Source of the DNA: Aquimarina amphilecti
GTDB lineage: Bacteria > Bacteroidota > Bacteroidia > Flavobacteriales > Flavobacteriaceae
Direction: 5' to 3'
Assembly: GCF_900109375.1 (NCBI RefSeq)
Contig: NZ_FOAB01000003.1
Location: 581,128-645,127, forward strand
DNA: 64,000 nt
Part shown: positions 1 through 64,000 of the stretch, in pieces
Layout: every line of letters begins with the position of its first letter
Position numbering within the stretch: the first letter of the stretch is position 1
Notes under the pieces: generated by a model
Told to the model about the DNA's origin: nothing
The model's input: only the letters and a program-made list of their open reading frames with translations
Databases searched by the model: none
Position numbers and translations under genes: made by a program

Positions 1-1302
1 GATACCAAGATAGAAGCAGATGAAACGGTTTCCATCTCTATGAGTGGACTATCTCCAGCAACGGTAGCATCTGGAGACATCGATATTACCGATGGTGCCA
101 CATTAAATATTTTAAATGATGATGTTGCCCCTACTCCAACGGCAACAATTGGAGCACCAAGTGCCACAGATACAAGTACTGGAACTATTACTTATACTAT
201 AACATATACAGATGCGGATACAGTAACTTTAGCTACTAGTGATATATCTTTAAATACTACTGGTGATGCAGCAGGTTCTGTAACTATCACAGGGTCAGGA
301 ACAGTTACAAGAATAGTAACGATTAGTAGTATCACTGGTGATGGAACCATCGGAATTTCTATTGCTGCAGGAACTGCAAGTAATACTGCCGGAAATACAG
401 CATTAGCTGCTGGACCAAGTACTACTTTTAATGTTGATAATACTGGTCCAACCGGATTTACCGTTAGCATTGATCAGACCGCTATAAACTTAACAAATGA
501 AACAGGAATTGATTTCACTTTTGGTGCAGCTGAAGTTGGAGCTACGTATAATTATTTATTTGAAAGTGATGGTGGTGGGACCAACGTAACTGGATCGGGA
601 GTCATTGCCACTGCTACAGATCAGATCACTGGAATTAATCTAAGCGGATTAAATGATGGACTAATTACATTAATAGTTACTCTTACTGACGCTCTTGGTA
701 ATACTGAAAGCATATCTGCTGTTGACGTTAGAACTAAGGATACTACACCGCCTACGATAAGCATTTCTTCTACGGAACCTAACCCTACTAGTAACTCTTC
801 ATTCGAAATAACTATAAATTTTAATGAAGATATTACAGGTTTTGATATCAGCGATATCATTGTTGGAAATGGTACAGCTGCTAATCTTTCTGGAGGAGGA
901 TTATCCTATACAGCTACAATAACAGCAACTACACCAGGAACGATAACCGTAGATATTAACCCAAACAGCGTAAATGATCTTTCAGGAAATGGAAATACCG
1001 TAGCAACTCAATTCAGTATCGTATATGATAATTTACTAGATGTTAACGACGAAACTCTAGCAAATGCTCTTACTGTATATCCAACTCCTTCCAATAATAT
1101 TATAAATATCACAGGAGCAATTGGCTTAGAGATAGAGCGTACTGAAATTTTTGATATTCGTGGAAAATTAATTCTTTCACAAAAATTAAATTCTAGTAGC
1201 ATTATAAATACTATAGATATCTCATCAATACGTTCTGGATTATATTTAATAACCATATATTCCGAAACAGGCTCAACGACGAAAAGGATAGTAAAACAGT
1301 AA
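1..1302 (+). CDS. C-terminal part of a large T9SS-secreted Ig-like/Calx-beta repeat surface protein (5' partial)
   Basis: The reading frame is open from base 1, so the gene starts upstream of the window and about 433 residues are visible. The first ~38 residues look like the end of a Calx-beta repeat (acidic EADETVSISMSG followed by LNILNDD). Next come beta-rich, Thr/Ser/Gly-rich Ig-like blocks, with linkers such as NVDNTGPTG and KDTTPPTISI that separate bacterial Ig-like repeats. The last ~75 residues are a type A T9SS sorting domain: a PTPSNNIINI segment, a DIRGKL turn, SGLYLITI, and a basic end TKRIVKQ. The protein should therefore be exported through the Sec and type IX systems and anchored to or released from the cell surface. 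An adhesin or gliding-type role is an inference. No catalytic domain is visible in this part. Confidence 0.85.
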   Translation, partial: DTKIEADETVSISMSGLSPATVASGDIDITDGATLNILNDDVAPTPTATIGAPSATDTSTGTITYTITYTDADTVTLATSDISLNTTGDAAGSVTITGSGTVTRIVTISSITGDGTIGISIAAGTASNTAGNTALAAGPSTTFNVDNTGPTGFTVSIDQTAINLTNETGIDFTFGAAEVGATYNYLFESDGGGTNVTGSGVIATATDQITGINLSGLNDGLITLIVTLTDALGNTESISAVDVRTKDTTPPTISISSTEPNPTSNSSFEITINFNEDITGFDISDIIVGNGTAANLSGGGLSYTATITATTPGTITVDINPNSVNDLSGNGNTVATQFSIVYDNLLDVNDETLANALTVYPTPSNNIINITGAIGLEIERTEIFDIRGKLILSQKLNSSSIINTIDISSIRSGLYLITIYSETGSTTKRIVKQ

Positions 1303-1320
1303 ATTTATTTCACTGTAATA

Positions 1321-1353
1321 AAAAAAGCCGAAGTTATACTTCGGCTTTTTTTA
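1321..1353 (+). terminator. Intrinsic terminator after the T9SS surface protein gene
   Basis: A perfect 8-bp stem (GCCGAAGT at 1327-1334, ACTTCGGC at 1338-1345) with a 3-base loop is flanked by an A-run and followed by a T-run. It lies 18 bp after the stop codon and could also work on the minus strand. Confidence 0.85.
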
Positions 1354-1464
1354 TTTTCATATCTATTTTAAAAATGGATCAAAATACGACTAAAATTTAT
1401 TGACAAACACAAACAAGTATTTCTACCTATTTCGTAACCTCTTAATTCATAGTACTTTTACCTT

Positions 1465-1593
1465 ATGACAACTGCAATAATGACCCCAAACAAAAAGAGA
1501 AATACTATTATAAAACTAATACCTGTTGCCGTTTTGGTAATTATATTGATTGCCCTAGGAATGAATATTTACCTGTTGCTTCGCTTCGTATAG
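1465..1593 (+). CDS. Possible 42-aa single-pass membrane peptide
   Basis: ATG at 1465 opens a 42-residue frame that ends at TAG 1591-1593. The product has a short polar, basic N-terminus (NKKRN) and one hydrophobic stretch of about 20 residues (residues ~16-40, rich in I, L and V), then ends RFV. That composition fits a small inner-membrane protein rather than random AT-rich sequence. The frame sits alone between the terminator of the upstream surface protein and the convergent ABC permease gene. No family is recognised and no clear promoter is visible, so its reality is uncertain. Confidence 0.35.
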   Translation: MTTAIMTPNKKRNTIIKLIPVAVLVIILIALGMNIYLLLRFV

Positions 1594-1613
1594 TATAAAA
1601 ACATACTCTTCCT

Positions 1614-2867
1614 CTACATTCCAGTTCTAATTGCTTCTACCGGATCTAATCTAGCTGCCATCCAAGCAGGAAAAATACCTGCGATAAGACCGATCAAAGT
1701 AGACCAAAACATTCCCCAAAACATATTGGAAGTAGAAAGTATAAACTCGAAATCACCCGTCATACTAGAGGCCCCTTTAGAAATTAACCAAACTAACACT
1801 AAACCAATTAACCCACCAAATACGGCGAGGATCACGGCTTCAAACAAAAATTGAAGCAATATGAATTTTCTCTTAGCTCCTAACGCTTTCTGAATTCCAA
1901 TAAGGTTCGTCCGCTCTTTTACACTAACGAACATAATATTTGCAATACCAAAACCTCCTACTAAAAGCGAAAACATACCAATAAAACCGCCTATTTGAGA
2001 CATTGTTCCTGTGATATTATCTATGAAATCGGTAAAGCCTTGTAATTGATTCACGAAAAAATCATCAATTTCATCTGGCTTTAAACCTCTATAAGAACGC
2101 ACTTTCTGGGTTAAGGAAGCTACAAATTCAGGCACATCGCTACCTGATTCTGGCTTTATAATAATCATTGGAAATGTAAACTTATTATTATCTCCATAAA
2201 GTCTTCTTACTATATTAACCGGTAATATTGCAGCAGTATCTTTAGAACCGCCAAAAAGACCACTCCCCTCTTTCTTTAAAACACCAATTACCGTAAATTT
2301 TCTACCATAAACACGAATCTTTTTACCAATTGGATCACTCGACCCAAAAAGACTATTGGCTATTTCATCACCAATTACAATTACTGGAGCTCCTCCTACT
2401 GATTCTTGCTCATTATAAAATCTTCCTTGGACTACTTGCAACTCTTCAATATCATAATAATCATTAGTAACCGGTACCATATCCACATTACTAATACTTT
2501 TATCATTATACTTTAAAGTTTCTTGCCCAACATTTAACAAAAAACTTGCTGCCTTCAGATCTGGCATAGTTCTTTTTACGTGCTGATATTCTTCAAAAGT
2601 TACATCAGGAAATTGTTCTCTTTTCCAATCAGGAACCTGAGTAGGTCCAAAAGAGATTCTAGTAAGATATATGGTACTATTATCTAAAGAACTTATACTT
2701 CCTTTAATTTCTTTCTCTAAGGAATCAACCGCAGCAAGAACTCCAATAATGGAGAATATACCAATAGTAACTCCTAACAAAGATAGAAAGGTTCTTAATT
2801 TATTGTTTCGAAGAGCGTTAATCGCAAAATTAAAACTCTCTTTTAGTACTCTAAGATAGATAAGCAT
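1614..2867 (-). CDS. MacB-type ABC transporter permease
   Basis: A permease of the MacB/FtsX superfamily of about 417 residues. Near the N-terminus is ALRNNKLRTFLSLLGVTIG, the typical first membrane segment. A MacB_PCD-like periplasmic domain follows (residues ~45-270), then three C-terminal membrane helices of the FtsX domain containing GIQKALGAKRKFILLQFL, and the usual end LDPVEAIRTGM. Such proteins pair with a LolD/MacB-like ATPase for mechanotransmission, lipoprotein release or export of small molecules. No ATPase gene is adjacent, so the partner is elsewhere. I prefer the ATG at 2867 (MLIYLRVLKESF). A longer frame from 2912 would add 15 residues without family character. The substrate is unknown. 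Confidence 0.85.
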   Translation of the reverse strand: MLIYLRVLKESFNFAINALRNNKLRTFLSLLGVTIGIFSIIGVLAAVDSLEKEIKGSISSLDNSTIYLTRISFGPTQVPDWKREQFPDVTFEEYQHVKRTMPDLKAASFLLNVGQETLKYNDKSISNVDMVPVTNDYYDIEELQVVQGRFYNEQESVGGAPVIVIGDEIANSLFGSSDPIGKKIRVYGRKFTVIGVLKKEGSGLFGGSKDTAAILPVNIVRRLYGDNNKFTFPMIIIKPESGSDVPEFVASLTQKVRSYRGLKPDEIDDFFVNQLQGFTDFIDNITGTMSQIGGFIGMFSLLVGGFGIANIMFVSVKERTNLIGIQKALGAKRKFILLQFLFEAVILAVFGGLIGLVLVWLISKGASSMTGDFEFILSTSNMFWGMFWSTLIGLIAGIFPAWMAARLDPVEAIRTGM

Positions 2868-2951
2868 GTGCTGTTTTTTGAACAATATAAAGATAGGACG
2901 TTTTCCTTGCAATTTTGTTACAAAATATCTAAAACAATTACGCGCAATGGG

Positions 2952-2983
2952 TTGTCTAATTGATAACTAAATTGCTACTTTTG
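2952..2983 (+). promoter_or_regulatory. Predicted Bacteroidota-type promoter of purH
   Basis: A TTG at 2952-2954 and TACTTTTG at 2976-2983 are separated by 21 bp, matching the flavobacterial -33 TTG / -7 TAnnTTTG pattern. The -7 box lies about 24 bp before the purH ATG at 3007. Confidence 0.6.
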
Positions 2984-3006
2984 CGTTTTACTAACTAAAA
3001 ATTGTC

Positions 3007-4539
3007 ATGAGCAACACAAAAACCGCTAAATCTGCCTTAATTTCTGTATTCAGTAAAGACGGGTTAGCACCTATCGTTAAAAAATTAGATGAACTTGGTA
3101 TTACTATCTATTCTACTGGTGGTACTGAAAAATTTATAAAAGATCAGGGAGTGAATGTTATTCCAGTGGAGGATGTTACTTCTTACCCTTCTATTCTTGG
3201 AGGAAGAGTTAAAACTTTACACCCAAAAGTGTTTGGAGGAATTCTAAATCGTCAAAATAATGATAGTGATGTTGCAGAGCTTGAACAGTATGAAATTCCA
3301 CAAATTGACATCGTGATTGTTGATTTATATCCATTTGAAAAAACAGTTGCATCAGGTGCGCCTGAACAAGATATTATTGAAAAAATTGATATCGGAGGGA
3401 TTTCTTTAATTAGAGCAGCAGCTAAGAATTTTGCAGATGTAACGTGTGTAGCTTCTGTAGAAGATTACGCTGAATTTTTAGAGGTCATTTCGGAAGGAAA
3501 TGGTAGTATCTCACTAAAAGATCGTAAGCGTTTTGCTGCGAAGGCATTTAATGTTTCTTCTCACTACGACAGTGCTATTTTTAATTATTTCAATAGTGAT
3601 CATGAAATTGCTTCACTTAAGATTAGTGAAACCAAAGGAAAAGTTTTACGCTACGGTGAAAATCCCCATCAAAAAGGATTTTTCTTTGGGGATTTTGATG
3701 CAATGTTTGATAAATTACATGGAAAAGAATTATCATACAACAACCTTCTTGATGTAGACGCTGCAGTAAGTTTAATGAATGAATTTAAGGACGATGCACC
3801 TACTTTTGCTATCCTTAAACATAATAATGCTTGTGGATTAGCACAAAGGCCTACTATACATCAAGCATATGTAGACGCATTAGCTGGTGATCCTACTTCT
3901 GCATTTGGAGGTGTACTAGTTAGTAATACCGAAATTGATATTGCTACTGCTGAAGAAATTCATAAATTGTTCTGTGAAGTAGTGATTGCTCCATCATATA
4001 GTGATAAAGCTTTAGAAATATTAAAAGGAAAGAAAAACAGAATCATTCTGATTCAAAAAAATATCGAGTTACCAAAAACACAAGTTCGTTCTTGTCTTAA
4101 TGGTGCTTTGGTTCAGGATAAAGATTTAAAAACTGATGCTAAAGAAGACTTGAATACCGTAACTAAAGTAACTCCAACGGAAACACAGATTGAAGATTTA
4201 CTATTTGCTTCTAAGATTTGCAAACACACGAAATCTAATACTATTGTTTTTACCAAAGGGAAGCAATTATTAGCTAGTGGAACTGGACAAACGTCTAGAG
4301 TAGATGCGCTAAAACAATCTGTAGAAAAAGCAAAATCATTTAATTTTGATCTTAATGGGGCTGTCATGGCAAGTGACGCATTCTTCCCATTCCCTGATTG
4401 TGTGGAACTTGCAGACAATGCCGGCATTAAAGCGGTTATACAACCTGGGGGTTCTATAAAAGATCAATTAAGTATTGATTACTGTGACGCAAACGGAATT
4501 GCTATGGTAATGACCGGAACACGTCATTTTAAGCATTAA
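3007..4539 (+). CDS. purH: Bifunctional AICAR formyltransferase / IMP cyclohydrolase PurH
   Basis: PurH catalyses the last two steps of de novo purine synthesis, formylation of AICAR and ring closure to IMP, in the cytoplasm. The 510-residue length is normal. The N-terminal MGS-like cyclohydrolase domain (residues ~8-150) starts with KSALISVFSKDGL and has STGGTEKFI and GGRVKTLHPKVFGGI. The C-terminal transformylase domain carries LRYGENPHQKG and the active-site K271-H272-N-N-A-C-G. The end MTGTRHFKH is the standard PurH terminus. It has its own predicted promoter at 2952-2983. mreB begins 43 bp after the stop, so some co-transcription with the cell-shape genes is possible. Confidence 0.98.
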   Translation: MSNTKTAKSALISVFSKDGLAPIVKKLDELGITIYSTGGTEKFIKDQGVNVIPVEDVTSYPSILGGRVKTLHPKVFGGILNRQNNDSDVAELEQYEIPQIDIVIVDLYPFEKTVASGAPEQDIIEKIDIGGISLIRAAAKNFADVTCVASVEDYAEFLEVISEGNGSISLKDRKRFAAKAFNVSSHYDSAIFNYFNSDHEIASLKISETKGKVLRYGENPHQKGFFFGDFDAMFDKLHGKELSYNNLLDVDAAVSLMNEFKDDAPTFAILKHNNACGLAQRPTIHQAYVDALAGDPTSAFGGVLVSNTEIDIATAEEIHKLFCEVVIAPSYSDKALEILKGKKNRIILIQKNIELPKTQVRSCLNGALVQDKDLKTDAKEDLNTVTKVTPTETQIEDLLFASKICKHTKSNTIVFTKGKQLLASGTGQTSRVDALKQSVEKAKSFNFDLNGAVMASDAFFPFPDCVELADNAGIKAVIQPGGSIKDQLSIDYCDANGIAMVMTGTRHFKH

Positions 4540-4582
4540 TTTTAGTACATTTACTCAATTCTAACCCTTTTTATCGTTTTAT

Positions 4583-5611
4583 ATGGGATTTTTCGACTTC
4601 TTTACTGAAGAAATTGCTATAGATTTAGGTACCGCAAATACCTTAGTTATTCATAATGACAAAGTAGTGGTGGATAGTCCATCCATTGTTGCCAGGGATA
4701 TTATGTCTGGAAAAATAATTGCAGCAGGTAAAGAAGCTGCAATGATGCAAGGAAAAACACACGAGAACATAAAAACCATTAGACCATTAAAAGATGGAGT
4801 AATTGCAGATTTTGATGCTAGTGAAAAAATGATAAGCATGTTTATTAAAGATATTCCTGCTTTGAAAAAAAAGATCTTTACTCCTGCACTTAGAATGGTT
4901 ATCTGTATTCCTTCTGGGATTACGGAGGTAGAAATGCGTGCTGTAAAAGAAAGTGCAGAGCGAGTTAATGGAAAAGAAGTATATCTTATTCACGAACCAA
5001 TGGCTGCAGCTATTGGTATTGGTGTTGATATTATGCAGCCTAAAGGAAATATGATCGTAGATATCGGTGGAGGTACTACAGAAATTGCAGTAATTGCTTT
5101 AGGAGGAATTGTATGTGACAAATCTGTAAAGATTGCAGGTGATGTTTTCACTAATGACATTATATATTACATGAGAACTCAACATAACTTATATGTTGGT
5201 GAACGAACTGCAGAAAAAATAAAAATACAGATTGGAGCTGCAACCGAAGATTTAGAATTACCTCCAGAAGAAATGAATGTACAAGGTCGTGATCTTCTTA
5301 CAGGGAAGCCAAAACAGGTTCAGATATCATTCCGTGAAATTGCTAAAGCTTTAGATAAATCCATTCTTAGAATTGAAGATGCTGTAATGGAAACATTATC
5401 GCAAACACCGCCAGAACTTGCTGCAGACATCTACAACACTGGTATTTATCTTGCCGGAGGAGGTTCAATGCTAAGAGGTCTTGACAAAAGATTGTCTCAA
5501 AAAACTGATTTACCTGTTTATATCGCAGAAGACCCGTTGAGAGCAGTTGTAAGGGGAACTGGAATTACCCTTAAAAACATTAATAGATATAAGAGTGTAT
5601 TGATTAAATAA
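4583..5611 (+). CDS. mreB: Rod shape-determining actin homologue MreB
   Basis: MreB is the bacterial actin that assembles on the inner membrane and directs the elongation complex. The 342-residue protein opens with an amphipathic segment (MGFFDFFTEEI), then phosphate-binding loop 1 IDLGTANTLV (residues ~13-22). The second phosphate-binding motif IVDIGGGTTEIAVI is near residue 160, and an adenosine motif AGGGSMLRGLD is near residue 295. It is the first gene of the mreB-mreC-mreD-mrdA-rodA run. A weak TACATTTA at 4546-4553 could be a -7 box between purH and mreB. No unusual residues were seen. Confidence 0.97.
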   Translation: MGFFDFFTEEIAIDLGTANTLVIHNDKVVVDSPSIVARDIMSGKIIAAGKEAAMMQGKTHENIKTIRPLKDGVIADFDASEKMISMFIKDIPALKKKIFTPALRMVICIPSGITEVEMRAVKESAERVNGKEVYLIHEPMAAAIGIGVDIMQPKGNMIVDIGGGTTEIAVIALGGIVCDKSVKIAGDVFTNDIIYYMRTQHNLYVGERTAEKIKIQIGAATEDLELPPEEMNVQGRDLLTGKPKQVQISFREIAKALDKSILRIEDAVMETLSQTPPELAADIYNTGIYLAGGGSMLRGLDKRLSQKTDLPVYIAEDPLRAVVRGTGITLKNINRYKSVLIK

Positions 5612-5748
5612 TAGTTTTTTATAAAAATTATAAGTAGAATATACCTAAAATTCATTTTTAACGTTATTCTGCTTTAATTGTTTTTAATCAAGTGAAAAAA
5701 CACACTATAAAAACATAATATTATTAGAATTTAGTATCCCCATAAGAC

Positions 5749-6576
5749 ATGCAGCAGATTATCAATTTTTTAATACGGAACAAAAACTTCCTATTATTTT
5801 TGCTGCTTTTGTTTTTATCATTAATTCTTACAATTCAATCTCATAGTTATCACAAGAGTAAATTTATAAGTTCTACCAATTTTCTTTCAGGAGGTGTTTA
5901 TGGGTGGAGATATTCGATAAATAATTATTTTGGACTCAAGAATAAAAATGAACGTCTATTAGAAGAAAACGTACAGTTACGAAATCGACTAAGTAAATTA
6001 ACTAGGGATACGATAGCTACCACATATATAGACACATCATCTTTTAATCAACCTTATACTTTTATAGAAGGGAATGTTTATAAAAATGATTATAGCAAAG
6101 CTGACAACTACATTCTGATCAATAAAGGTGAAAAAGATGGTATTGAATCAGATATGGGGATAATTACAGACAAAGGAATTGTAGGTATTGTAGAGAACAC
6201 CTCTAAAAACTACAGTAGAGTTATTTCTATATTAAATAGTAATTCTAGAATTAATGCGGGATTAAAAAGATCCAATCAATACGGATCTTTAGTTTGGAAT
6301 GGTAAAGATCCAAACATAGTTCAACTAGAAACTGTTCCAAGACAAGCTATCTTAAAAAAAGGAGATACGATTATCACTAATGGGCGATCTACTATTTTTC
6401 CTAGAGGAATAGGAATTGGAACAATATTAAACTATGAATTAGATCAAAATCAGAGTTATTTTTTAATTGATGTCCAATTATTTAATGACATGACGGATAT
6501 CGGCTTTATATATGCAATAAGAAGTAATCACGCAACAGAAATTAAATTGTTAGAAACCCCTAAAGTAGATGAATAA
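5749..6576 (+). CDS. mreC: Rod shape-determining protein MreC
   Basis: MreC is the bitopic scaffold of the elongasome, linking MreB in the cytoplasm to PBP2 in the periplasm. The 275-residue protein has one N-terminal membrane helix (residues ~10-30), a short coiled coil (KNKNERLLEENVQLRNRL, residues ~65-82), and then the beta-rich MreC domain with LINKGEKDGIESDMGIITDKG and a GDTIITNG strand. It follows mreB after a 137-bp gap in which I see no gene and no clear terminator. Its end overlaps the mreD start by 8 bp, indicating translational coupling. Confidence 0.95.
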   Translation: MQQIINFLIRNKNFLLFLLLLFLSLILTIQSHSYHKSKFISSTNFLSGGVYGWRYSINNYFGLKNKNERLLEENVQLRNRLSKLTRDTIATTYIDTSSFNQPYTFIEGNVYKNDYSKADNYILINKGEKDGIESDMGIITDKGIVGIVENTSKNYSRVISILNSNSRINAGLKRSNQYGSLVWNGKDPNIVQLETVPRQAILKKGDTIITNGRSTIFPRGIGIGTILNYELDQNQSYFLIDVQLFNDMTDIGFIYAIRSNHATEIKLLETPKVDE

Positions 6577-7075
6577 TAATATTCTTTTATATATAGGTAG
6601 ATTCCTAATTCTGGTTTTAGTTCAAGTTTTTGTGCTTAATCATATAAACTTTTTGGGGTACCTAAACCCCTATATATATATTATTTTCATTCTACTTGCT
6701 CCAATAAATATAAATAAAAGCTTATTCCTCTTTTTAAGTTTTATTTTAGGGTTAACCATAGATTTATTTGGAGATTCTGGTGGTATCCACGCTACAGCTT
6801 GTATATGCATAGCATATTTACGCCCTGTAATTCTAAGATCAGTTTTTGGATTAAGCTATGAGTTCCAAACAGTGAAGTTAAGCAAAGTAGGTTTTGGCCA
6901 GCGTTTAGCATATGTAACCTTAATAGTTTTGATACATCATATCATACTTTTCTCATTAGAAATATTTAACTTTTCTCACATACTATTAATTGCCAAAAAA
7001 ACGTTATTTTCTAGTCTATTTTCAATCATAGTCATTATGGTTGTTCTAGTATTGTTCAGAAGAAAAGACTCATGA
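6569..7075 (+). CDS. mreD: Rod shape-determining membrane protein MreD
   Basis: A very hydrophobic 168-residue protein with about five membrane segments. It is positioned where MreD is expected, between mreC and mrdA. The segment LGLTIDLFGDSGGIHATACICIAYLRP resembles the conserved G-hydrophobic-D segment of MreD (GLlxDlfs). MreD is the polytopic inner-membrane partner of MreC in the elongation complex. The gene overlaps mreC by 8 bp and mrdA by 4 bp (ATGA), so the block is a coupled operon. MreD sequences diverge strongly, so part of the call rests on context. Confidence 0.92.
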   Translation: MNNNILLYIGRFLILVLVQVFVLNHINFLGYLNPYIYIIFILLAPININKSLFLFLSFILGLTIDLFGDSGGIHATACICIAYLRPVILRSVFGLSYEFQTVKLSKVGFGQRLAYVTLIVLIHHIILFSLEIFNFSHILLIAKKTLFSSLFSIIVIMVVLVLFRRKDS

Positions 7076-8940
7076 GAAAATTATTACTTTATCTTATCAT
7101 CATAAGCACCGGTATTGTATTCACCGCAAGACTTTTTTATTTACAAATCTACAACACTTCTTTTGCTGCACTATCGGAAGATAATGCAATCAAAGTATTA
7201 TATGATTACCCGCAACGAGGAGCTATATATGATAGAAATGGTAAGCTTTTAGTTACCAATCAACCTTCTTATGATGTAATGGTAATACCAAGAGAACTAA
7301 AACCATTCGATACTTTAGAATTTTGTTCAATACTTAAGATCACAAAAGAAAAACTCGTTAAGCAATTGAGCAAAGCAAGGGTCTACTCCCCTCGTGTTCC
7401 ATCTGTAGTCATTCCTCAATTAACCAAAGATGAGTATGCATACTTACAAGAAAAAATGCGAAAATTTGATGGTTTTTACATACAAAAACGTTCTCTTAGA
7501 GATTATCATACCATAAATGCTTCAAACGTACTTGGGTATATTGCCGAAGTAAATGATGGATTAATAAAAAAGGATCCTTACTATCTCTCCGGTGATTTAA
7601 TTGGAATGCAAGGAGTAGAAAAACAATATGAGAACCAACTCCGAGGAATAAAAGGAATAAAACGAATACAGAAAGACAGGTTCAACAGAGATATTGGTCC
7701 TTATAAAAATGGTAAATACGATACGCTTCCCGTTAATGGTAAAGATCTTACTATAACTATTGACGAAGAATTACAGGCATACGGTCAAAAATTAATGGAG
7801 AATAAGCGAGGTGGTATCGTGGCGTTAGATCCTGCAACAGGAGAAATTCTAACATTAATAACAGCTCCAAGTTATAAACCAGAATTATTAGTAGGAAGAA
7901 AAAGATCTCCTAATTACACTAGACTACACTATGATTCTATCTCTAGACCATTATTTGATCGTGGTGTAAAAGGAGAATATCCTCCTGGATCTCCATTTAA
8001 AGCAATAACTGCATTGATTGGACTACAAGAAGGAGTTGTAGACACTAAAGAAAGTTTTTCTTGTAATCATGGATTTCGATATGGTAAAAAGGCCAAACTG
8101 GGTTGTCATGCGCATAGAAGTCCTTTAAGCATGATACCTGGTATTGCTCAATCATGTAATGCTTACTTCGCAAATGTATATTTAAGAAGTATTAATAAAT
8201 ATGACACTCCTCAAGAAGGTATAGACAACTGGGAAAAACATGTAGAAAGTTTTGGACTAGGGAATTATCTAGGCAACGATTTATCAAGTGGAAGTAAAGG
8301 GTTAATACCGAATTCCAAATTTTACAATAGACAATACAACTACCCTAAATATAAATGGTACCCTACCGCTACTATATCAAATGCTATTGGACAAGGAGAA
8401 GTGTTAGCTACACCAATTCAATTAGCAAACATGACTGCAGCCATAGCGAATAGAGGATATTTTCATACTCCACATATAATCAAAGCTATTGATGGCCAAC
8501 CTATAGAGATTGAAAATTTTACCAAACCTAAATACACAACAATAAATAAAGAGCATTTTGAACCAGTAATCGAAGGAATGCATCAAGTATATACTCAAGG
8601 TACTGCCGCATCATTACAAGTAAAAGATATAGAAATCTGCGGTAAAACAGGAACTGCAGAAAATTACACCGTAGTCGACGGAGAACGTATGCAATTGACT
8701 GATCATTCAGTTTTTATAGCCTTTGCGCCCAAAAACAATCCAAAAATTGCTCTTACAGTATTCATAGAAAATGGATATTGGGGATCCAGATATGCTGGTA
8801 AAATTGCCAGTTTAATGATAGAAAAATACTTAAAACAATCTATCTCCAGAACTGATCTTGAAGATTGGGTATTAACACATAGCCTCGAAGAAGAATATGC
8901 AAAACCTTATAGCGGAGAACCTTTTAAAATCAACCAATAA
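7072..8940 (+). CDS. mrdA: Penicillin-binding protein 2, elongasome transpeptidase
   Basis: PBP2 crosslinks new peptidoglycan during side-wall growth. The 622-residue protein has an N-terminal membrane anchor (residues ~4-24) and a PBP dimerisation domain starting at YPQRGAIYDRNGKLL. The transpeptidase domain has the catalytic tetrad S307-P-F-K310, the S361-C-N363 motif and K525-T-G-T528, all intact. It overlaps mreD by 4 bp and its TAA shares a base with the rodA ATG (TAATG). This tight coupling with rodA, the partner glycosyltransferase, is the classic arrangement. Confidence 0.97.
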   Translation: MRKLLLYLIIISTGIVFTARLFYLQIYNTSFAALSEDNAIKVLYDYPQRGAIYDRNGKLLVTNQPSYDVMVIPRELKPFDTLEFCSILKITKEKLVKQLSKARVYSPRVPSVVIPQLTKDEYAYLQEKMRKFDGFYIQKRSLRDYHTINASNVLGYIAEVNDGLIKKDPYYLSGDLIGMQGVEKQYENQLRGIKGIKRIQKDRFNRDIGPYKNGKYDTLPVNGKDLTITIDEELQAYGQKLMENKRGGIVALDPATGEILTLITAPSYKPELLVGRKRSPNYTRLHYDSISRPLFDRGVKGEYPPGSPFKAITALIGLQEGVVDTKESFSCNHGFRYGKKAKLGCHAHRSPLSMIPGIAQSCNAYFANVYLRSINKYDTPQEGIDNWEKHVESFGLGNYLGNDLSSGSKGLIPNSKFYNRQYNYPKYKWYPTATISNAIGQGEVLATPIQLANMTAAIANRGYFHTPHIIKAIDGQPIEIENFTKPKYTTINKEHFEPVIEGMHQVYTQGTAASLQVKDIEICGKTGTAENYTVVDGERMQLTDHSVFIAFAPKNNPKIALTVFIENGYWGSRYAGKIASLMIEKYLKQSISRTDLEDWVLTHSLEEEYAKPYSGEPFKINQ

Positions 8941-10193
8941 TGGGTAGATCAGCAGTAGGAGCTATAGATTGGCTAACTATACTTTTGTTTTTATTATTGA
9001 TAGGTTTTGGCTGGGGTAACATATACTCTGCATCCTATGGTGATGAAGTTTTCTCATTAACAGATTTTACAAAACCTTATATCAAACAATTATACTGGAT
9101 TGCGCTAAGTATTATTATCATAGTTATAACACAAGCGATTGAAACCAAGTTTTATGAACGATTTGCTGGTTTGATTTATGTTATATCATTAGCGTCTTTA
9201 TTAGGACTATTTTTATTTGGAAAAAATGTTAATGGTGCCACATCGTGGTATGCATTCGGACCTGTAGGTCTACAACCTTCAGAGTTTGCCAAAGCAGCAA
9301 CCGCATTAGCCCTTGCTAAATTTTTAAGTGATATGCAGACTAATATTAATTTAGTCAACCACCAACTACGAGCATTTTTAATTATAACCTTACCTGCGTT
9401 AATAATTATACCTCAACCTGATCCTGGGAGTGCATTGGTCTATGCTGCTTTTTTCTTTCCTTTATACAGAGAAGGGCTCGCAGCGACATATCTTATCATT
9501 GGAGCCTCTGCTGCCGCTTTATTCATTTTAACTTTGTTATTCACTCCATTATGGGTCGTTCTTGGTATTGCAACAATAATGCTATTAATTCTTATTAGAA
9601 ATAGGAAACACAAGCCCAAATATTCCAGATATCTATTGACAATTATTGTTATCACTGGATTTTGTTTTTCTGTCAACTACATATTTAATAACGTTTTTGA
9701 ACAAAGACATCGTGATCGTTTTAATATCGTTTTAGGAAAAGAAGTTGACTCTAAAGGTATTGGATACAATACAAACCAAAGTCAAATTGCTATCGGAAGT
9801 GGTGGATGGACTGGAAAAGGCTGGAAAGAAGGAACTCAAACCAAAGGTGGTTTCGTACCAGAACAGCATACAGATTATATATTTAGTACAGTTGGAGAAG
9901 AATGGGGCTTTCTTGGAGCTACCACAGTAATCATACTGTTTATTGGATTACTCATAAGACTCTTATATCTAGCAGAAAGACAAAAATCTCAATTCAGTAG
10001 AGTATACGGATATAGCGTAGTAGGAATTCTATTCGTTCATTTTGTAGTAAATGTAGGGATGGTTACCGGTTTACTACCTACCGTAGGAATTCCGCTGCCT
10101 TTCTTTAGTTATGGAGGATCTGGTTTATGGGGGTTCACATTACTACTTTTCATTTTTGTCAAACTTGATTCTAATAGAGTCAATGAATGGTAA
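8940..10193 (+). CDS. rodA: SEDS-family peptidoglycan glycosyltransferase RodA
   Basis: RodA polymerises lipid II into glycan strands together with PBP2 at the inner membrane. The 417-residue protein has about ten membrane helices. It shows SEDS hallmarks: YAFGPVGLQPSEFAK, the loop GKGWKEGTQTKGGFVPEQHTDYIF (quoted in part: PEQHTDYIFS) and the end segment GIPLPFFSYGGSG. The start codon overlaps the mrdA stop codon. It is the last gene of the elongation operon, and the convergent endonuclease gene follows after 32 bp. I saw no strong terminator hairpin between them. Confidence 0.97.
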   Translation: MGRSAVGAIDWLTILLFLLLIGFGWGNIYSASYGDEVFSLTDFTKPYIKQLYWIALSIIIIVITQAIETKFYERFAGLIYVISLASLLGLFLFGKNVNGATSWYAFGPVGLQPSEFAKAATALALAKFLSDMQTNINLVNHQLRAFLIITLPALIIIPQPDPGSALVYAAFFFPLYREGLAATYLIIGASAAALFILTLLFTPLWVVLGIATIMLLILIRNRKHKPKYSRYLLTIIVITGFCFSVNYIFNNVFEQRHRDRFNIVLGKEVDSKGIGYNTNQSQIAIGSGGWTGKGWKEGTQTKGGFVPEQHTDYIFSTVGEEWGFLGATTVIILFIGLLIRLLYLAERQKSQFSRVYGYSVVGILFVHFVVNVGMVTGLLPTVGIPLPFFSYGGSGLWGFTLLLFIFVKLDSNRVNEW

Positions 10194-10225
10194 ATAAACC
10201 GATCAAACTGTTTATACTACAGAGA

Positions 10226-11026
10226 TTAAAACTTCCAACCGTTTTTACTAGAAGAGGCTTCTAGTTTATTTTCTAAATCATCAGATAATTTTGGAAAAAA
10301 ATCAATCCCCGATAATTTCTCTATACTATCAGTAGTAACAACAAAACTAGATAATTTCTTATCTGTATTTCTATTAGGAATTAAAAACGCAATCATTTTT
10401 GGTTTTTTAGAACTGTAATCTAAAATTACTTTATAGAAATACTCAGGAACTGAAACTGCTTCATATCCAATTGTTTTAAGATCATCTGTTAATATTCCAC
10501 CAGTTATTACATAAACTCCATTGTATTTTTTTGCCCAATATCTTGTTTTTTGTTCTAACTGATTCCAAATCCCAGCATTAAAATCGTGATTTTGAGGAGA
10601 AATATTTGATGTAAGAAATGTCTCTACAAATGCATCATAAGTAAATCGTCTATCTGCTGCAGGACATAAATGACCTCTGTCATACCCAGAATTTTTATAG
10701 TTTCTCCAATCTGCTGAAGACGACCTCACCTTATTGTCAACTTCAAAAAATGGTCTCTTAAATTCATTTTTGACAAGATGTTCTTTTTTTAACTCATAAG
10801 CCACCCATTCTGGTTGTTCGTGTTTTTCGGAATAAGATAAAGAGTAGTTATTATGTGAGATTACAGTCTTAGTTGTAGAAGTTGGGAGATAGAAAAAACC
10901 TAATTCTTTATTTTCTATTTTTCCGCTAGTGTACTCACCTTTTGTCTCGTCTATATGTTTTTCGACATAATAAAAACCAACGGTAACGATCAAAACCATT
11001 AACGGATATATATACTTTCTTTTCAA
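10226..11026 (-). CDS. Membrane-anchored DNA/RNA non-specific endonuclease (NUC1/EndA-like)
   Basis: A 266-residue protein of the ββα-metal (His-Me finger) nuclease family. The catalytic motif is DRGHLCPAADRR, preceded by the common YKNSGYDRGH context. The metal-binding Asn segment is SNISPQNHDFNAGIWNQLE. Residues ~5-20 form a hydrophobic segment after KRK, so the enzyme is probably anchored in the membrane with its nuclease domain outside the cytoplasm. It would degrade nucleic acids for nutrition or DNA uptake. Translation to this length needs a TTG start at 11024-11026. An ATG at 10999 would give a shorter form without the basic KRK. It is convergent with rodA and divergent from the peptide locus. 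Confidence 0.88.
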   Translation of the reverse strand: MKRKYIYPLMVLIVTVGFYYVEKHIDETKGEYTSGKIENKELGFFYLPTSTTKTVISHNNYSLSYSEKHEQPEWVAYELKKEHLVKNEFKRPFFEVDNKVRSSSADWRNYKNSGYDRGHLCPAADRRFTYDAFVETFLTSNISPQNHDFNAGIWNQLEQKTRYWAKKYNGVYVITGGILTDDLKTIGYEAVSVPEYFYKVILDYSSKKPKMIAFLIPNRNTDKKLSSFVVTTDSIEKLSGIDFFPKLSDDLENKLEASSSKNGWKF

Positions 11027-11483
11027 ACTTATCTTTTTTAATTTCTTAGATTGATTGCAAAAGTATCAAAATCCAATTACACTAGAATATCATTCATTAC
11101 ATAGACTAGAGTTTTTGGGGAAAAAACAGATTATCAGCTACATTAACCCAGCAAATGTTTCAAAAAACCAAACTTTAACATAAATCCAAAAACATATCTT
11201 TTGAATGTTTTAAAAGAATATAAATACCTGTAAAACAGTTTTTTAGATTAAAAAATTAACATAAATAAACTATAAAATTACGGTTATTCCACCTCTATTT
11301 TATGTAATATCCTCGTTTAATAAAAGTTTTAAAATCTCTAATTTAGGAAGCTTTTAATTCTGAAAATAAATTTCGAAACTCTTAATTGTTAAAGAAAAAA
11401 TATTGATGCAAGTAGATATGGGGCAATCAACTTATACTATCTTTATCAGAAGTAAGCACGCAAAACAAACATCTTAAGGATTC
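11027..11483. other. 457-bp AT-rich intergenic region upstream of the VKOR-thioredoxin gene
   Basis: No gene is supported here. A 23-codon ATG frame at 11405 has no protein-like features. The region must hold the promoters for the divergent endonuclease and VKOR-fusion genes. I found only near matches to TAnnTTTG, for example ATCTTTTG in the middle of the region, so no promoter is called. Confidence 0.5.
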
Positions 11484-13079
11484 ATGAAGAATAACATTGA
11501 AAAAATAGTTGAAACTGTTCTAATCCAAAATAGAATTAGTAATTATGATAAGAAAGATTTAGAACTACAATTACAAATTCATCCAAATTATCCTAGTTTT
11601 CAATCAATTACTGACACACTTGATTATTTCGATATAGATAACATTGCAGTAGAAGTCCCGGTCGATGCTTTAGATCAACTACCAAAAAGTTTTGTTTCTC
11701 TAGTAAAAAAAGAGAATTCTGAAGAAATTGTATCTATCATTAACAAGAATGGAAATGTTGAACTAAAACATACTGATCTCGACACCAAGAAATTCACCTA
11801 TGAAGAGTTCAAAAAAATATGGGTTCCTAAGGTAATAGCTGTTGAGCATAATACGGGAAACAGCGCTATTTTCTCAAAAGAATCTCTAGTGCAAAATATT
11901 CTATTCGGAGGATTATTATTAGGTGCTTTGACAACGCTTGCTTTTAGATCTTTTGATTTATATCAAGTATTATTTTTACTACTATCAATCTCTGGTGTAG
12001 TTTTCAGTCTTTTTGCTGTTAGAGAAAGTTTAGGCATCCAATCAAATACAATGCACCAATTTTGTACTTCTGTTGGAAATTCTAATTGTGGTGATGTAAT
12101 AAACAACAACACCGGTAAATTATTTAAAAACTTCTCTTTAGCAGATGCCAGCATTGCCTTTTTTGGTATTCTTATTATATACCAATTGTTTTATGGATAT
12201 AATAGCACTTTATTATTACCGACGCTTATAGGAATTCCCTTCATAATTTATTCAATTTATTCGCAAGCATTTGTAATTAAAAAATGGTGTGCTATATGTA
12301 TTGCTATAAGTGCCATATCTACAGGTTTGATTGCAGTATCACTATATAGTCTACCTTTTAGTTTTTCCTTAGTATCAATTGCTTCTTTTGTGATGATTTC
12401 TGCACTAGGAACATTGGCTTATATCCACATAAAACAAAATCTTGTAGAAAATAAAGATTATAAAAACGAAAATATAAAACTCAATCATTTTAAAAGAGAC
12501 CGACAAATATTTGAGCACTTATTAAGTTTATCCGAAAAAGTTACAGATAATACGACGATTACTAATGAAATTATTTTAGGTAACCCAAATGCTCAATTCA
12601 AGATTATCAGCCTAACTAATCCAATGTGTGGATATTGTAAAGGTGCTTTTGAAGCATATACAAGAGTATTACGAACAATGAGCGAGCAACTTCAGATTGT
12701 CATACGATTAAAAGTATCGTTAGACGACCTTGACAATCAAGCCACGCAGATCAGTTTACGCTTAATGGAAATATATCACACTGATGGATCAGAAAGATTT
12801 GTAAAAGCATATAGCGAATGGTTTAACGACAGAACATATAGTACTTGGGTAAAAAAATATGGTGCTCCAAAAAACAATATGGAACATGTAGAAAGTTTAA
12901 GAAATCAATCTAAATGGGCAGAAAGCAACAACTTATTTTATACACCTGCCTCTCTTATGAACACATCTATTTATCCTAAAAAATATAGTTACGACGAGTT
13001 TTTTCATTTCACTAGTATGATGATTGAAAACCAACAAGAACCTGATTACAATATGCAAGAAAAGCCTGTTGGAGTTTAA
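11484..13079 (+). CDS. C39-like / VKOR / thioredoxin fusion protein of a peptide locus
   Basis: A 531-residue fusion. Residues 1-~120 resemble the C39-peptidase-like N-terminal domain of such proteins (HPNYPSFQSITDTLDYF) but contain no cysteine, so this part cannot be a cysteine protease. Membrane helices at ~135-315 form a VKOR domain with the loop pair C194/C202 and active-site C269-A-I-C272. The C-terminal thioredoxin/DsbA-like domain (residues ~360-530) has C382-G-Y-C385. Proteins of this type make disulfide bonds: the thioredoxin domain oxidises a client and VKOR passes electrons to quinone. The next genes encode three exported peptides with 6, 4 and 4 cysteines, which are the obvious candidate clients (inference). 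No regulator or transporter is adjacent. Confidence 0.88.
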   Translation: MKNNIEKIVETVLIQNRISNYDKKDLELQLQIHPNYPSFQSITDTLDYFDIDNIAVEVPVDALDQLPKSFVSLVKKENSEEIVSIINKNGNVELKHTDLDTKKFTYEEFKKIWVPKVIAVEHNTGNSAIFSKESLVQNILFGGLLLGALTTLAFRSFDLYQVLFLLLSISGVVFSLFAVRESLGIQSNTMHQFCTSVGNSNCGDVINNNTGKLFKNFSLADASIAFFGILIIYQLFYGYNSTLLLPTLIGIPFIIYSIYSQAFVIKKWCAICIAISAISTGLIAVSLYSLPFSFSLVSIASFVMISALGTLAYIHIKQNLVENKDYKNENIKLNHFKRDRQIFEHLLSLSEKVTDNTTITNEIILGNPNAQFKIISLTNPMCGYCKGAFEAYTRVLRTMSEQLQIVIRLKVSLDDLDNQATQISLRLMEIYHTDGSERFVKAYSEWFNDRTYSTWVKKYGAPKNNMEHVESLRNQSKWAESNNLFYTPASLMNTSIYPKKYSYDEFFHFTSMMIENQQEPDYNMQEKPVGV

Positions 13080-13188
13080 TTGCTCACAGATTATTTTATC
13101 AGAAACGACCTTTTCTTTTATAGAGAAGTTATTTAATAGTAAAAAGACGTATTAAAAGTTCTTTTTCTTCACACACTCACTCAGACAT

Positions 13189-13218
13189 TTCCCCGGATGT
13201 CTTTAAACTTTCGGGGAA
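13189..13218 (+). terminator. Hairpin between the VKOR fusion and the peptide genes (terminator or attenuator)
   Basis: A GC-rich stem TTCCCCG (13189-13195) / CGGGGAA (13212-13218) with a 16-base loop is followed by a T-rich tract (13219-13227). It lies 110 bp after the VKOR stop and 27 bp before peptide 1. It could stop or attenuate transcription into the peptides, or stabilise their transcript. Confidence 0.5.
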
Positions 13219-13245
13219 TATTTTTTAACTCTTAAAACCAAAATT

Positions 13246-13437
13246 ATGTTAAAAAAAATCTCAAGAATTGACAATGTTTCTGAAATTAACAAAGACTCTC
13301 AAAGCAAAATCAATGGAGGATTTGGATTTGGAACCAGTTGTTATGGAAATGACCAACAAAACTGCAGCCCCAGAAGTGGTTGCCAATGGTATGGTTGTTA
13401 TTGCGGACCTAATTATCCGCATATTGCACCTTGTTAG
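13246..13437 (+). CDS. Double-glycine-leader Cys-rich peptide precursor 1
   Basis: A 63-residue precursor. Residues 1-25 form a polar leader ending KINGG, like the GG-type leaders of bacteriocin-like and natural-product precursors of Bacteroidota. Cleavage after GG would give a 38-residue peptide rich in Gly, Pro and aromatic residues. It has six cysteines (C32, C40, C46, C51, C53, C63), enough for three disulfides. A YGN tripeptide follows C32 and recalls the pediocin YGNG box, but the motif is incomplete. GG leaders are normally removed by C39-domain ABC exporters; none is in the window. The ATG is chosen because it sits behind the same pre-start block as in the two following genes. An overlapping frame (13268-13495) is a shadow. 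Confidence 0.85.
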   Translation: MLKKISRIDNVSEINKDSQSKINGGFGFGTSCYGNDQQNCSPRSGCQWYGCYCGPNYPHIAPC

Positions 13438-13469
13438 TAACCGTATTTTAACTCTTAATAACCAGAATT

Positions 13470-13679
13470 ATGTTAAAAAACATTTTAGCACTTGACAGTA
13501 CTCAAAAACTGAGTAAATCACAACAAAAATTAATCTCCGGAGGCTACATTCCAACATTAGAACAATTCTGCTGTGGCCCTCGCTCCCAAGGATGGTGGAT
13601 CCAACAATATCCATTTTTGGGTAACGATCCTTATTACACCTGTTCGGGTGACGTCTGTAATGGTGGTGGAGCTTGGTAA
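13470..13679 (+). CDS. Double-glycine-leader Cys-rich peptide precursor 2
   Basis: A 69-residue precursor with leader residues 1-25 ending KLISGG, clearly related to the leader of peptide 1 (both start MLK and keep a K-x-x-Q spacing before GG). The predicted mature part is 44 residues, with adjacent C34-C35, then C58 and C63, a WW pair and a Gly-rich end NGGGAW. The core shows no alignable similarity to peptide 1. So leaders are conserved while cores vary, as in families of exported bioactive peptides. It starts exactly 32 bp after the peptide 1 stop. Bacteriocin, toxin or signal roles are all possible. Confidence 0.85.
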   Translation: MLKNILALDSTQKLSKSQQKLISGGYIPTLEQFCCGPRSQGWWIQQYPFLGNDPYYTCSGDVCNGGGAW

Positions 13680-13711
13680 AACTTAATATTTAATCTTAAA
13701 ACCTAAAAATT

Positions 13712-13891
13712 ATGAAGCAAATCAAAAAATTAGAAGGAGCTAAAATTCTTTCCAAACAACAACAACAAGATGTTAATGGAGGTATTTATGTATTATCTAA
13801 TCAGAGTAACAGAAGAAGACGCTGTGACCCAGCATTGAGTTGCTGTTATCACAATGGATACACTTGGGTTCAAGGACCACCATGTTTTTAA
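13712..13891 (+). CDS. Double-glycine-leader Cys-rich peptide precursor 3
   Basis: A 59-residue precursor read from ATG 13712 to TAA 13889-13891, easily missed because of its size. The leader (residues 1-24) contains ILSKQQQQDVNGG, matching the leader logic of the two preceding genes. The predicted 35-residue mature peptide starts IYVLSN, has four consecutive arginines (RRRR, 34-37), then C38, the C44-C45 pair and C58 one residue before the end. The Arg run and few acidic residues make it strongly basic, fitting membrane activity (inference). The gene begins 32 bp after peptide 2, the same spacing as between peptides 1 and 2, and a strong terminator follows. Confidence 0.82.
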   Translation: MKQIKKLEGAKILSKQQQQDVNGGIYVLSNQSNRRRRCDPALSCCYHNGYTWVQGPPCF

Positions 13892-13921
13892 AAATTAATT
13901 TAAAGCATTTTTAAATTTAGT

Positions 13922-13960
13922 AAAAGGATTAAATCATTTATTTAATCCTTTTCTCTTTTT
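13922..13960 (+). terminator. Strong intrinsic terminator after the peptide cluster
   Basis: A perfect 13-bp stem (13922-13934 with 13940-13952) and a 5-base loop are followed by a T/C-rich tail. It closes the three-peptide unit 31 bp after the last stop. Confidence 0.85.
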
Positions 13961-14087
13961 AACATTAATATTCTTTGAGAAAATTAAATGCTTGATAATA
14001 GAACCCAATCAAAAATCTATTAGCAGCAAGAAGAGTCATCATCATTATGATGACTATCGTTAAACAATCTAATAGAACATAAGTAAA

Positions 14088-15200
14088 TTACTCCTTCACG
14101 TCCAATGCGTCTCGCAATGCGTTCCCTATTAACATAAAGGCCATCACTAAACTCATAATTCCCAAACCAGGTATGATTGCTAAATATGCCTTTCCTAAAA
14201 TAATGTAGGAGTAATGATCTTTAATCATTGCCCCCCAACTAGCCATTGGAGGTTGCGCTCCAATTCCTAAAAAGCTTAATCCACTTTCTATTAAAATTGC
14301 CCCAGCAAAATTAGCTGCAGAAATTACGATTACAGGTGCTAAACTATTAGGGAGTACATGTTTCATTATTATTCTAACATGATTATAACCTAACGCTTTA
14401 GCCGCTGTAACATACTGCATTTGTTTTATACTCAAAACTTGCCCTCTAACGACTCTAGCGACTTCTACCCACATAGTAAGTCCAACAGCAATAAAAACCT
14501 GCCAAAAACCTTTCCCTAGGGCTAATGTGATAGCTATAACTAAAAGCAAGGTAGGAATAGACCAAGTAACATTAATTAACCACATAATAAAGACATCTAC
14601 CTTCCCTCCAAAATACCCCGCAATAGCTCCTAAAGATATCCCCAAGATTAAGGATATAAGCACAGCTACAAAACCAATCGAAAAAGAAATACGAATTCCA
14701 ATTAGCATCCTACTTAACATATCTCTACCATACTTATCAGTCCCTAAAACAAATGTCCTGTCACCAATAAATTTTTGAGCTATTTCATTTTTCCCAAACC
14801 CTTTAGGAAAACTTCTAAGTTCAATGGTCTTAGAAACTCCTATGAGTTCCCCTTCCGTATAAGGAACAACTTTTATAATGTCCTTATGAAAGCTATAAGA
14901 TTCTATAGGAATCTCGGTATCCATATTTTTGGTACCAAAGAAAACTTTATTAAAATAAGATTGATCAGACACTCCATCTGATGGAATTGTTAGCATTTTT
15001 ACAGAAAACCCCGGCCCTTTAGAATGAATAGATAAATGCATTTGATTTGCATTCTTAGAACTATCAGGAGCTAATAAATAGGCTAAAATAGCCACAAGTG
15101 CACAAATAAAAATAAACCAAAAACTCAAAACGCCCCAAAAATTTTTCTTAAATCTTTGGAGCGCTAACTTTGTCAGTGAATTTGATGTAGTCTGTTGCAT
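14088..15200 (-). CDS. OppC/DppC-like ABC transporter permease
   Basis: A 370-residue inner-membrane permease of the oligopeptide/nickel type. It has an N-terminal membrane helix (residues ~18-40) and an extended periplasmic insert (~50-145). The characteristic DKYGRDMLSRMLIGIRISF leads into the BPD_transp_1 domain, with AAKALGYNHVRIIMKHVLPN and ESGLSFLGIGAQPPMASWG as cytoplasmic coupling and C-terminal signatures. OppC acts with OppB, two ATPases and a binding protein; none of these is nearby. The gene begins 9 bp after the tail-specific protease gene in the same direction, so the two are probably co-transcribed. The substrate (peptides or others) is unknown. Confidence 0.9.
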   Translation of the reverse strand: MQQTTSNSLTKLALQRFKKNFWGVLSFWFIFICALVAILAYLLAPDSSKNANQMHLSIHSKGPGFSVKMLTIPSDGVSDQSYFNKVFFGTKNMDTEIPIESYSFHKDIIKVVPYTEGELIGVSKTIELRSFPKGFGKNEIAQKFIGDRTFVLGTDKYGRDMLSRMLIGIRISFSIGFVAVLISLILGISLGAIAGYFGGKVDVFIMWLINVTWSIPTLLLVIAITLALGKGFWQVFIAVGLTMWVEVARVVRGQVLSIKQMQYVTAAKALGYNHVRIIMKHVLPNSLAPVIVISAANFAGAILIESGLSFLGIGAQPPMASWGAMIKDHYSYIILGKAYLAIIPGLGIMSLVMAFMLIGNALRDALDVKE

Positions 15201-15209
15201 TAAAGCAAA

Positions 15210-17345
15210 TTAGTTCTTCAACGTAAGTGGATTTTTAGATCTACGAATATTATTAATTTTCATATCTTCTAAAACACTTAATGCCTCTTCTACATATACA
15301 TCCTTACTAAGGCTTTTATGCCATCTATTTCTTTTTTCTTCAAGAATAGAATCCTTCTGCATTAAATCTTTTTCATATGGTAAAGATTCAAAAGTCAAAT
15401 TAGTTTTATAATCATTCAAACGATCGAAACGTTCCGCCTGTTTTTCATTCAATTCTATATTTGCCTTATACTTACCATAGTTTAAAGAGTACTCATTAAC
15501 ATCTCTTTTTTCTCGTACCCATTTAGCATTTTCTTCAATTAATTTTAATTGGTCATTCGTTGCCATACGAGCTTTACTTTTATTTATAGTTTGGTCAAAA
15601 TCAATATAACCATCCCATAAAGTATAATCAGCTGCAGGAATTTTATCCCAAGGCAAAGGGTTTTCTTGATCCTTTTCTCCTATATCAATATAGCTATAAC
15701 GATCCGGAACAACGACATCACTTTTTACTCCTTCTAATTGAGTAGACCCACCATTAACTCGGTAAAACTTCTGAGTAGTAAGCTTTAAAGCTCCTAAATC
15801 TCCAAAATCATTACTTCGCATCCATCGATTTAGATCCATTACGTTTTGTACGGTTCCTTTTCCATAAGTTTGCTTACTTCCTATAATTATGGCTCTTTTA
15901 TAATCTTGCATAGCCGCAGCTAAAATTTCTGATGCAGAAGCAGAAAGCTCATTTACCAAAATAACCAATGGCCCATCCCATAGAACATTTCTGTCTTTAT
16001 CGCTTAAAACTTCTGGAGACTCTCCTTTCGTTCTCACTTGAACAATTGGTCCCTTATCAATAAACAATCCTGCAATATCAACTACGGTTTGTAAAGACCC
16101 TCCTCCATTATCTCTTAAGTCAATTACAAGACCTTCCATCTCTTCTTGCTTTAGACGAATAATTTCTTGTTTTACATCTTTTGCAGCATTACGTTGGTTA
16201 TAGTCCTGCATATTGAAATAGAACTTAGGTAAATTTATAATTCCAAAATTTTTCCCGTTTTTCTTAACAACCGAAGATTTAGCGTACGTTTCTTCTAATT
16301 CAACCACATCCCTAACGATTTCAACATTTTCTATAGTTCCATCTACCTTTTTTACCGTAAGAATCACTTTAGTTCCTTTCGGCCCTTTAATAAGACTTAC
16401 TGCGTCATCTAGTCTCATCCCTACAATACTAACAGGCTCAACTTCATCCTCCTGTTTTACCTTCATAATGAAATCTCCGACTTCAACCTTACTACCTCTC
16501 CAAGCTGGACCTCCAGAAATAATCTCAATGATTTTTACATTATCATTTTTCTTTTGTAGCCTTGCTCCTATTCCTTCTAATTTTCCAGACATAGCAATAT
16601 CAAAACGATCTTTATCTTGTGGAGCAAAATAGTAGGTATGTGGATCAAACTCTTCTACAATTGAATTTATATAAATAGAAAACCAATCTTTTCTTTCTAA
16701 ATCATCCGCAAACTCAAAATACTCTTTCAAAGAAGTTGTTGTTATATCTCGAGATTCCTCTTCTAAAACGACAGCCGATTTTCTTTTAAACTCTTTATTT
16801 TTTGTTATTGAATCTATCTGCTCATCTACTTTGTCATAATAACTAGATAAAGCATTAAATTTAAGCTGTAATCTCCAACGATTTTTCATTTCGTTTTTAT
16901 CACTAGCATATGCTAATTTTTCATAATCAGTATTGATAGATTCTTCCTTTTCAAAATTAAATGGATGCTCTAAAATTTCTTTGTATAAAGATCTAGCTTC
17001 GATCATTCTTTGTTGTAGTCTTTCATAAGTAAGATTGAAAAAATCAATCTCCTTATCTCTGATCTGATCGTCAATTAAAGTTTCGAACTTTTTAAATTCT
17101 TCAATATCACTCTCATAAAAATATCGCTTTAATGGATCTAAAGCATCAATATAATCAACAAAAACATTCTTTGAGAAATCATCATTAATATCCTTTGCAT
17201 CGTAATGACCCTTACTTAACACATAACTGATAAGATCAATCAATATTCGATCTTTATCAGGATCATTATCAATTTTTGTTGTAAAGCTACACGAAGCAGC
17301 TGATACAATTACGGTAAGCATCAATACCAAAAAACTCTTTTTCAT
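15210..17345 (-). CDS. prc: Tail-specific (carboxy-terminal processing) protease, lipoprotein
   Basis: A 711-residue S41-family periplasmic protease that cleaves proteins with exposed nonpolar C-termini. The N-terminus is a lipoprotein signal with a Cys at the lipobox (SAASC). A helical N-terminal domain (~30-230) is followed by a PDZ domain (~235-340), and then the catalytic domain. That domain has DLRDNGGG, the Ser nucleophile segment NELSASASE and the general-base Lys in TYGKGTVQ, about 25 residues downstream as in E. coli Prc. A C-terminal helical domain rich in charge completes the usual length. It is the first gene of a two-gene unit with the OppC-like permease. Confidence 0.95.
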   Translation of the reverse strand: MKKSFLVLMLTVIVSAASCSFTTKIDNDPDKDRILIDLISYVLSKGHYDAKDINDDFSKNVFVDYIDALDPLKRYFYESDIEEFKKFETLIDDQIRDKEIDFFNLTYERLQQRMIEARSLYKEILEHPFNFEKEESINTDYEKLAYASDKNEMKNRWRLQLKFNALSSYYDKVDEQIDSITKNKEFKRKSAVVLEEESRDITTTSLKEYFEFADDLERKDWFSIYINSIVEEFDPHTYYFAPQDKDRFDIAMSGKLEGIGARLQKKNDNVKIIEIISGGPAWRGSKVEVGDFIMKVKQEDEVEPVSIVGMRLDDAVSLIKGPKGTKVILTVKKVDGTIENVEIVRDVVELEETYAKSSVVKKNGKNFGIINLPKFYFNMQDYNQRNAAKDVKQEIIRLKQEEMEGLVIDLRDNGGGSLQTVVDIAGLFIDKGPIVQVRTKGESPEVLSDKDRNVLWDGPLVILVNELSASASEILAAAMQDYKRAIIIGSKQTYGKGTVQNVMDLNRWMRSNDFGDLGALKLTTQKFYRVNGGSTQLEGVKSDVVVPDRYSYIDIGEKDQENPLPWDKIPAADYTLWDGYIDFDQTINKSKARMATNDQLKLIEENAKWVREKRDVNEYSLNYGKYKANIELNEKQAERFDRLNDYKTNLTFESLPYEKDLMQKDSILEEKRNRWHKSLSKDVYVEEALSVLEDMKINNIRRSKNPLTLKN

Positions 17346-17515
17346 ACGCTCATTTTTAATTTAGGGGTGTTCAGGCAAAATACATTAAAAATCGTGCCAA
17401 TAATAGGTAATATTACTAAATTTTTCTTAAAAGAACTAATAATGTACACTACTGATTACTAATAATATATTTAGAATAAAAAAAATGTATTTTTACCAGT
17501 GAAAAAAATAATCCA

Positions 17516-18298
17516 ATGCCGCAAAGAAAACCTTTGATTTTAGTAACCAACGATGATGGCATAACAGCTCCAGGAATCCGAACTTTAATCAGCATAATGA
17601 ATGAAATTGGCGATGTATTCGTTGTTGCTCCAGATAGCCCTCAGAGCGCTATGGGTCACGCAATTACAATAAACAACACTTTGTATTGTGATCCTATTAC
17701 TATTGACAAAGAAGCACCGCAAAAGGAATATAGTTGTTCTGGAACGCCAGTTGATTGCGTCAAAATGGCAACAAGGCAAATTCTGGACAGAAAACCAGAC
17801 TTATGTGTAAGTGGAATCAATCATGGTTCTAACTCTGCAATTAATGTTATTTATTCTGGCACTATGAGTGCTGCAGTAGAAGCAGGAATTGAAGGAATTC
17901 CTGCCATAGGATTTTCTTTACTTGACTATAGTATGAATGCAAATTTTGGCCCTTCTAAAAAATTCATAAAAAATATAGTAAAAAATGTACTTAAAAACGG
18001 ATTACCAAAAGGTATTGTACTGAATGTCAATATCCCGAAATTAGAAGAAAAGAACATAAAAGGTATCAAAATATGCAGACAAGCCAATGCGCATTGGGTA
18101 GAAGAGTTTGATAAAAGAACGAATCCAATGGGAAGAGATTATTATTGGCTTTCTGGAAAATTTATTAATGAAGACAAAGGAGAAGACACAGACGAGTGGG
18201 CTCTGCACAATGGATATATATCAATTGTACCCACGAAATTTGATCTCACCGCACACCATTTTATACAAGAATTAAACAACTGGTCGTTACATGATTAA
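17516..18298 (+). CDS. surE: 5'/3'-nucleotidase SurE
   Basis: SurE is a metal-dependent survival-protein phosphatase that dephosphorylates nucleoside monophosphates. The 260-residue protein has the diagnostic metal site ILVTNDDGITAPGI (D13, D14), a nucleotide-site APDSPQSAMGHAITI, and VSGINHGSN with the conserved Asn. The end overlaps the next gene by 8 bp, so translation is coupled. A weak TATTTTTA at 17488-17495 is a possible -7 box. surE next to lpxB is a common flavobacterial layout as far as I recall. Confidence 0.96.
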   Translation: MPQRKPLILVTNDDGITAPGIRTLISIMNEIGDVFVVAPDSPQSAMGHAITINNTLYCDPITIDKEAPQKEYSCSGTPVDCVKMATRQILDRKPDLCVSGINHGSNSAINVIYSGTMSAAVEAGIEGIPAIGFSLLDYSMNANFGPSKKFIKNIVKNVLKNGLPKGIVLNVNIPKLEEKNIKGIKICRQANAHWVEEFDKRTNPMGRDYYWLSGKFINEDKGEDTDEWALHNGYISIVPTKFDLTAHHFIQELNNWSLHD

Positions 18299-18572
18299 AA
18301 AAGAAATTCTATTAGGTTTTTTTACCGGAATATTTGCCAATGCTATTGGAATCGTTTTGTATATATTACTCTTTTCTGAATTAAGCATTGCAGAAACCTT
18401 AAAAGCTGCGCAACAAAACAATTTTTTAGGAAGTTTGATTGCTTTAGGGGCTATCCTAAATCTTATCATTTTCTTTCTATTTTTAAAACAAAACAAACCA
18501 TATAGAGCACGTGGCGTGCTTCTTGCTACCTTAATTGCAGCAGTGAGTATTGCAATTAGTAAGTTTAGTTAA
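18291..18572 (+). CDS. Small membrane protein of unknown function between surE and lpxB
   Basis: A 93-residue protein with three predicted membrane helices (residues ~7-27, ~42-62 and ~72-90) and short charged loops. It starts within the last codons of surE (8-bp overlap) and ends 22 bp before the lpxB start, so it is part of the same transcript. I do not recognise a characterised family. The context suggests an envelope role, but function cannot be assigned from the sequence. Confidence 0.8.
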   Translation: MIKKEILLGFFTGIFANAIGIVLYILLFSELSIAETLKAAQQNNFLGSLIALGAILNLIIFFLFLKQNKPYRARGVLLATLIAAVSIAISKFS

Positions 18573-18594
18573 TACACGACGAAAGTATATAAAA

Positions 18595-19704
18595 ATGAAA
18601 TATTATCTTATTGCAGGAGAAGCATCAGGAGATTTACACGGTGCTAACCTTATGAAATCTATTCTTAAAGAAGATCCCAATGCAGAATTTAGGTTTTGGG
18701 GAGGAGATTTAATGCAATCAGTAGGTGGTACCATGGTTCTACATTATAAAGAAAGAGCCTTTATGGGTTTTTTTGAAGTGATTATGAACCTATTTAAAAT
18801 TTTAGGTTTTATAAAACAATGTAAAAAAGACATTGAACAATACAATCCAGATGCACTTGTTTTAATAGACAACTCCGGTTTTAATCTACGCATCGCCGAA
18901 TGGGCTAAACCAAAAGGCTATATCACACATTATTATATAAGCCCTCAAGTATGGGCATCACGAGCTGGAAGAGTAAAAACTATTAAAGCCAATGTGGACC
19001 ATATGTACGTTATACTTCCATTTGTTTCTGATTTTTATAAAAAATATAACTATGAGGTGAATTTTGTTGGACACCCACTTATCGATGCTATTGCCGATCA
19101 CAATCAAGTAATCCCCGATAATTTCAAAAAACAATACCAGCTAGATGAGCGACCGATTATAGCGATATTACCAGGAAGTAGAAAGCAAGAGATCACAAAA
19201 ATGTTAGAAGTGATGCTTAGCGTAGTTGATGATTTTCCATCCTATCAATTTGTAATTGCTGGCGCTCCTAGTCAAGATGAAAAATTTTATGAGCCCTTTA
19301 TAAAAAAAGAAGGAGTACATTTAATAATGAATCGTACTTATGATATTTTAAGCTTAAGCAACGCAGCTTTAGTTACTTCAGGAACTGCAACGTTAGAAAC
19401 TGCATTATTTAAAGTTCCACAAGTAGTATGTTATAAAGGAAATACTATTTCATATCATATTGCTAAAAAAATTATCAATTTAGAATATATTTCTTTAGTG
19501 AATTTAATAATGGATAAGCCTGTGGTTAAAGAACTAATCCAAGGTGATTTTAATACGAAACAACTAAAAGAAGAGCTAATAAAAATATTAGATGACTATA
19601 AGAGAGCAGTAATGTTTTTAGAATATTATGATCTAGAAAAGAAACTTGGTGGAAAAGGAGCCAGTGACAAAACTGCCAATCTAATTGTAGAAACTGTAAA
19701 ATAA
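18595..19704 (+). CDS. lpxB: Lipid-A-disaccharide synthase LpxB
   Basis: LpxB joins UDP-2,3-diacylglucosamine and lipid X to form the lipid A disaccharide at the inner-membrane surface. The 369-residue protein begins MKYYLIAGEASGDLHGANL, the family N-terminus. It has PQVWASRAGRVKTI and the GT-B nucleotide-binding signature LPGSRKQEI near residue 195. A Ser/Thr-Gly segment TSGTATLETALFKVPQVV follows near residue 260. I chose ATG 18595 because it begins directly at the conserved N-terminus; an ATG at 18550 would add 15 residues that overlap the upstream gene. Confidence 0.97.
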   Translation: MKYYLIAGEASGDLHGANLMKSILKEDPNAEFRFWGGDLMQSVGGTMVLHYKERAFMGFFEVIMNLFKILGFIKQCKKDIEQYNPDALVLIDNSGFNLRIAEWAKPKGYITHYYISPQVWASRAGRVKTIKANVDHMYVILPFVSDFYKKYNYEVNFVGHPLIDAIADHNQVIPDNFKKQYQLDERPIIAILPGSRKQEITKMLEVMLSVVDDFPSYQFVIAGAPSQDEKFYEPFIKKEGVHLIMNRTYDILSLSNAALVTSGTATLETALFKVPQVVCYKGNTISYHIAKKIINLEYISLVNLIMDKPVVKELIQGDFNTKQLKEELIKILDDYKRAVMFLEYYDLEKKLGGKGASDKTANLIVETVK

Positions 19705-19714
19705 AAGATCCCCA

Positions 19715-20227
19715 ATGAATAAACTATTTTATTTTTTACTGATACTATCCATTACTTTAGCCTCTTGCGGAGGTGCTAAAAAAAGAAGTACTGTTTCGAG
19801 AAAGACCGCAAAAACATCAAAAACTAAAAGAGCAACACCCAAAAACAAAAAAATAACCAGCATCATCAATTATGCAAAAACTTTTGAAGGTACACGATAT
19901 AAATATGGAGGTACTACAAAAAAAGGAATGGATTGCTCTGGGTTAGTTTACACATCATTTAAAAAGGAAGAGGTTGTCCTCCCAAGGACTTCTAAAGCTA
20001 TGTCTGTGCAAGGAAAAAAAATATCTTTAAAAAATGTTACGGTAGGTGATCTTTTATTTTTTAGAACTAACAAAAATAAAAATGCAATCAACCATGTAGG
20101 TTTAGTAGTAAAAACTGGGAATCGAGTAGAATTCATCCATGCTTCTACCTCTAAAGGAGTTACTATATCAAGTTTAGATGAAAGGTATTGGAACAATTGT
20201 TTTGCTGGAGTTCGAAGAATTTTATAA
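19715..20227 (+). CDS. NlpC/P60-family lipoprotein, cell-wall peptidase
   Basis: A 170-residue lipoprotein: signal peptide with lipobox ending LASC (Cys at residue 18), a basic Lys/Arg/Thr-rich linker (~22-48), then an NlpC/P60 domain. The catalytic triad is visible as C74 (GMDCSGLV), H127 (NHVGLVVK) and H142 (FIHAS). Such enzymes hydrolyse D-Glu-meso-Dap bonds or stem peptides in peptidoglycan, on the periplasmic side of the outer membrane. It follows lpxB by 10 bp in the same operon. Confidence 0.93.
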   Translation: MNKLFYFLLILSITLASCGGAKKRSTVSRKTAKTSKTKRATPKNKKITSIINYAKTFEGTRYKYGGTTKKGMDCSGLVYTSFKKEEVVLPRTSKAMSVQGKKISLKNVTVGDLLFFRTNKNKNAINHVGLVVKTGNRVEFIHASTSKGVTISSLDERYWNNCFAGVRRIL

Positions 20228-20320
20228 TCTTAATTCTTTAATTTTCAATACTTTTTTATTTTATTGATCATAAATTCCCTTAAATATTTTAAATTAGTAT
20301 ACTAAAATCATTTTTTCATA

Positions 20321-20878
20321 ATGGAATATTCTCTAGATCCTTTAGAAGTTAAAAAAGTTATAGATGCTAAAGTAAATGGTCAGGAATTTGATGAAGATCA
20401 GTTCACCTATTATCATCTTAATAGAAATCTTTTTAATGTAAAAAAAGAAATTACTACGTTAACCCATTATATGGGTAATAAATTTCGAGACAATAAGGGA
20501 TATATTTGGGAAGAAGCCCCAAGATTCAAAAACTGGTTTCATACACCAAAATCCAGTTATTTTGGAAGTTTGATAGGAATGAAACCATATAGTAGAAAAT
20601 TTTTACGTCCTGATAAGCAAACTGGCATAGGTGGTGAATTTGAAATGATTATTCGTCACGATGGAAAACGAATAGATGCATTAACACATGAAGGGTATCA
20701 GGAGACCTATAATTTTGGTCCTACTTCTAATTCAAAACTACATATCCTTTTAGATGTAGACCCACATGGACCACATCCTGACTATACTGTAAAAGTAGAT
20801 ACTGGTAAAGTTACTATTAAAGATAAAAAGAGAGAACTTTCTGGAACCATTAGGAGAAGAAATCGAATAAAGAAATAA
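20321..20878 (+). CDS. Hypothetical basic cytoplasmic protein, 185 aa
   Basis: No recognised domain. The protein has no signal peptide and no membrane helix. It is rich in charged and aromatic residues, with a central segment PRFKNWFHTPKSSYFGS, a His/Pro cluster LDVDPHGPHPDY near residue 150, and a very basic C-terminus GTIRRRNRIKK. The C-terminal tail would suit nucleic-acid or acidic-partner binding, which is inference only. It lies alone between the NlpC/P60 lipoprotein gene and comEC, 93 bp after the former. Confidence 0.75.
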   Translation: MEYSLDPLEVKKVIDAKVNGQEFDEDQFTYYHLNRNLFNVKKEITTLTHYMGNKFRDNKGYIWEEAPRFKNWFHTPKSSYFGSLIGMKPYSRKFLRPDKQTGIGGEFEMIIRHDGKRIDALTHEGYQETYNFGPTSNSKLHILLDVDPHGPHPDYTVKVDTGKVTIKDKKRELSGTIRRRNRIKK

Positions 20879-21045
20879 TCACTTTACTCCTTTAATCACA
20901 TTTACTCTCTTCTTTCTAAAGACTCTTAAACATTGCTTTTAATTGATTAGACATTAACTAACATTTCTTTTATCAAAAAAACATTTAAACCCAAGAAAAT
21001 AAAAATCTACAGGTAACATATTAAGTTTATGAGACACGATTAGTT

Positions 21046-21085
21046 ATAGGTCTTTAAATAACCTATTAACTAATTTTTAATAGGT
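21046..21085 (+). promoter_or_regulatory. Mutually exclusive hairpins over the comEC start codon
   Basis: ATAGGT (21046-21051) can pair with ACCTAT (21061-21066). The same ACCTAT, extended to ACCTATTAA (21061-21069), can instead pair with TTAATAGGT (21077-21085) in a 9-bp stem with a 7-base loop. The second stem covers the first bases of the GTG start (21084-21086). This resembles a translation-control switch; whether it works as one is unproven. Confidence 0.35.
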
Positions 21086-23126
21086 GCATAAATTACTTAA
21101 TATCCCTTTTCTAGTTTTAACTCTTTCCCTAATCACAGGAATAATCATTGGCTACTATAGTGAAATAGAGCTAAAATTGGTTCTTACCTATCAAATAATT
21201 GCCATAACAGGTCTTCTTGTTTCTTGGTGGTATGCTAAAAAAATATTTAAAAGTACTGTTGGATTTAGTGTATTGGTTATTATGACTTTTACCTTTTTTG
21301 GAATTACCATTGTAAAGATTAATAACCCAAAACACAATTCTAATTATTACACTAATTTAATCAAAAACGACAAAAACCCTAATGTAATTAGTTTTCATAT
21401 AAAAGAAAGACTAAAACCGAGTACATATTATGAAAAATACATTGTCAACATCACATCAATAAATCAAGAAACAACTCAAGGAAAACTACTAATACAAATA
21501 GCAAAGGATAGTTTAAACCAGAAATTAACAATTGGGGATTCATATGTTACTTTCGAAACATTAAAACCTATAGCTACTGCCTTAAATCCAAACCAATTTG
21601 ATTACGCGGACTTTTTAAGCAAACAATATGTTTTTCATAAAATCAATCTAAAGTTCGAACAATTAAAGCCAACAGACCTACATGTATTTTCCATATATCG
21701 CATTGCACACCTTATTAGAACAGACATACATCAAAATCTAGCTTCATATAATTTTAACAAGAAGCAATTATCAATTATCAACGCATTACTTCTAGGACAA
21801 AGACAAGACATAGATTCTAATACTTTTAACGATTATCGTGATGCCGGTGCTATACATATATTAGCCGTTTCGGGATTGCATATTGGAATACTTTTACTAA
21901 TTCTAAATTCTATATTAAAGCCGTTAAATCACTTTAGAAAAAATGGTAAAGTGGCTAAAACTATATTCATTATTTTAATACTATGGTGTTTTGCTGTAAT
22001 TGCCGGTTTATCTCCTTCAGTTCTTAGAGCAGTTACTATGTTTTCTTTTATAGCAATTGGAATGCATATTCGTTCAAAAACTAGCATTTATAATTCCTTA
22101 ATAGTATCCATGTTTGCCCTATTATGCGTACGGCCTTTATTATTATTTTCTATTGGATTTCAATTAAGTTACTTAGCAGTATTTGCAATTGTTTGGATAC
22201 AACCATCTTTAGCCAAATTATACACTCCTCGATTTTACATAGATACAAAACTATGGGAGACTTTTACTGTTACTATTGCTGCACAACTTGGTTTATTACC
22301 TCTACTATTATTTTATTTTCATCAATTTCCTTTGCTATTTTTTATCTCTAATCTTATAATCATTCCAGTTTTAGGAATCATTTTAGGGTTTGGAATAATT
22401 GTTATATTCTTAGCAGAAATGCAGTTGTTAACCGATTGGATAGCTCTCATATTCGGGAACTTTATAAACGCAATGAATTTTATCGTGTATTGGGTTTCTA
22501 AACAAGAAATATTTATAATTACAAATATTTACTTTTCCTTCAGAATGCTTATTACAGGATATAGTTTTATTATTTCTCTAATATTCACACTCAAGAAAAC
22601 TTGTTCCAGAAACATAATTACCGTATTAATAAGCAGTGTTCTTTTTTTATCAACTATGATATATGAACGACATCTAAATCTTACTAAAGAAGAACTTATT
22701 GTATTCCATAACTACCGAAATACCACGCTGGGCGTTTTACAAAATCAATATTTAAGATTATTCACTAAAGACTCTGTTTCAATAACTGCAAAAAATTACC
22801 TCTTAAAAAACTATCTAATCGAAAATAATTCAAAACTTCACAACACTGAAAAACTGAATAACATCTACCATTACAAAACGAAAACAATCTTAGTGATTGA
22901 TAGCTCCAGTATCTATCAAATTAAAAAAATACATCCTGATATTATTATTTTGACTAATTCTCCAAAAATTCATCTAGACAGAGTGATTCAAACGCTAAAA
23001 CCTAAGCTAATTGTTGCGGATGGAAGTAATTATAAAAGTTATCTTGATCAATGGGAAAAGAACTGTGTAAAACAAAACATCCCTTTTCATCGGACAGATA
23101 AAAAGGGAGCTTTTATATTGAATTAA
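21084..23126 (+). CDS. comEC: ComEC/Rec2-family DNA-uptake channel protein
   Basis: ComEC forms the inner-membrane channel for single-stranded DNA during natural transformation. The 680-residue protein has two N-terminal membrane helices, an OB-fold-like DUF4131 region (~60-200), and the Competence domain with LLLGQRQDID and HILAVSGLHIGILLLIL. Several further helices follow, including GFQLSYLAVFAIVW. The C-terminal ~170 residues, where many ComEC proteins carry a metallo-beta-lactamase domain, lack an HxHxD motif, as in the short Bacteroidota forms I know. Translation starts at GTG 21084, directly after an in-frame TAG; no nearby ATG fits. Confidence 0.93.
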   Translation: MHKLLNIPFLVLTLSLITGIIIGYYSEIELKLVLTYQIIAITGLLVSWWYAKKIFKSTVGFSVLVIMTFTFFGITIVKINNPKHNSNYYTNLIKNDKNPNVISFHIKERLKPSTYYEKYIVNITSINQETTQGKLLIQIAKDSLNQKLTIGDSYVTFETLKPIATALNPNQFDYADFLSKQYVFHKINLKFEQLKPTDLHVFSIYRIAHLIRTDIHQNLASYNFNKKQLSIINALLLGQRQDIDSNTFNDYRDAGAIHILAVSGLHIGILLLILNSILKPLNHFRKNGKVAKTIFIILILWCFAVIAGLSPSVLRAVTMFSFIAIGMHIRSKTSIYNSLIVSMFALLCVRPLLLFSIGFQLSYLAVFAIVWIQPSLAKLYTPRFYIDTKLWETFTVTIAAQLGLLPLLLFYFHQFPLLFFISNLIIIPVLGIILGFGIIVIFLAEMQLLTDWIALIFGNFINAMNFIVYWVSKQEIFIITNIYFSFRMLITGYSFIISLIFTLKKTCSRNIITVLISSVLFLSTMIYERHLNLTKEELIVFHNYRNTTLGVLQNQYLRLFTKDSVSITAKNYLLKNYLIENNSKLHNTEKLNNIYHYKTKTILVIDSSSIYQIKKIHPDIIILTNSPKIHLDRVIQTLKPKLIVADGSNYKSYLDQWEKNCVKQNIPFHRTDKKGAFILN

Positions 23127-23133
23127 ATAGTTT

Positions 23134-24423
23134 TTATAAATTATTTTTAAGGTCAGATACTTCTGCTAATAATTCCTCTACAGGCATATCCATTACTTCT
23201 TTCACAATTTTATGAATATCTGGCACAACAGTTCTTGCTAGTTTCGTTGGACTATTAAAAAGAATAGTTATTCCTAGGTCTTCCTGAGGAAAAATGGCAA
23301 TTTCGCTTCTATAACTATTTACGTGGCCTCCATGATGAATCATTCTACTCGATTCACCAGTTTTTTTATTCTTAAAATCATGAATACGCCATCCGTGTGC
23401 ATATTGTGATTCTTGATGATTTGTCCATCTCTGATAATATTTACTTTTGCCAGGAAGATTGATCACGGGATTAAAAACATTTTTTAATCCATCGGAGCTC
23501 ATCACATTAGGATTGTGTCCCAATAAAAATCGCATCCACTTAGCCATATCCGCCACACTAGCATTTACACCTCCAGCAGGGATAGCATTATAGTATTTTT
23601 GATTTAGTTTAAGAGATTTCCAACCTCTACCATATTTTCTATGAGGCATTGCGACATTAGAAGCTGTCTTTAATGAATTATGATCTGTAGATGCATTATT
23701 CATTTTTAGGGGGCCAAAAATCTTTTCTGAGATTGCTTCTCCATATGATTTCCCACTCACCTGCTCTATCATCGCTCCGCTTAAAGCAAATACCGCATTT
23801 TGATAACTATAAATATTACCAGGTTTTGCTATTGTTTTAATACTTTTAAACTGACCTGCTATAGTATTTAAAGCAATTCCATCTTCAACTAAATTAGTAA
23901 AACTATGATATGGTAAACCAGAAGAATGTGATAAAATATGTGATAGCGTCACACTATCTGTCCACTTTTTATTAGCTAACTCAAAATTGGAGACGTAATC
24001 ATGTACCTTATCTTCCCAATTAAGTAAGCCTTCTTCAACATATATTCCGGATAGTACTCCTGCAAAACCTTTAGAAACAGAGCCTATTCTAAAAATAGTC
24101 TCTTCATCTATTATATCTTTACGTGAAGCTTTTCTTTTTCCAAAACCACCTAAATAGATAACAGAATCACATTTCACAATACCAACTCCGGCTCCAACAA
24201 TTTTATGTTGTTTCAATGCTTTATTAAAATATTTCTCTACAGCATCAACCAATAACTCTTTCTGCCTATCTGATATTGGATTTTTAAAAAAGTTTGCAGA
24301 AGCTTGCGCCGGTTTTAATTCTTCAATTAATTTGGTTTCCTCTATTTTCTTAGCAGAGATCAGCGGAAAAAGCAATGTGATTAACAGCAACATTGAAGGG
24401 GCAATGAGGGAACGTTTTTTCAT
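23134..24423 (-). CDS. Secreted serine hydrolase of the class C beta-lactamase family
   Basis: A 429-residue beta-lactamase/DD-peptidase-like (S12) protein with an N-terminal signal peptide. The nucleophile motif is S-V-S-K (RIGSVSKGFAG), the second motif is Tyr-x-Asn in YSYQNAVF, and the third is HHGGHVNSYRS in place of KTG. These fit esterases and peptidases of the family rather than true lactamases. It would act in the periplasm or outside on peptides, esters or wall fragments; the substrate cannot be read. It ends 7 bp from the convergent comEC stop. Confidence 0.9.
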   Translation of the reverse strand: MKKRSLIAPSMLLLITLLFPLISAKKIEETKLIEELKPAQASANFFKNPISDRQKELLVDAVEKYFNKALKQHKIVGAGVGIVKCDSVIYLGGFGKRKASRKDIIDEETIFRIGSVSKGFAGVLSGIYVEEGLLNWEDKVHDYVSNFELANKKWTDSVTLSHILSHSSGLPYHSFTNLVEDGIALNTIAGQFKSIKTIAKPGNIYSYQNAVFALSGAMIEQVSGKSYGEAISEKIFGPLKMNNASTDHNSLKTASNVAMPHRKYGRGWKSLKLNQKYYNAIPAGGVNASVADMAKWMRFLLGHNPNVMSSDGLKNVFNPVINLPGKSKYYQRWTNHQESQYAHGWRIHDFKNKKTGESSRMIHHGGHVNSYRSEIAIFPQEDLGITILFNSPTKLARTVVPDIHKIVKEVMDMPVEELLAEVSDLKNNL

Positions 24424-24656
24424 ATTAGGTTAAGCTCTATTTTAAATATTTAAAATCGAAAAATCGGGGAGATTCTAAATACTCTTATGTAACGATTCGG
24501 TTTATTAATTATTTCAATTTTGACCAAATATAACGATTATATGCATATATCATCGTTGAAATACATTTTTTTATAAATTTTAACACTTTTTAACTACTTT
24601 AGAGACTTATAAAGGTTTCATATGAAAGAAAAAACTTTCAGTTTTTGTTTTTCTTA

Positions 24657-24995
24657 TTAAGATAGCTTGATATCCTCTTTAAAAAGCATATGTATATACT
24701 CTGCATGAATATCAGCATTGTGCTTACTCTCTAAGCAATGAAATAATAAATGAATCAATCCGTAATCTCCTAAACAATCTCTATATTCATCTTGTTCTTT
24801 ATTCTTTACCCAAAGAATGAAGCTACACAAATGCCCTATCTCACCTAATCTATCAGGTTTCTTAAGGCATTTTTTAAACTCTTCTAATTCCATCATCGCA
24901 TACTCATTATACTTTTGCTTACAAAAGTTATAATCAAATGTGTGCTTATAGGATCTAAGTCTCCTATTTTGTATTTCATACTTAATACCACTCAT
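24657..24995 (-). CDS. Hypothetical protein, 112 aa, Cys/His-containing
   Basis: No family recognised. From ATG 24995 the product is 112 residues, helical in character, rich in Lys, Glu, Tyr, Cys and His, with a repeated aromatic/charged pattern and LLFHCLESKHNADIHAEYIH near the end. A longer frame reaches 25133 but its extra 46 residues are encoded by very AT-rich, promoter-like DNA, so I prefer the shorter start. There is no signal peptide. It is transcribed leftward, 233 bp before the serine hydrolase start, and has no obvious operon partner. Confidence 0.6.
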   Translation of the reverse strand: MSGIKYEIQNRRLRSYKHTFDYNFCKQKYNEYAMMELEEFKKCLKKPDRLGEIGHLCSFILWVKNKEQDEYRDCLGDYGLIHLLFHCLESKHNADIHAEYIHMLFKEDIKLS

Positions 24996-25272
24996 AAGGT
25001 ATAGTTTAAAATTAGGTACTGATGTTATGCATATAGTATATTTTATTTTATAATAACAAAACACACTCCAAGATTGCACTTTTAAGATTCTTTTAATGAA
25101 GTTTAACGAATCTATAAATAGGAATAATTCCAAAACAAAGATACAAAATTAGGAATAATTCCTAATGGTTTTTAAAATATAATTTCATTAATTTATTTTA
25201 AATCCTAACCAAAAATTCCCTTTCATCATTAAGACAAAAGGGAATCTGAACTATTTAATTTAAAACTGTATT
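24996..25272. other. AT-rich intergenic stretch with no gene seen
   Basis: It contains only AT-rich sequence, including repeated GGAATAATTCC-like words near 25120-25160 (GGAATAATTCC occurs at 25121 and 25153). Each is a short palindrome and could be a protein-binding site upstream of the 112-aa gene. No ORF is supported. Confidence 0.35.
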
Positions 25273-25929
25273 CTACATTTTTTTAACGATAGATACAGCG
25301 ATTTCAATACCTGAAGTATTTAATACTCTTAAATGAGAAGGTAAAGCAGCTATAGTATTAGAACCAAATGATTCTGCATCCAACTCTAACTGCCTATATC
25401 TAATACCTGGTTCTAGAAAAAGTGCATTCGATAATTTCAGCCTAAGTTTGGCATCTATATGAAAGCCTATATTAGATTCATATTCAATTGGATCAGCAGA
25501 GAAATCGTTTTCGGTGATTTTTAATTTCCCAGGAATGTTATAATTACCACCAACACCAATTACTATTCCTTGTAATGTATTATCCGATAATTTAAAAAAC
25601 TTATTTATACCAAAGGTAAAAAACGTTCGACTAAAAGTGACAGAACTTTTATTAGAGCCTTCTGTTCCACTTTGTAATTGGAATGCTAAATTATACTGAT
25701 AGCCTAATGTTCCATAGCCAGATAAACCCTTAAAAAAACTATATTCAGCACCAACTTCAAATCCCATTCCCCCACCAGGACTATATGCTAGGTTTCCTCC
25801 ACTATAATCTATGGTTTCATAATTAAACCCAATACTTCCGTTTAATCTACCAATTAAACTTATTTCCTGCGCCATCCCATTATTAGCTACGGTACATAAA
25901 ACAACAAGACTGAATATGATTTTTCTCAT
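25273..25929 (-). CDS. Small outer-membrane beta-barrel protein
   Basis: A 218-residue protein with a clean signal peptide (start MRKIIFSLVVLC, cleavage near MAQE). The remainder is made of alternating beta strands rich in Gly and aromatic residues (GAEYSFFKGLSGYGTLGYQY, LEPGIRYRQLEL), typical of OmpA/OmpW-like eight-stranded porin-like proteins (PF13568 type). I use ATG 25929 because it begins the signal peptide; 13 extra codons upstream look non-coding. Function is unknown; barrels of this type in Bacteroidota are abundant and mostly uncharacterised. Confidence 0.8.
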   Translation of the reverse strand: MRKIIFSLVVLCTVANNGMAQEISLIGRLNGSIGFNYETIDYSGGNLAYSPGGGMGFEVGAEYSFFKGLSGYGTLGYQYNLAFQLQSGTEGSNKSSVTFSRTFFTFGINKFFKLSDNTLQGIVIGVGGNYNIPGKLKITENDFSADPIEYESNIGFHIDAKLRLKLSNALFLEPGIRYRQLELDAESFGSNTIAALPSHLRVLNTSGIEIAVSIVKKM

Positions 25930-26051
25930 TTTATAATATTTACTTTTATTTGTTCTTATATGTGTCAAAAAAGCACCTTATGTTACCTCTATACATATAA
26001 AAATTTCAAATCAAATATTACAACTCTCAGAACCAAAAGCCTACAATCAAA

Positions 26052-26086
26052 AAAAACCTCTTATCAAAAAATGATAAGAGGTTTTT
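26052..26086 (-). terminator. Terminator after the thioredoxin-like gene
   Basis: A perfect 15-bp stem (26052-26066 with 26072-26086) and a 5-base loop lie 23 bp beyond the thioredoxin stop on the minus strand. An A-run on the plus strand gives a T-run in the leftward transcript. It closes the DPP-IV/POT/thioredoxin cluster. Confidence 0.85.
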
Positions 26087-26108
26087 GTAAAGGATTAAAC
26101 TATTTACT

Positions 26109-26648
26109 TTAATTACTAAATGTGCTCACAAAAGATTGCTCATATTGTTGCCAAGCATCTGCATTTGTTAGTTTTTTATAATCATTAGTATGAATCATCT
26201 TTAAATAAATTTCCAGCTGTTGCGGAGTTTTATATCCCACTACTGGAGCAATTAAATTGCCTTCCTCATCAAAAAAAACGATACTAGGATATCCACTTAT
26301 TTTTAAAGCATTAGCAAAAAAATGTTGACTATTTCTACCTTTTCTATCAGGATTATGGTTAGGATTAGTATAGGTAAAATCATTATACTTTATTTCTTCA
26401 GTACCTTCCCCATTAAACTTCACAGCATAATAATTAGTATTTACATACTCAACTACATCTTTATTATGAAAAGTCTTTTTATCCAGTAATTTACACGGAC
26501 CACACCAATCGGTATACACATCCATAAAAATCTTCTTTGGCGTTTTCTTTTGCGCCTCCAATGCTTCATTCATTGACATCCAATTGATCTCTTGCGCATG
26601 GGATTGCAAAACAAGCAAAAGTCCGAATAGTAAAAGTAGGTTTTTCAT
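26109..26648 (-). CDS. Secreted thioredoxin-family protein
   Basis: A 179-residue protein with a signal peptide (cleavage after SHAQ) and a thioredoxin fold. The active site is D-W-C49-G-P-C52, with FMDVYTDWCGPCKLLDKKTF as the redox loop, and a cis-Pro segment ISGYPSIVFFDEEG. It is most similar in layout to the small periplasmic DUF255/thioredoxin proteins of Bacteroidota that reduce or isomerise disulfides. It follows the second POT gene by 99 bp on the same strand and may belong to the peptide-use cluster. Confidence 0.9.
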   Translation of the reverse strand: MKNLLLLFGLLLVLQSHAQEINWMSMNEALEAQKKTPKKIFMDVYTDWCGPCKLLDKKTFHNKDVVEYVNTNYYAVKFNGEGTEEIKYNDFTYTNPNHNPDRKGRNSQHFFANALKISGYPSIVFFDEEGNLIAPVVGYKTPQQLEIYLKMIHTNDYKKLTNADAWQQYEQSFVSTFSN

Positions 26649-26747
26649 TTGTTCAAAATTTGTATTTACATATTAGTCGAAACAAAAACTGTTCCTTATT
26701 AAAAACTTTCCTCCGTTTTGGGTAACGGGGAAAGTAATATTTTAGTA

Positions 26748-28496
26748 TTAACGAATTCCGTGCATTAACTTCTTAAGTAATGGATTTAATATCATTATTA
26801 AAGCTCCAGCAACAATAGGGACTATTGTAAATATGAGAAAAAAAGTTGATAAATTATAATTAGCTGTAACCTCATCAATCATTCCTCCCAAAGTTCCAGC
26901 AGCTTTCTGGCCGATTGCTATTGCCAAATACCAAATACCAAACATAAAAGCAATCATTCTACCAGGAACCAACTTACTTAGATAAGATAACCCAACTGGT
27001 GATAAACATAACTCTCCTAATGTATGGAAAAGATATGCCAAGATCAACCAAATCATACTAACTGAAGCTGTCTGAGCCCCTTGTGGAATTCCTGATGATC
27101 CATAAGCAAGCAATGCAAAACCAAAACCTAATAATCCAAGTCCAAAACCATATTTAAAAGCTGCACTAGGGTTATATTTACTTTCCCACCATCGAGAAAA
27201 TAAGGGTGCTAGTGCTATAATAAAGAATGAATTCAAAATTCCAAACCAAGTTGCACCCACTTCTGTGGTGTCCTTACTGAACTCATTATTTAACTTCCAA
27301 ATTACTATTCCCCAAATAATTACAAAAGAGATAGACAGTACTACATTAGACACTCCAATTTTAGAAAATGTCTTCTTAAATAATAAATATAAAACCCAGG
27401 AAATAATTATTAAAGGAACTACAGTTAAAATAGCATCTATACTTTTAAAAATCAACGCAGCAGAGCCCGATAAGTCTCTTGCTGTATAATCACGAGCAAA
27501 AATATTCAATGATCCAGCTGCTTGTTCAAATGCTGCCCAAAAGAATACAGTAAAGAAAGCAAAAATTGCCACAGCTATCATCTTGTCCCTGACTATAGTA
27601 CTGTATCTAATAATTCTAGAGATAATTAAAAACAAAAACAACAATACCCCAAAAATGATTACTATAGTTGGGCCTTCATAATTACCTAAAGTAAAATCAA
27701 ACAAATTAACACCTCCTATTTTGGACATAGGGTCATTAATCAGCCAAGTTAATCCTATAGTTGCACTTATTACAATTAAAATTTTATCTACAATAGTAAA
27801 AGGATTAAGCTTATCTCCTTTTTCTAAAATCACTTCTTTTTTTAATTCTTTATTTGGCTTTGCTCCTATCTCTCCAAATAATGGGTTTGCTAACCAGAAT
27901 TGAATCATTCCAAGAAACATAAAAATTCCAGCTAATCCAAAACCCCAAGCCCAACTAAAATTTTCTCCTAAATATCCACAAAGCATGATACCAAAAAAAG
28001 CACCTGCATTAACACCCATATAAAATATGGTATAAGCACCATCCTTCTTTGAATCATTACCTTTATACATTTCAGAAATGATAGATGTAATGTTAGGTTT
28101 AAACAAACCAGTTCCTATTACTAGTAATCCTAATCCAATATATAAAGTAGTTTCTGTCTCAAATGCCATAGAAACATGCCCAAGTGTCATTACCAAACAA
28201 CCAATAGTAACAGCCCATCTATACCCTGTAATTTTATCTGCAATATATCCTCCCAAAATAGGTGTAAGATATAATAGAGAGGCATAGGTACCGAATAAAG
28301 CTAAGGCATGCTCTCGAGGCCAATTAGCCCAACCCGGATTTTCTCCAAACAAGGGTTGAGTAAGAAATATAACTAAGAGAATTCTCATCCCATAGAACGA
28401 AAAGCGTTCCCACATTTCCGTAAAGAAAAGAACAAAAAGCCCCGATGGATGTCCTAAAACCTTATCCTTAAATAAATTTTCTATATCAGTATTCAT
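26748..28496 (-). CDS. POT-family proton-dependent peptide transporter, copy 2
   Basis: A 582-residue major-facilitator protein of the POT/PTR (NPF) family importing di- or tripeptides with protons. It has the hallmark E-x-x-E-R-F motif (FFTEMWERFSFYGMR) in helix 1, GGYIADKITGYR in the loop after helix 2, and the family's FYMGVNAGAFFG. It is about 120 residues longer than the neighbouring POT. The extra length comes from an extended middle and insert helices near residues ~230-330. It starts 16 bp after the other POT gene. The pair probably divide substrates (inference). Confidence 0.93.
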   Translation of the reverse strand: MNTDIENLFKDKVLGHPSGLFVLFFTEMWERFSFYGMRILLVIFLTQPLFGENPGWANWPREHALALFGTYASLLYLTPILGGYIADKITGYRWAVTIGCLVMTLGHVSMAFETETTLYIGLGLLVIGTGLFKPNITSIISEMYKGNDSKKDGAYTIFYMGVNAGAFFGIMLCGYLGENFSWAWGFGLAGIFMFLGMIQFWLANPLFGEIGAKPNKELKKEVILEKGDKLNPFTIVDKILIVISATIGLTWLINDPMSKIGGVNLFDFTLGNYEGPTIVIIFGVLLFLFLIISRIIRYSTIVRDKMIAVAIFAFFTVFFWAAFEQAAGSLNIFARDYTARDLSGSAALIFKSIDAILTVVPLIIISWVLYLLFKKTFSKIGVSNVVLSISFVIIWGIVIWKLNNEFSKDTTEVGATWFGILNSFFIIALAPLFSRWWESKYNPSAAFKYGFGLGLLGFGFALLAYGSSGIPQGAQTASVSMIWLILAYLFHTLGELCLSPVGLSYLSKLVPGRMIAFMFGIWYLAIAIGQKAAGTLGGMIDEVTANYNLSTFFLIFTIVPIVAGALIMILNPLLKKLMHGIR

Positions 28497-28512
28497 ATTT
28501 TTAGATAAAATT

Positions 28513-29901
28513 TTAATTATCTGCTAACTCATAACCTTCAGCTTCTTCATGAATTGTACCTTCTTTATCCTCAACACCATGAGTCAATACTTCTAATTTT
28601 TTTCTAAATAACATTACTAAAAGTCCAAACACCACACAAAAAACTGCTATACCAGTAAATATTGTAAATTCTCCTAAACTTTCCGCAGATTCCCCTAACA
28701 ACCCTGCTAATTTATTACCAAAACCAGTCATTGCAAAGTAAACCCCCATCATTAATGCTCCATACTTAACAGGAGCCAATTTTGTTATAAACGATAAAGC
28801 TACAGGAGATATACAAAGCTCTCCAATTGTATGAAACAAATATGCCAACACTAACCAGTACATAGCAGAAGAACCATTAGATTCAAACTCCATAGAAGCC
28901 GCCGTCATAAAGAAGAAACCCGTTCCCATAATAATTAGTCCTATGATCATTTTGAACAAAGAACTAGATACTTTCCCTTTTAATTTTCTATTTGCCCAAT
29001 ACCAGGCAACCAATGTACCTAGAAAGATAATAAACATTGCATTTAAAGACTGAAACCATGATGCAGGAACTTCATATCCCATAAACATTCTATCTGTCTT
29101 ACCACTTGCATAAAGATTCATTAATCCACCAGCTTGTTCAAAAGCTCCCCAAAAAACGATAACTAATAAAAAAGAAATAAGAAGTACAACAATTCTGTCT
29201 TTTTCTATGCTCGTAAGTGGTTTTTTCATAGCTTCTTTATCCTTCGCATCTTCAGAAGTTCCTAAAAAATTACCAACACTTTTAAGATACTTTTGACCAA
29301 GCAAATATTGTAAAAGTCCCAAAGCCATTCCAATACCAGCTAGTCCAAATCCATAATGCCATCCATGTACTTCCCCAACATATCCAACAATGATACTGGA
29401 TAAAAATGCTCCTAGGTTAATTCCAATATAAAAAATCGTAAAACCTTTATCTCTTCTTATATCTCCTTGCTTATAAAGACCTCCTACCATTGTAGAAATA
29501 TTTGGCTTTAACATTCCAACTCCAGCTACAATTAAACCTAACCCAGAATACCAAGCCCACATTTCTTCTATTGCCAAAATACTATGTCCAGCAACTAACA
29601 AAATTCCACCAATTAAAACAGATTTTTTTTGACCTAAAAACTTATCAGCAATCCATCCTCCTGGAATTGAAGCTACGTATACTGCCATTGTATACCATCC
29701 ATATAGCGCTAGTGCTTCTCCAGATGACCACCCTAACCCTGCATTTTCATCAATTGTTTTAGCTGTAAGATATAATACGAAGATTGCTCTCATTCCATAA
29801 TAAGAGAAACGCTCCCACATTTCTGTAAAAAATAAAATATATAATCCTACCGGATGCCCAAAAAGCTCTTTTTGATGAGCTGCTTTTACTGTATTTGTCA
29901 T
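28513..29901 (-). CDS. POT-family proton-dependent peptide transporter, copy 1
   Basis: A 462-residue POT transporter with EMWERFSYYGMRAIFVLYL in helix 1, GGWIADKFLGQKK in the following loop and FYIGINLGAFLSS further on. About 12-14 membrane helices are visible. It lies 33 bp after the dipeptidyl peptidase gene and 16 bp before the second POT gene, so the three are almost certainly one operon. Dipeptides released by the peptidase would be imported by these two carriers, which is a natural pairing. Confidence 0.94.
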   Translation of the reverse strand: MTNTVKAAHQKELFGHPVGLYILFFTEMWERFSYYGMRAIFVLYLTAKTIDENAGLGWSSGEALALYGWYTMAVYVASIPGGWIADKFLGQKKSVLIGGILLVAGHSILAIEEMWAWYSGLGLIVAGVGMLKPNISTMVGGLYKQGDIRRDKGFTIFYIGINLGAFLSSIIVGYVGEVHGWHYGFGLAGIGMALGLLQYLLGQKYLKSVGNFLGTSEDAKDKEAMKKPLTSIEKDRIVVLLISFLLVIVFWGAFEQAGGLMNLYASGKTDRMFMGYEVPASWFQSLNAMFIIFLGTLVAWYWANRKLKGKVSSSLFKMIIGLIIMGTGFFFMTAASMEFESNGSSAMYWLVLAYLFHTIGELCISPVALSFITKLAPVKYGALMMGVYFAMTGFGNKLAGLLGESAESLGEFTIFTGIAVFCVVFGLLVMLFRKKLEVLTHGVEDKEGTIHEEAEGYELADN

Positions 29902-29934
29902 TATGTTAGTTTAATTAAATGAGTTGTTTAATGA

Positions 29935-32106
29935 TTATAAGTTCGCTTTAATAAAATTGGTCATTTTATTATATAGATGTAATCTAGTATTACCTCCATA
30001 AATTCCATGATTCTTATCTGGATAAATAGCCCAATCAAAATCCTTGTTTTTCTGCACTAACGCTTCAATCAAACGCATCGTATTCTGCACATGTACATTA
30101 TCATCTGCACTACCGTGTACTAGTAAAAATTTACCTTTTAATCCATCTACAAAATTGATAGGAGAATTATCATCATATCCCTTTGCATTCTCCTGTGGAG
30201 TCATCAAATATCGTTCCGTATAGATCGTATCATAAAATCTCCAACTAGTAACAGGAGCTACTGCAATACCCATCTTAAAAGTATCTGGTGCTTTAAACAA
30301 ACAGTTACTAGACATAAAACCTCCATAACTCCATCCCCAAATACCAATTCTAGAAGCATCGATATAATCTAAAGCTCCTAGTTGTTTTGCCGCAGCTACC
30401 TGATCTTGAACTTCTAAATTCCCTAAATCATTTTGAGTAACTTTTTTAAACTTAGCTCCTTTAAAACCTGTACCTCTTCCATCTACACAAACAACAATGT
30501 ATCCTTGTTGTGCTAACATCATATACCAATAGTCATTACTCCTATTCCAAGAATTACTCACTGATTGTGACCCAGGTCCAGAATACTGAAACATAAATAA
30601 TGGATATTTCTTAGCAGGATCAAAATCCTTAGGTTTAATCATCCACATATTTAGCGTTTCTCCATTAATATCAATGGTAGAAAACTCCTTTGGTCTTACG
30701 TCATATTGAGATAATTTATCTTGTAACTCTTTATTATTCTTGATTTCTCTTATAACTTCTCCAGTCGATCCGCTATTTAAAGTAAACTCGTAGGGCGTAG
30801 CTGCATTAGAAAAGTAATTGATATATTGACTAAAATCCGCACTGAAATCTGCATCATTGGTTCCTTCTTTCTTACTTAATCTCTTCTTATTCTTTCCATC
30901 TAAACCTACAGCGTAAATATCTCTATTAACACTTTTATTCTCTACACTTTGATAGAAGATAGTTTTTGTTTTAGCATCATATCCATAATAATTAGTTACT
31001 TCCCACAAACCTGTAGTTATTTGATTGATTAACTCTCCAGTTTCTTTGTAATGATATATGTGGTTAAACCCATCTTTTTCACTAGTCCAAATAAAACTAT
31101 TATCTTCTAAAAAAGTAAGATTATCAGTAATATCAATATAAGCTTCATCCTTCTCATTAAGCACAATTTTTGGAGCTTTCGTCTTTGCATCTACAAAAAT
31201 TAAATCCAGATTATTTTGATGTCTGTTTAATACCTGCACACTCAAAATATCTGGATTTGATGACCATTTGATTCTAGGAATATAAAAATCTTTATATTCT
31301 CCTAGTTTTATCTCATCTAAAGACATGCTTGTCAAATCTGCTATGTGTAATGAAACTTTCGCATTCTTTTCTCCGGCTTTAGGATATTTAAACACATCCT
31401 GTTTTTGATATAATTCTGCACCATATACATCCATGGAAAATTCAGGAACTTCTTTTTCATCAAATCTTATAAATGCCACTTTATTACTATCAGAACTCCA
31501 ATCAAAAGCTCTTACAAAGGCAAATTCTTCTTCATAAACCCAATCAGTAATACCATTAATAATCTCATTCTTTTTTCCGTCATCTGTTAACTGAATCTCT
31601 TCTCCAGTTACAAAATTCAAAACATATATATTGTTATCCAGTACATACGCTATTTTGTTTCCATCTGGTGATAAAGCTGGTGACTGTATTTTTTTATCAC
31701 TAATCTTAAAACTGCTATTGGAAGCAACATCAAACAAATGATAAATCCCTCTTGAAGATCGACGAAAAATCTGTTCTAATTCACTAGCAAGTAGCACTCT
31801 CTTCTCATCTTTACTAAATTCATAACCTTGAAAATACTTCAGGTCATCTATAAAAGAAGACTTAATTAATGTTTTTGCCTTTTCTCCAGTAGCATAATCA
31901 TATATCTCTATAGAAGTTTCACCAGATGTATTATCTCGTTCTAAAACTGAATACTGTGTCCCATTATTCATAGAATGTAAAGATTGCAATCTTTCTGTTC
32001 TAAACGCTCCTCCCCATATCTCTTCTAAGGTAAATGCTTTGTCCTGAGCTATAGTAACAAAACTTATAAAAAATGCTATTCCAAAAAACAATCGGGTAAT
32101 CTTCAT
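29935..32106 (-). CDS. Dipeptidyl peptidase IV-like S9B serine peptidase
   Basis: A 723-residue secreted peptidase with a signal peptide (end FVTIAQ). It has an eight-bladed beta-propeller (DPPIV_N, ~40-480) and an alpha/beta-hydrolase catalytic domain (~510-723). The catalytic triad is visible: Ser in GWSYGGFMS, Asp in SADDNVH, and His in KNHGIYGG. The propeller Glu pair appears in VYEEEFAF. Such enzymes release X-Pro or other dipeptides from N-termini in the periplasm. It heads the operon with two POT importers. Confidence 0.95.
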   Translation of the reverse strand: MKITRLFFGIAFFISFVTIAQDKAFTLEEIWGGAFRTERLQSLHSMNNGTQYSVLERDNTSGETSIEIYDYATGEKAKTLIKSSFIDDLKYFQGYEFSKDEKRVLLASELEQIFRRSSRGIYHLFDVASNSSFKISDKKIQSPALSPDGNKIAYVLDNNIYVLNFVTGEEIQLTDDGKKNEIINGITDWVYEEEFAFVRAFDWSSDSNKVAFIRFDEKEVPEFSMDVYGAELYQKQDVFKYPKAGEKNAKVSLHIADLTSMSLDEIKLGEYKDFYIPRIKWSSNPDILSVQVLNRHQNNLDLIFVDAKTKAPKIVLNEKDEAYIDITDNLTFLEDNSFIWTSEKDGFNHIYHYKETGELINQITTGLWEVTNYYGYDAKTKTIFYQSVENKSVNRDIYAVGLDGKNKKRLSKKEGTNDADFSADFSQYINYFSNAATPYEFTLNSGSTGEVIREIKNNKELQDKLSQYDVRPKEFSTIDINGETLNMWMIKPKDFDPAKKYPLFMFQYSGPGSQSVSNSWNRSNDYWYMMLAQQGYIVVCVDGRGTGFKGAKFKKVTQNDLGNLEVQDQVAAAKQLGALDYIDASRIGIWGWSYGGFMSSNCLFKAPDTFKMGIAVAPVTSWRFYDTIYTERYLMTPQENAKGYDDNSPINFVDGLKGKFLLVHGSADDNVHVQNTMRLIEALVQKNKDFDWAIYPDKNHGIYGGNTRLHLYNKMTNFIKANL

Positions 32107-32306
32107 ATCTTAAATTCAATAAAAAAATGTTAGCGCCAAGAATACTAAAAAATCCGTGAAAAATACAACAATTGACGTTAAATACCATAAAATGGAATAC
32201 GAGAAACCAATATTTATTACCATATCATTAATAAAATCATATGAATTGACAGAATAACATACTTCTAAAATAGTACGAAATGATATTTATGAATTCATAA
32301 AAATCG

Positions 32307-32334
32307 TTTGAAACAAAACAGAATAGTATCTTTG
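32307..32334 (+). promoter_or_regulatory. Predicted promoter of the HMG-CoA reductase gene
   Basis: TTTG (32307-32310) and TATCTTTG (32327-32334) are separated by 16 bp; the -7 box matches TAnnTTTG exactly. The spacing is slightly shorter than usual. The ATG at 32358 lies 23 bp further. Confidence 0.5.
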
Positions 32335-32357
32335 AGCCCTTATAGTAAAAAAACAAT

Positions 32358-33674
32358 ATGGCTCCAGTAGTTTCTGGCTTCTCTAAGCTTTCTAAAGACG
32401 AAAAAATAAATTGGTTAGTTAAACATCATTTTAACAATGACAAAAACACGATCGATATTATTAAAACTTATTGGAATTCTGATGAAAAACTTCAGCAATT
32501 ACACGATGAGTTTACTGAAAATACCATATCCAATTATTATTTACCTTTTTCCGTAGCACCAAATTTTTTAATTAACAACAAACGTTTTACCATCCCAATG
32601 GCTATAGAAGAAAGTTCTGTAGTTGCTGCCGCAAGTAAAGCGGCTAAATTTTGGCAAAGCAGAGGCGGTTTTAACGCCCAAGTATTGTCTACCACAAAAG
32701 TCGGACAGGTACATTTTACATTTTCTGGAGATATTGAAAAGTTAAATATATTCTTTAAAAACATAAAGTCTGATCTTATTTCCTCAGCTTCTCATATCAC
32801 TAAAAATATGGAAAAGCGAGGTGGTGGAATCATTGATATTGAACTTAGGGATAAATCATTAGAAATCGAAAACTACTATCAACTTCATTGTACTTTTAGT
32901 ACTGTTGATGCTATGGGAGCCAATTTCATAAACTCTTGTTTGGAACAGTTTGCTGATTTTTTGACCAAGGCGGCTGCCGCATACATCAAATTTTCTGAAT
33001 CTGAAAAAACTATAGAAATTATTATGAGTATTCTTTCTAACTACGTTCCTGAATGCTTAGTTAGAGCTTCTGTTTCTTGTGCTATTGATGATCTACCAAG
33101 CAAAGACAACCTAACTCCTTTGCAGTACGCACAAAAATTTGTAAGAGCTGTACAAATAGCAGAAATAGAACCCTACCGAGCTGTAACACACAACAAAGGA
33201 ATTATGAATGGTATTGATGCCGTTGTATTAGCTACAGGAAATGACTTTAGGGCTATTGAAGCTGGAGCGCACGCTTATGCTTCAAAAGATGGTAAATACA
33301 CCAGCCTAACTGAAGCGAAAATTGAAAATAATATATTTCATTTTTCGATACAATTACCATTAGCTCTTGGAACAGTTGGAGGTTTAACTACACTACACCC
33401 TTTAGTAAAATTGGCTTTAAATTTACTAGGAAGCCCGGATGCAAAAAAGCTTATGGAAATTACAGCGGTTGCTGGACTTGCTCAAAATTTTGCTGCGATT
33501 AATTCTCTTATTACCACAGGAATTCAGCAAGGGCATATGAAAATGCATTTAATGAACATTCTTAATCAGTTTCAAGCTACTAATGAAGAAAAACAAAAGT
33601 TAGTTGAACACTTTAAGACTAATACAGTAACGCATAGTGAAGTGGTACTACAAATCGAAAAACTGAGAAATTAA
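32358..33674 (+). CDS. mvaA: Hydroxymethylglutaryl-CoA reductase, class II type
   Basis: HMG-CoA reductase makes mevalonate from HMG-CoA, the committing step of mevalonate-pathway isoprenoid synthesis. The 438-residue protein is soluble. It has PMAIEESSVVAAASKAAKFW (catalytic Glu), HNKGIMNGIDAVVLATGND (catalytic Lys and Asp region), and the C-terminal catalytic His in IQQGHMKMHLMN. The length and lack of membrane anchor mark class II. A GYDIA-type GHMP kinase lies about 1.2 kb downstream on the same strand, and a polyprenyl synthase at 46711, consistent with a biosynthetic role here. A predicted promoter precedes the gene. Confidence 0.95.
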   Translation: MAPVVSGFSKLSKDEKINWLVKHHFNNDKNTIDIIKTYWNSDEKLQQLHDEFTENTISNYYLPFSVAPNFLINNKRFTIPMAIEESSVVAAASKAAKFWQSRGGFNAQVLSTTKVGQVHFTFSGDIEKLNIFFKNIKSDLISSASHITKNMEKRGGGIIDIELRDKSLEIENYYQLHCTFSTVDAMGANFINSCLEQFADFLTKAAAAYIKFSESEKTIEIIMSILSNYVPECLVRASVSCAIDDLPSKDNLTPLQYAQKFVRAVQIAEIEPYRAVTHNKGIMNGIDAVVLATGNDFRAIEAGAHAYASKDGKYTSLTEAKIENNIFHFSIQLPLALGTVGGLTTLHPLVKLALNLLGSPDAKKLMEITAVAGLAQNFAAINSLITTGIQQGHMKMHLMNILNQFQATNEEKQKLVEHFKTNTVTHSEVVLQIEKLRN

Positions 33675-33752
33675 GCCTCTTATTAATTTTCTTATTTTAT
33701 AATAGTCTGTCATACTAAGACAATTTAACCGTTTATTATTAAAACTTGTTAT

Positions 33753-33760
33753 TAGGTTTG
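33753..33760 (+). promoter_or_regulatory. Possible -7 box for the small membrane protein / ABC ATPase pair
   Basis: TAGGTTTG matches TAnnTTTG exactly, 53 bp before the ATG at 33814. The -33 region (TTTA near 33732) is only a partial match. Confidence 0.35.
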
Positions 33761-33813
33761 GTATTACCAATAAATACCTTCCAATAGTTAAATAACACTT
33801 TTCAATTTTAGTT

Positions 33814-34134
33814 ATGTCGACAAAATTATATCTACTTTTTCTATTCTACAAAAAACATTTTTATATACTCACCTTTATTACACTGTTACTTTTATTTAGA
33901 GAAAAAAGCACTAATCTATCTTTTATAATTCTAATAAAACTGATTTATTTCTTAGGGCTAAAAGCTTGGCATAAGTTAGCTACTTATACTAATATGGAGG
34001 TCTCCTTTACAGATCGATTCCTGTTTTATGAAAACTTAGGGCTGCATAACAGGCATCTTTTTTTATTTGGATTCTTATGCGATTGTATAACTTCTGTCAT
34101 CACATTTTATACATTTCAATACGTTATAAGATGA
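33814..34134 (+). CDS. Small three-helix membrane protein paired with an ABC ATPase
   Basis: A 106-residue hydrophobic protein with about three membrane helices (residues ~12-28, ~33-50, ~80-103) and basic N-terminal residues. No known family. Its stop codon overlaps the next ATG (ATGA), so it is translationally coupled to a lone ABC ATPase. That makes it a candidate membrane partner of the ATPase, although it is far shorter than typical permeases. Many copies would be needed, or another permease elsewhere. Its place between two mevalonate-pathway genes is unexplained. Confidence 0.7.
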   Translation: MSTKLYLLFLFYKKHFYILTFITLLLLFREKSTNLSFIILIKLIYFLGLKAWHKLATYTNMEVSFTDRFLFYENLGLHNRHLFLFGFLCDCITSVITFYTFQYVIR

Positions 34135-34784
34135 TCTTAGAAATTGACAACATAGAATTATCATACGACAATAAATTCATTTTAAATGGAGTCTATATCA
34201 AAGCTGAAAAAGGAAGAGTTACAGGAATATTAGGAAGAAATGGCTCGGGTAAAAGCAGCTTATTGAAAATAATATTTGGACACTTAAAACCCCAAAATAA
34301 ACTGATTCGTATTGATAAAAAAAATAAAAAAAAACCTCTTTATCTTTCCGGAAAAATAAAGTATTTATCCCAAAAAGATACAATCCCAAAAAACATTTCA
34401 CTTGAAAAGGTTTTTAAGTTATTCGATCTTAGGTGGCAATCTTTTATAAGTATATTCCATACTTTCCAAAAGTATAATAACCCAAAAATATATGATCTTT
34501 CAGGAGGTGAGAAAAGAGTCGTAGAAACCTATCTCATGTTAATGAGTCCAGGAGAAGTTGTATTACTAGACGAACCCTTTTCTAATATAGCTCCGCTATA
34601 TATAGAAACCTTTATAAAACTTATTTCGCAGGAAAAGAAAAATAAAGTTATCATTCTAACTGATCATATGTATCGTCAAATTCTCGACATATCAGATGAT
34701 ATATACCTACTAAATAACACTACTTCTACACTAATAAAGGATCCTAGTGAACTTATTAGCTATGGCTACTTAAACAGTCTCTAA
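34131..34784 (+). CDS. ABC transporter ATP-binding protein
   Basis: A complete 217-residue nucleotide-binding domain. Walker A is GRNGSGKSS (near residue 36), the Q-loop sits in YLSQKD, the signature is LSGGEKR, Walker B is VVLLDEPFS, and the switch His is in LTDHMYR. The start at 34131 begins at the family-typical MILEIDNIELSYDNKF; a longer frame from 34077 would lie inside the upstream gene. The resemblance to LptB/LivF-sized ATPases is general only. It is coupled to the 106-residue membrane protein, and its substrate is unknown. Confidence 0.92.
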   Translation: MILEIDNIELSYDNKFILNGVYIKAEKGRVTGILGRNGSGKSSLLKIIFGHLKPQNKLIRIDKKNKKKPLYLSGKIKYLSQKDTIPKNISLEKVFKLFDLRWQSFISIFHTFQKYNNPKIYDLSGGEKRVVETYLMLMSPGEVVLLDEPFSNIAPLYIETFIKLISQEKKNKVIILTDHMYRQILDISDDIYLLNNTTSTLIKDPSELISYGYLNSL

Positions 34785-34872
34785 TTTTTTTATAAGCAAA
34801 GGAAAACTGTATTCAATACAGTTATAATAAATATATTTATCGTATTCTTATTTATTAAATGTTGTAAAAAAG

Positions 34873-34880
34873 TACATTTG
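34873..34880 (+). promoter_or_regulatory. Possible -7 box for the GYDIA GHMP kinase gene
   Basis: TACATTTG, an exact TAnnTTTG match, lies 22 bp before the ATG at 34903. The -33 element is poorly defined. It would uncouple the kinase from the ABC pair. Confidence 0.45.
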
Positions 34881-34902
34881 TTTTTGGTTAAGATAAACTC
34901 AT

Positions 34903-35850
34903 ATGTTGAAAAAATCATTTTATAGCCACGGCAAACTTCTCCTTACTTCTGAATATCTTGTTCTGGATGGTGTTAAGGCACTTGCCCTACCAACTAAAAA
35001 AGGCCAATGGTTAACAGTAGAAGAAAATGACTCTGGACATATCTTGTGGAAAAGTCTTGATAAAGATAATAATTGCTGGTTCGAAACAATTATTAAACTC
35101 CCTTTAACCATATCAGAAGTTAATTCCTCTAATACACCCTTCTTAACCGATGAAGAGGGTATAGGTATTTCTGAAACACTTTTAGAAATACTAAAGGTAG
35201 CTAAGGATTTAAACTCAGATTTTCTTTCGTATGAAAAGGGATACATTGTAGAAACTCGTTTAGAATTTAATCGCGAATGGGGATTAGGCTCTTCTTCCAC
35301 ACTTATTAATAACATCGCTCAATGGGCAGATGTTAATGCTTTCACTTTACTAAAAGAAAGTTTTGGAGGAAGTGGTTATGATATTGCCAGTGCGCAACAT
35401 AAAACTCCTATATTTTACACACGTAAAGAAGATAAACCGATAATCGATAAAGCGGAATTTGATCCCTTATTCAAAAATAAATTATTCTTCATATATCTTA
35501 ATAGAAAACAAGATAGCAAACAATCTATCAAACATTATCAGTCCTTACCGCTTAAAGAGTTTGACGATGCTGCGAGAAAAATTAAAGAAATTACCAATAC
35601 ACTATTAAATTGCTCTTCATTAGAAGAATTCTGTAAACTCATTGATTTACACGAACAAGTAATATCTAAAATTATCAAAACACCGACGGTAAAATCTACT
35701 TTGTTTTCGGATTACTCTGGAAGTATAAAAAGCTTAGGTGGCTGGGGCGGAGATTTTATCCTAGCTACAGGAACAGTTTCTGATATTGATTATTTTTTAA
35801 ATAAAGGTTATCACACTATTATACCATATTCTGAAATGGTTCTATACTAA
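34903..35850 (+). CDS. GYDIA-family GHMP kinase
   Basis: A 315-residue member of the GHMP kinase superfamily (mevalonate, phosphomevalonate, galactose and related kinases). The N-terminus is SHGKLLLTSEYLVLDG. The ATP-binding glycine/serine loop is EWGLGSSSTLI. The family-naming motif GYDIASAQ follows GGSG near residue 165. The C-terminal GHMP motif is LGGWGGDFILATG. The enzyme probably phosphorylates a mevalonate-pathway intermediate, since such genes sit with HMG-CoA reductase in flavobacteria. Substrate assignment is by context. The intervening ABC pair is unusual. Confidence 0.9.
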   Translation: MLKKSFYSHGKLLLTSEYLVLDGVKALALPTKKGQWLTVEENDSGHILWKSLDKDNNCWFETIIKLPLTISEVNSSNTPFLTDEEGIGISETLLEILKVAKDLNSDFLSYEKGYIVETRLEFNREWGLGSSSTLINNIAQWADVNAFTLLKESFGGSGYDIASAQHKTPIFYTRKEDKPIIDKAEFDPLFKNKLFFIYLNRKQDSKQSIKHYQSLPLKEFDDAARKIKEITNTLLNCSSLEEFCKLIDLHEQVISKIIKTPTVKSTLFSDYSGSIKSLGGWGGDFILATGTVSDIDYFLNKGYHTIIPYSEMVLY

Positions 35851-36334
35851 CTATTTTTAGAAAAAAGAAGTGATTTACATTTTTTTACTAGTAAATAACA
35901 TTCATTCCTCTATATAAAATATCTATAATTTAGATATTTTACACCTCTAATCTTTTTTAGAAAAACACCTATAGACTATGTGTCTGGAAGGGTTTTTACA
36001 TCTTCATCATCCTTCAAAATATCGTGTTCATAAAATGTAAAGATTGTGATACAAATACATACTACTATTCTTCGTTATCTTTAATAATTGACTTGAGAAT
36101 AATAATGAATCAAATAATTAACTGAAGTCTAAAAATATATTGGTAATACAAATCACAAACCGGATAGAAAGAAAAAAGTTACTTAAAACTAAGTATAAAG
36201 TTTTCGTGACTTTTTAAATTTTATCTTTTAAACAATTCCACAATAACTTAACTTATTTTAAATACAAGATCTTATAATTTTTTAAAAGTTAAAACGTAAA
36301 AAATAACCCTTAAAATTTAAAAAAAATTGTCCCA
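35851..36334. other. 484-bp AT-rich leader region upstream of the GH9 cellulase
   Basis: No gene is supported. It holds one marked stem-loop (36173-36215) and a 12-bp palindrome TTTACTAGTAAA at 35884-35895. No exact TAnnTTTG box was seen. The length suggests a long 5' UTR or complex regulation of the cellulase gene. Confidence 0.4.
36173..36215 (+). terminator. Two-part hairpin with T-run upstream of the cellulase gene (terminator or attenuator)
   Basis: The outer stem AAAAAGTTAC (36173-36182) pairs with GTGACTTTTT (36206-36215), allowing one G-T pair. An inner stem AAAACT (36185-36190) pairs with AGTTTT (36199-36204). The 3' arm supplies the T-run. It lies 120 bp before the GH9 ATG and 323 bp after the kinase stop. 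Confidence 0.4.
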
Positions 36335-38863
36335 ATGAAACAAAGAAATCTATTTACTATTATCTTTTCGTTCATAGTAATATTTACTGCCAATAGTCAA
36401 ATTATCTATAGTGATAACTTCGACGAAAGTATACTTAGTGTAGAATCAACTTCTGCATATTCGGCTTCATTATCTAATGACAACTTGCAAATAAATGCTA
36501 ATGGTACAGCAACAGCATTCAGCCCATTCAAATATACATTGCATAACAATGGTTCGGATGCATCAGTAAACATATCAAATCAGACTAAACTCTTTATTAA
36601 GGTAAAAGGTACCTCAAATCCAGATTTAAGAATCGACATACAAGATGAAGATGGTTTTGTTTCTAATTTAAGTCCTCTATCCGTTAGAATAGACAATGAT
36701 TTTACTATTTATGAACTAGATTATTCTTCTAATTTACAGGATGGAGGTTATGGAGGATCTGATTGTACTCAAGCTACAGCTCCTTGTCCTGTAGACCCTT
36801 CTAAAATAGCTTTTGTTCAATTTTTCGTAAATGCTGCTCAAGGAGGATATTCAGGAACTATTGAAATCGATTGGATTTCTTTCGGAGAACCTTTAGAAAC
36901 ACCTCCGCCGCCATCAGCATATGAAGTTCGTTATAATCAAGTATCATACTTGATAGATAGAAATAAAACAATTAGTATTGCTGCTCAAGGCAGTTTTAGC
37001 AACCAATCGTATATGATACTGGATAGTTCTAATAACGTAATATTATCAGGAACTACTGGAGCGTCCTCTTTATGGAATGATTCCGGAGAACATATTGTAA
37101 ATATTGACATCTCAGAAGTTAATACCGCTGGAACATATCGTTTTCAGATTGATCAAGAAGAGATTACTTTTAATGTAAGTACAGATGGATACGCAGAACT
37201 TAGAGAAGAAGCATTTAAATACTACTATTACAATCGTTCTTCTACCGCTCTAGAATCAGCTCACGCAGGTGTATATGCAAGACCTGCAGGAACTCCGGAT
37301 AATGTTGTTCGAGTTCACTCATCAGCAGCTACATCAGCAAGACCTGAAGGAACGGTTATTTCTGCTCCAAAAGGCTGGTATGATGCTGGAGATTATAATA
37401 AATATATTGTAAACAGTGGAATTAGCACATATACTTTATTAGCTGCTTTTGAACATTATAGAACCGAATGGGAAAGTTTAGAATACAATATCCCAGAACA
37501 AGGTGGAAATCTTCCTGATATTTTGGATGAAGTTTTATGGAACTTAGATTGGATGTTAGACATGCAGGACCCTAATGACGGTGGAGTATATCACAAATTA
37601 ACCGCTAAAAGCTTTTCTGGCCGAGTTATGCCAGCAACGTATAACTTAGAAAGATTTGTTGTACAGAAATCTACAGCAGCTGCCTTAAATTTTGCTGCGG
37701 TAACAGCAGTAGCATCAAGAGTTTTTTCTGATTATGAAAGCATAAGACCTGGATTTAGTGCCCAATTGGAACAAGCAGCAAAAGACGCTTACGCTTGGGC
37801 ACAATCTAATCCTGCCATCTATTATAAACAAGGCAATGGAACACCTGTTGCTGATATATTTACAGGAGAATATGGAGATAGTAATGTGACCGATGAATTT
37901 CAATGGGCTGCGGTTGAATTATTTATTACAACTAGAGAAAATACATACCGAGATGATATTGATGTAAATTCTATTGGAGGAGGAACTCCAAGTTGGCCAT
38001 ACAGTGATCCTCTTGCTTTAATTTCAATTGCTCACTACACTACGAGTTTAGCAAGCTCAATTAATGTTACCGCAGCCAATAATACTTTGTTAAGTACAGC
38101 TGATCAATTAAAGGATCAAGTAAACACCTCACCTATGAAAATTACAATGGCTTCCAATGATTATTCTTGGGGAAGTAATGGAGCTGTAGGTAACCAATTA
38201 ATTTTACTTATCAGAGCATATGAACTCACGCAAGATAAATCATATATAGATGCCGCTTACACTGCCATGGATTATATCTTTGGTAGAAATGGAACTGGAT
38301 ATTCTTATGTAACTGGATTCGGAGATAAACAAGTATTCGAACCTCATCATAGGATATCAGATGCAGATGGTATTTCTGCACCTATTCCAGGAATGATCGT
38401 AGGTGGACCACAAAATGAAAACAACCCAGATACAGGTGATTGTTCTGGTTCTGGAGTTAGTTTTCCATCTAATCTACCGGCCTCAAAATATGTAGATCAT
38501 TGGTGCTCTTATTCTACAAACGAAATTACTATTAACTGGAACGCTCCTTTAGTATATGCGATGCATGCTTTAAATTTCTATCAAAAAGAGACAGCCACTC
38601 TATCGGTTTATGATCAAGAACAAAAGATAAGTTCTGTAAAGGTTTTCCCTAACCCTTCAAGTAATATTTTGAACATAAAATTTCCGACTACTAACACATC
38701 TTCCAACATCGAGATTTATTCTCTTCAGGGTAAAAAAGTTTTTTCTAAAGAATTAAAGAGTGAACAATCCAATCTAGATATTAGTAATTTATCAGCAGGA
38801 TTATATTTAATAAAAATCAATAGTAATACTGATAGTTATACAACAAAAATTATAAAGCAGTAA
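36335..38863 (+). CDS. GH9 endoglucanase (cellulase) with T9SS sorting domain
   Basis: A secreted 842-residue cellulase. A signal peptide (cleavage after ANSQ) precedes a beta-sandwich carbohydrate-binding-like module (~22-185). An Ig-like CelD_N domain follows (~190-290), beginning YEVRYNQVSYL, and then the GH9 catalytic domain (~295-755). Catalytic and substrate residues are intact: the GWYDAGDYNKYIVNSG Asp pair, EPHHRISD with the conserved His-Arg, and the acid Glu in STNEITINWN. The last ~75 residues are a type A T9SS sorting domain (VFPNPSSNILNI, SAGLYLIKI, KIIKQ). It would attack soluble or amorphous beta-1,4-glucans outside the cell. The gene stands alone, without adjacent SusC/D genes, behind a long leader region. 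Confidence 0.95.
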   Translation: MKQRNLFTIIFSFIVIFTANSQIIYSDNFDESILSVESTSAYSASLSNDNLQINANGTATAFSPFKYTLHNNGSDASVNISNQTKLFIKVKGTSNPDLRIDIQDEDGFVSNLSPLSVRIDNDFTIYELDYSSNLQDGGYGGSDCTQATAPCPVDPSKIAFVQFFVNAAQGGYSGTIEIDWISFGEPLETPPPPSAYEVRYNQVSYLIDRNKTISIAAQGSFSNQSYMILDSSNNVILSGTTGASSLWNDSGEHIVNIDISEVNTAGTYRFQIDQEEITFNVSTDGYAELREEAFKYYYYNRSSTALESAHAGVYARPAGTPDNVVRVHSSAATSARPEGTVISAPKGWYDAGDYNKYIVNSGISTYTLLAAFEHYRTEWESLEYNIPEQGGNLPDILDEVLWNLDWMLDMQDPNDGGVYHKLTAKSFSGRVMPATYNLERFVVQKSTAAALNFAAVTAVASRVFSDYESIRPGFSAQLEQAAKDAYAWAQSNPAIYYKQGNGTPVADIFTGEYGDSNVTDEFQWAAVELFITTRENTYRDDIDVNSIGGGTPSWPYSDPLALISIAHYTTSLASSINVTAANNTLLSTADQLKDQVNTSPMKITMASNDYSWGSNGAVGNQLILLIRAYELTQDKSYIDAAYTAMDYIFGRNGTGYSYVTGFGDKQVFEPHHRISDADGISAPIPGMIVGGPQNENNPDTGDCSGSGVSFPSNLPASKYVDHWCSYSTNEITINWNAPLVYAMHALNFYQKETATLSVYDQEQKISSVKVFPNPSSNILNIKFPTTNTSSNIEIYSLQGKKVFSKELKSEQSNLDISNLSAGLYLIKINSNTDSYTTKIIKQ

Positions 38864-38872
38864 AAAACTAAA

Positions 38873-38924
38873 TTTAAACATAAAAGGTTCAAAACTAATT
38901 AGTTTTGAACCTTTTATGTTTAAA
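38873..38924. terminator. Bidirectional terminator: perfect 52-bp palindrome
   Basis: Two perfect 24-base complementary arms (38873-38896 and 38901-38924) surround AATT, which is itself self-complementary. It lies between the convergent GH9 and lpxD-like genes, 10 bp after the former stop. It can terminate both. The unusually long perfect match is noted as a finding. Confidence 0.8.
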
Positions 38925-38941
38925 CAATCGAATTTTATAAT

Positions 38942-39931
38942 CTATTTAGCTAGTTTCCGTAAAGTAACCCATTGCTTAAGCATTTCTCGTGAATCACAAG
39001 CAGGATACCCTAAAACAGTTTTCCCTGCCGGAACATCATTCATAACACCCGAACCTGCAGCCACTGTAGCTCCAGAATGGATTGTTACATGATCCTTAAT
39101 AGAAGCACTTCCTCCAATAACAACCCCATCACCTAATGTAACAGAACCTGCCAAACCACTACTACCTGCCATGATACAAAAACGCCCTAATTTACAATTA
39201 TGTCCAATCTGAACTAAATTATCAATTTTACAACCATCTCCTAATATGGTGGAACTAAACTTAGCACGGTCAATACAAGAATTAGCACCTATCTCAACGC
39301 CATTACCAATGATAACATTTCCAATATGTGGAATTTTCCAAAGTCCGCGACCGTCTTCATTGGGTAAATACCCAAAACCATCCGCACCTATACTGACATT
39401 ATTATGAAAAATACAATCACTACCAATTTCAGAACGCTCTCGAATTACTGTTCCAGACCAAATAACGGTGTTATTACCTATCACTGAATCATCAAAAACA
39501 GTTACATTAGGATAAAGCACAACACTATCACCCAAAACAACATCTTTACCTATATAACAACCTGCGCCAATCTTACTTCCAACTCCTACAATAGCAGATT
39601 CATGGATTACTGCTGTTGGATGAATATCAATATCAAAAACCGGATCTTCTAGGCCAAATTCTTCTAATAACTTGGACATCGCAAAATCTGCATTCTTCAC
39701 CATAATAAATGCTCGATCTGGACCAGGTTCAATATCTAAAGTTTCATTCACAATGGCCACACAGGCATTAGAGGTGTCCCATAGACAAGCAAACTTCTTG
39801 CTTCTAATAAAAGTAATCTGATCTCTTTTGGCGTTTTTCAATTCATCTAATCCAGTTATTATTTGACTGGTATTACCTTTTAATTTCCCTTGTAGAATAG
39901 TCTTGATTTCTTCTATTGTAAATGATACCAT
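38942..39931 (-). CDS. lpxD: LpxD-like UDP-3-O-acylglucosamine N-acyltransferase
   Basis: A 329-residue left-handed beta-helix acyltransferase. An N-terminal UDP-binding domain (~1-100) is followed by hexapeptide repeats (~105-290), for example IGAGCYIGKDVVLGDSVVLYPNVTV. The LpxD catalytic context GADGFGYLPNEDG and the NLVQIGHNCKLGR segment with active-site His are both present. LpxD adds the third hydroxyacyl chain of lipid A. Flavobacteria often have two lpxD-like genes, and this one is not beside lpxC/fabZ. It could therefore be the second copy or a paralogue with another sugar substrate. It is convergent with the GH9 gene. Confidence 0.88.
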   Translation of the reverse strand: MVSFTIEEIKTILQGKLKGNTSQIITGLDELKNAKRDQITFIRSKKFACLWDTSNACVAIVNETLDIEPGPDRAFIMVKNADFAMSKLLEEFGLEDPVFDIDIHPTAVIHESAIVGVGSKIGAGCYIGKDVVLGDSVVLYPNVTVFDDSVIGNNTVIWSGTVIRERSEIGSDCIFHNNVSIGADGFGYLPNEDGRGLWKIPHIGNVIIGNGVEIGANSCIDRAKFSSTILGDGCKIDNLVQIGHNCKLGRFCIMAGSSGLAGSVTLGDGVVIGGSASIKDHVTIHSGATVAAGSGVMNDVPAGKTVLGYPACDSREMLKQWVTLRKLAK

Positions 39932-40161
39932 TGTTTATTATTAATTGTTATTAGATTCTATGATCTATCATTTTTGAAAAATTCACAAAGTTGTTATAAA
40001 CAATAATGTTATAAAAAGTAATGAAGTATTAAAAACAATACAAAACTGTTAATTTAGTTAATTTTTTAACAAAACTAAAAAAATCTTTAATTTTAGTTTC
40101 CAACAATTAATACAACCTTTGATCTGCTCCACAGATCATCATCTCCCTTTCTTAGAAAGAT

Positions 40162-40213
40162 TTTTACATAAAAAAACCTCAATTCTTTTGAATTGAGGTT
40201 TTTTTATGTAAAA
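40162..40213 (-). terminator. Terminator after sucB: perfect 24-bp stem
   Basis: Arms 40162-40185 and 40190-40213 are perfectly complementary with a 4-base T loop. A-rich and T-rich ends give a T-run in either direction. It follows the sucB stop codon by 12 bp on the minus strand and closes the sucA-sucB transcript. Confidence 0.85.
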
Positions 40214-40224
40214 CAAAGCATGTA

Positions 40225-41457
40225 TTACATCTCCAATGCCTTGTTTATATTATTATCCATTAACAATTCTTCCGGATTTTCTAAAGCTTCTTTAACCGCT
40301 ACTAGGAACCCAACAGATTCTTTACCGTCAATAATTCTATGATCATAAGATAAAGCAACATACATTATAGGCGCTACAACTATTTGTCCATCTCTTACAA
40401 TTGGTCTTTCTACAATATTATGCATTCCAAGAATAGCGCTCTGTGGTGGGTTTATGATTGGAGTAGATAACATACTACCAAAAACTCCTCCATTGGTAAT
40501 GGTAAAAGTTCCACCTGTCATTTCATCAACTGTTATCTGACCCTCACGAGCTCTAATAGCTAATCTTTTAACTTCAGATTCAACTCCTCTAAAACTTAAA
40601 TTTTCTGCATTTCTAATTACAGGAACCATCAATCCTTTTGGCCCAGAAACAGCAATACTGATGTCTTGGAAATCATAAGAAATCATCTCTTTACCTTCAA
40701 TCATCGAATTAACAGCTGGATACATTTTTAGCGCTCTTACACAAGCTAAGGTAAAAAACGACATGAACCCAAGACTAACTCCATGTTTACTTTTAAATGT
40801 TTCCTTATATTGTTTTCTTAAATCAAATATCGGCTGCATATCCACCTCATTAAAAGTAGTCAACATTGCAGTTTCATTCTTCACAGAAACCAATCTCTCC
40901 GCTACTTTACGACGTAGCATAGATAATTTTTTACGTGATTCTCCTCTACTTCCTGGTCCTGGAGTACCCATAGACGGCTTTGCATCAATTGCATCCGCTT
41001 TAGTAATACGTCCATCGCGTCCAGTTCCTTTTACTTGAGAAGCATTAATACCTTTTTCAGCTAATACTTTTTTAGCTGCCGGAGAAGCTGTTCCGGTTGC
41101 ATATGTTTCAGTTTTAGCTGGAGCTGGTGTCTCTGTCTTTGCAGGCGTTGGAACGTCTTCCTTTTTTCCCTCTGTTTTCGGAGTTTCTTTAGGAGACGAA
41201 GAACCTCCTTCTGGTTTAGCTGCATCTGTATCAATAAGACACACAACTTCACCAACAGCGACAGCATCACCTTCTTCTGCTTTTAGGGTAATAATACCAC
41301 TAGCTTCTGCAGGAAGCTCTAATGTTGCTTTATCACTATCTACCTCCGCTATTGCTTGGTCTTTTTCTACATAATCACCATCTTCTACAAGCCATTGAGC
41401 TATTTCTACTTCTGTAATGGATTCTCCCGGAGAAGGGACTTTCATTTCTAAAGCCAT
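40225..41457 (-). CDS. sucB: Dihydrolipoyl succinyltransferase, E2 of 2-oxoglutarate dehydrogenase
   Basis: SucB transfers the succinyl group from lipoate to CoA in the TCA-cycle complex. The 410-residue protein has one N-terminal lipoyl domain with the lipoylated Lys in [17 protein letters not shown]. An Ala/Pro/Lys/Thr-rich flexible linker follows (~85-130), then an E1/E3-binding domain ([19 protein letters not shown]). The catalytic domain ends with the active-site His in [17 protein letters not shown]. It follows sucA by 60 bp on the same strand and ends at a strong terminator. Confidence 0.97.
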
Positions 41458-41517
41458 AATTCTAAATTTATACTTTATATCGCTTTCGCGAAAATATTTC
41501 GATTTATAGTTACTTTA

Positions 41518-44304
41518 CTATTTTCTTTTTCTTCTTTGATTATCTTTTGTTTTATCAAATACAAAATCAATCACTTCTTGATGTCTTCTTTTAGATCTCG
41601 TTGCACTACCAGCTGCAGGAGCACCGTAAGGTCTTCTACTTGCAAATCTAAAAGAACTCGCATCATCATAATGCATTAAAATATGACTTAGCGCACCCAT
41701 GTTACGAGGTTCTTCTTGAGCCCAAACAATATCGGTAGCCTTATATTTTTTAATTAATTTATCCATTTCCTTTGCTGGAAGTGGAAATAATTGCTCTAAT
41801 CTAACTAAAGCAACATCATTTCTACCCAACTTTTCTTTTTCTTCTAATAAGTCATAATAAAACTTACCCGTACAGAAAACCAAAGTTTTAGCATCTTTTG
41901 CCTTAGCTACAGGATCATCAATTACTGTCTGAAAACTTCCATTAGCAAATTCTTCTACCGAAGAAACTACTTTAGGGTGGCGCAATAAACTTTTTGGAGT
42001 AAAAATAATTAAGGGTTTTCGATACGTAGCTTTCATTTGCCTTCTTAACAAATGAAACATATTAGCTGGTGTAGTAACATCTGCTACAAACATATTATCT
42101 TTAGCACATAATTGAAGGTAACGTTCCATTCTAGCAGAAGAATGCTCTGCTCCTTGGCCTTCATATCCATGTGGTAATAACATTACTAATCCATTCTGAA
42201 GCTTCCATTTATCCTCCGCAGAAGAAATGTACTGATCAATCATAATCTGAGCTCCATTACTAAAGTCTCCAAATTGAGCTTCCCAAATTGCCAAGGTTTT
42301 TGGACTAGCCATAGCGTATCCATAATCAAACCCAACAACTCCGTATTCTGAAAGTAATGAATTATAAATACAAAAGTCTCCCTGCTCTCCTTTCAGGTTA
42401 TTCAGTAGCAAGACTTCTTCTTCACTATCCTCAACTTTAACAACTGCATGTCGATGAGAAAAAGTTCCTCTCTCAACATCCTGCCCACTCATTCTAACAT
42501 CATAACCTTCTTTCAATAATGATCCATAGGCCAGTAATTCTCCCATAGCCCAGTCCAATTGATCTTTTTCGAAAAACATCTTATGTCGTTGATCAATCAA
42601 ACGTTCTATTTTACGAAGAAATTTCTTATCAGAAGGTAATTTGGTAATCACTTCTGCAATTTCAGTAAGATCTGCTTTGGAAAATGTAGTATCTACAACT
42701 GCCATCATTTCATCCTCTTGAACTCGAGTAAACCCGTCCCATTCATCTTTCATGAATGGTGTAATAACAGTCTTCTCTTGCTTACGAGAATCTTCTAGTT
42801 CTTCTTCTAAAGATGCTTTATAATCCTTCTCCAGTTCTTTTACATACTCAGCCTTAATAATCCCTTCAGAAATTAATTTTTCTGCATAGATATCTCTAGG
42901 GTTATTATGCTTTGCTATTGCTTTATATAATTTAGGTTGTGTAAAACGAGGTTCATCACCTTCGTTATGACCATATTTTCGATATCCTAATAAATCAATA
43001 AATACATCACGACCAAAGTTCATTCTAAAATCTAATGCAAAATTTGTAGCGTGCACTACAGCTTCTGCATCATCCGCGTTCACATGAAGTACTGGAGATA
43101 AAGTCACCTTACCAACATCTGTACAATAAGTAGATGAACGTGCATCTAAATAATTAGTAGTAAAACCGATCTGATTATTTACTACTATATGAATAGTTCC
43201 ACCTGTTTTATATCCATCTAATTGTGCCATTTGCACAATTTCATAAACTAACCCTTGTCCCGCAATAGCTGCATCTCCATGAACAACTATAGGTAAAACC
43301 TGTGATATATTTTCTTTGTAATGTTTATCTTGCTTTGCTCTGGTAATTCCTTCCACAACTGCTCCAACTGTTTCTAGGTGAGAAGGATTTGGAGCAATAT
43401 TCATATTAATTGCCTTCCCAGAATCCGTTTTTCGTTTAGAAGTCCACCCCAAATGATACTTCACATCTCCATCAAAAACAGCTTCTTCATAATCTTTACC
43501 ATCAAACTCGCTAAAAATATCTTTAGGGCTTTTCCCGAAGATATTAGTAAGTGTACTCAGACGACCACGATGTGCCATCCCCATAACGAATTCTTTAACC
43601 CCCATATCAGCAGCTTTTTCTACCAAAGCATCTAATGCTGGTATCAAAGACTCTCCTCCTTCCAGAGAGAAACGTTTTTGTCCAACATATTTGGTATGCA
43701 AAAAACTTTCAAAAGAAACTGCTTGATTTAGTTTTTTCAGAATGTGTTTTTTCTGATCAGTAGAAAATTTAGTCCTATTTGTATTAAAATTAACTCGATC
43801 CTGTATCCATTGTCTTTCTTCAGGGTTTCGAATATACATGTATTCAATACCGATAGCATCGCAATATATCTGCTCTAAATGAACGGTTATATTGCTCAAT
43901 GTATTAGGTCCAATTCCAATAATCTCTCCAGCATTAAAAACCGTATTAAGGTCACCTTGACTTAAACCAAAATTCTCTAAAGCAAGTGAAGGATGGTATT
44001 TTCTTCTTTCTCTTACCGGATTTGTTTTGGTAAACAAATGACCTCTGGTTCTGTATGCGTCTATAAGACGCACTACCTGAAATTCTTTCTGAAGATTTTC
44101 GGGAACAGCTATCGCCTTATCTCCCGAATCTTTTTCTATATAAATTGTTTCCCCAGAGTCCTCTGCACTTTCTAATCCAAAATCAAATCCTTGAAAAAAT
44201 GCTCTCCAACTAGGTTCTACACTATCTGGGTTTTGCAAATATTGATCGTATAAATCTGCAAAAAATGCGGTATTAGCCGCATTCAAAAATGAATATTTAT
44301 CCAT
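41518..44304 (-). CDS. sucA: 2-oxoglutarate dehydrogenase E1 component
   Basis: SucA decarboxylates 2-oxoglutarate with thiamine diphosphate and passes the succinyl group to SucB. The 928-residue protein has the N-terminal E1 helical segment (SFLNAANTAFFADLYDQYL), MAHRGRLSTLTNIFGK, HGDAAIAGQGLVYE for thiamine diphosphate binding, and RKYGHNEGDEPRFTQP. The C-terminal transketolase domain ends with the family MGALSHIL and SRRPYGAPAAGS. I use ATG 44304 (MDKYSFLNAA). The longer frame from 44343 would overlap a predicted promoter box at 44343-44350. Confidence 0.96.
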   Translation of the reverse strand: MDKYSFLNAANTAFFADLYDQYLQNPDSVEPSWRAFFQGFDFGLESAEDSGETIYIEKDSGDKAIAVPENLQKEFQVVRLIDAYRTRGHLFTKTNPVRERRKYHPSLALENFGLSQGDLNTVFNAGEIIGIGPNTLSNITVHLEQIYCDAIGIEYMYIRNPEERQWIQDRVNFNTNRTKFSTDQKKHILKKLNQAVSFESFLHTKYVGQKRFSLEGGESLIPALDALVEKAADMGVKEFVMGMAHRGRLSTLTNIFGKSPKDIFSEFDGKDYEEAVFDGDVKYHLGWTSKRKTDSGKAINMNIAPNPSHLETVGAVVEGITRAKQDKHYKENISQVLPIVVHGDAAIAGQGLVYEIVQMAQLDGYKTGGTIHIVVNNQIGFTTNYLDARSSTYCTDVGKVTLSPVLHVNADDAEAVVHATNFALDFRMNFGRDVFIDLLGYRKYGHNEGDEPRFTQPKLYKAIAKHNNPRDIYAEKLISEGIIKAEYVKELEKDYKASLEEELEDSRKQEKTVITPFMKDEWDGFTRVQEDEMMAVVDTTFSKADLTEIAEVITKLPSDKKFLRKIERLIDQRHKMFFEKDQLDWAMGELLAYGSLLKEGYDVRMSGQDVERGTFSHRHAVVKVEDSEEEVLLLNNLKGEQGDFCIYNSLLSEYGVVGFDYGYAMASPKTLAIWEAQFGDFSNGAQIMIDQYISSAEDKWKLQNGLVMLLPHGYEGQGAEHSSARMERYLQLCAKDNMFVADVTTPANMFHLLRRQMKATYRKPLIIFTPKSLLRHPKVVSSVEEFANGSFQTVIDDPVAKAKDAKTLVFCTGKFYYDLLEEKEKLGRNDVALVRLEQLFPLPAKEMDKLIKKYKATDIVWAQEEPRNMGALSHILMHYDDASSFRFASRRPYGAPAAGSATRSKRRHQEVIDFVFDKTKDNQRRKRK

Positions 44305-44342
44305 ATGTAGGTATTCAACCGTCTTTTTATTATAAAACATCA

Positions 44343-44350
44343 CAAAAATA
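44343..44350 (-). promoter_or_regulatory. Possible -7 box of sucA
   Basis: On the minus strand this reads TATTTTTG, an exact TAnnTTTG match, 38 bp before the chosen sucA start at 44304. No clear -33 TTG was found. It supports the shorter SucA start. Confidence 0.45.
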
Positions 44351-44418
44351 CAATAATTACAGTATATTGAGTATCGAATTATATATATTTATTGTAACAT
44401 TTTTTTACAATTTTAACA

Positions 44419-44940
44419 ATGAAAGTGTTTCTTATTCATAAAATCAAAATCATAACCTTAGTTTCCTTAATATTATTTTCCTTACAACAATGTTATTCTC
44501 AGGAAGACAATTTTTGGTCTCGAGTTAGAATTGGAGGAAATATAGGGATTGGATTTACAGACGATACTTTTAATGGAATATTAGCTCCTTCTGCCATCTA
44601 TGACTTTAACAATCACTTCAGTATGGGATTCGGACTTAATTTCGGGTACACGGACTCGCGTAATTTCACCGCTACTAATTATGGAGCTAGTCTTATCACT
44701 CTTTATAACCCTCTCCCGGCGTTACAACTATCTGCAGAGTTCGAACAAATGGGAGTAAGTAGAAATTTTGAAATTGAAGGAGGAGACATAAGTGATAATT
44801 ATTGGTATCCGGCTTTGTTTATTGGAGCAGGCTATAGAATAGGATTTGTGAGTGTCGGATTACGATATGATGTATTATATGATGACAACAAAAGTATTTA
44901 TGCTAGTGCTTACGCCCCTTTCGTGAGAGTATTTTTCTAA
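44419..44940 (+). CDS. Small outer-membrane beta-barrel-like protein divergent from sucA
   Basis: A 173-residue protein with a signal peptide (cleavage near YSQE) followed by about eight amphipathic strands with Gly and aromatic ends (GGNIGIGFTDDTFNGILAPS, FGLNFGYTDSRNF, GLRYDVLYDD). It ends in FVRVFF, a typical barrel C-terminal Phe. It is divergent from sucA with 114 bp between the chosen starts. From memory, homologues in databases are sometimes called alpha-ketoglutarate decarboxylase because of this neighbourhood; nothing in the sequence supports an enzyme. Confidence 0.78.
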   Translation: MKVFLIHKIKIITLVSLILFSLQQCYSQEDNFWSRVRIGGNIGIGFTDDTFNGILAPSAIYDFNNHFSMGFGLNFGYTDSRNFTATNYGASLITLYNPLPALQLSAEFEQMGVSRNFEIEGGDISDNYWYPALFIGAGYRIGFVSVGLRYDVLYDDNKSIYASAYAPFVRVFF

Positions 44941-45078
44941 AAACCACAATACTACAGAGAAAAATGCGTTTTTTATCTAGAAAAAAATACCGGTCATCTA
45001 ATATATAGCAGAAGCTCTATCGTTTTCCTGTATTTTTTCTACTTTTAATATCAATTACGATTAAAACCCCAAAGTAAA
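44941..45078 (+). promoter_or_regulatory. Upstream region of lipoprotein A with motif shared with its paralogue
   Basis: TCATCTAATAT occurs at 44994-45004, 75 bp before the lipoprotein ATG. The same 11 bases occur at 46183-46193, 77 bp before the paralogue's ATG. Both are preceded by an A-run. A candidate -7 TACTTTTA is at 45040-45047. Confidence 0.4.
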
Positions 45079-45450
45079 ATGAAAAACCATATTCTTATGT
45101 TATCCATCGCGATAGCAGTATCCTCGTGTTCTAGTAACAAAAAAGCGGTAACCACAAAATTTGATCCTAACAACAATCCTTATTACGTAAAAAAAGAAAA
45201 AAAAGGATTAAGTGAGGTAAACGATCCCAAAATACAAGGGGAAATTAATGCAATTATAGAAAAGCATCTGGGCATATCTATATCTTCTATAGCCATCTCA
45301 CCTATTACACTCACAAATTCAAGATATCATTGGAAATTTATGAATGTACGAAACGGCAAGAGCTTTATAGGATCTACTGACATTAATTTTGAGTCTGTTA
45401 AAATAATAAAGAACAATAAAAAGTCGAATACCCAAGTATCCGATTTCTAA
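45079..45450 (+). CDS. Small lipoprotein of unknown function, paralogue A
   Basis: A 123-residue lipoprotein with lipobox VSSCSS (Cys at residue 17), a Lys-rich linker (~20-50), then a compact alpha/beta region. The second half contains INAIIEKHLGISISSIAIS and YHWKFMNVRNGKSFIGSTDINFESVKI. It is clearly paralogous to the lipoprotein at 46270. It sits between the beta-barrel gene and a convergent hypothetical gene. Membrane anchoring is predicted from the lipobox; no molecular function is known to me. Confidence 0.85.
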   Translation: MKNHILMLSIAIAVSSCSSNKKAVTTKFDPNNNPYYVKKEKKGLSEVNDPKIQGEINAIIEKHLGISISSIAISPITLTNSRYHWKFMNVRNGKSFIGSTDINFESVKIIKNNKKSNTQVSDF

Positions 45451-45461
45451 AATATATTATT

Positions 45462-46088
45462 TTACCAGATATGAAAAATACATCTAGGTTTTCTATTAGA
45501 ATAGTTATCTAATTTCTTTTCAGCTTTTCTGAGAAGTCTATACTTATAACGTATATCTTCTACACCTTCTATACAGATACCTTTTTTAAGCGTAAGAGTA
45601 TTAAAATATTGTTGATCCCAATCAGCAAGCTTCTCACTATGCTTTCTTTCGAAACATTTTGATTTCTCATTATTTTCGAAATACATTCTCTGTTCAGTAA
45701 CTTCAACTACTTTTTCTGCACTTGTAGAAGATACACCTTGACTACTTTCTTTATAAAGAGTATTCATATACATTATTTCAGAAATCGAAGTCTTCAGTCT
45801 TAGCACATCTTCTTCTATAAAATAATTTTCTAAAAATGTATCATTCCCAAAACCTTGCTTATAAATATGAGTCATTAACCTTAACTCATCATCAAGATAA
45901 TATAGTTCAATTCTTCCTGATAGATCCTCTGCACATTTATAATATTTTGTTCTATTTTTTATTAAAGTATCCTTAGCTGTAATTCTTTCTAAAAACGTTT
46001 CATATGAGTCATTAATTTTATCAAAACTCTCTTGAGCACACATAAAATTTAGAAAAAATAACAAAAACGCACTAACAAACACTTTCAT
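45462..46088 (-). CDS. Hypothetical secreted protein, 208 aa
   Basis: A protein with an N-terminal signal peptide (cleavage near MCAQE), then mostly polar, charged, helix-forming sequence with scattered Cys residues (KYYKCAEDL, SKCFERK, GICIEG, RKPRCIFHIW). No domain recognised. It lies on the opposite strand between two paralogous lipoprotein genes and diverges from the second with about 181 bp between starts, so promoters overlap. Its stop is 11 bp from the first lipoprotein stop. Confidence 0.75.
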   Translation of the reverse strand: MKVFVSAFLLFFLNFMCAQESFDKINDSYETFLERITAKDTLIKNRTKYYKCAEDLSGRIELYYLDDELRLMTHIYKQGFGNDTFLENYFIEEDVLRLKTSISEIMYMNTLYKESSQGVSSTSAEKVVEVTEQRMYFENNEKSKCFERKHSEKLADWDQQYFNTLTLKKGICIEGVEDIRYKYRLLRKAEKKLDNYSNRKPRCIFHIW

Positions 46089-46241
46089 AACAACATTTAC
46101 TTATTTATAATTTATGCTTACAATATACATTTATCTAGATTTTTTCTAAAAACATATGTTCTTAATCGGAAAAAATTACAAATCATCTAATATTACACGT
46201 TTTAATTATGCTTAATCCATAAAAAAACTATGCTTAGTCAG

Positions 46242-46249
46242 TAATTTTG
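46242..46249 (+). promoter_or_regulatory. Possible -7 box for lipoprotein B
   Basis: TAATTTTG, an exact TAnnTTTG match, lies 20 bp before the ATG at 46270. The element TCATCTAATAT shared with lipoprotein A lies about 48 bp upstream of it. Confidence 0.4.
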
Positions 46250-46269
46250 AACTGTAAAACAAACTCATT

Positions 46270-46614
46270 ATGAAAACAAAATTACTCATTGCTATTTTAG
46301 GTCTTTCTATTATCAGCTGTTCTAGTTCCAAAAAAACAATGGAAGAAACAGACCCTACTGTATCTACTCAAAAAATAGCTGACAAAAAAAGTTCAATTAC
46401 AAATTCTAAGACTAAAGAAATTAATCATAAAATTAATAGTATAATTCAAAATTACCTTGGTGTACCCATTTCTTCTATAGCAAGATCGGATATAAAAGAA
46501 ACTAATGAAGGGTATCAATGGAAATTTATGAATGTAAAAACCGGAGAAAACTTTATTGCCAACACTGATTTCAACTTTAAATCAGTAAAAATTAAAAAAA
46601 ATAAAAGAAGTTAA
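46270..46614 (+). CDS. Small lipoprotein of unknown function, paralogue B
   Basis: A 114-residue lipoprotein with lipobox IISCSSS (Cys at residue 17), then a Ser/Thr/Lys linker and a domain matching paralogue A: INSIIQNYLGVPISSIARS and YQWKFMNVKTGENFIANTDFNFKSVKI. The two are similar over about 65 residues including the WKFMNV core. This paralogue ends KKNKRS, with a very basic tail. A terminator hairpin follows. The pair flanks an opposite-strand gene, suggesting local duplication. Confidence 0.85.
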   Translation: MKTKLLIAILGLSIISCSSSKKTMEETDPTVSTQKIADKKSSITNSKTKEINHKINSIIQNYLGVPISSIARSDIKETNEGYQWKFMNVKTGENFIANTDFNFKSVKIKKNKRS

Positions 46615-46681
46615 TAGAGTAGTCACCTACACTACCTTTATTAATATTAATACGCAGTATTTTTTTGCCTCAACTAAGCGT

Positions 46682-46711
46682 AACCTGATTTAATCATAAA
46701 TCAGGTTTTTT
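46682..46711 (+). terminator. Terminator after lipoprotein B, shared with the convergent ispA
   Basis: An 11-bp stem (46682-46692 with 46697-46707) and a 4-base loop are followed by a T-run. It lies between convergent genes and touches the polyprenyl synthase stop codon. Confidence 0.75.
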
Positions 46712-47685
46712 TATACATTTCTATTCATTAATTGCTCTCCAAAAGCTTGTAAAATTTTCTTCTTATCCTGTGAAATAGACAAATCATTTAGAACTTCAAA
46801 AGCTTTTTCTGTATATTTTTCAATTTCTATTCTTGTTTTCTCTTTTGCTCCTGTAGTTTCAAAAATACTTTTAACTGTCTGTATTTTTTCAGATGGATCT
46901 TCTGGATTTAAAGAAAAAAGTCCTTCTAATTGTTTTTTTACATTATCATCTGCATTTTCTATCGCTTTAAGATATAAAAAGGTTTTTTTATTTTCGATAA
47001 TATCCCCACCCACTTGCTTACCAAAAGTAGCTGGATCACCAAAAGCGTCTAAGTAATCATCTTGTAGTTGAAAAGCTAAGCCTAGCAATCTTCCAAAATC
47101 ATAAATAGCAGATTTACATGTATTAGAAGCTTCCGCTATAATAGCCCCCATCTGCATAGCTGCAGCAACAAGCACTGCAGTCTTATACTCAATCATTTTT
47201 AAATATTCTGGAATAGTAACATCATCTCTTGTTTCAAAATCAATGTCATATTGTTGCCCTTCGCATACTTCTATAGCAGTTTTAGTAAATAATTGTGCTA
47301 ATTGCTTAAAAGTATCTCCTTCATAATTTTCAAAAAGCTGATAAGCATTAATCAACATAGCATCTCCTGAAAGAATACCTGTATTAATATCCCATTTTTC
47401 ATGAACAGTTTCTTTTCCTCTTCTAAGTGGTGCATCATCCATAATATCGTCATGAACCAAAGAAAAGTTATGAAAAACTTCAATAGCTAAAGCCGCATCT
47501 AGTGCCTTTTCGTAGGAACCACCAAAAATCTCAGAAGTCATTAGCACCAAGACTGGTCTTAATCTCTTCCCCCCCAGTGTTAGGATATATGAAATAGGTT
47601 CATAAAGATTTTTAGGCTCCTTTTTTATAGTATTCTCTGATAAATAATCTAAAAAGTATTCTTGATAATTTAAAATGGTATTCAC
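46711..47685 (-). CDS. ispA: Polyprenyl (geranyl/farnesyl) diphosphate synthase
   Basis: A 324-residue trans-prenyltransferase that extends allylic diphosphates with isopentenyl diphosphate. The two Asp-rich motifs are intact: LVHDDIMDDAPLRRG (first, followed by the basic R-R) and FQLQDDYLDAFGD (second). The KRLRP segment for IPP binding is in the form GGKRLRPVL. The chain-length residue region before the first motif (IEVFHNFSLVHDD) has an aromatic Phe, consistent with short or medium chains, which is inference. It is divergent from the TetR gene, with 296 bp between starts. Confidence 0.93.
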   Translation of the reverse strand: MNTILNYQEYFLDYLSENTIKKEPKNLYEPISYILTLGGKRLRPVLVLMTSEIFGGSYEKALDAALAIEVFHNFSLVHDDIMDDAPLRRGKETVHEKWDINTGILSGDAMLINAYQLFENYEGDTFKQLAQLFTKTAIEVCEGQQYDIDFETRDDVTIPEYLKMIEYKTAVLVAAAMQMGAIIAEASNTCKSAIYDFGRLLGLAFQLQDDYLDAFGDPATFGKQVGGDIIENKKTFLYLKAIENADDNVKKQLEGLFSLNPEDPSEKIQTVKSIFETTGAKEKTRIEIEKYTEKAFEVLNDLSISQDKKKILQAFGEQLMNRNV

Positions 47686-47917
47686 TACTTATTTTTTTTG
47701 TGCTAAGGTAAAATAAAAATTAAAAAACCGTTTAGTTAAAAACCATATCTATTATCAAAAATACTTATCAATTATATTTATCGTACTAAATAATTTATGG
47801 AAATCAATGTCCAAGTTGAATATCATTTTTCGTTATATAAAAAATGTAGCTTCTCAACAACTCAACTCATCTAAAGGACGGTTCAAGTTATTTCATTGTT
47901 AAAAAATTGTGAAACTT

Positions 47918-47947
47918 AGGAAACTTTTAATGTTTTTAAAGTTTCCT
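47918..47947 (+). promoter_or_regulatory. Candidate TetR operator: 10-bp inverted repeat upstream of tetR-efflux operon
   Basis: AGGAAACTTT (47918-47927) and AAAGTTTCCT (47938-47947) are perfect inverted arms with a 10-base spacer. The site ends 5 bp before TACATTTG, a predicted -7 box, so it covers the -33 region. TetR repressors typically bind such palindromes and repress their own operon. No direct proof. Confidence 0.55.
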
Positions 47948-47951
47948 CATG

Positions 47952-47959
47952 TACATTTG
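47952..47959 (+). promoter_or_regulatory. Predicted -7 box of the efflux operon
   Basis: TACATTTG matches TAnnTTTG exactly, 22 bp before the tetR ATG at 47982. The -33 element is weak and lies within the inverted repeat, suggesting repressor control. Confidence 0.5.
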
Positions 47960-47981
47960 CACAAAATAATTCAAACCCTAG

Positions 47982-48581
47982 ATGAAGGAAAAAATAATCG
48001 AGAAAGCAAATGATATGTTCTTAAGCTTTGGTTTCAAAAGTGTAACTATGGACGACCTCGCTTCTGAATTAGGGATTTCTAAGAAAACGATCTATGCGCA
48101 TTTTCAGAATAAAACAAAATTAGTAGAAGCTACTACGGATCATTTGTTTTGCACTATTAGTGACGGTATCGATTCCATTTTAGAAGAAAACAAAGAACCT
48201 ATAGAAGAATTATATGCTATTAAGGCCTTTGTTATGTATCATTTGAAAGATGAAAAAACATCTCCTCAATACCAACTTCAAAAATATTACCCTAGAATAC
48301 ATAGTAGTCTTAAAGTAAGACAGTTTGAAACTATGCAAGAATGCGTAATTGAAAATCTAGAGCGAGGTATTAAAACAGGAGTTTTTAGAGAAAATATAGA
48401 TATCGAAATTATTTCAAGACTATATTTTATGGGAATGACAGGAATAAAAGATCAAGAAATGTTTCCTATTCAACATTTTCCAGTATCGAAATTAATGACA
48501 GACTATTTAGAATATCATGTACGTGGTATTGCCACAGAAAAAGGATTAAAAATTTTAGACAACCTATTAAAACAACCATAA
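47982..48581 (+). CDS. TetR-family transcriptional regulator of the efflux operon
   Basis: A 199-residue regulator. The N-terminal TetR helix-turn-helix (residues ~5-50) reads GFKSVTMDDLASELGISKK and TIYAHFQNKTKLV. The C-terminal ligand-binding domain (~60-199) is all helical and shows no family-specific signature. It begins the operon with TolC, adaptor and RND pump, 3 bp before the TolC gene. It likely represses this operon until a toxic compound binds (inference from neighbours and the upstream palindrome). Confidence 0.9.
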   Translation: MKEKIIEKANDMFLSFGFKSVTMDDLASELGISKKTIYAHFQNKTKLVEATTDHLFCTISDGIDSILEENKEPIEELYAIKAFVMYHLKDEKTSPQYQLQKYYPRIHSSLKVRQFETMQECVIENLERGIKTGVFRENIDIEIISRLYFMGMTGIKDQEMFPIQHFPVSKLMTDYLEYHVRGIATEKGLKILDNLLKQP

Positions 48582-48584
48582 ATT

Positions 48585-50006
48585 ATGAGAAACAACCTTT
48601 GGTCGATATGTTTCTTTAGCTTATTTACAACATTTTCTTTTGCACAGGAAACTCCGGTTTCTTCTCAATATTCATTTACTTTAGATGAGGCAATCGAATT
48701 TGCACTAGAAAATAGTTATCAGTCTATAAACGCTAGACGTGATGTAGCTAAAGCTTTAAAGCAAAAATGGGAAACCACAGCAACGGGTTTACCACAAATT
48801 AATGCTGCAATTGATTATCAAAATCAATTAAAACAACCTGTTTCTTTACTGCCCGCTTCAGCTTTTGACAGTAGAGAAAGTACTATTAATACAGTTGAGG
48901 AATTTTTTGACTTAACTGCTAACGGTTCTCCCGATCCTCTTGATGGTTTTATACCAGTAGTTTTTGGAACTAAACAACAACTGACCGCAAGTGCCACATT
49001 ATCTCAACTACTTTTTGACGGATCTTATCTTGTTGGCTTAGAAGCAGCTAAAAGTTTTTTACAATATACCAATGATTCTCAGGAAAAAACTCAACTTAAT
49101 GTTCGTGAAAGTGTCATTAATGCCTACGGGAGTGTTTTGGTGTCAGATGAAAGCATTAAAATACTTCAGAATAACAAGGCTGCTTTAGAAAAAAACTATG
49201 AAGAAAGAAAAAAGATTTTCGAAAATGGTTTAGCAGAAGAAGAGGATGTAGAACAATTACAAATCACGTTACTCCAAATTACGAATCAATTGAACAATGC
49301 ACAAAGGTTATCGAAGATTGCATTACAAATGTTTAATCTAACTATCGGAGTGGATGTAGATTCCAACACTGTTTTATCTGATAACCTTGATAATTTGACA
49401 ATTAAGAATGTTGATACATCCGTTGGATTAAAACCCTTTATAATAGAAAACAATGTTGACTATAGATTAGGGTACTTATTAACGGAGCAAAGAAGACTTG
49501 AACTAAAACTAGAAAAAAGTAAAGCCTTGCCTACATTATCCGCTTTTGTCAATTATGGAACACAAGCTAATAGTGACACTTTTACATTCTTAGAAAATGA
49601 ACAACGGTGGTTTCAATCTTCTATATTAGGAGTAAGTCTTAATATACCTATTTTCAGCTCTTTAGGAAGGAGTGCGAAAACTCAACAAGCAAGAATTGCT
49701 TTTGAACAAGCTAATACATCTTTCACAGAAGTACAGCAACAAATTCAGCTACAATACAACTCTACGGTAAGTGATTATCAGCTTTCTTTAGAAACCTATG
49801 AAACATCAAAACAAAATCTTGCTTTGGCAGAAAGAATAGAAAACAAAAATCAAATAAAATATACCGAAGGATTGGCTTCTAGCTTTGAACTAAGACAGGC
49901 TCAATTACAATTGTATAGTGTACAACAAGAGGTACTACAAGCAATGCTTACCATTATAAACAATAAAGCCAAGTTAGAATCAATTCAAAATACACCTAAT
50001 AACTAG
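48585..50006 (+). CDS. TolC-family outer-membrane efflux channel
   Basis: A 473-residue outer-membrane efflux protein with a signal peptide (cleavage after SFAQ). It has two repeats of the OEP helical/strand hairpin: long coiled helices at ~180-250 (ENGLAEEEDVEQLQITLLQI) and ~395-460 (YTEGLASSFELRQAQLQLYS), with the family's G-L-A-x-x-x-D/E-L pattern. TolC proteins form trimeric tunnels for tripartite pumps. The gene is tightly packed between tetR (3-bp gap) and the adaptor gene (8-bp gap). Confidence 0.95.
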   Translation: MRNNLWSICFFSLFTTFSFAQETPVSSQYSFTLDEAIEFALENSYQSINARRDVAKALKQKWETTATGLPQINAAIDYQNQLKQPVSLLPASAFDSRESTINTVEEFFDLTANGSPDPLDGFIPVVFGTKQQLTASATLSQLLFDGSYLVGLEAAKSFLQYTNDSQEKTQLNVRESVINAYGSVLVSDESIKILQNNKAALEKNYEERKKIFENGLAEEEDVEQLQITLLQITNQLNNAQRLSKIALQMFNLTIGVDVDSNTVLSDNLDNLTIKNVDTSVGLKPFIIENNVDYRLGYLLTEQRRLELKLEKSKALPTLSAFVNYGTQANSDTFTFLENEQRWFQSSILGVSLNIPIFSSLGRSAKTQQARIAFEQANTSFTEVQQQIQLQYNSTVSDYQLSLETYETSKQNLALAERIENKNQIKYTEGLASSFELRQAQLQLYSVQQEVLQAMLTIINNKAKLESIQNTPNN

Positions 50007-50014
50007 ACATACTC

Positions 50015-51181
50015 ATGAAAAAAATACTTACCATATTCTCTGTATTCCTTCTTCTTGTTTCTTGTGGACAAAAAGACGGCAAGTCTATTGAAAAAGTAAT
50101 AGAAAATGGAGATCTAACAGCAATTAGAGCCAAAAGAAGTGAAGTTGTAGCAGAACAACAAGCTGTAGCTTATAAGCTAAAACAATTAGATGAAGCAATA
50201 GCTTCTTTAGACAGTATCAAAAAACTTCCATTAGTAACTACAATACAAGCAAAAGACACCCTGTTCACTCATTATTTAGAATTACAAGGAAGTGTAGAAA
50301 CAAAAAAGAATATTGTTTTATATCCGGAAACTTCAGGAACACTTCTAAAAGTATTCGTAAAAGAAGGGCAACGCGTTTCTAAAGGACAAACATTAGCAAG
50401 AATTGATGATGGTGGTCTTAGTCAACAAGTAGCTCAAATGGAAGTGCAGGCAGAATTAGCAAAAACTACTTATGAGCGTCAGAAAAAATTATGGGAACAA
50501 AAAATAGGTTCTGAAATTCAATACTTACAGGCAAAAACGAATTATGAATCTTCAAAAAACGGAGTTGATCAGATGAAACGACAATTAGCTAGGTCTGTAG
50601 TAACCGCTCCATTTTCTGGAATTGTTGATGACGTTATAGCTGAACAAGGAAGTGTAGTAGCCCCAGGACAAACAGAATTGATCCGTATCGTTAACTTAAA
50701 CGATATGTATATCGAGATAGAAGTTCCTGAAAGTTACATTTCTAGTATCGTAAAAGGAAAAGAAGCAAAAGTTCATTTTCCTATACTTGGTACCACTATC
50801 GATACAAAAATTCGACAAGTTGGTAATTACATAAACCCAAATAATCGTTCATTTACTGTTGAGGTAGCAGTACCAAATAAGGATGGTGTTATTAAGCCTA
50901 ACCTTACTGCTAAAGTAAAAATCAATGATTATACTAGCGAAAAGGCAATTTTAATACCACAGAGTATTATTTCTGAAAACTCAGAAGGAGATCAATATAC
51001 CTATGTTACTTCTGGAAAAAACACTAACAACATTGCCGAAGCTAAACGTACCATTGTAAAAACTGGAAAAACACAGGGAGATTTTATTGAAATCCTTGAA
51101 GGCATCAAAAATGGCGATGCTATTATAAGTGAAGGCGCCAGAAGTGTTAAAGATGGTCAAAAAGTCGAAATTATAAACTAA
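50015..51181 (+). CDS. RND-pump periplasmic adaptor (HlyD/AcrA family), lipoprotein
   Basis: A 388-residue membrane-fusion protein with a lipobox LVSCGQ (Cys at residue 17), a helical coiled segment (~30-70), and a biotinyl-lipoyl-like domain (SGTLLKVFVKEGQRVSKGQTLARID). An alpha-hairpin (~135-185) follows, then RSVVTAPFSGIVDDVIAEQG and a beta-barrel domain. It links the RND pump in the inner membrane with TolC. It lies 5 bp before the pump gene. The lipid anchor is usual for Bacteroidota adaptors. Confidence 0.95.
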   Translation: MKKILTIFSVFLLLVSCGQKDGKSIEKVIENGDLTAIRAKRSEVVAEQQAVAYKLKQLDEAIASLDSIKKLPLVTTIQAKDTLFTHYLELQGSVETKKNIVLYPETSGTLLKVFVKEGQRVSKGQTLARIDDGGLSQQVAQMEVQAELAKTTYERQKKLWEQKIGSEIQYLQAKTNYESSKNGVDQMKRQLARSVVTAPFSGIVDDVIAEQGSVVAPGQTELIRIVNLNDMYIEIEVPESYISSIVKGKEAKVHFPILGTTIDTKIRQVGNYINPNNRSFTVEVAVPNKDGVIKPNLTAKVKINDYTSEKAILIPQSIISENSEGDQYTYVTSGKNTNNIAEAKRTIVKTGKTQGDFIEILEGIKNGDAIISEGARSVKDGQKVEIIN

Positions 51182-51186
51182 ATCCT

Positions 51187-54100
51187 ATGGAAGTTAAAAA
51201 GAAAAAAGTAGATAAGGAATTTAGGTTATCATCGTGGGCAATAGACAACCCTACTACAATTTATGTAATGATGGCTATTTTCTTCATTCTTGGACTGTCT
51301 GCATATTTTTCTATGCCAAGAGAGAATTTTCCAGAAATTAATGAAACAAAAATATATATCAGTGTTCCATATCCTGGAAATACCTCTGAAGATATAGAAA
51401 GACTAATTGTCGATCCTTTAGAAGATAAGTTAAAAAACCTTGGTGGGGTTGTAGAAATAGTATCCACATCACAGGAAGATTATGGGATTATAACAGTAGA
51501 GTTTGAAGAAAAATTCACTGTTGCACAAGCAAAACAAAAGGTTAAAGACGAAGTAGATTCTGAAAAATCCAATGAAGATTGGCCTACTTTTAATGGAGCC
51601 AAAGTAGAACCTAATGTTTTTGATCTCAGTATATCTGAAGAAACTCCAATTATGAATATTAATATCACTGGAGATTATCCAGTAGATAAGTTAAAACAAT
51701 TTGGAGAATACCTAGAAGATGAGATTGAAGATCTTAAAGAAATTAAGGGTGTTGATATCAGAGGAGCCCAGGAAAAGGAAGTCGAAGTAGCAGTAGATAT
51801 TTATAAAATGATGGCTGCTAAAGTTAGTTTTGATGACGTTCTTAATACCATAAGAAATGGAAATATAACCATGTCTGCAGGTAATATGGTTGCAAGCGGA
51901 CAAAGAAGAACTATTAGAATTCTAGGTGAGATCGATCGCCCTTCTGAGTTAGATAATTTTGTAGTTAAGTCTCAAGATGGAGCTGTTTATCTTAGAGATA
52001 TCGCTAAAGTAACTTTTAAAGAAGAAGACAAAACTACCTATGCCAGAGAGTTTGGTGATAATGTAGTAATGTTAGAAGTTAAAAAACGTTCTGGAAAGAA
52101 CATGGTAGAAGCTGCAGATCAAATCCGCGATATTGTTACGAACGCGGAGGAAAATATATTTCCAACAGATTTAAATATTAGTATTGCCAATGATCAATCT
52201 ACCAAAACGATTAATCAGGTAGATGATTTAGTAAACAATATCATTTTTGGGATTATTTTAGTTGTAGGCGTATTAATGTTTTTCTTAGGATTTAGAAATG
52301 CATTGTTCGTAGGGTTTGCAATACCAATGTCGATGTTCATATCATTTATGATCCTATCTCTATTAGGATACACTATGAATACAATGATTCTTTTTGCCTT
52401 AATTATGGGATTAGGAATGTTAGTGGATAATGGTATTGTGGTGGTAGAAAATGTTTATCGCCTGATGGAAGAAGAAGGAATGTCTAGGATAGAAGCTGCC
52501 AAAAAAGGAATTGGCGAGATAGCATTTCCAATTATTATTTCTACGCTAACCACTGTAGCAGCATTTGTTCCCTTAGGTATGTGGCCTGGTGTAATGGGGC
52601 AGTTTATGATATATTTCCCTATTACATTATCCGTTGTATTAGGTTCTTCATTATTTGTAGCCATCTTTTTTAACTCTATGTTAGTTTCTAGGTTTATGGA
52701 TATTGGGGAGAAAGAGTTGACTTTAAAACAACTGATACGTTTAAGCCTAATTCTTGGTGGATTCGGAATATTTATAATGATCGTTGGCGGTCCTGCAAGA
52801 GGTCTTGGTACTTTAATGATTTTTACTGCCATTATGTTCTGGATATATAAATATCTATTAAAAAGAATGGCTACTTTTTTCCAAAGTAGAATTTTAGTTT
52901 GGTTAGAAAACAGTTATCAACGATTCCTTTCTTTTGCCTTGAGAGGTTGGAAATCCTATGGATTTGTATTTGGTACTTTTCTTTTGTTATTTGTAGTTTT
53001 TGGAATGTTTGGTGCATCGGTAGGAAGTAAACGCACAAAAATTGAATTCTTCCCTGATAATAAACCAAATCAAATAATTGTATATGTAGAATATCCTCAA
53101 GGAACTGATATAGAAAAGACCAATAAAATCACCAAAGAAATTGAAGGTCGTGTTTATGCTGTTATAAATGACAAGGAATATATTGAAGGACAAGATCACA
53201 ATTTCTTAGTAGAAGCAGCTGTATCGCAAGTTGGTGAAGGTGCTGGTAATCCCCAAACAGATGGTGGTAGTAGTGCCGAAATGCCGCATCGTGCTAAAAT
53301 CATTGCTGCGATGAGAGAGTATAAATTCAGAAAAGGAAAAGACTCTGAAGAACTACGATTTAAAGTACAAGAAGCATTAAAAGGGATTTATCCTGGAGTT
53401 GCTATTTCTGTAGAAAAAGATGCTGTAGGGCCACCCGCAGGATACCCTATTAATATTGAAATTGAAGGAAAAGATTATGATGAACTTATCAACGTAGCTG
53501 AGCGTATGAAAAATTTCATCAATGAAAAGAATATTCCTGGGATAGAGGAATTAAAGATTGATGTTAATAAAGGAAAACCTGCAATGCAAGTAGTTGTCGA
53601 TAGGCAAAAAGCAGGAGAATTAGGTGTAGCAGCTGGTCAGGTAGGGAATCAATTACGTCGTTCTATTTTTGGAGAAAAAGCTGGGGTTTACAAGAAAGAA
53701 GGTGAAGATTATGATATTTATGTTCGTTTTGACAAAACCAATAGATATAATACAAGTGCTTTATTTAATCAAAACATCACTTTTAGAGATCAAGCAACAG
53801 GAAGACTTAAAGAAATACCAGTTTCTGCTGTAGCATCTAAAAAGAATACTTCTTCTTTTAGTGCTGTGAAACATAAAGACACTAAAAGAGTAGTAACCGT
53901 TTACTCAGGATTACAGCCAGGGTATACTGATGCAGGAGCTATTGTTGACCAAATACAAACCGAAATGGCTAGTTTTACTGGGAAGCCAAAAAATGTCGAA
54001 ATTGATTACACAGGGCAAATTGAAGAGCAAAATAAGCAAATGGAATTTTTAATGGGAGCGTTTTTTGCCGGATTAGGACTTATTATGCTTATCCTTATTT

Positions 54101-54729
54101 TTCAATTTAGTTCTATATCTAAGCCCACCATTATTATGATCGCCATATTCTTAAGTTTTATAGGAGTATTTGGTGGGATTTTAATCACTGGTTCTGCTTT
54201 TGTAATTATGATGACCATGATGGGGATTATTTCACTAGCAGGAATTGTAGTAAATAATGGTGTAGTACTATTGGATTATACACAATTATTAATCGATCGT
54301 AAAATGGTTGAACTTGATGTTCCTGAGAATGAATTACTACCAAATGACGAAGTAATGAAATTAATAGTAAAAGGAGGTAGAGCTCGTCTTAGACCTGTGA
54401 TTCTAACAGCTATTACTACAGTATTAGGTTTAATACCATTAGCGGTTGGATTTAATATTGATTTCTTCTCTTTATTCTCTTCCTTTGATCCGAAAATTTA
54501 TATTGGTGGAGATAATGTAATTTTCTGGGGACCTTTAGCTTGGGCAGTGATTTACGGATTGATTATCGCTACTTTCTTAACTTTAATCATCGTACCATGT
54601 TTATTCTTTATAGTACATAAAGTAAAAGCTAGATTTCGTAGAAAGAAAAGTGCGAAAACAACTATAATTAATGATCAAGATTTTGAAAGTGATGGAAATA
54701 CAGAAATTCCGGTACCTTCAACTACTTAA
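51187..54729 (+). CDS. RND-family efflux pump inner-membrane subunit
   Basis: A 1180-residue proton-driven antiporter of the AcrB/hydrophobe-amphiphile type. It has twelve membrane helices in two halves, with helix 1 around residues 25-45 (TTIYVMMAIFFILGLSAYFSM) and a large periplasmic porter domain. The helix 4 segment GLGMLVDNGIVVVENVYRLM carries the Asp that relays protons in RND pumps. An RLRPVILTAITT-like segment occurs in the second half. A cytoplasmic basic tail ends the protein. It is the last gene of the tetR-tolC-adaptor-pump operon, and a GC-rich terminator follows. Its drug or metabolite substrates cannot be read. Confidence 0.95.
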   Translation: MEVKKKKVDKEFRLSSWAIDNPTTIYVMMAIFFILGLSAYFSMPRENFPEINETKIYISVPYPGNTSEDIERLIVDPLEDKLKNLGGVVEIVSTSQEDYGIITVEFEEKFTVAQAKQKVKDEVDSEKSNEDWPTFNGAKVEPNVFDLSISEETPIMNINITGDYPVDKLKQFGEYLEDEIEDLKEIKGVDIRGAQEKEVEVAVDIYKMMAAKVSFDDVLNTIRNGNITMSAGNMVASGQRRTIRILGEIDRPSELDNFVVKSQDGAVYLRDIAKVTFKEEDKTTYAREFGDNVVMLEVKKRSGKNMVEAADQIRDIVTNAEENIFPTDLNISIANDQSTKTINQVDDLVNNIIFGIILVVGVLMFFLGFRNALFVGFAIPMSMFISFMILSLLGYTMNTMILFALIMGLGMLVDNGIVVVENVYRLMEEEGMSRIEAAKKGIGEIAFPIIISTLTTVAAFVPLGMWPGVMGQFMIYFPITLSVVLGSSLFVAIFFNSMLVSRFMDIGEKELTLKQLIRLSLILGGFGIFIMIVGGPARGLGTLMIFTAIMFWIYKYLLKRMATFFQSRILVWLENSYQRFLSFALRGWKSYGFVFGTFLLLFVVFGMFGASVGSKRTKIEFFPDNKPNQIIVYVEYPQGTDIEKTNKITKEIEGRVYAVINDKEYIEGQDHNFLVEAAVSQVGEGAGNPQTDGGSSAEMPHRAKIIAAMREYKFRKGKDSEELRFKVQEALKGIYPGVAISVEKDAVGPPAGYPINIEIEGKDYDELINVAERMKNFINEKNIPGIEELKIDVNKGKPAMQVVVDRQKAGELGVAAGQVGNQLRRSIFGEKAGVYKKEGEDYDIYVRFDKTNRYNTSALFNQNITFRDQATGRLKEIPVSAVASKKNTSSFSAVKHKDTKRVVTVYSGLQPGYTDAGAIVDQIQTEMASFTGKPKNVEIDYTGQIEEQNKQMEFLMGAFFAGLGLIMLILIFQFSSISKPTIIMIAIFLSFIGVFGGILITGSAFVIMMTMMGIISLAGIVVNNGVVLLDYTQLLIDRKMVELDVPENELLPNDEVMKLIVKGGRARLRPVILTAITTVLGLIPLAVGFNIDFFSLFSSFDPKIYIGGDNVIFWGPLAWAVIYGLIIATFLTLIIVPCLFFIVHKVKARFRRKKSAKTTIINDQDFESDGNTEIPVPSTT

Positions 54730-54748
54730 TACTATAGACATAGTACTA

Positions 54749-54777
54749 AAAAACGCCGCAAACTTTGCGGCGTTTTT
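54749..54777. terminator. Terminator between the RND pump and susD genes
   Basis: A GC-rich stem (CGCCGCA with TGCGGCG, 54754-54760 and 54766-54772) is flanked by an A-run and a T-run. It lies 20 bp after the pump stop and 23 bp from the susD stop, so it may serve both directions. Confidence 0.85.
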
Positions 54778-54799
54778 ATTTTCTAACAATATAAAATGA

Positions 54800-56191
54800 T
54801 TATTGATTTTCTGACAATGGTATTGGTAAAACATTGAATACTTGATCTCCTGCTCTATCAATAGGTAACGTATTAGACAAATCATATCGTCTAAGATCAA
54901 ACATTCTATGATTCTCAGCCCACAAAGAATAACGTCTCTGATTTAAAAGTTCAGTTGTTAAATCATCAGCATTTTGAAGCCCTCCATAATTAACCAAGCC
55001 AGCTGCATTACGAATTATGTTAAGTGCATCTTCGGCATCTTGTAAATTACTTGCCAATATACTTGCTTCTGCATATAGGAGGATTAATTCTTCATTTCTT
55101 AGAATATCAATTGATGCTACATTAGATGCATATAATCTTGTTTCATGAGTTCCATTTAATCCATCCTGAGCACTTGGCATTGGTCTAACAGCCGATTTAG
55201 ACGCAACTCTGGTGTCACCTGCCTCTGCGTCATTAATCCAACTATCATGAACAATAATCTGATCTGCATTATTTGGTTCCTCTGCAGATGTAGAAGGCGA
55301 ACGGAAAACACCGTTAGGCTGATCTCCAGCTCCTAATCCAAAAACATACTTAGGACCATTAGTTAAACTACCCATAAGATCAAAATAAGAATTTGACAAT
55401 TCAGAAAGTGCACCTGTTCCATCCTCTGCATATACTGCAGCAAGAGCCGCCACAGCTCTGTTAAACAAAAGAAATTCATCAATTGTAATCTGACCATCAT
55501 CATCTCTTACATCATCTCCCATCTCACCAGATGTATCAATCAAATCATCAAAACCAGAAATAGGAAACAAAAATTGATCTAAAGAAGTAAATCCACTCAA
55601 ATCATTTTGAGCATCATCCAATAAGTTTCTAATCTCTACAAGCGCTGCATCAAATTCTAAAAAAGGTCCCAGATTATCAGGATCAGCAACGTCAATTCTT
55701 GCTGTACCATACGATTTCAAAATTTGAATAAGTTCATATGCAATATAAGTTTTAGCAAAACCTCGATATGCATTTTTATCTGTTTCCTCTATAACTTGTG
55801 TATTATCTAAAGCCGCTAATAATACATTTGCATTTTTAATACATCTATAACTTCCTGTAAATTGAGCTGTACTATAAAAAGAATTATTATCTAATTGAAT
55901 TCCGTTTTTTCCTAATAAATCTCCTGTATTTCTAGGATCCGCGTCAAATAAATATAATTCTCTCGCCAATGTACCACTAGCGGTAGTTTCAATTCCTTGA
56001 CCATTTCTAGAGGTAGCTTGAACTCCTATAGTTAATTCATTCAATTGTCGTAAAGAAGCATTAGATTCTACGCCTCCAAGACTAGGTCCATTTGGATCAA
56101 TCTCCTCGTCAAAAGAACACGATGCCGTTACCAAAACAAGTAAAACAAGCATCAGATGATATTTCGTTTTCATTATTAATCTATTTTTCAT
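54800..56191 (-). CDS. SusD/RagB-family outer-membrane nutrient-binding lipoprotein
   Basis: A 463-residue SusD-like lipoprotein with a lipobox VTASC followed by acidic residues (SFDEEIDPNG), the surface-export pattern of Bacteroidota lipoproteins. It has the SusD TPR-like helical architecture, AYRGFAKTYIAYELIQIL, NEELILLYAEASI, and the C-terminal LLNQRRYSLWAENHRMFDLRRY that is diagnostic. It caps the SusC channel and captures the glycan or peptide substrate. The start could be 56191 or 56173; both give a signal peptide. It starts 11 bp after the susC stop. Confidence 0.93.
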   Translation of the reverse strand: MKNRLIMKTKYHLMLVLLVLVTASCSFDEEIDPNGPSLGGVESNASLRQLNELTIGVQATSRNGQGIETTASGTLARELYLFDADPRNTGDLLGKNGIQLDNNSFYSTAQFTGSYRCIKNANVLLAALDNTQVIEETDKNAYRGFAKTYIAYELIQILKSYGTARIDVADPDNLGPFLEFDAALVEIRNLLDDAQNDLSGFTSLDQFLFPISGFDDLIDTSGEMGDDVRDDDGQITIDEFLLFNRAVAALAAVYAEDGTGALSELSNSYFDLMGSLTNGPKYVFGLGAGDQPNGVFRSPSTSAEEPNNADQIIVHDSWINDAEAGDTRVASKSAVRPMPSAQDGLNGTHETRLYASNVASIDILRNEELILLYAEASILASNLQDAEDALNIIRNAAGLVNYGGLQNADDLTTELLNQRRYSLWAENHRMFDLRRYDLSNTLPIDRAGDQVFNVLPIPLSENQ

Positions 56192-56202
56192 TATCGCTTA
56201 TT

Positions 56203-59200
56203 TTAAAAATTAACATTTAAGTGGAAGTAAAACTGCTGTGAACTCGGGAAGGGAGTTACCTCTATCCCACTAGATAAACCTGCTCCTCCATTTACCGAAA
56301 CTTCAGGGTCATAACTACTATAATCAGTAATTGTAAATAAATTTCTACCTGAAACTCCTAGCTTTATACCTTCTACTACTTCTCCAAAAAGTCCTTCTAT
56401 AATATTGGAAGGGAATCTATAATAAATTGATGCTTCTCTTAATCTAACATATCCCGCATCTTCTACAAAACGTTCAGCATTGGCAGCAGTTCCTAACCTA
56501 GCTTGTCCTTCTGGAGTTTCTAAATCAGGTGAAGTTTGTCCTAAATCAGTAAGAAATCTAGATAAATTTAGATTTTCTCCTCCCTGTTTCCATTGTAACA
56601 AGAATGAAACATCAATTTGTTTAAATAATGTAAATTGATTATTAAACGCCATCTGGAAGTCTGGCTCTACATTTCCTACTTGCTTTAAACTTGCTTCTAA
56701 TGGGCCATCTCCGTCAGGATCAATATTACCAACAATCTGTGTTACAGGTTGTCCTTCTTCTATAAAAAATGTACCTAAACCAGTACCAAAACCAGCACCT
56801 GGTTGCGCAAATGCAGGTACGTCTAAACGTGTAACTTCTGATCTATTAAAGTAAAACTGAATTCCAGTATTCCAAAAGAAGTTATCACTTCTATAAACAT
56901 CTCCTCGTACTGCTAATTCTAAACCTTGGTTTACCAAATCCGCTAAATTCGTTGTTTCAGTAGTAAAACCAGAAGAAGCTGGTACGTTTCTAGATAATAT
57001 CAAATCACTTACTTTTCTATTATAGTAGGAAGCTTCAAAAGAAATTCTACTATCTAATATCCCCAGATCTAAACCTACCTCAAATTCAGCAGATGTTTCT
57101 GGTTCTATATCTCTATCTCCTCTTGTACCAACACCAAGTCCTCCATTACCTCCAATGTTATTTGGATTTAAACTTGTAAAGGCAGAACCAAACGCTGCAG
57201 AAGAACCTGTTTCTCCATAGGCCGTTCTAATTTTTAACTGATTTATAGGTTCAAATTGCCAAAAATCAAAATTAGCTACATTTATTGCTAAAGAAGCCTT
57301 AGGAAAACCATAAAACTTGTTTACATCTCCATTTAAAGTGGATTTATCTAATCTATATCCTAATGTTCCTATAATTTGATCTTTATAATTTCCTTCTACC
57401 TGTGCAAAATATCCAAAATCCTTTTGATTAGACCTTGTTTGGTCAATTACCTGATTTACAGATTGATCAACACTAGTTTGTCCTCCAAACAAATTAGAAC
57501 CTCTACTATTTACTAAGTTCGCCTGTTGCTCTAAATAACTAACCCCTCCTTGAGTGGTAAGATTTAAATTCCCATCAAATGCAGTATGATCCCATACCGC
57601 AAAAGCTAATAAGTTAAACTGAGTAAAATTATTTCGACCTTCTGCTACAAAACCTTCTTGATTACCAACTTGAGCCTGGTGTGTTTCTGGAACATATACA
57701 TATGTCTCATTTGCTAAATAATCAATACCTCCATTCACTACAAACTTTACTCTATCATTTTCCTTAGTTAATAATTTAGTGGTGAACTTAACCCCTTGAA
57801 TAAATCGATTATTAGAATCCTCATTTTTCGCCTGATCTCTCACAAAAATTGGGTTTCCTGGATAATTTGGGTTATTAGGGTAATTACCATCTGCATCTGG
57901 GAATAAATTATTCCACGGTCGTGTAAATGCTAAGGTATAACCAAAACTTAAACCACCTTCATTTTCATTACCCGTAAAACTTCTACTAGAATTACTTCTC
58001 ACATAATTAGAAGATAAAGAAACATCAAAAATATCTGAGATTTTATGATCAATATTACTTCTAATAGAAAATCTATCAAAACCAGTTTTCTGAATAATTC
58101 CTTCTTCATCACGATAAGAACCTCCTATATAAAATCTAGTTTTATCATTACCTCCACTAGCACTTAATTTCGTTTCTGAAATGAATCCTACATTTCCATA
58201 AATTTCATCCTCATAATCAATTAATCCTCCATTCTGAATAGCATTGTTAAAAGCAGCAACTTCCGCTTCAGCGGCAGCTCGAGATCTTGCTTCAGCTGCA
58301 GGGTCATCTGGATTAGGAGTAAAAAATGCATCAAATACACTTGTAGCCGTCCAAGGACGTAATCCTAATCTATTTTGTATCACATTTATTCCTGTATCTT
58401 GACTAAATCTAATTTTAGTTTTTCCACCTTTTCCTTTTTTAGTAGTAATAATTACCACCCCAGCATTTGCTCTGGTTCCATAAATTGCCGCTGCAGAAGC
58501 ACCTTTTAATATTTCAATATTTTCTATATCATTTGGATCGATATCTGCCAATCTATTTCCAGCATTTTCTTCATTACCTCTATTCGCTCCTGACGCAAAA
58601 CGAAGACCAGAAGGTATTTCTACATTATTTATATATACACCATCCACGATAAATAAAGGTTGATTATTCCCGTTGATAGATGATATCCCTCTTAACCTTA
58701 ATGCTGTACCTCCTCCTGGCGCACCAGAAGAAGCAGTAATATTAACTCCAGTTACCTTACCATATAAGGCACCATCTACGGTTGTTTGACCTGTATTACC
58801 AACTAATTCTTCAGAAGATACTGTAGAAACTGCATTAGCAAGATTCGCTCGTTTTATAGAAGAACCTAAACCAGTTACTACAATTTCATCAAGCGCTTCT
58901 AAAGATTCTGCCACTTGAACAGTAATTGCTCCTGCATTTTCTACAGTTACCAATTTTGTTGTAAACCCAATAGAAAAGACTCTAAGGGTTACAGGAAGGC
59001 TATTAACAGTAATAGAAAAATTACCATCAATATCACTCGCAGTTCCGTTACTTGTACCGTCTTCTACGACATTGATGAAAGATACCCCTTCCCCGGTATT
59101 TTCATTGATTACCTTACCGGTTATAGTTTCTTGTGCAAAAAGCACGACCGGAAAGAAAAACAAGAATAGCAAAAGCCCCTTGCTAATTTGTGTTTGTTTT

Positions 59201-59205
59201 TTCAT
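56203..59205 (-). CDS. SusC/RagA-family TonB-dependent outer-membrane importer
   Basis: A 1000-residue outer-membrane transporter. It has a signal peptide (cleavage after LFAQE) and a carboxypeptidase-D-like beta domain (~26-105: GKVINENTGEGVSFINVVEDGTSNG). A TonB box-like LDEIVVTGLG precedes the plug (~110-245), which has GASAAAIYGTRANAGVVIITTKKG. A 22-strand barrel follows and ends in FYFHLNVNF, a C-terminal Phe. It pairs with the following SusD gene. No sigma or anti-sigma factor, glycosidase or protease is adjacent, so the substrate is unknown. Confidence 0.95.
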   Translation of the reverse strand: MKKQTQISKGLLLFLFFFPVVLFAQETITGKVINENTGEGVSFINVVEDGTSNGTASDIDGNFSITVNSLPVTLRVFSIGFTTKLVTVENAGAITVQVAESLEALDEIVVTGLGSSIKRANLANAVSTVSSEELVGNTGQTTVDGALYGKVTGVNITASSGAPGGGTALRLRGISSINGNNQPLFIVDGVYINNVEIPSGLRFASGANRGNEENAGNRLADIDPNDIENIEILKGASAAAIYGTRANAGVVIITTKKGKGGKTKIRFSQDTGINVIQNRLGLRPWTATSVFDAFFTPNPDDPAAEARSRAAAEAEVAAFNNAIQNGGLIDYEDEIYGNVGFISETKLSASGGNDKTRFYIGGSYRDEEGIIQKTGFDRFSIRSNIDHKISDIFDVSLSSNYVRSNSSRSFTGNENEGGLSFGYTLAFTRPWNNLFPDADGNYPNNPNYPGNPIFVRDQAKNEDSNNRFIQGVKFTTKLLTKENDRVKFVVNGGIDYLANETYVYVPETHQAQVGNQEGFVAEGRNNFTQFNLLAFAVWDHTAFDGNLNLTTQGGVSYLEQQANLVNSRGSNLFGGQTSVDQSVNQVIDQTRSNQKDFGYFAQVEGNYKDQIIGTLGYRLDKSTLNGDVNKFYGFPKASLAINVANFDFWQFEPINQLKIRTAYGETGSSAAFGSAFTSLNPNNIGGNGGLGVGTRGDRDIEPETSAEFEVGLDLGILDSRISFEASYYNRKVSDLILSRNVPASSGFTTETTNLADLVNQGLELAVRGDVYRSDNFFWNTGIQFYFNRSEVTRLDVPAFAQPGAGFGTGLGTFFIEEGQPVTQIVGNIDPDGDGPLEASLKQVGNVEPDFQMAFNNQFTLFKQIDVSFLLQWKQGGENLNLSRFLTDLGQTSPDLETPEGQARLGTAANAERFVEDAGYVRLREASIYYRFPSNIIEGLFGEVVEGIKLGVSGRNLFTITDYSSYDPEVSVNGGAGLSSGIEVTPFPSSQQFYFHLNVNF

Positions 59206-59450
59206 AATGATTTGTTTATAAGTTTGGTTAAATCTATTAAAACATTCTTATAAAAAAAAGTTAAAGCTAACATATGTTAGTTTAGAATTAACTGATTATC
59301 AAGTAATTATACGTTAAAACCTCATAAAAAGTATAGTAAATACGTAACATCAATAAAAATACAAACGTTTATATTCCATCTCCTCATTTTCACAAAAACC
59401 CGATACATTTAATATTAAACTTCTTATTTTTGCAGCCTTAACAAACAACT
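59206..59450. other. Divergent intergenic region between susC and aspS
   Basis: It holds a perfect 14-bp palindrome CTAACATATGTTAG at 59267-59280 (62 bp before the susC start) and the predicted aspS -7 box TATTTTTG at 59425-59432. The palindrome could be an operator for the SusC/D pair. No ORF is supported. Confidence 0.4.
59425..59432 (+). promoter_or_regulatory. Predicted -7 box of aspS
   Basis: TATTTTTG, an exact TAnnTTTG match, lies 18 bp before the ATG at 59451. No good -33 TTG is visible at the usual distance. Confidence 0.5.
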
Positions 59451-61199
59451 ATGTATAGAAGTCATTCTTGTGGTGAATTACGCACCTCTGATATCAATAA
59501 AGAAGTAACCTTATCCGGATGGGTTCAAAAAGTACGAGATAAAGGATTTATGATATGGGTAGATCTAAGAGATCGTTACGGAATCACTCAATTAATTTTT
59601 GATGAAGAACGCACTCCTTTGAATGTTATGGAAAATGCGAAAACTCTTGGTCGAGAATTTGTAATACAAGTCAAAGGAACCGTTATCGAACGTGAATCTA
59701 AAAATCCAAATATCCCTACTGGAGATATCGAGATTTTAGTACAAGAATTACAAGTTCTAAATAAAGCATTAGTTCCTCCATTTACGATAGAAGATGAAAC
59801 AGATGGAGGTGAAGATATCAGAATGAAATATAGATATCTTGATATAAGACGAAACCCGGTAAAAGATAGCTTGATGTTTCGTCATCAAGTAGCTATGAAG
59901 GTTCGTAACTATTTATCAGAAGCAGATTTTATAGAGGTAGAAACACCATATTTAATAAAATCTACTCCAGAAGGAGCTAGAGATTTTGTTGTACCATCTC
60001 GTATGAATGAAGGTCAGTTTTATGCTTTACCTCAATCTCCACAAACTTTCAAACAATTATTGATGGTTGGTGGAATGGATAAATATTTTCAGATTGTAAA
60101 ATGTTTCAGAGATGAAGATTTAAGAGCGGACAGACAACCAGAATTTACTCAGATTGACTGTGAAATGGCTTTCGTAGAACAAGAAGATATTCTAACTATT
60201 TTTGAAGGACTAACTCGTCATCTAATTAAGGATATAAAAGGGCAGGATATTACTGATTTTCCTAGAATGACTTATGATGAAGCCATGAAAACATATGGAA
60301 ACGACAAGCCAGATATCCGTTTCGGAATGAGGTTCGGAGAACTAAATGAAGTTGCGAAACATAAAGAATTCAAAGTTTTTAACGATGCAGAATTAGTAGT
60401 GGCAATTGCAGTTCCTGGAGGAGCTTCTTACACTAGAAAAGAAATTGATAAACTAATTGATTGGGTAAAACGCCCACAGGTAGGAGCACTAGGAATGGTG
60501 TATGCAAAATACAATGAAGATGGAAGCTTTAAATCATCAGTAGACAAATTTTATGATCAGTCTGATTTATCAAAATGGGCGGAAATCACCGAAGCAAAAC
60601 CTGGAGATCTTATCTGTGTATTATCGGGACAAGAAAATAAAGTTAGAGGTCAGCTAAGTGCTTTAAGGATGGAACTAGCCGAAAGGTTAGGATTAAGAAA
60701 TCCTGAGGAGTTTGCTCCGCTATGGGTAGTTGACTTCCCTCTTTTAGAGTGGGATGAAGATACTGAACGTTATCACGCAATGCATCATCCTTTTACTTCT
60801 CCAAAACCAGAAGACATTCCTCTTTTAGATACTAAACCTGGTGATGTTAGAGCAAATGCTTATGACTTAGTATTAAATGGAAATGAAATCGGTGGTGGAT
60901 CTATTCGTATTCACGATAAAGAAACGCAAGCACTTATGTTTGACCATTTAGGTTTTACTCCTGAAGAAGCAAAAGAACAGTTTGGTTTCTTAATGGATGC
61001 TTTCCAATATGGAGCTCCTCCGCATGGAGGAATTGCTTTTGGGTTTGATCGATTGGTTGCAATACTTGGAGGTCAAGAAACCATAAGGGATTTCATAGCA
61101 TTTCCAAAAAACAATAGTGGTCGCGATGTAATGATAGATGCTCCCGCAAATATTGACACAGAGCAATTAAAAGAATTAAACATCAAACTAGATTTATAA
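59451..61199 (+). CDS. aspS: Aspartyl-tRNA synthetase
   Basis: AspRS charges tRNA(Asp) (or Asp and Asn, if non-discriminating) in the cytoplasm. The 582-residue length fits the bacterial class IIb type. An N-terminal OB-fold ([38 protein letters not shown]) recognises the anticodon. The catalytic core has motif 2 [20 protein letters not shown] and motif 3 [16 protein letters not shown]. The bacterial GAD-type insertion is at ~290-420. Its terminator follows the stop. Confidence 0.98.
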
Positions 61200-61202
61200 A
61201 AT

Positions 61203-61233
61203 AAAAGATCCCGCGAAAAGCGGGATTTTTTAT
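61203..61233 (+). terminator. Terminator after aspS
   Basis: Stem ATCCCGC (61208-61214) with GCGGGAT (61220-61226), a 5-base loop and a T-run. It lies 4 bp after the aspS stop and before the CLC gene. Confidence 0.85.
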
Positions 61234-61267
61234 TACCTTTAATCTAAACCAATAGTATCATCTGTAT

Positions 61268-63052
61268 ATGCCTGCTAAAAAAAAGACACTACTACATAGG
61301 TTTTTGATTTGGCGATATCGTCATATATCTACTAAAAACTTTGTTCTTATTTTAAGCGTTTTTGTTGGATTTTGTGCTGGTCTTATATCTCTTTTACTTA
61401 AAAACATTACACACTTAATCCAAGTAGTACTAGAAAGTGATATTATCTCATGGCAAACATCTTTCTATTTTATTATTCCAGTAATTGGACTTCTCATAGT
61501 TTATGTTATTACTAAATTCATAATCAAAAAGAGTCCAAAATCTGCTATCCCATTAATTTTATATTCTCTTTCTAAAAAGGATGGAAAAATAAAACCATTA
61601 AGTGGTTATTTGCCGCTTCTTCTAGCTCCAATTACCGTAGGTTTTGGAGGTTCTGTAGGATTACTGGGTCCGGCAGTTGGTTCCGGTTCCACTTTAAGTT
61701 CAAATCTTAGCACATTATTTAAACTAGATACTAAAACTCGATTTTTACTAATTGGTTGTGCTGCTGCAGGAGCTATTTCTGCTGTTTTCAAATCGCCTCT
61801 TGCCGGTTTAGTTTTTGCTGTTGAAGTTTTTAGTCTTGACTTGACATTAACATCCCTATTACCATTGTTATTTGCTTCTGTTTCCTCTATTATAACTTCT
61901 TATTTTTTCTTAGGCGATGAAGTATTATTCAGTTTCGATGTTTTAGAAAAATTTGATATTTACGACACTCCTTTTTATATGATTTTAGGAGTTGGGACGG
62001 CTGTTGCTTCTATTTATTTTACTAAAATGTATTTCGGTATTCTCCATTTTTTTGATCGATTTCCAAAGAAAATTCATCGATTATTAATTGGCGGGTTTGC
62101 AATTGGTGTTATGCTATATTTTATCCCTCCGTTGTATGGAGAAGGTTTAGGTTTTATTAATGATTTATTAAATGGGAATCACCTTGCAGCAATCGGCAAT
62201 ACCCCTTTTGACAATATGACTAGTAATATCTGGATGATCATCGCACTACTTATAGGTATTACTGTTTTTAAGGCAATTGCCATGACAGCTACGTTTGGAG
62301 CAGGTGGTTCGGGAGGTATTATAATCCCTACGATGGTTATGGGTAGCGCATTAGGAAATGTTGTTTCTAAAATAATCAATAATCTGGGGGTAGGGATCCA
62401 GGTCTCTGAAGCTAACTTCACTTTATTAGGAATGGCCGGCCTTATTGCTGGAGTGTTACATGCCCCTCTTACCTCTATTTTTCTTATTGCAGAAATCACT
62501 TCAAGTTATGAATTGTTTGTACCGTTAATGATCACCACAGCTATATCATTTATTATTTCAAAAAACAGCATCGAACATAATATCTATACAAGAGAACTTG
62601 CAGAACAAGGTTTATTACTTACTCACGACAAAGATCAAACTGTGCTTACACTTATGAGATTAGACGATTGTATCGAAACTAATTTTATTGCCGTTAACCC
62701 AGAACACAGCTTAAAACATCTACTTAGTGAGGCTGTTGCTAAATCAAATCGAAATTTATTCCCTGTAGTCGATGAATCCAATGCTTTATTAGGTATCGTG
62801 AAGTTAGATAATATTAGAGATATCATGTTTGATATTTCTCTATATCATAAGACCACTGTAGCCATGTTAATGACACAATTAGAAACTATGATCATCTATG
62901 AGGAAGATGATGCTAAAAAAGCAATGCAAAAATTTCAAGATACAGGTGCTTGGAATCTTCCAGTAATTAAAGATGGTCGATATTATGGTTTTATTTCTAA
63001 ATCAAAATTATTAACTGCTTATCGTAGGAAACTTATTAATTTTACTAGATAA
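61268..63052 (+). CDS. CLC-family chloride channel/transporter with CBS domains
   Basis: A 594-residue CLC protein with about 10-12 membrane helices in its first ~440 residues and two C-terminal CBS domains (~460-590). Recognisable motifs are FKSPLAGLVFAVEVF, GAGGSGGIIIPTMVMGSA, LHAPLTSIFLIAEIT and the pore Tyr region HNIYTRELAEQG. In the GxEGP position the sequence is VGLLGPAVGSG, so the gating glutamate found in most exchangers is Leu. The GSGIP motif is degenerate (KSAIP). The protein may act as a chloride channel rather than an H+ exchanger, or carry another anion. CBS domains could sense adenine nucleotides. It has its own start 68 bp after aspS. Confidence 0.92.
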   Translation: MPAKKKTLLHRFLIWRYRHISTKNFVLILSVFVGFCAGLISLLLKNITHLIQVVLESDIISWQTSFYFIIPVIGLLIVYVITKFIIKKSPKSAIPLILYSLSKKDGKIKPLSGYLPLLLAPITVGFGGSVGLLGPAVGSGSTLSSNLSTLFKLDTKTRFLLIGCAAAGAISAVFKSPLAGLVFAVEVFSLDLTLTSLLPLLFASVSSIITSYFFLGDEVLFSFDVLEKFDIYDTPFYMILGVGTAVASIYFTKMYFGILHFFDRFPKKIHRLLIGGFAIGVMLYFIPPLYGEGLGFINDLLNGNHLAAIGNTPFDNMTSNIWMIIALLIGITVFKAIAMTATFGAGGSGGIIIPTMVMGSALGNVVSKIINNLGVGIQVSEANFTLLGMAGLIAGVLHAPLTSIFLIAEITSSYELFVPLMITTAISFIISKNSIEHNIYTRELAEQGLLLTHDKDQTVLTLMRLDDCIETNFIAVNPEHSLKHLLSEAVAKSNRNLFPVVDESNALLGIVKLDNIRDIMFDISLYHKTTVAMLMTQLETMIIYEEDDAKKAMQKFQDTGAWNLPVIKDGRYYGFISKSKLLTAYRRKLINFTR

Positions 63053-63079
63053 CTATGTTTTCAGGTTCTTTTAACTACA

Positions 63080-63114
63080 AAAAACTCGCTAAGAATTTAC
63101 CCTAACGAGTTTTT
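63080..63114. terminator. Terminator between the CLC and amylase genes
   Basis: A 9-bp stem AAAAACTCG (63080-63088) with CGAGTTTTT (63106-63114) and a 17-base loop lies between convergent genes, so it can serve both. Confidence 0.6.
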
Positions 63115-63134
63115 AAACTCTTAAAAAATCGAAA

Positions 63135-64000
63135 TTACTTTTTGACTAATTGAACAATTTCATTCCGTCCTTCAAAAGTTATTTTCATCAAATAGATTCC
63201 TTGAATCAGATGAGCTGTTTCTATTAGAATAGTATCATCTTTAACATCTACTCCGTTATTATCCAGAACCTTTTTTCCTAAAATGTTATATACTTCAACT
63301 TCTACATCCTGTAATCTTACATTAGTTGTTGGAAAAGAAATCTTAACAGAATTTGTAAAAGGATTTGGCCAAGCTTTTACTAAAGCTAGATTCGACGCAT
63401 CTATTTCCTCTACTCCTAAAATTTGAGATACCGGCTCGCCTATTAACACCAATCCAAAGTTGGTTCCAAAACTTACAGTTCCATTAGCAACTGTTCCTAA
63501 AGATCCAGAAAAGTAATCTTGTAATTCTGTCCCATCTGCCCAAAGATCAAATACGCTTAAAGCTCCTATAAAATCATTATCATTACCTGTATATACCAAA
63601 GTTTTATCATCAAAACCATTTTTATCATACTCTCTTTTAAAAGTATATGGAGCATCCTGTAATTTTATATGTTTTCCTGCCCCAACCGAGATGTGCTCTC
63701 TTCTAAACTTACCAATTTTTTGATAGTGTTTTAACGTTAATGACGCTATAGAATTTGGGTTAGTTAGCTCATCAAAATTCATATTTGACCTTAGGGTCGC
63801 ATCTCCCGTTGCGCCCCCGCCTGAGGTTAATGTTCTAGCCGTTTCATCTCCATAATATATTTGTGCTGGTCCCGGTGTAAGTAACAACTTAGTACCAGCT
63901 TCAAACGTCTTTTGTCGATTTCTATCAAAAACTTCTTCTGTATCATGATTTGTTAAAAAGTTCATTGCACTTTTTCCTTCTCCTAATTGATTTTGCAATA
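63135..64000 (-). CDS. GH13 alpha-amylase-family enzyme with T9SS sorting domain (5' partial)
   Basis: The gene runs off the right edge, so only the C-terminal ~288 residues are seen. The end of a GH13 barrel is clear: MNFLTNHDTEE carries the conserved His-Asp of region IV, followed by LLLTPGPAQIYYGDETAR and RSNMNFDEL. A C-terminal beta domain comes next (~110-200). The last ~85 residues are a T9SS type A domain (VKAWPNPFTNSVKISF, NILGKKVLD, QGIYLMKITF, IVQLVKK). The enzyme would be secreted to hydrolyse alpha-glucans such as starch. Substrate type and upstream domains lie outside the window. Confidence 0.9.
   Translation of the reverse strand, partial: LQNQLGEGKSAMNFLTNHDTEEVFDRNRQKTFEAGTKLLLTPGPAQIYYGDETARTLTSGGGATGDATLRSNMNFDELTNPNSIASLTLKHYQKIGKFRREHISVGAGKHIKLQDAPYTFKREYDKNGFDDKTLVYTGNDNDFIGALSVFDLWADGTELQDYFSGSLGTVANGTVSFGTNFGLVLIGEPVSQILGVEEIDASNLALVKAWPNPFTNSVKISFPTTNVRLQDVEVEVYNILGKKVLDNNGVDVKDDTILIETAHLIQGIYLMKITFEGRNEIVQLVKK

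What the first reader, a model, noticed from the sequence alone, without database searches (positions are those of the whole stretch)
11484..13960. Disulfide-forming fusion protein next to three GG-leader Cys-rich peptides
A C39-like/VKOR/thioredoxin fusion with C194/C202, C269/C272 and C382/C385 lies directly upstream of three tandem small precursors. Each has a double-glycine leader and an even cysteine count (6, 4, 4). Seen directly: leaders, cysteine pairs, order. Known: VKOR plus thioredoxin domains form disulfides, and GG leaders are cleaved during export. Inferred: the locus makes disulfide-stabilised secreted peptides such as bacteriocins or signals. This is the best candidate for an undescribed system here.
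Basis: partly seen in the sequence, partly recalled or inferred. Interest (0 to 1): 0.78.

Follow-up and report, generated by a model that had tools for sequence, protein, structure and literature searches.

The report
Leader-guided disulfide enzyme for secreted peptides
This marine bacterium carries a membrane enzyme that probably stitches disulfide bonds into small secreted peptides before they leave the cell; the same genome holds 44 such peptides scattered over many places, many of them behind a shared, previously uncatalogued RNA pseudoknot.

Summary
The window is from Aquimarina (Flavobacteriaceae). The 531-aa protein is a degenerate C39 domain (no catalytic Cys/His) + VKOR + DsbA-like thioredoxin. 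In 46 divergent homologues ten residues are invariant, including all six named cysteines. In 299 family genomes, 38 of 40 with the fusion also hold one C39-ABC exporter type, against 22 of 259 without it. GG-leader Cys-rich ORFs are about 60-fold enriched beside the fusion; 81 of 96 non-redundant cores have an even Cys count. The window's own genome encodes 44 such peptides, two fusions and one exporter of that type. Two unexpected results: (1) an extra transmembrane helix and a fully reversed K/R bias (64 of 64 fusions against 0 of 12 canonical VKOR-DsbA controls) predict that the whole redox machinery faces the cytoplasm, where GG leaders exist; this implies leader-guided oxidation before export. 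(2) A covarying H-type pseudoknot with no Rfam match lies 48-70 nt upstream of many of these peptide genes; all 18 of its best matches in the 5.3-Mb genome precede a GG peptide. Catalysis, topology, peptide activity and RNA function are untested at the bench.

The parts
11484..13079 (+). C39-like / VKOR / thioredoxin (DsbA-like) membrane fusion, 531 aa
   Evidence: ORF; Pfam; AF2 model pLDDT 79.5 with fold matches for all three domains; homologues in 40 of 299 family genomes
11484..11858 (+). residues 1-125: degenerate C39-like domain, proposed GG-leader binder, no catalytic Cys or His
   Evidence: fold match to the PCAT1 C39 domain Z 13.1; hhalign to exporter C39 domains E 8.7e-8, the aligned part starting after the catalytic Cys
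11886..11945 (+). residues 135-154: extra transmembrane helix (TM0), absent in canonical VKOR-DsbA fusions
   Evidence: AF2 helix; two hydrophobic segments before the Cys loop in 89 of 91 fusions
11952..12362 (+). residues 157-293: VKOR domain; loop Cys C194/C202 and quinone-site WCxxC C269/C272
   Evidence: Pfam VKOR E 4e-14; Synechococcus VKOR 4nv5 Z 13.5; all four Cys invariant in 46 homologues
12531..13034 (+). residues 350-517: DsbA/ScsC-like thioredoxin domain, CGYC C382/C385, conserved TP before P488
   Evidence: Z 18 to ScsC; C382, C385 and P488 invariant
13183..13218 (+). H-type pseudoknot RNA element: stem 1 AGACAT/ATGTCT, stem 2 (T)TCCCCG/CGGGGA(A), 27 nt before the first peptide start codon
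   Evidence: the only qualifying pseudoknot in the 64-kb window; CM match E 0.0042; covariation in 40 copies
13246..13437 (+). precursor 1: 25-aa GG leader + 38-aa core with 6 Cys
   Evidence: GG-peptide HMM match in own genome E 3e-11
13470..13679 (+). precursor 2: 25-aa GG leader + 44-aa core with 4 Cys (FCCGPRSQGWW... family)
   Evidence: homologues with all 4 Cys kept in L038, L039, L041, L061, L067 and L114 of another genus
13712..13891 (+). precursor 3: 24-aa GG leader + 35-aa core with 4 Cys (CxPALSCCYHNGxTWVQGPPC family)
   Evidence: homologues with all 4 Cys kept in more than ten Aquimarina-type genomes

Best explanation
The fusion is a dedicated, leader-guided disulfide-forming enzyme for GG-leader peptides. 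Its degenerate C39 domain docks the GG leader in the cytoplasm. The cytoplasm-facing thioredoxin domain passes a disulfide to the cysteines of the core and is re-oxidised by the VKOR domain, which hands the electrons to membrane quinone. The oxidised precursor then goes to a C39-ABC exporter with a HlyD adaptor, which cuts after GG and sends the peptide straight out. One or two fusions and one exporter serve tens of peptides encoded around the genome, many of them behind a shared 5' pseudoknot. Shown by computation: domain identities, loss of the C39 catalytic residues, invariant redox cysteines, exporter co-occurrence, dispersed repertoire, even-Cys bias, pseudoknot covariation and its specific position. 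Inferred: cytoplasmic orientation (charge bias plus an even helix number), leader binding, direction of electron flow, order of oxidation before export, any action of the pseudoknot.
For: Exporter ortholog in 38/40 fusion genomes vs 22/259 others, Fisher p 5e-30. Exporter within about 8 kb in 28 of 39 loci outside Aquimarina. GG-Cys ORFs 61-fold enriched near the fusion; even Cys in 81/96, p 4e-12. Own genome: 44 GG-Cys peptides, 40 even; the only two VKOR genes are the two fusions; no DsbB. Ten invariant residues in 46 fusions include all six Cys. The C39-like domain is homologous to that of the exporters but lacks Cys/His and matches leader-bound PCAT1. Topology: extra helix in 89/91; K+R on the catalytic side minus the other side is +5.9 (64/64 positive) against -7.0 (0/12 positive) in canonical VKOR-DsbA; same result inside and outside Aquimarina. 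A soluble stand-alone C39-like protein near an exporter (L151). The C39 peptidase domain binds leaders in the cytosol (PMC6959990); an engineered inverted VKOR is used for cytoplasmic disulfide formation in E. coli (PMC5471842 citing Hatahet and Ruddock 2013). Pseudoknot: 18/18 best genomic matches precede a GG peptide.
Against: No transcript, peptide or disulfide was measured. Topology rests on hydropathy and the positive-inside rule; a simple scan sees 5 rather than 6 helices in 25 of 91 fusions, and the AF2 domain arrangement is uncertain (pTM 0.43). The cytoplasm is reducing, so a disulfide made there must survive until export. 15 of 96 cores have an odd Cys count, and GG peptides without Cys occur beside some fusions (L050, L054-L056). 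16 of 39 Aquimarina loci have no adjacent peptide. Residue -7 of these leaders is mostly Gln, not the Leu of the PCAT consensus.
Confidence: 0.6

Rival explanations
1. Same substrates, ordinary side: the VKOR and thioredoxin domains face the periplasm as in canonical VKOR-DsbA, and peptides are oxidised during or after export; the C39-like domain only helps recruit precursors or holds the exporter.
For: All characterised bacterial VKOR-DsbA systems known to me act outside the cytoplasm; disulfides are hard to keep in a reducing cytoplasm (established knowledge). The VKOR fold matches Synechococcus VKOR.
Against: K/R distribution is the reverse of canonical controls, with no overlap. With six helices the C39-like domain would also have to be periplasmic, without a signal peptide and away from the leaders. 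The ABC + HlyD exporter of these loci belongs to a type that bypasses the periplasm.
Confidence: 0.2
2. The fusion keeps the peptide cysteines reduced or reshuffles them (reductase/isomerase) so that unfolded precursors stay fit for export; oxidation happens outside.
For: The C39-like domain of HlyB recruits unfolded substrate (PMC6363468); the thioredoxin fold also resembles DsbC/DsbG.
Against: VKOR normally drives oxidation by passing electrons to quinone; both VKOR Cys pairs are invariant. The thioredoxin motifs CGYC/CGHC resemble PDI/DsbA-type oxidases.
Confidence: 0.12
3. The fusion is the general disulfide enzyme of the cell and its neighbourhood with GG peptides is incidental.
For: It is the only VKOR type in this genome and no DsbB was found; 16 of 39 Aquimarina loci have no adjacent peptide.
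Against: Only 40 of 299 family genomes hold it; very strong link with one exporter type and with GG peptides; fused C39-like domain.
Confidence: 0.05

Closest known systems
Bacteroidetocin loci (Coyne et al. 2019, PMC6671954)
   Same: GG-leader peptides with Cys, a C39-ABC exporter and a thiol oxidoreductase whose deletion weakens the toxin; no immunity gene found
   Different: There: one peptide, a separate thiol oxidoreductase and a 5-TM protein of unknown function, 15-aa leaders. Here: one C39-VKOR-Trx fusion, 24-25-aa leaders, a HlyD adaptor, tens of dispersed diverse peptides, a pseudoknot. Whether their 5-TM protein is a VKOR relative was not tested.
Canonical bacterial VKOR-DsbA/Trx fusions (Synechococcus VKOR, PDB 3kp9/4nv5)
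   Same: VKOR fold, loop Cys pair, CxxC, C-terminal thioredoxin-like domain with CxxC
   Different: Extra N-terminal transmembrane helix and C39-like domain; opposite charge bias, hence predicted cytoplasmic catalytic side; linked to one class of peptides
C39 peptidase domains of PCAT exporters and the C39-like domain of HlyB
   Same: Same fold; homologous to the C39 domain of the partner exporters
   Different: Catalytic Cys/His missing, as the Cys is in HlyB, but carried by a redox enzyme instead of an ABC transporter
Pediocin-type disulfide accessory proteins (PedC-like), from my own knowledge
   Same: A dedicated thiol-disulfide protein encoded with GG-leader peptides
   Different: Those are stand-alone thioredoxin-like proteins without VKOR or C39-like domain
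NCBIfam NF047798 leader_Chryseo 'bacteriocin-like protein' and NF047792 CCPGW
   Same: Similar GG leaders in Flavobacteriales; 6 and 2 of 24 peptides match weakly (best E 0.03 and 0.006)
   Different: No member reached a clearly significant score; no enzyme or mechanism is attached to those models
Small H-type pseudoknot riboswitches such as preQ1-I
   Same: About 35-nt H-type pseudoknot with an A-rich linker in a 5' UTR
   Different: No Rfam 15 family matched the element up to E 1; different conserved bases; found only before GG peptides here

Membership tests
VKOR family | Pfam VKOR match above cut-off and VKOR fold | tested here: met
   53.2 bits vs cut-off 27.5; Z 13.5-13.7 to human and Synechococcus VKOR
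VKOR family | loop Cys pair and CxxC at the quinone site | tested here: met
   C194, C202, C269 and C272 invariant in 46 homologues
Canonical VKOR-DsbA (periplasmic) | topology with the catalytic side in the periplasm, K/R on the opposite side | tested here: not met
   charge bias reversed in 64/64 vs 0/12 controls; extra helix in 89/91; sequence-based prediction only
C39 peptidase | C39 fold | tested here: met
   Z 13.1 over 124 residues; hhalign E 8.7e-8
C39 peptidase | catalytic Cys and His | tested here: not met
   alignment to the exporters starts after their catalytic Cys15 and no His is kept at His88; only 12 of 91 fusions have any Cys in residues 1-30
Class II (GG-leader) bacteriocin-like precursors | GG leader with the conserved hydrophobic pattern | tested here: met
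   L-12 79/96, I-4 81/96, G-2 95/96, G-1 86/96; but Q rather than L at -7 in 78/96
Class II (GG-leader) bacteriocin-like precursors | antibacterial activity | not testable with these tools
   needs peptide and killing assay
Bacteroidetocins (class IIf) | four-gene locus: 5-TM protein, peptide, thiol oxidoreductase, C39-ABC | tested here: not met
   fusion + peptides in the window, exporter unlinked; no separate 5-TM protein gene seen
Bacteroidetocins (class IIf) | sequence similarity of the peptide | not tested
preQ1-I or other Rfam riboswitch | covariance-model match | tested here: not met
   no match for the element among 4227 Rfam 15 families up to E 1 in ten loci holding copies; a pseudoknotted family without sequence likeness could be missed

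The most novel reading that the evidence does not exclude
A naturally inverted VKOR: Bacteroidota make disulfides in the cytoplasm on leader-bearing peptides, using a membrane enzyme guided by a dead C39 protease domain. One such system serves a dispersed library of about 45 peptides per genome, part of which is held together as a regulon by a new covarying 5' pseudoknot.
Probability: 0.5. Interest if true: 0.87.

Novelty: new variant of a known kind. Interest (0 to 1): 0.75.

Why it matters
If right, this is a leader-guided disulfide enzyme working on the cytoplasmic side before export, an arrangement I know only from engineered strains. It would explain how type I-exported peptides, which skip the periplasm, get their disulfides. 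It opens a large family of structured peptides: 44 in this genome, with relatives across Bacteroidota. The pseudoknot gives a handle to find such genes even when they are not annotated and, possibly, a new regulatory RNA class. All steps can be tested in culturable Aquimarina or in laboratory E. coli.

Tried and rejected
Split C39-like and VKOR-Trx genes in G536 (L149) and G479 (L154): on inspection both breaks lie near the first transmembrane helices and look like frameshifts, so they are not used as evidence. Pfam Toxin_30/Ptu match of precursor 1: E 0.03, below cut-off, not used. The other C39-ABC in the genome (C5:592664) is only 31% identical to the partner type and was not linked to fusions. 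Sigma-70-like promoter scan around the locus: fewer sites than in shuffles, uninformative. Pseudoknot as intrinsic terminator: the window copy is followed by T6, but most other copies are not. No paper on this fusion was found in the searches; only open-access papers are held.

Full report
Setting. The closest named relatives of the fusion are from Aquimarina (A. latercula, 92% identity), so the window is from Aquimarina, Flavobacteriaceae. The fusion lies between an endonuclease gene and a gene for an OppC-like permease; the window holds no exporter.

Observation. Pfam gives a firm VKOR match and weak C39 and thioredoxin matches. An AlphaFold2 model from 32 homologues (pLDDT 79.5, pTM 0.43) compared with the PDB settles the domains: 1-125 = C39 domain of PCAT1 (Z 13.1, 124 residues), 157-293 = VKOR (Z 13.5-13.7), 350-517 = ScsC/DsbA (Z 18). 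Profile comparison finds the N-domain homologous to the C39 domain of the partner exporters (E 8.7e-8) without their catalytic Cys and His.

The enzyme family. 40 of 299 family genomes hold the fusion. An HMM finds full-length members across several families, orders and classes of the phylum. Ten residues are invariant in 46 divergent members: C194, C202, Q261, C269, C272, C382, C385, W478, P488, P498. The thioredoxin motif is CGYC, CGHC or CGFC in most.

Link to peptides and exporter. GG-leader ORFs with at least two Cys occur at 1.79 per kb of non-coding sequence downstream of the fusion, against 0.029 per strand-kb elsewhere. Of 39 fusion loci outside Aquimarina, 34 have such a peptide within 3 kb downstream, and the other five have one upstream, between two fusions or a little further off. 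In Aquimarina 23 of 39 do. Among 96 non-redundant cores 81 have an even Cys count (p 4e-12). An exporter of one type (C39-ABC, with HlyD) is found in 38 of 40 fusion genomes and 22 of 259 others (Fisher p 5e-30) and sits within about 8 kb of the fusion in 28 of 39 non-Aquimarina loci. The genomes are related, so these p-values overstate independence, but the hits span 36 genera.

The own genome. It holds a second fusion (28% identical) with four more GG-Cys peptides, one exporter of the partner type at C10:392540-394741, no other VKOR and no DsbB. A peptide HMM finds GG-leader Cys-rich peptides on many contigs; 44 distinct ones were read out, 40 with an even Cys count (the HMM itself favours cores with Cys). 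Thus two enzymes and one exporter appear to serve a dispersed library.

Topology. Canonical VKOR-DsbA proteins from other genomes of the phylum (17 ORFs, 12 with five clear helices) have K/R in the TM2-3 and TM4-5 loops and almost none beside the CxxC or after TM5. The fusions show the opposite: loop TM2-3 0.16 vs 3.67 K/R, TM4-5 0.39 vs 4.00, CxxC loop 2.08 vs 0.08, after TM5 4.78 vs 0.58; the summed bias is positive in 64 of 64 fusions and in 0 of 12 controls, inside and outside Aquimarina alike. 89 of 91 fusions have an additional hydrophobic helix before the VKOR core. Both facts agree: with six helices the C39-like domain, both VKOR cysteine pairs and the thioredoxin domain lie on one side, and the charges say that side is the cytoplasm. 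GG leaders are bound by C39 domains in the cytosol (PMC6959990), and ABC-HlyD-TolC export bypasses the periplasm (established knowledge), so a cytoplasmic enzyme is also the one that could meet the precursors. An inverted VKOR has been engineered for cytoplasmic disulfide formation (cited in PMC5471842).

The pseudoknot. Reading the sequence before the 44 peptides showed a repeated element: stem 1 AGACAC/GTGTCT, a loop whose 3' half pairs with a strand after an A-rich linker (stem 2). In the window it is at 13183-13218 and is the only such site in 64 kb. In a set chosen only by GAC...GTC and a GG ORF downstream, stem 2 is complete in 47 of 61, against a mean of 13.2 and a maximum of 26 when strands are shuffled. 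In 40 copies all six stem-2 pairs show changes on both sides, and no shuffle reaches the covariation score (these copies were picked as pairing, so one search is the fairer test). A covariance model using only stem 1 and sequence finds 18 matches with E<1 in the 5.3-Mb genome; every one precedes a GG-leader peptide. In the family, 26 of 28 genomes with the element hold the fusion (p 4e-25; the model was trained on copies from such genomes, but many matches lie far from any fusion). No Rfam family matched. Only the first of the three window peptides has a copy, as if it headed an operon. Its function is unknown; I think a 5' UTR regulatory RNA that joins the dispersed genes into a regulon is most likely (inference).

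Mechanism and limits. Best model: leader docking by the dead C39 domain, thiol oxidation by the thioredoxin domain, re-oxidation by VKOR and quinone, then cleavage and export. Not shown: topology by experiment, binding, redox direction, order of events, secretion, and what the peptides do. No immunity gene was recognised beside the peptides, which is also the case for bacteroidetocins, so toxins and signals are both open.

Known or new. GG-leader Cys peptides with a C39 exporter and a thiol oxidoreductase are known from bacteroidetocins (PMC6671954). New here, as far as the open-access papers searched go: the C39-like-VKOR-Trx fusion as a family, its predicted inverted orientation, the large dispersed repertoire and the pseudoknot.

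Noticed in passing
window 13183-13218 and L231-L248, L257-L275: Covarying H-type pseudoknot 48-70 nt upstream of GG-peptide start codons, no Rfam 15 match; may be a regulatory RNA in its own right.
   Followed up: partly
L050, L054, L055, L056 (0.5-1.3 kb downstream of the fusion): One to four tandem GG-leader peptides without any cysteine (core ...DPLTNEPVVDLNISQEALISG..), nearly identical to each other, beside the fusion in four Aquimarina-type genomes.
   Followed up: no
L151:7372-7812: Stand-alone soluble C39-like protein (146 aa, no transmembrane helix) near a partner-type C39-ABC exporter, its HlyD protein and a DUF6734-like gene.
   Followed up: partly
L100:10904-12202, L096 and L097 beside the fusion, L151:3-995: DUF6734 protein (Pfam E 2e-100 in L100) next to the exporter in the own genome and similar genes next to fusions or exporters in others; perhaps another enzyme of the pathway.
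   Followed up: no
L101:8874-11600: TPR-CHAT protease-domain protein directly upstream of the second fusion in the own genome.
   Followed up: no
L072 and L075, 0.1-0.5 kb downstream of the fusion, opposite strand: Two GG peptides with a different leader type (MKKKKLSIKKF..KGG) next to the fusion, a possible second leader class; a similar leader follows the pseudoknot at G000:C6:57830.
   Followed up: no
L220:7904-8001: Flavo-1 RNA (Rfam RF01705, E 4e-9) in the own genome.
   Followed up: no
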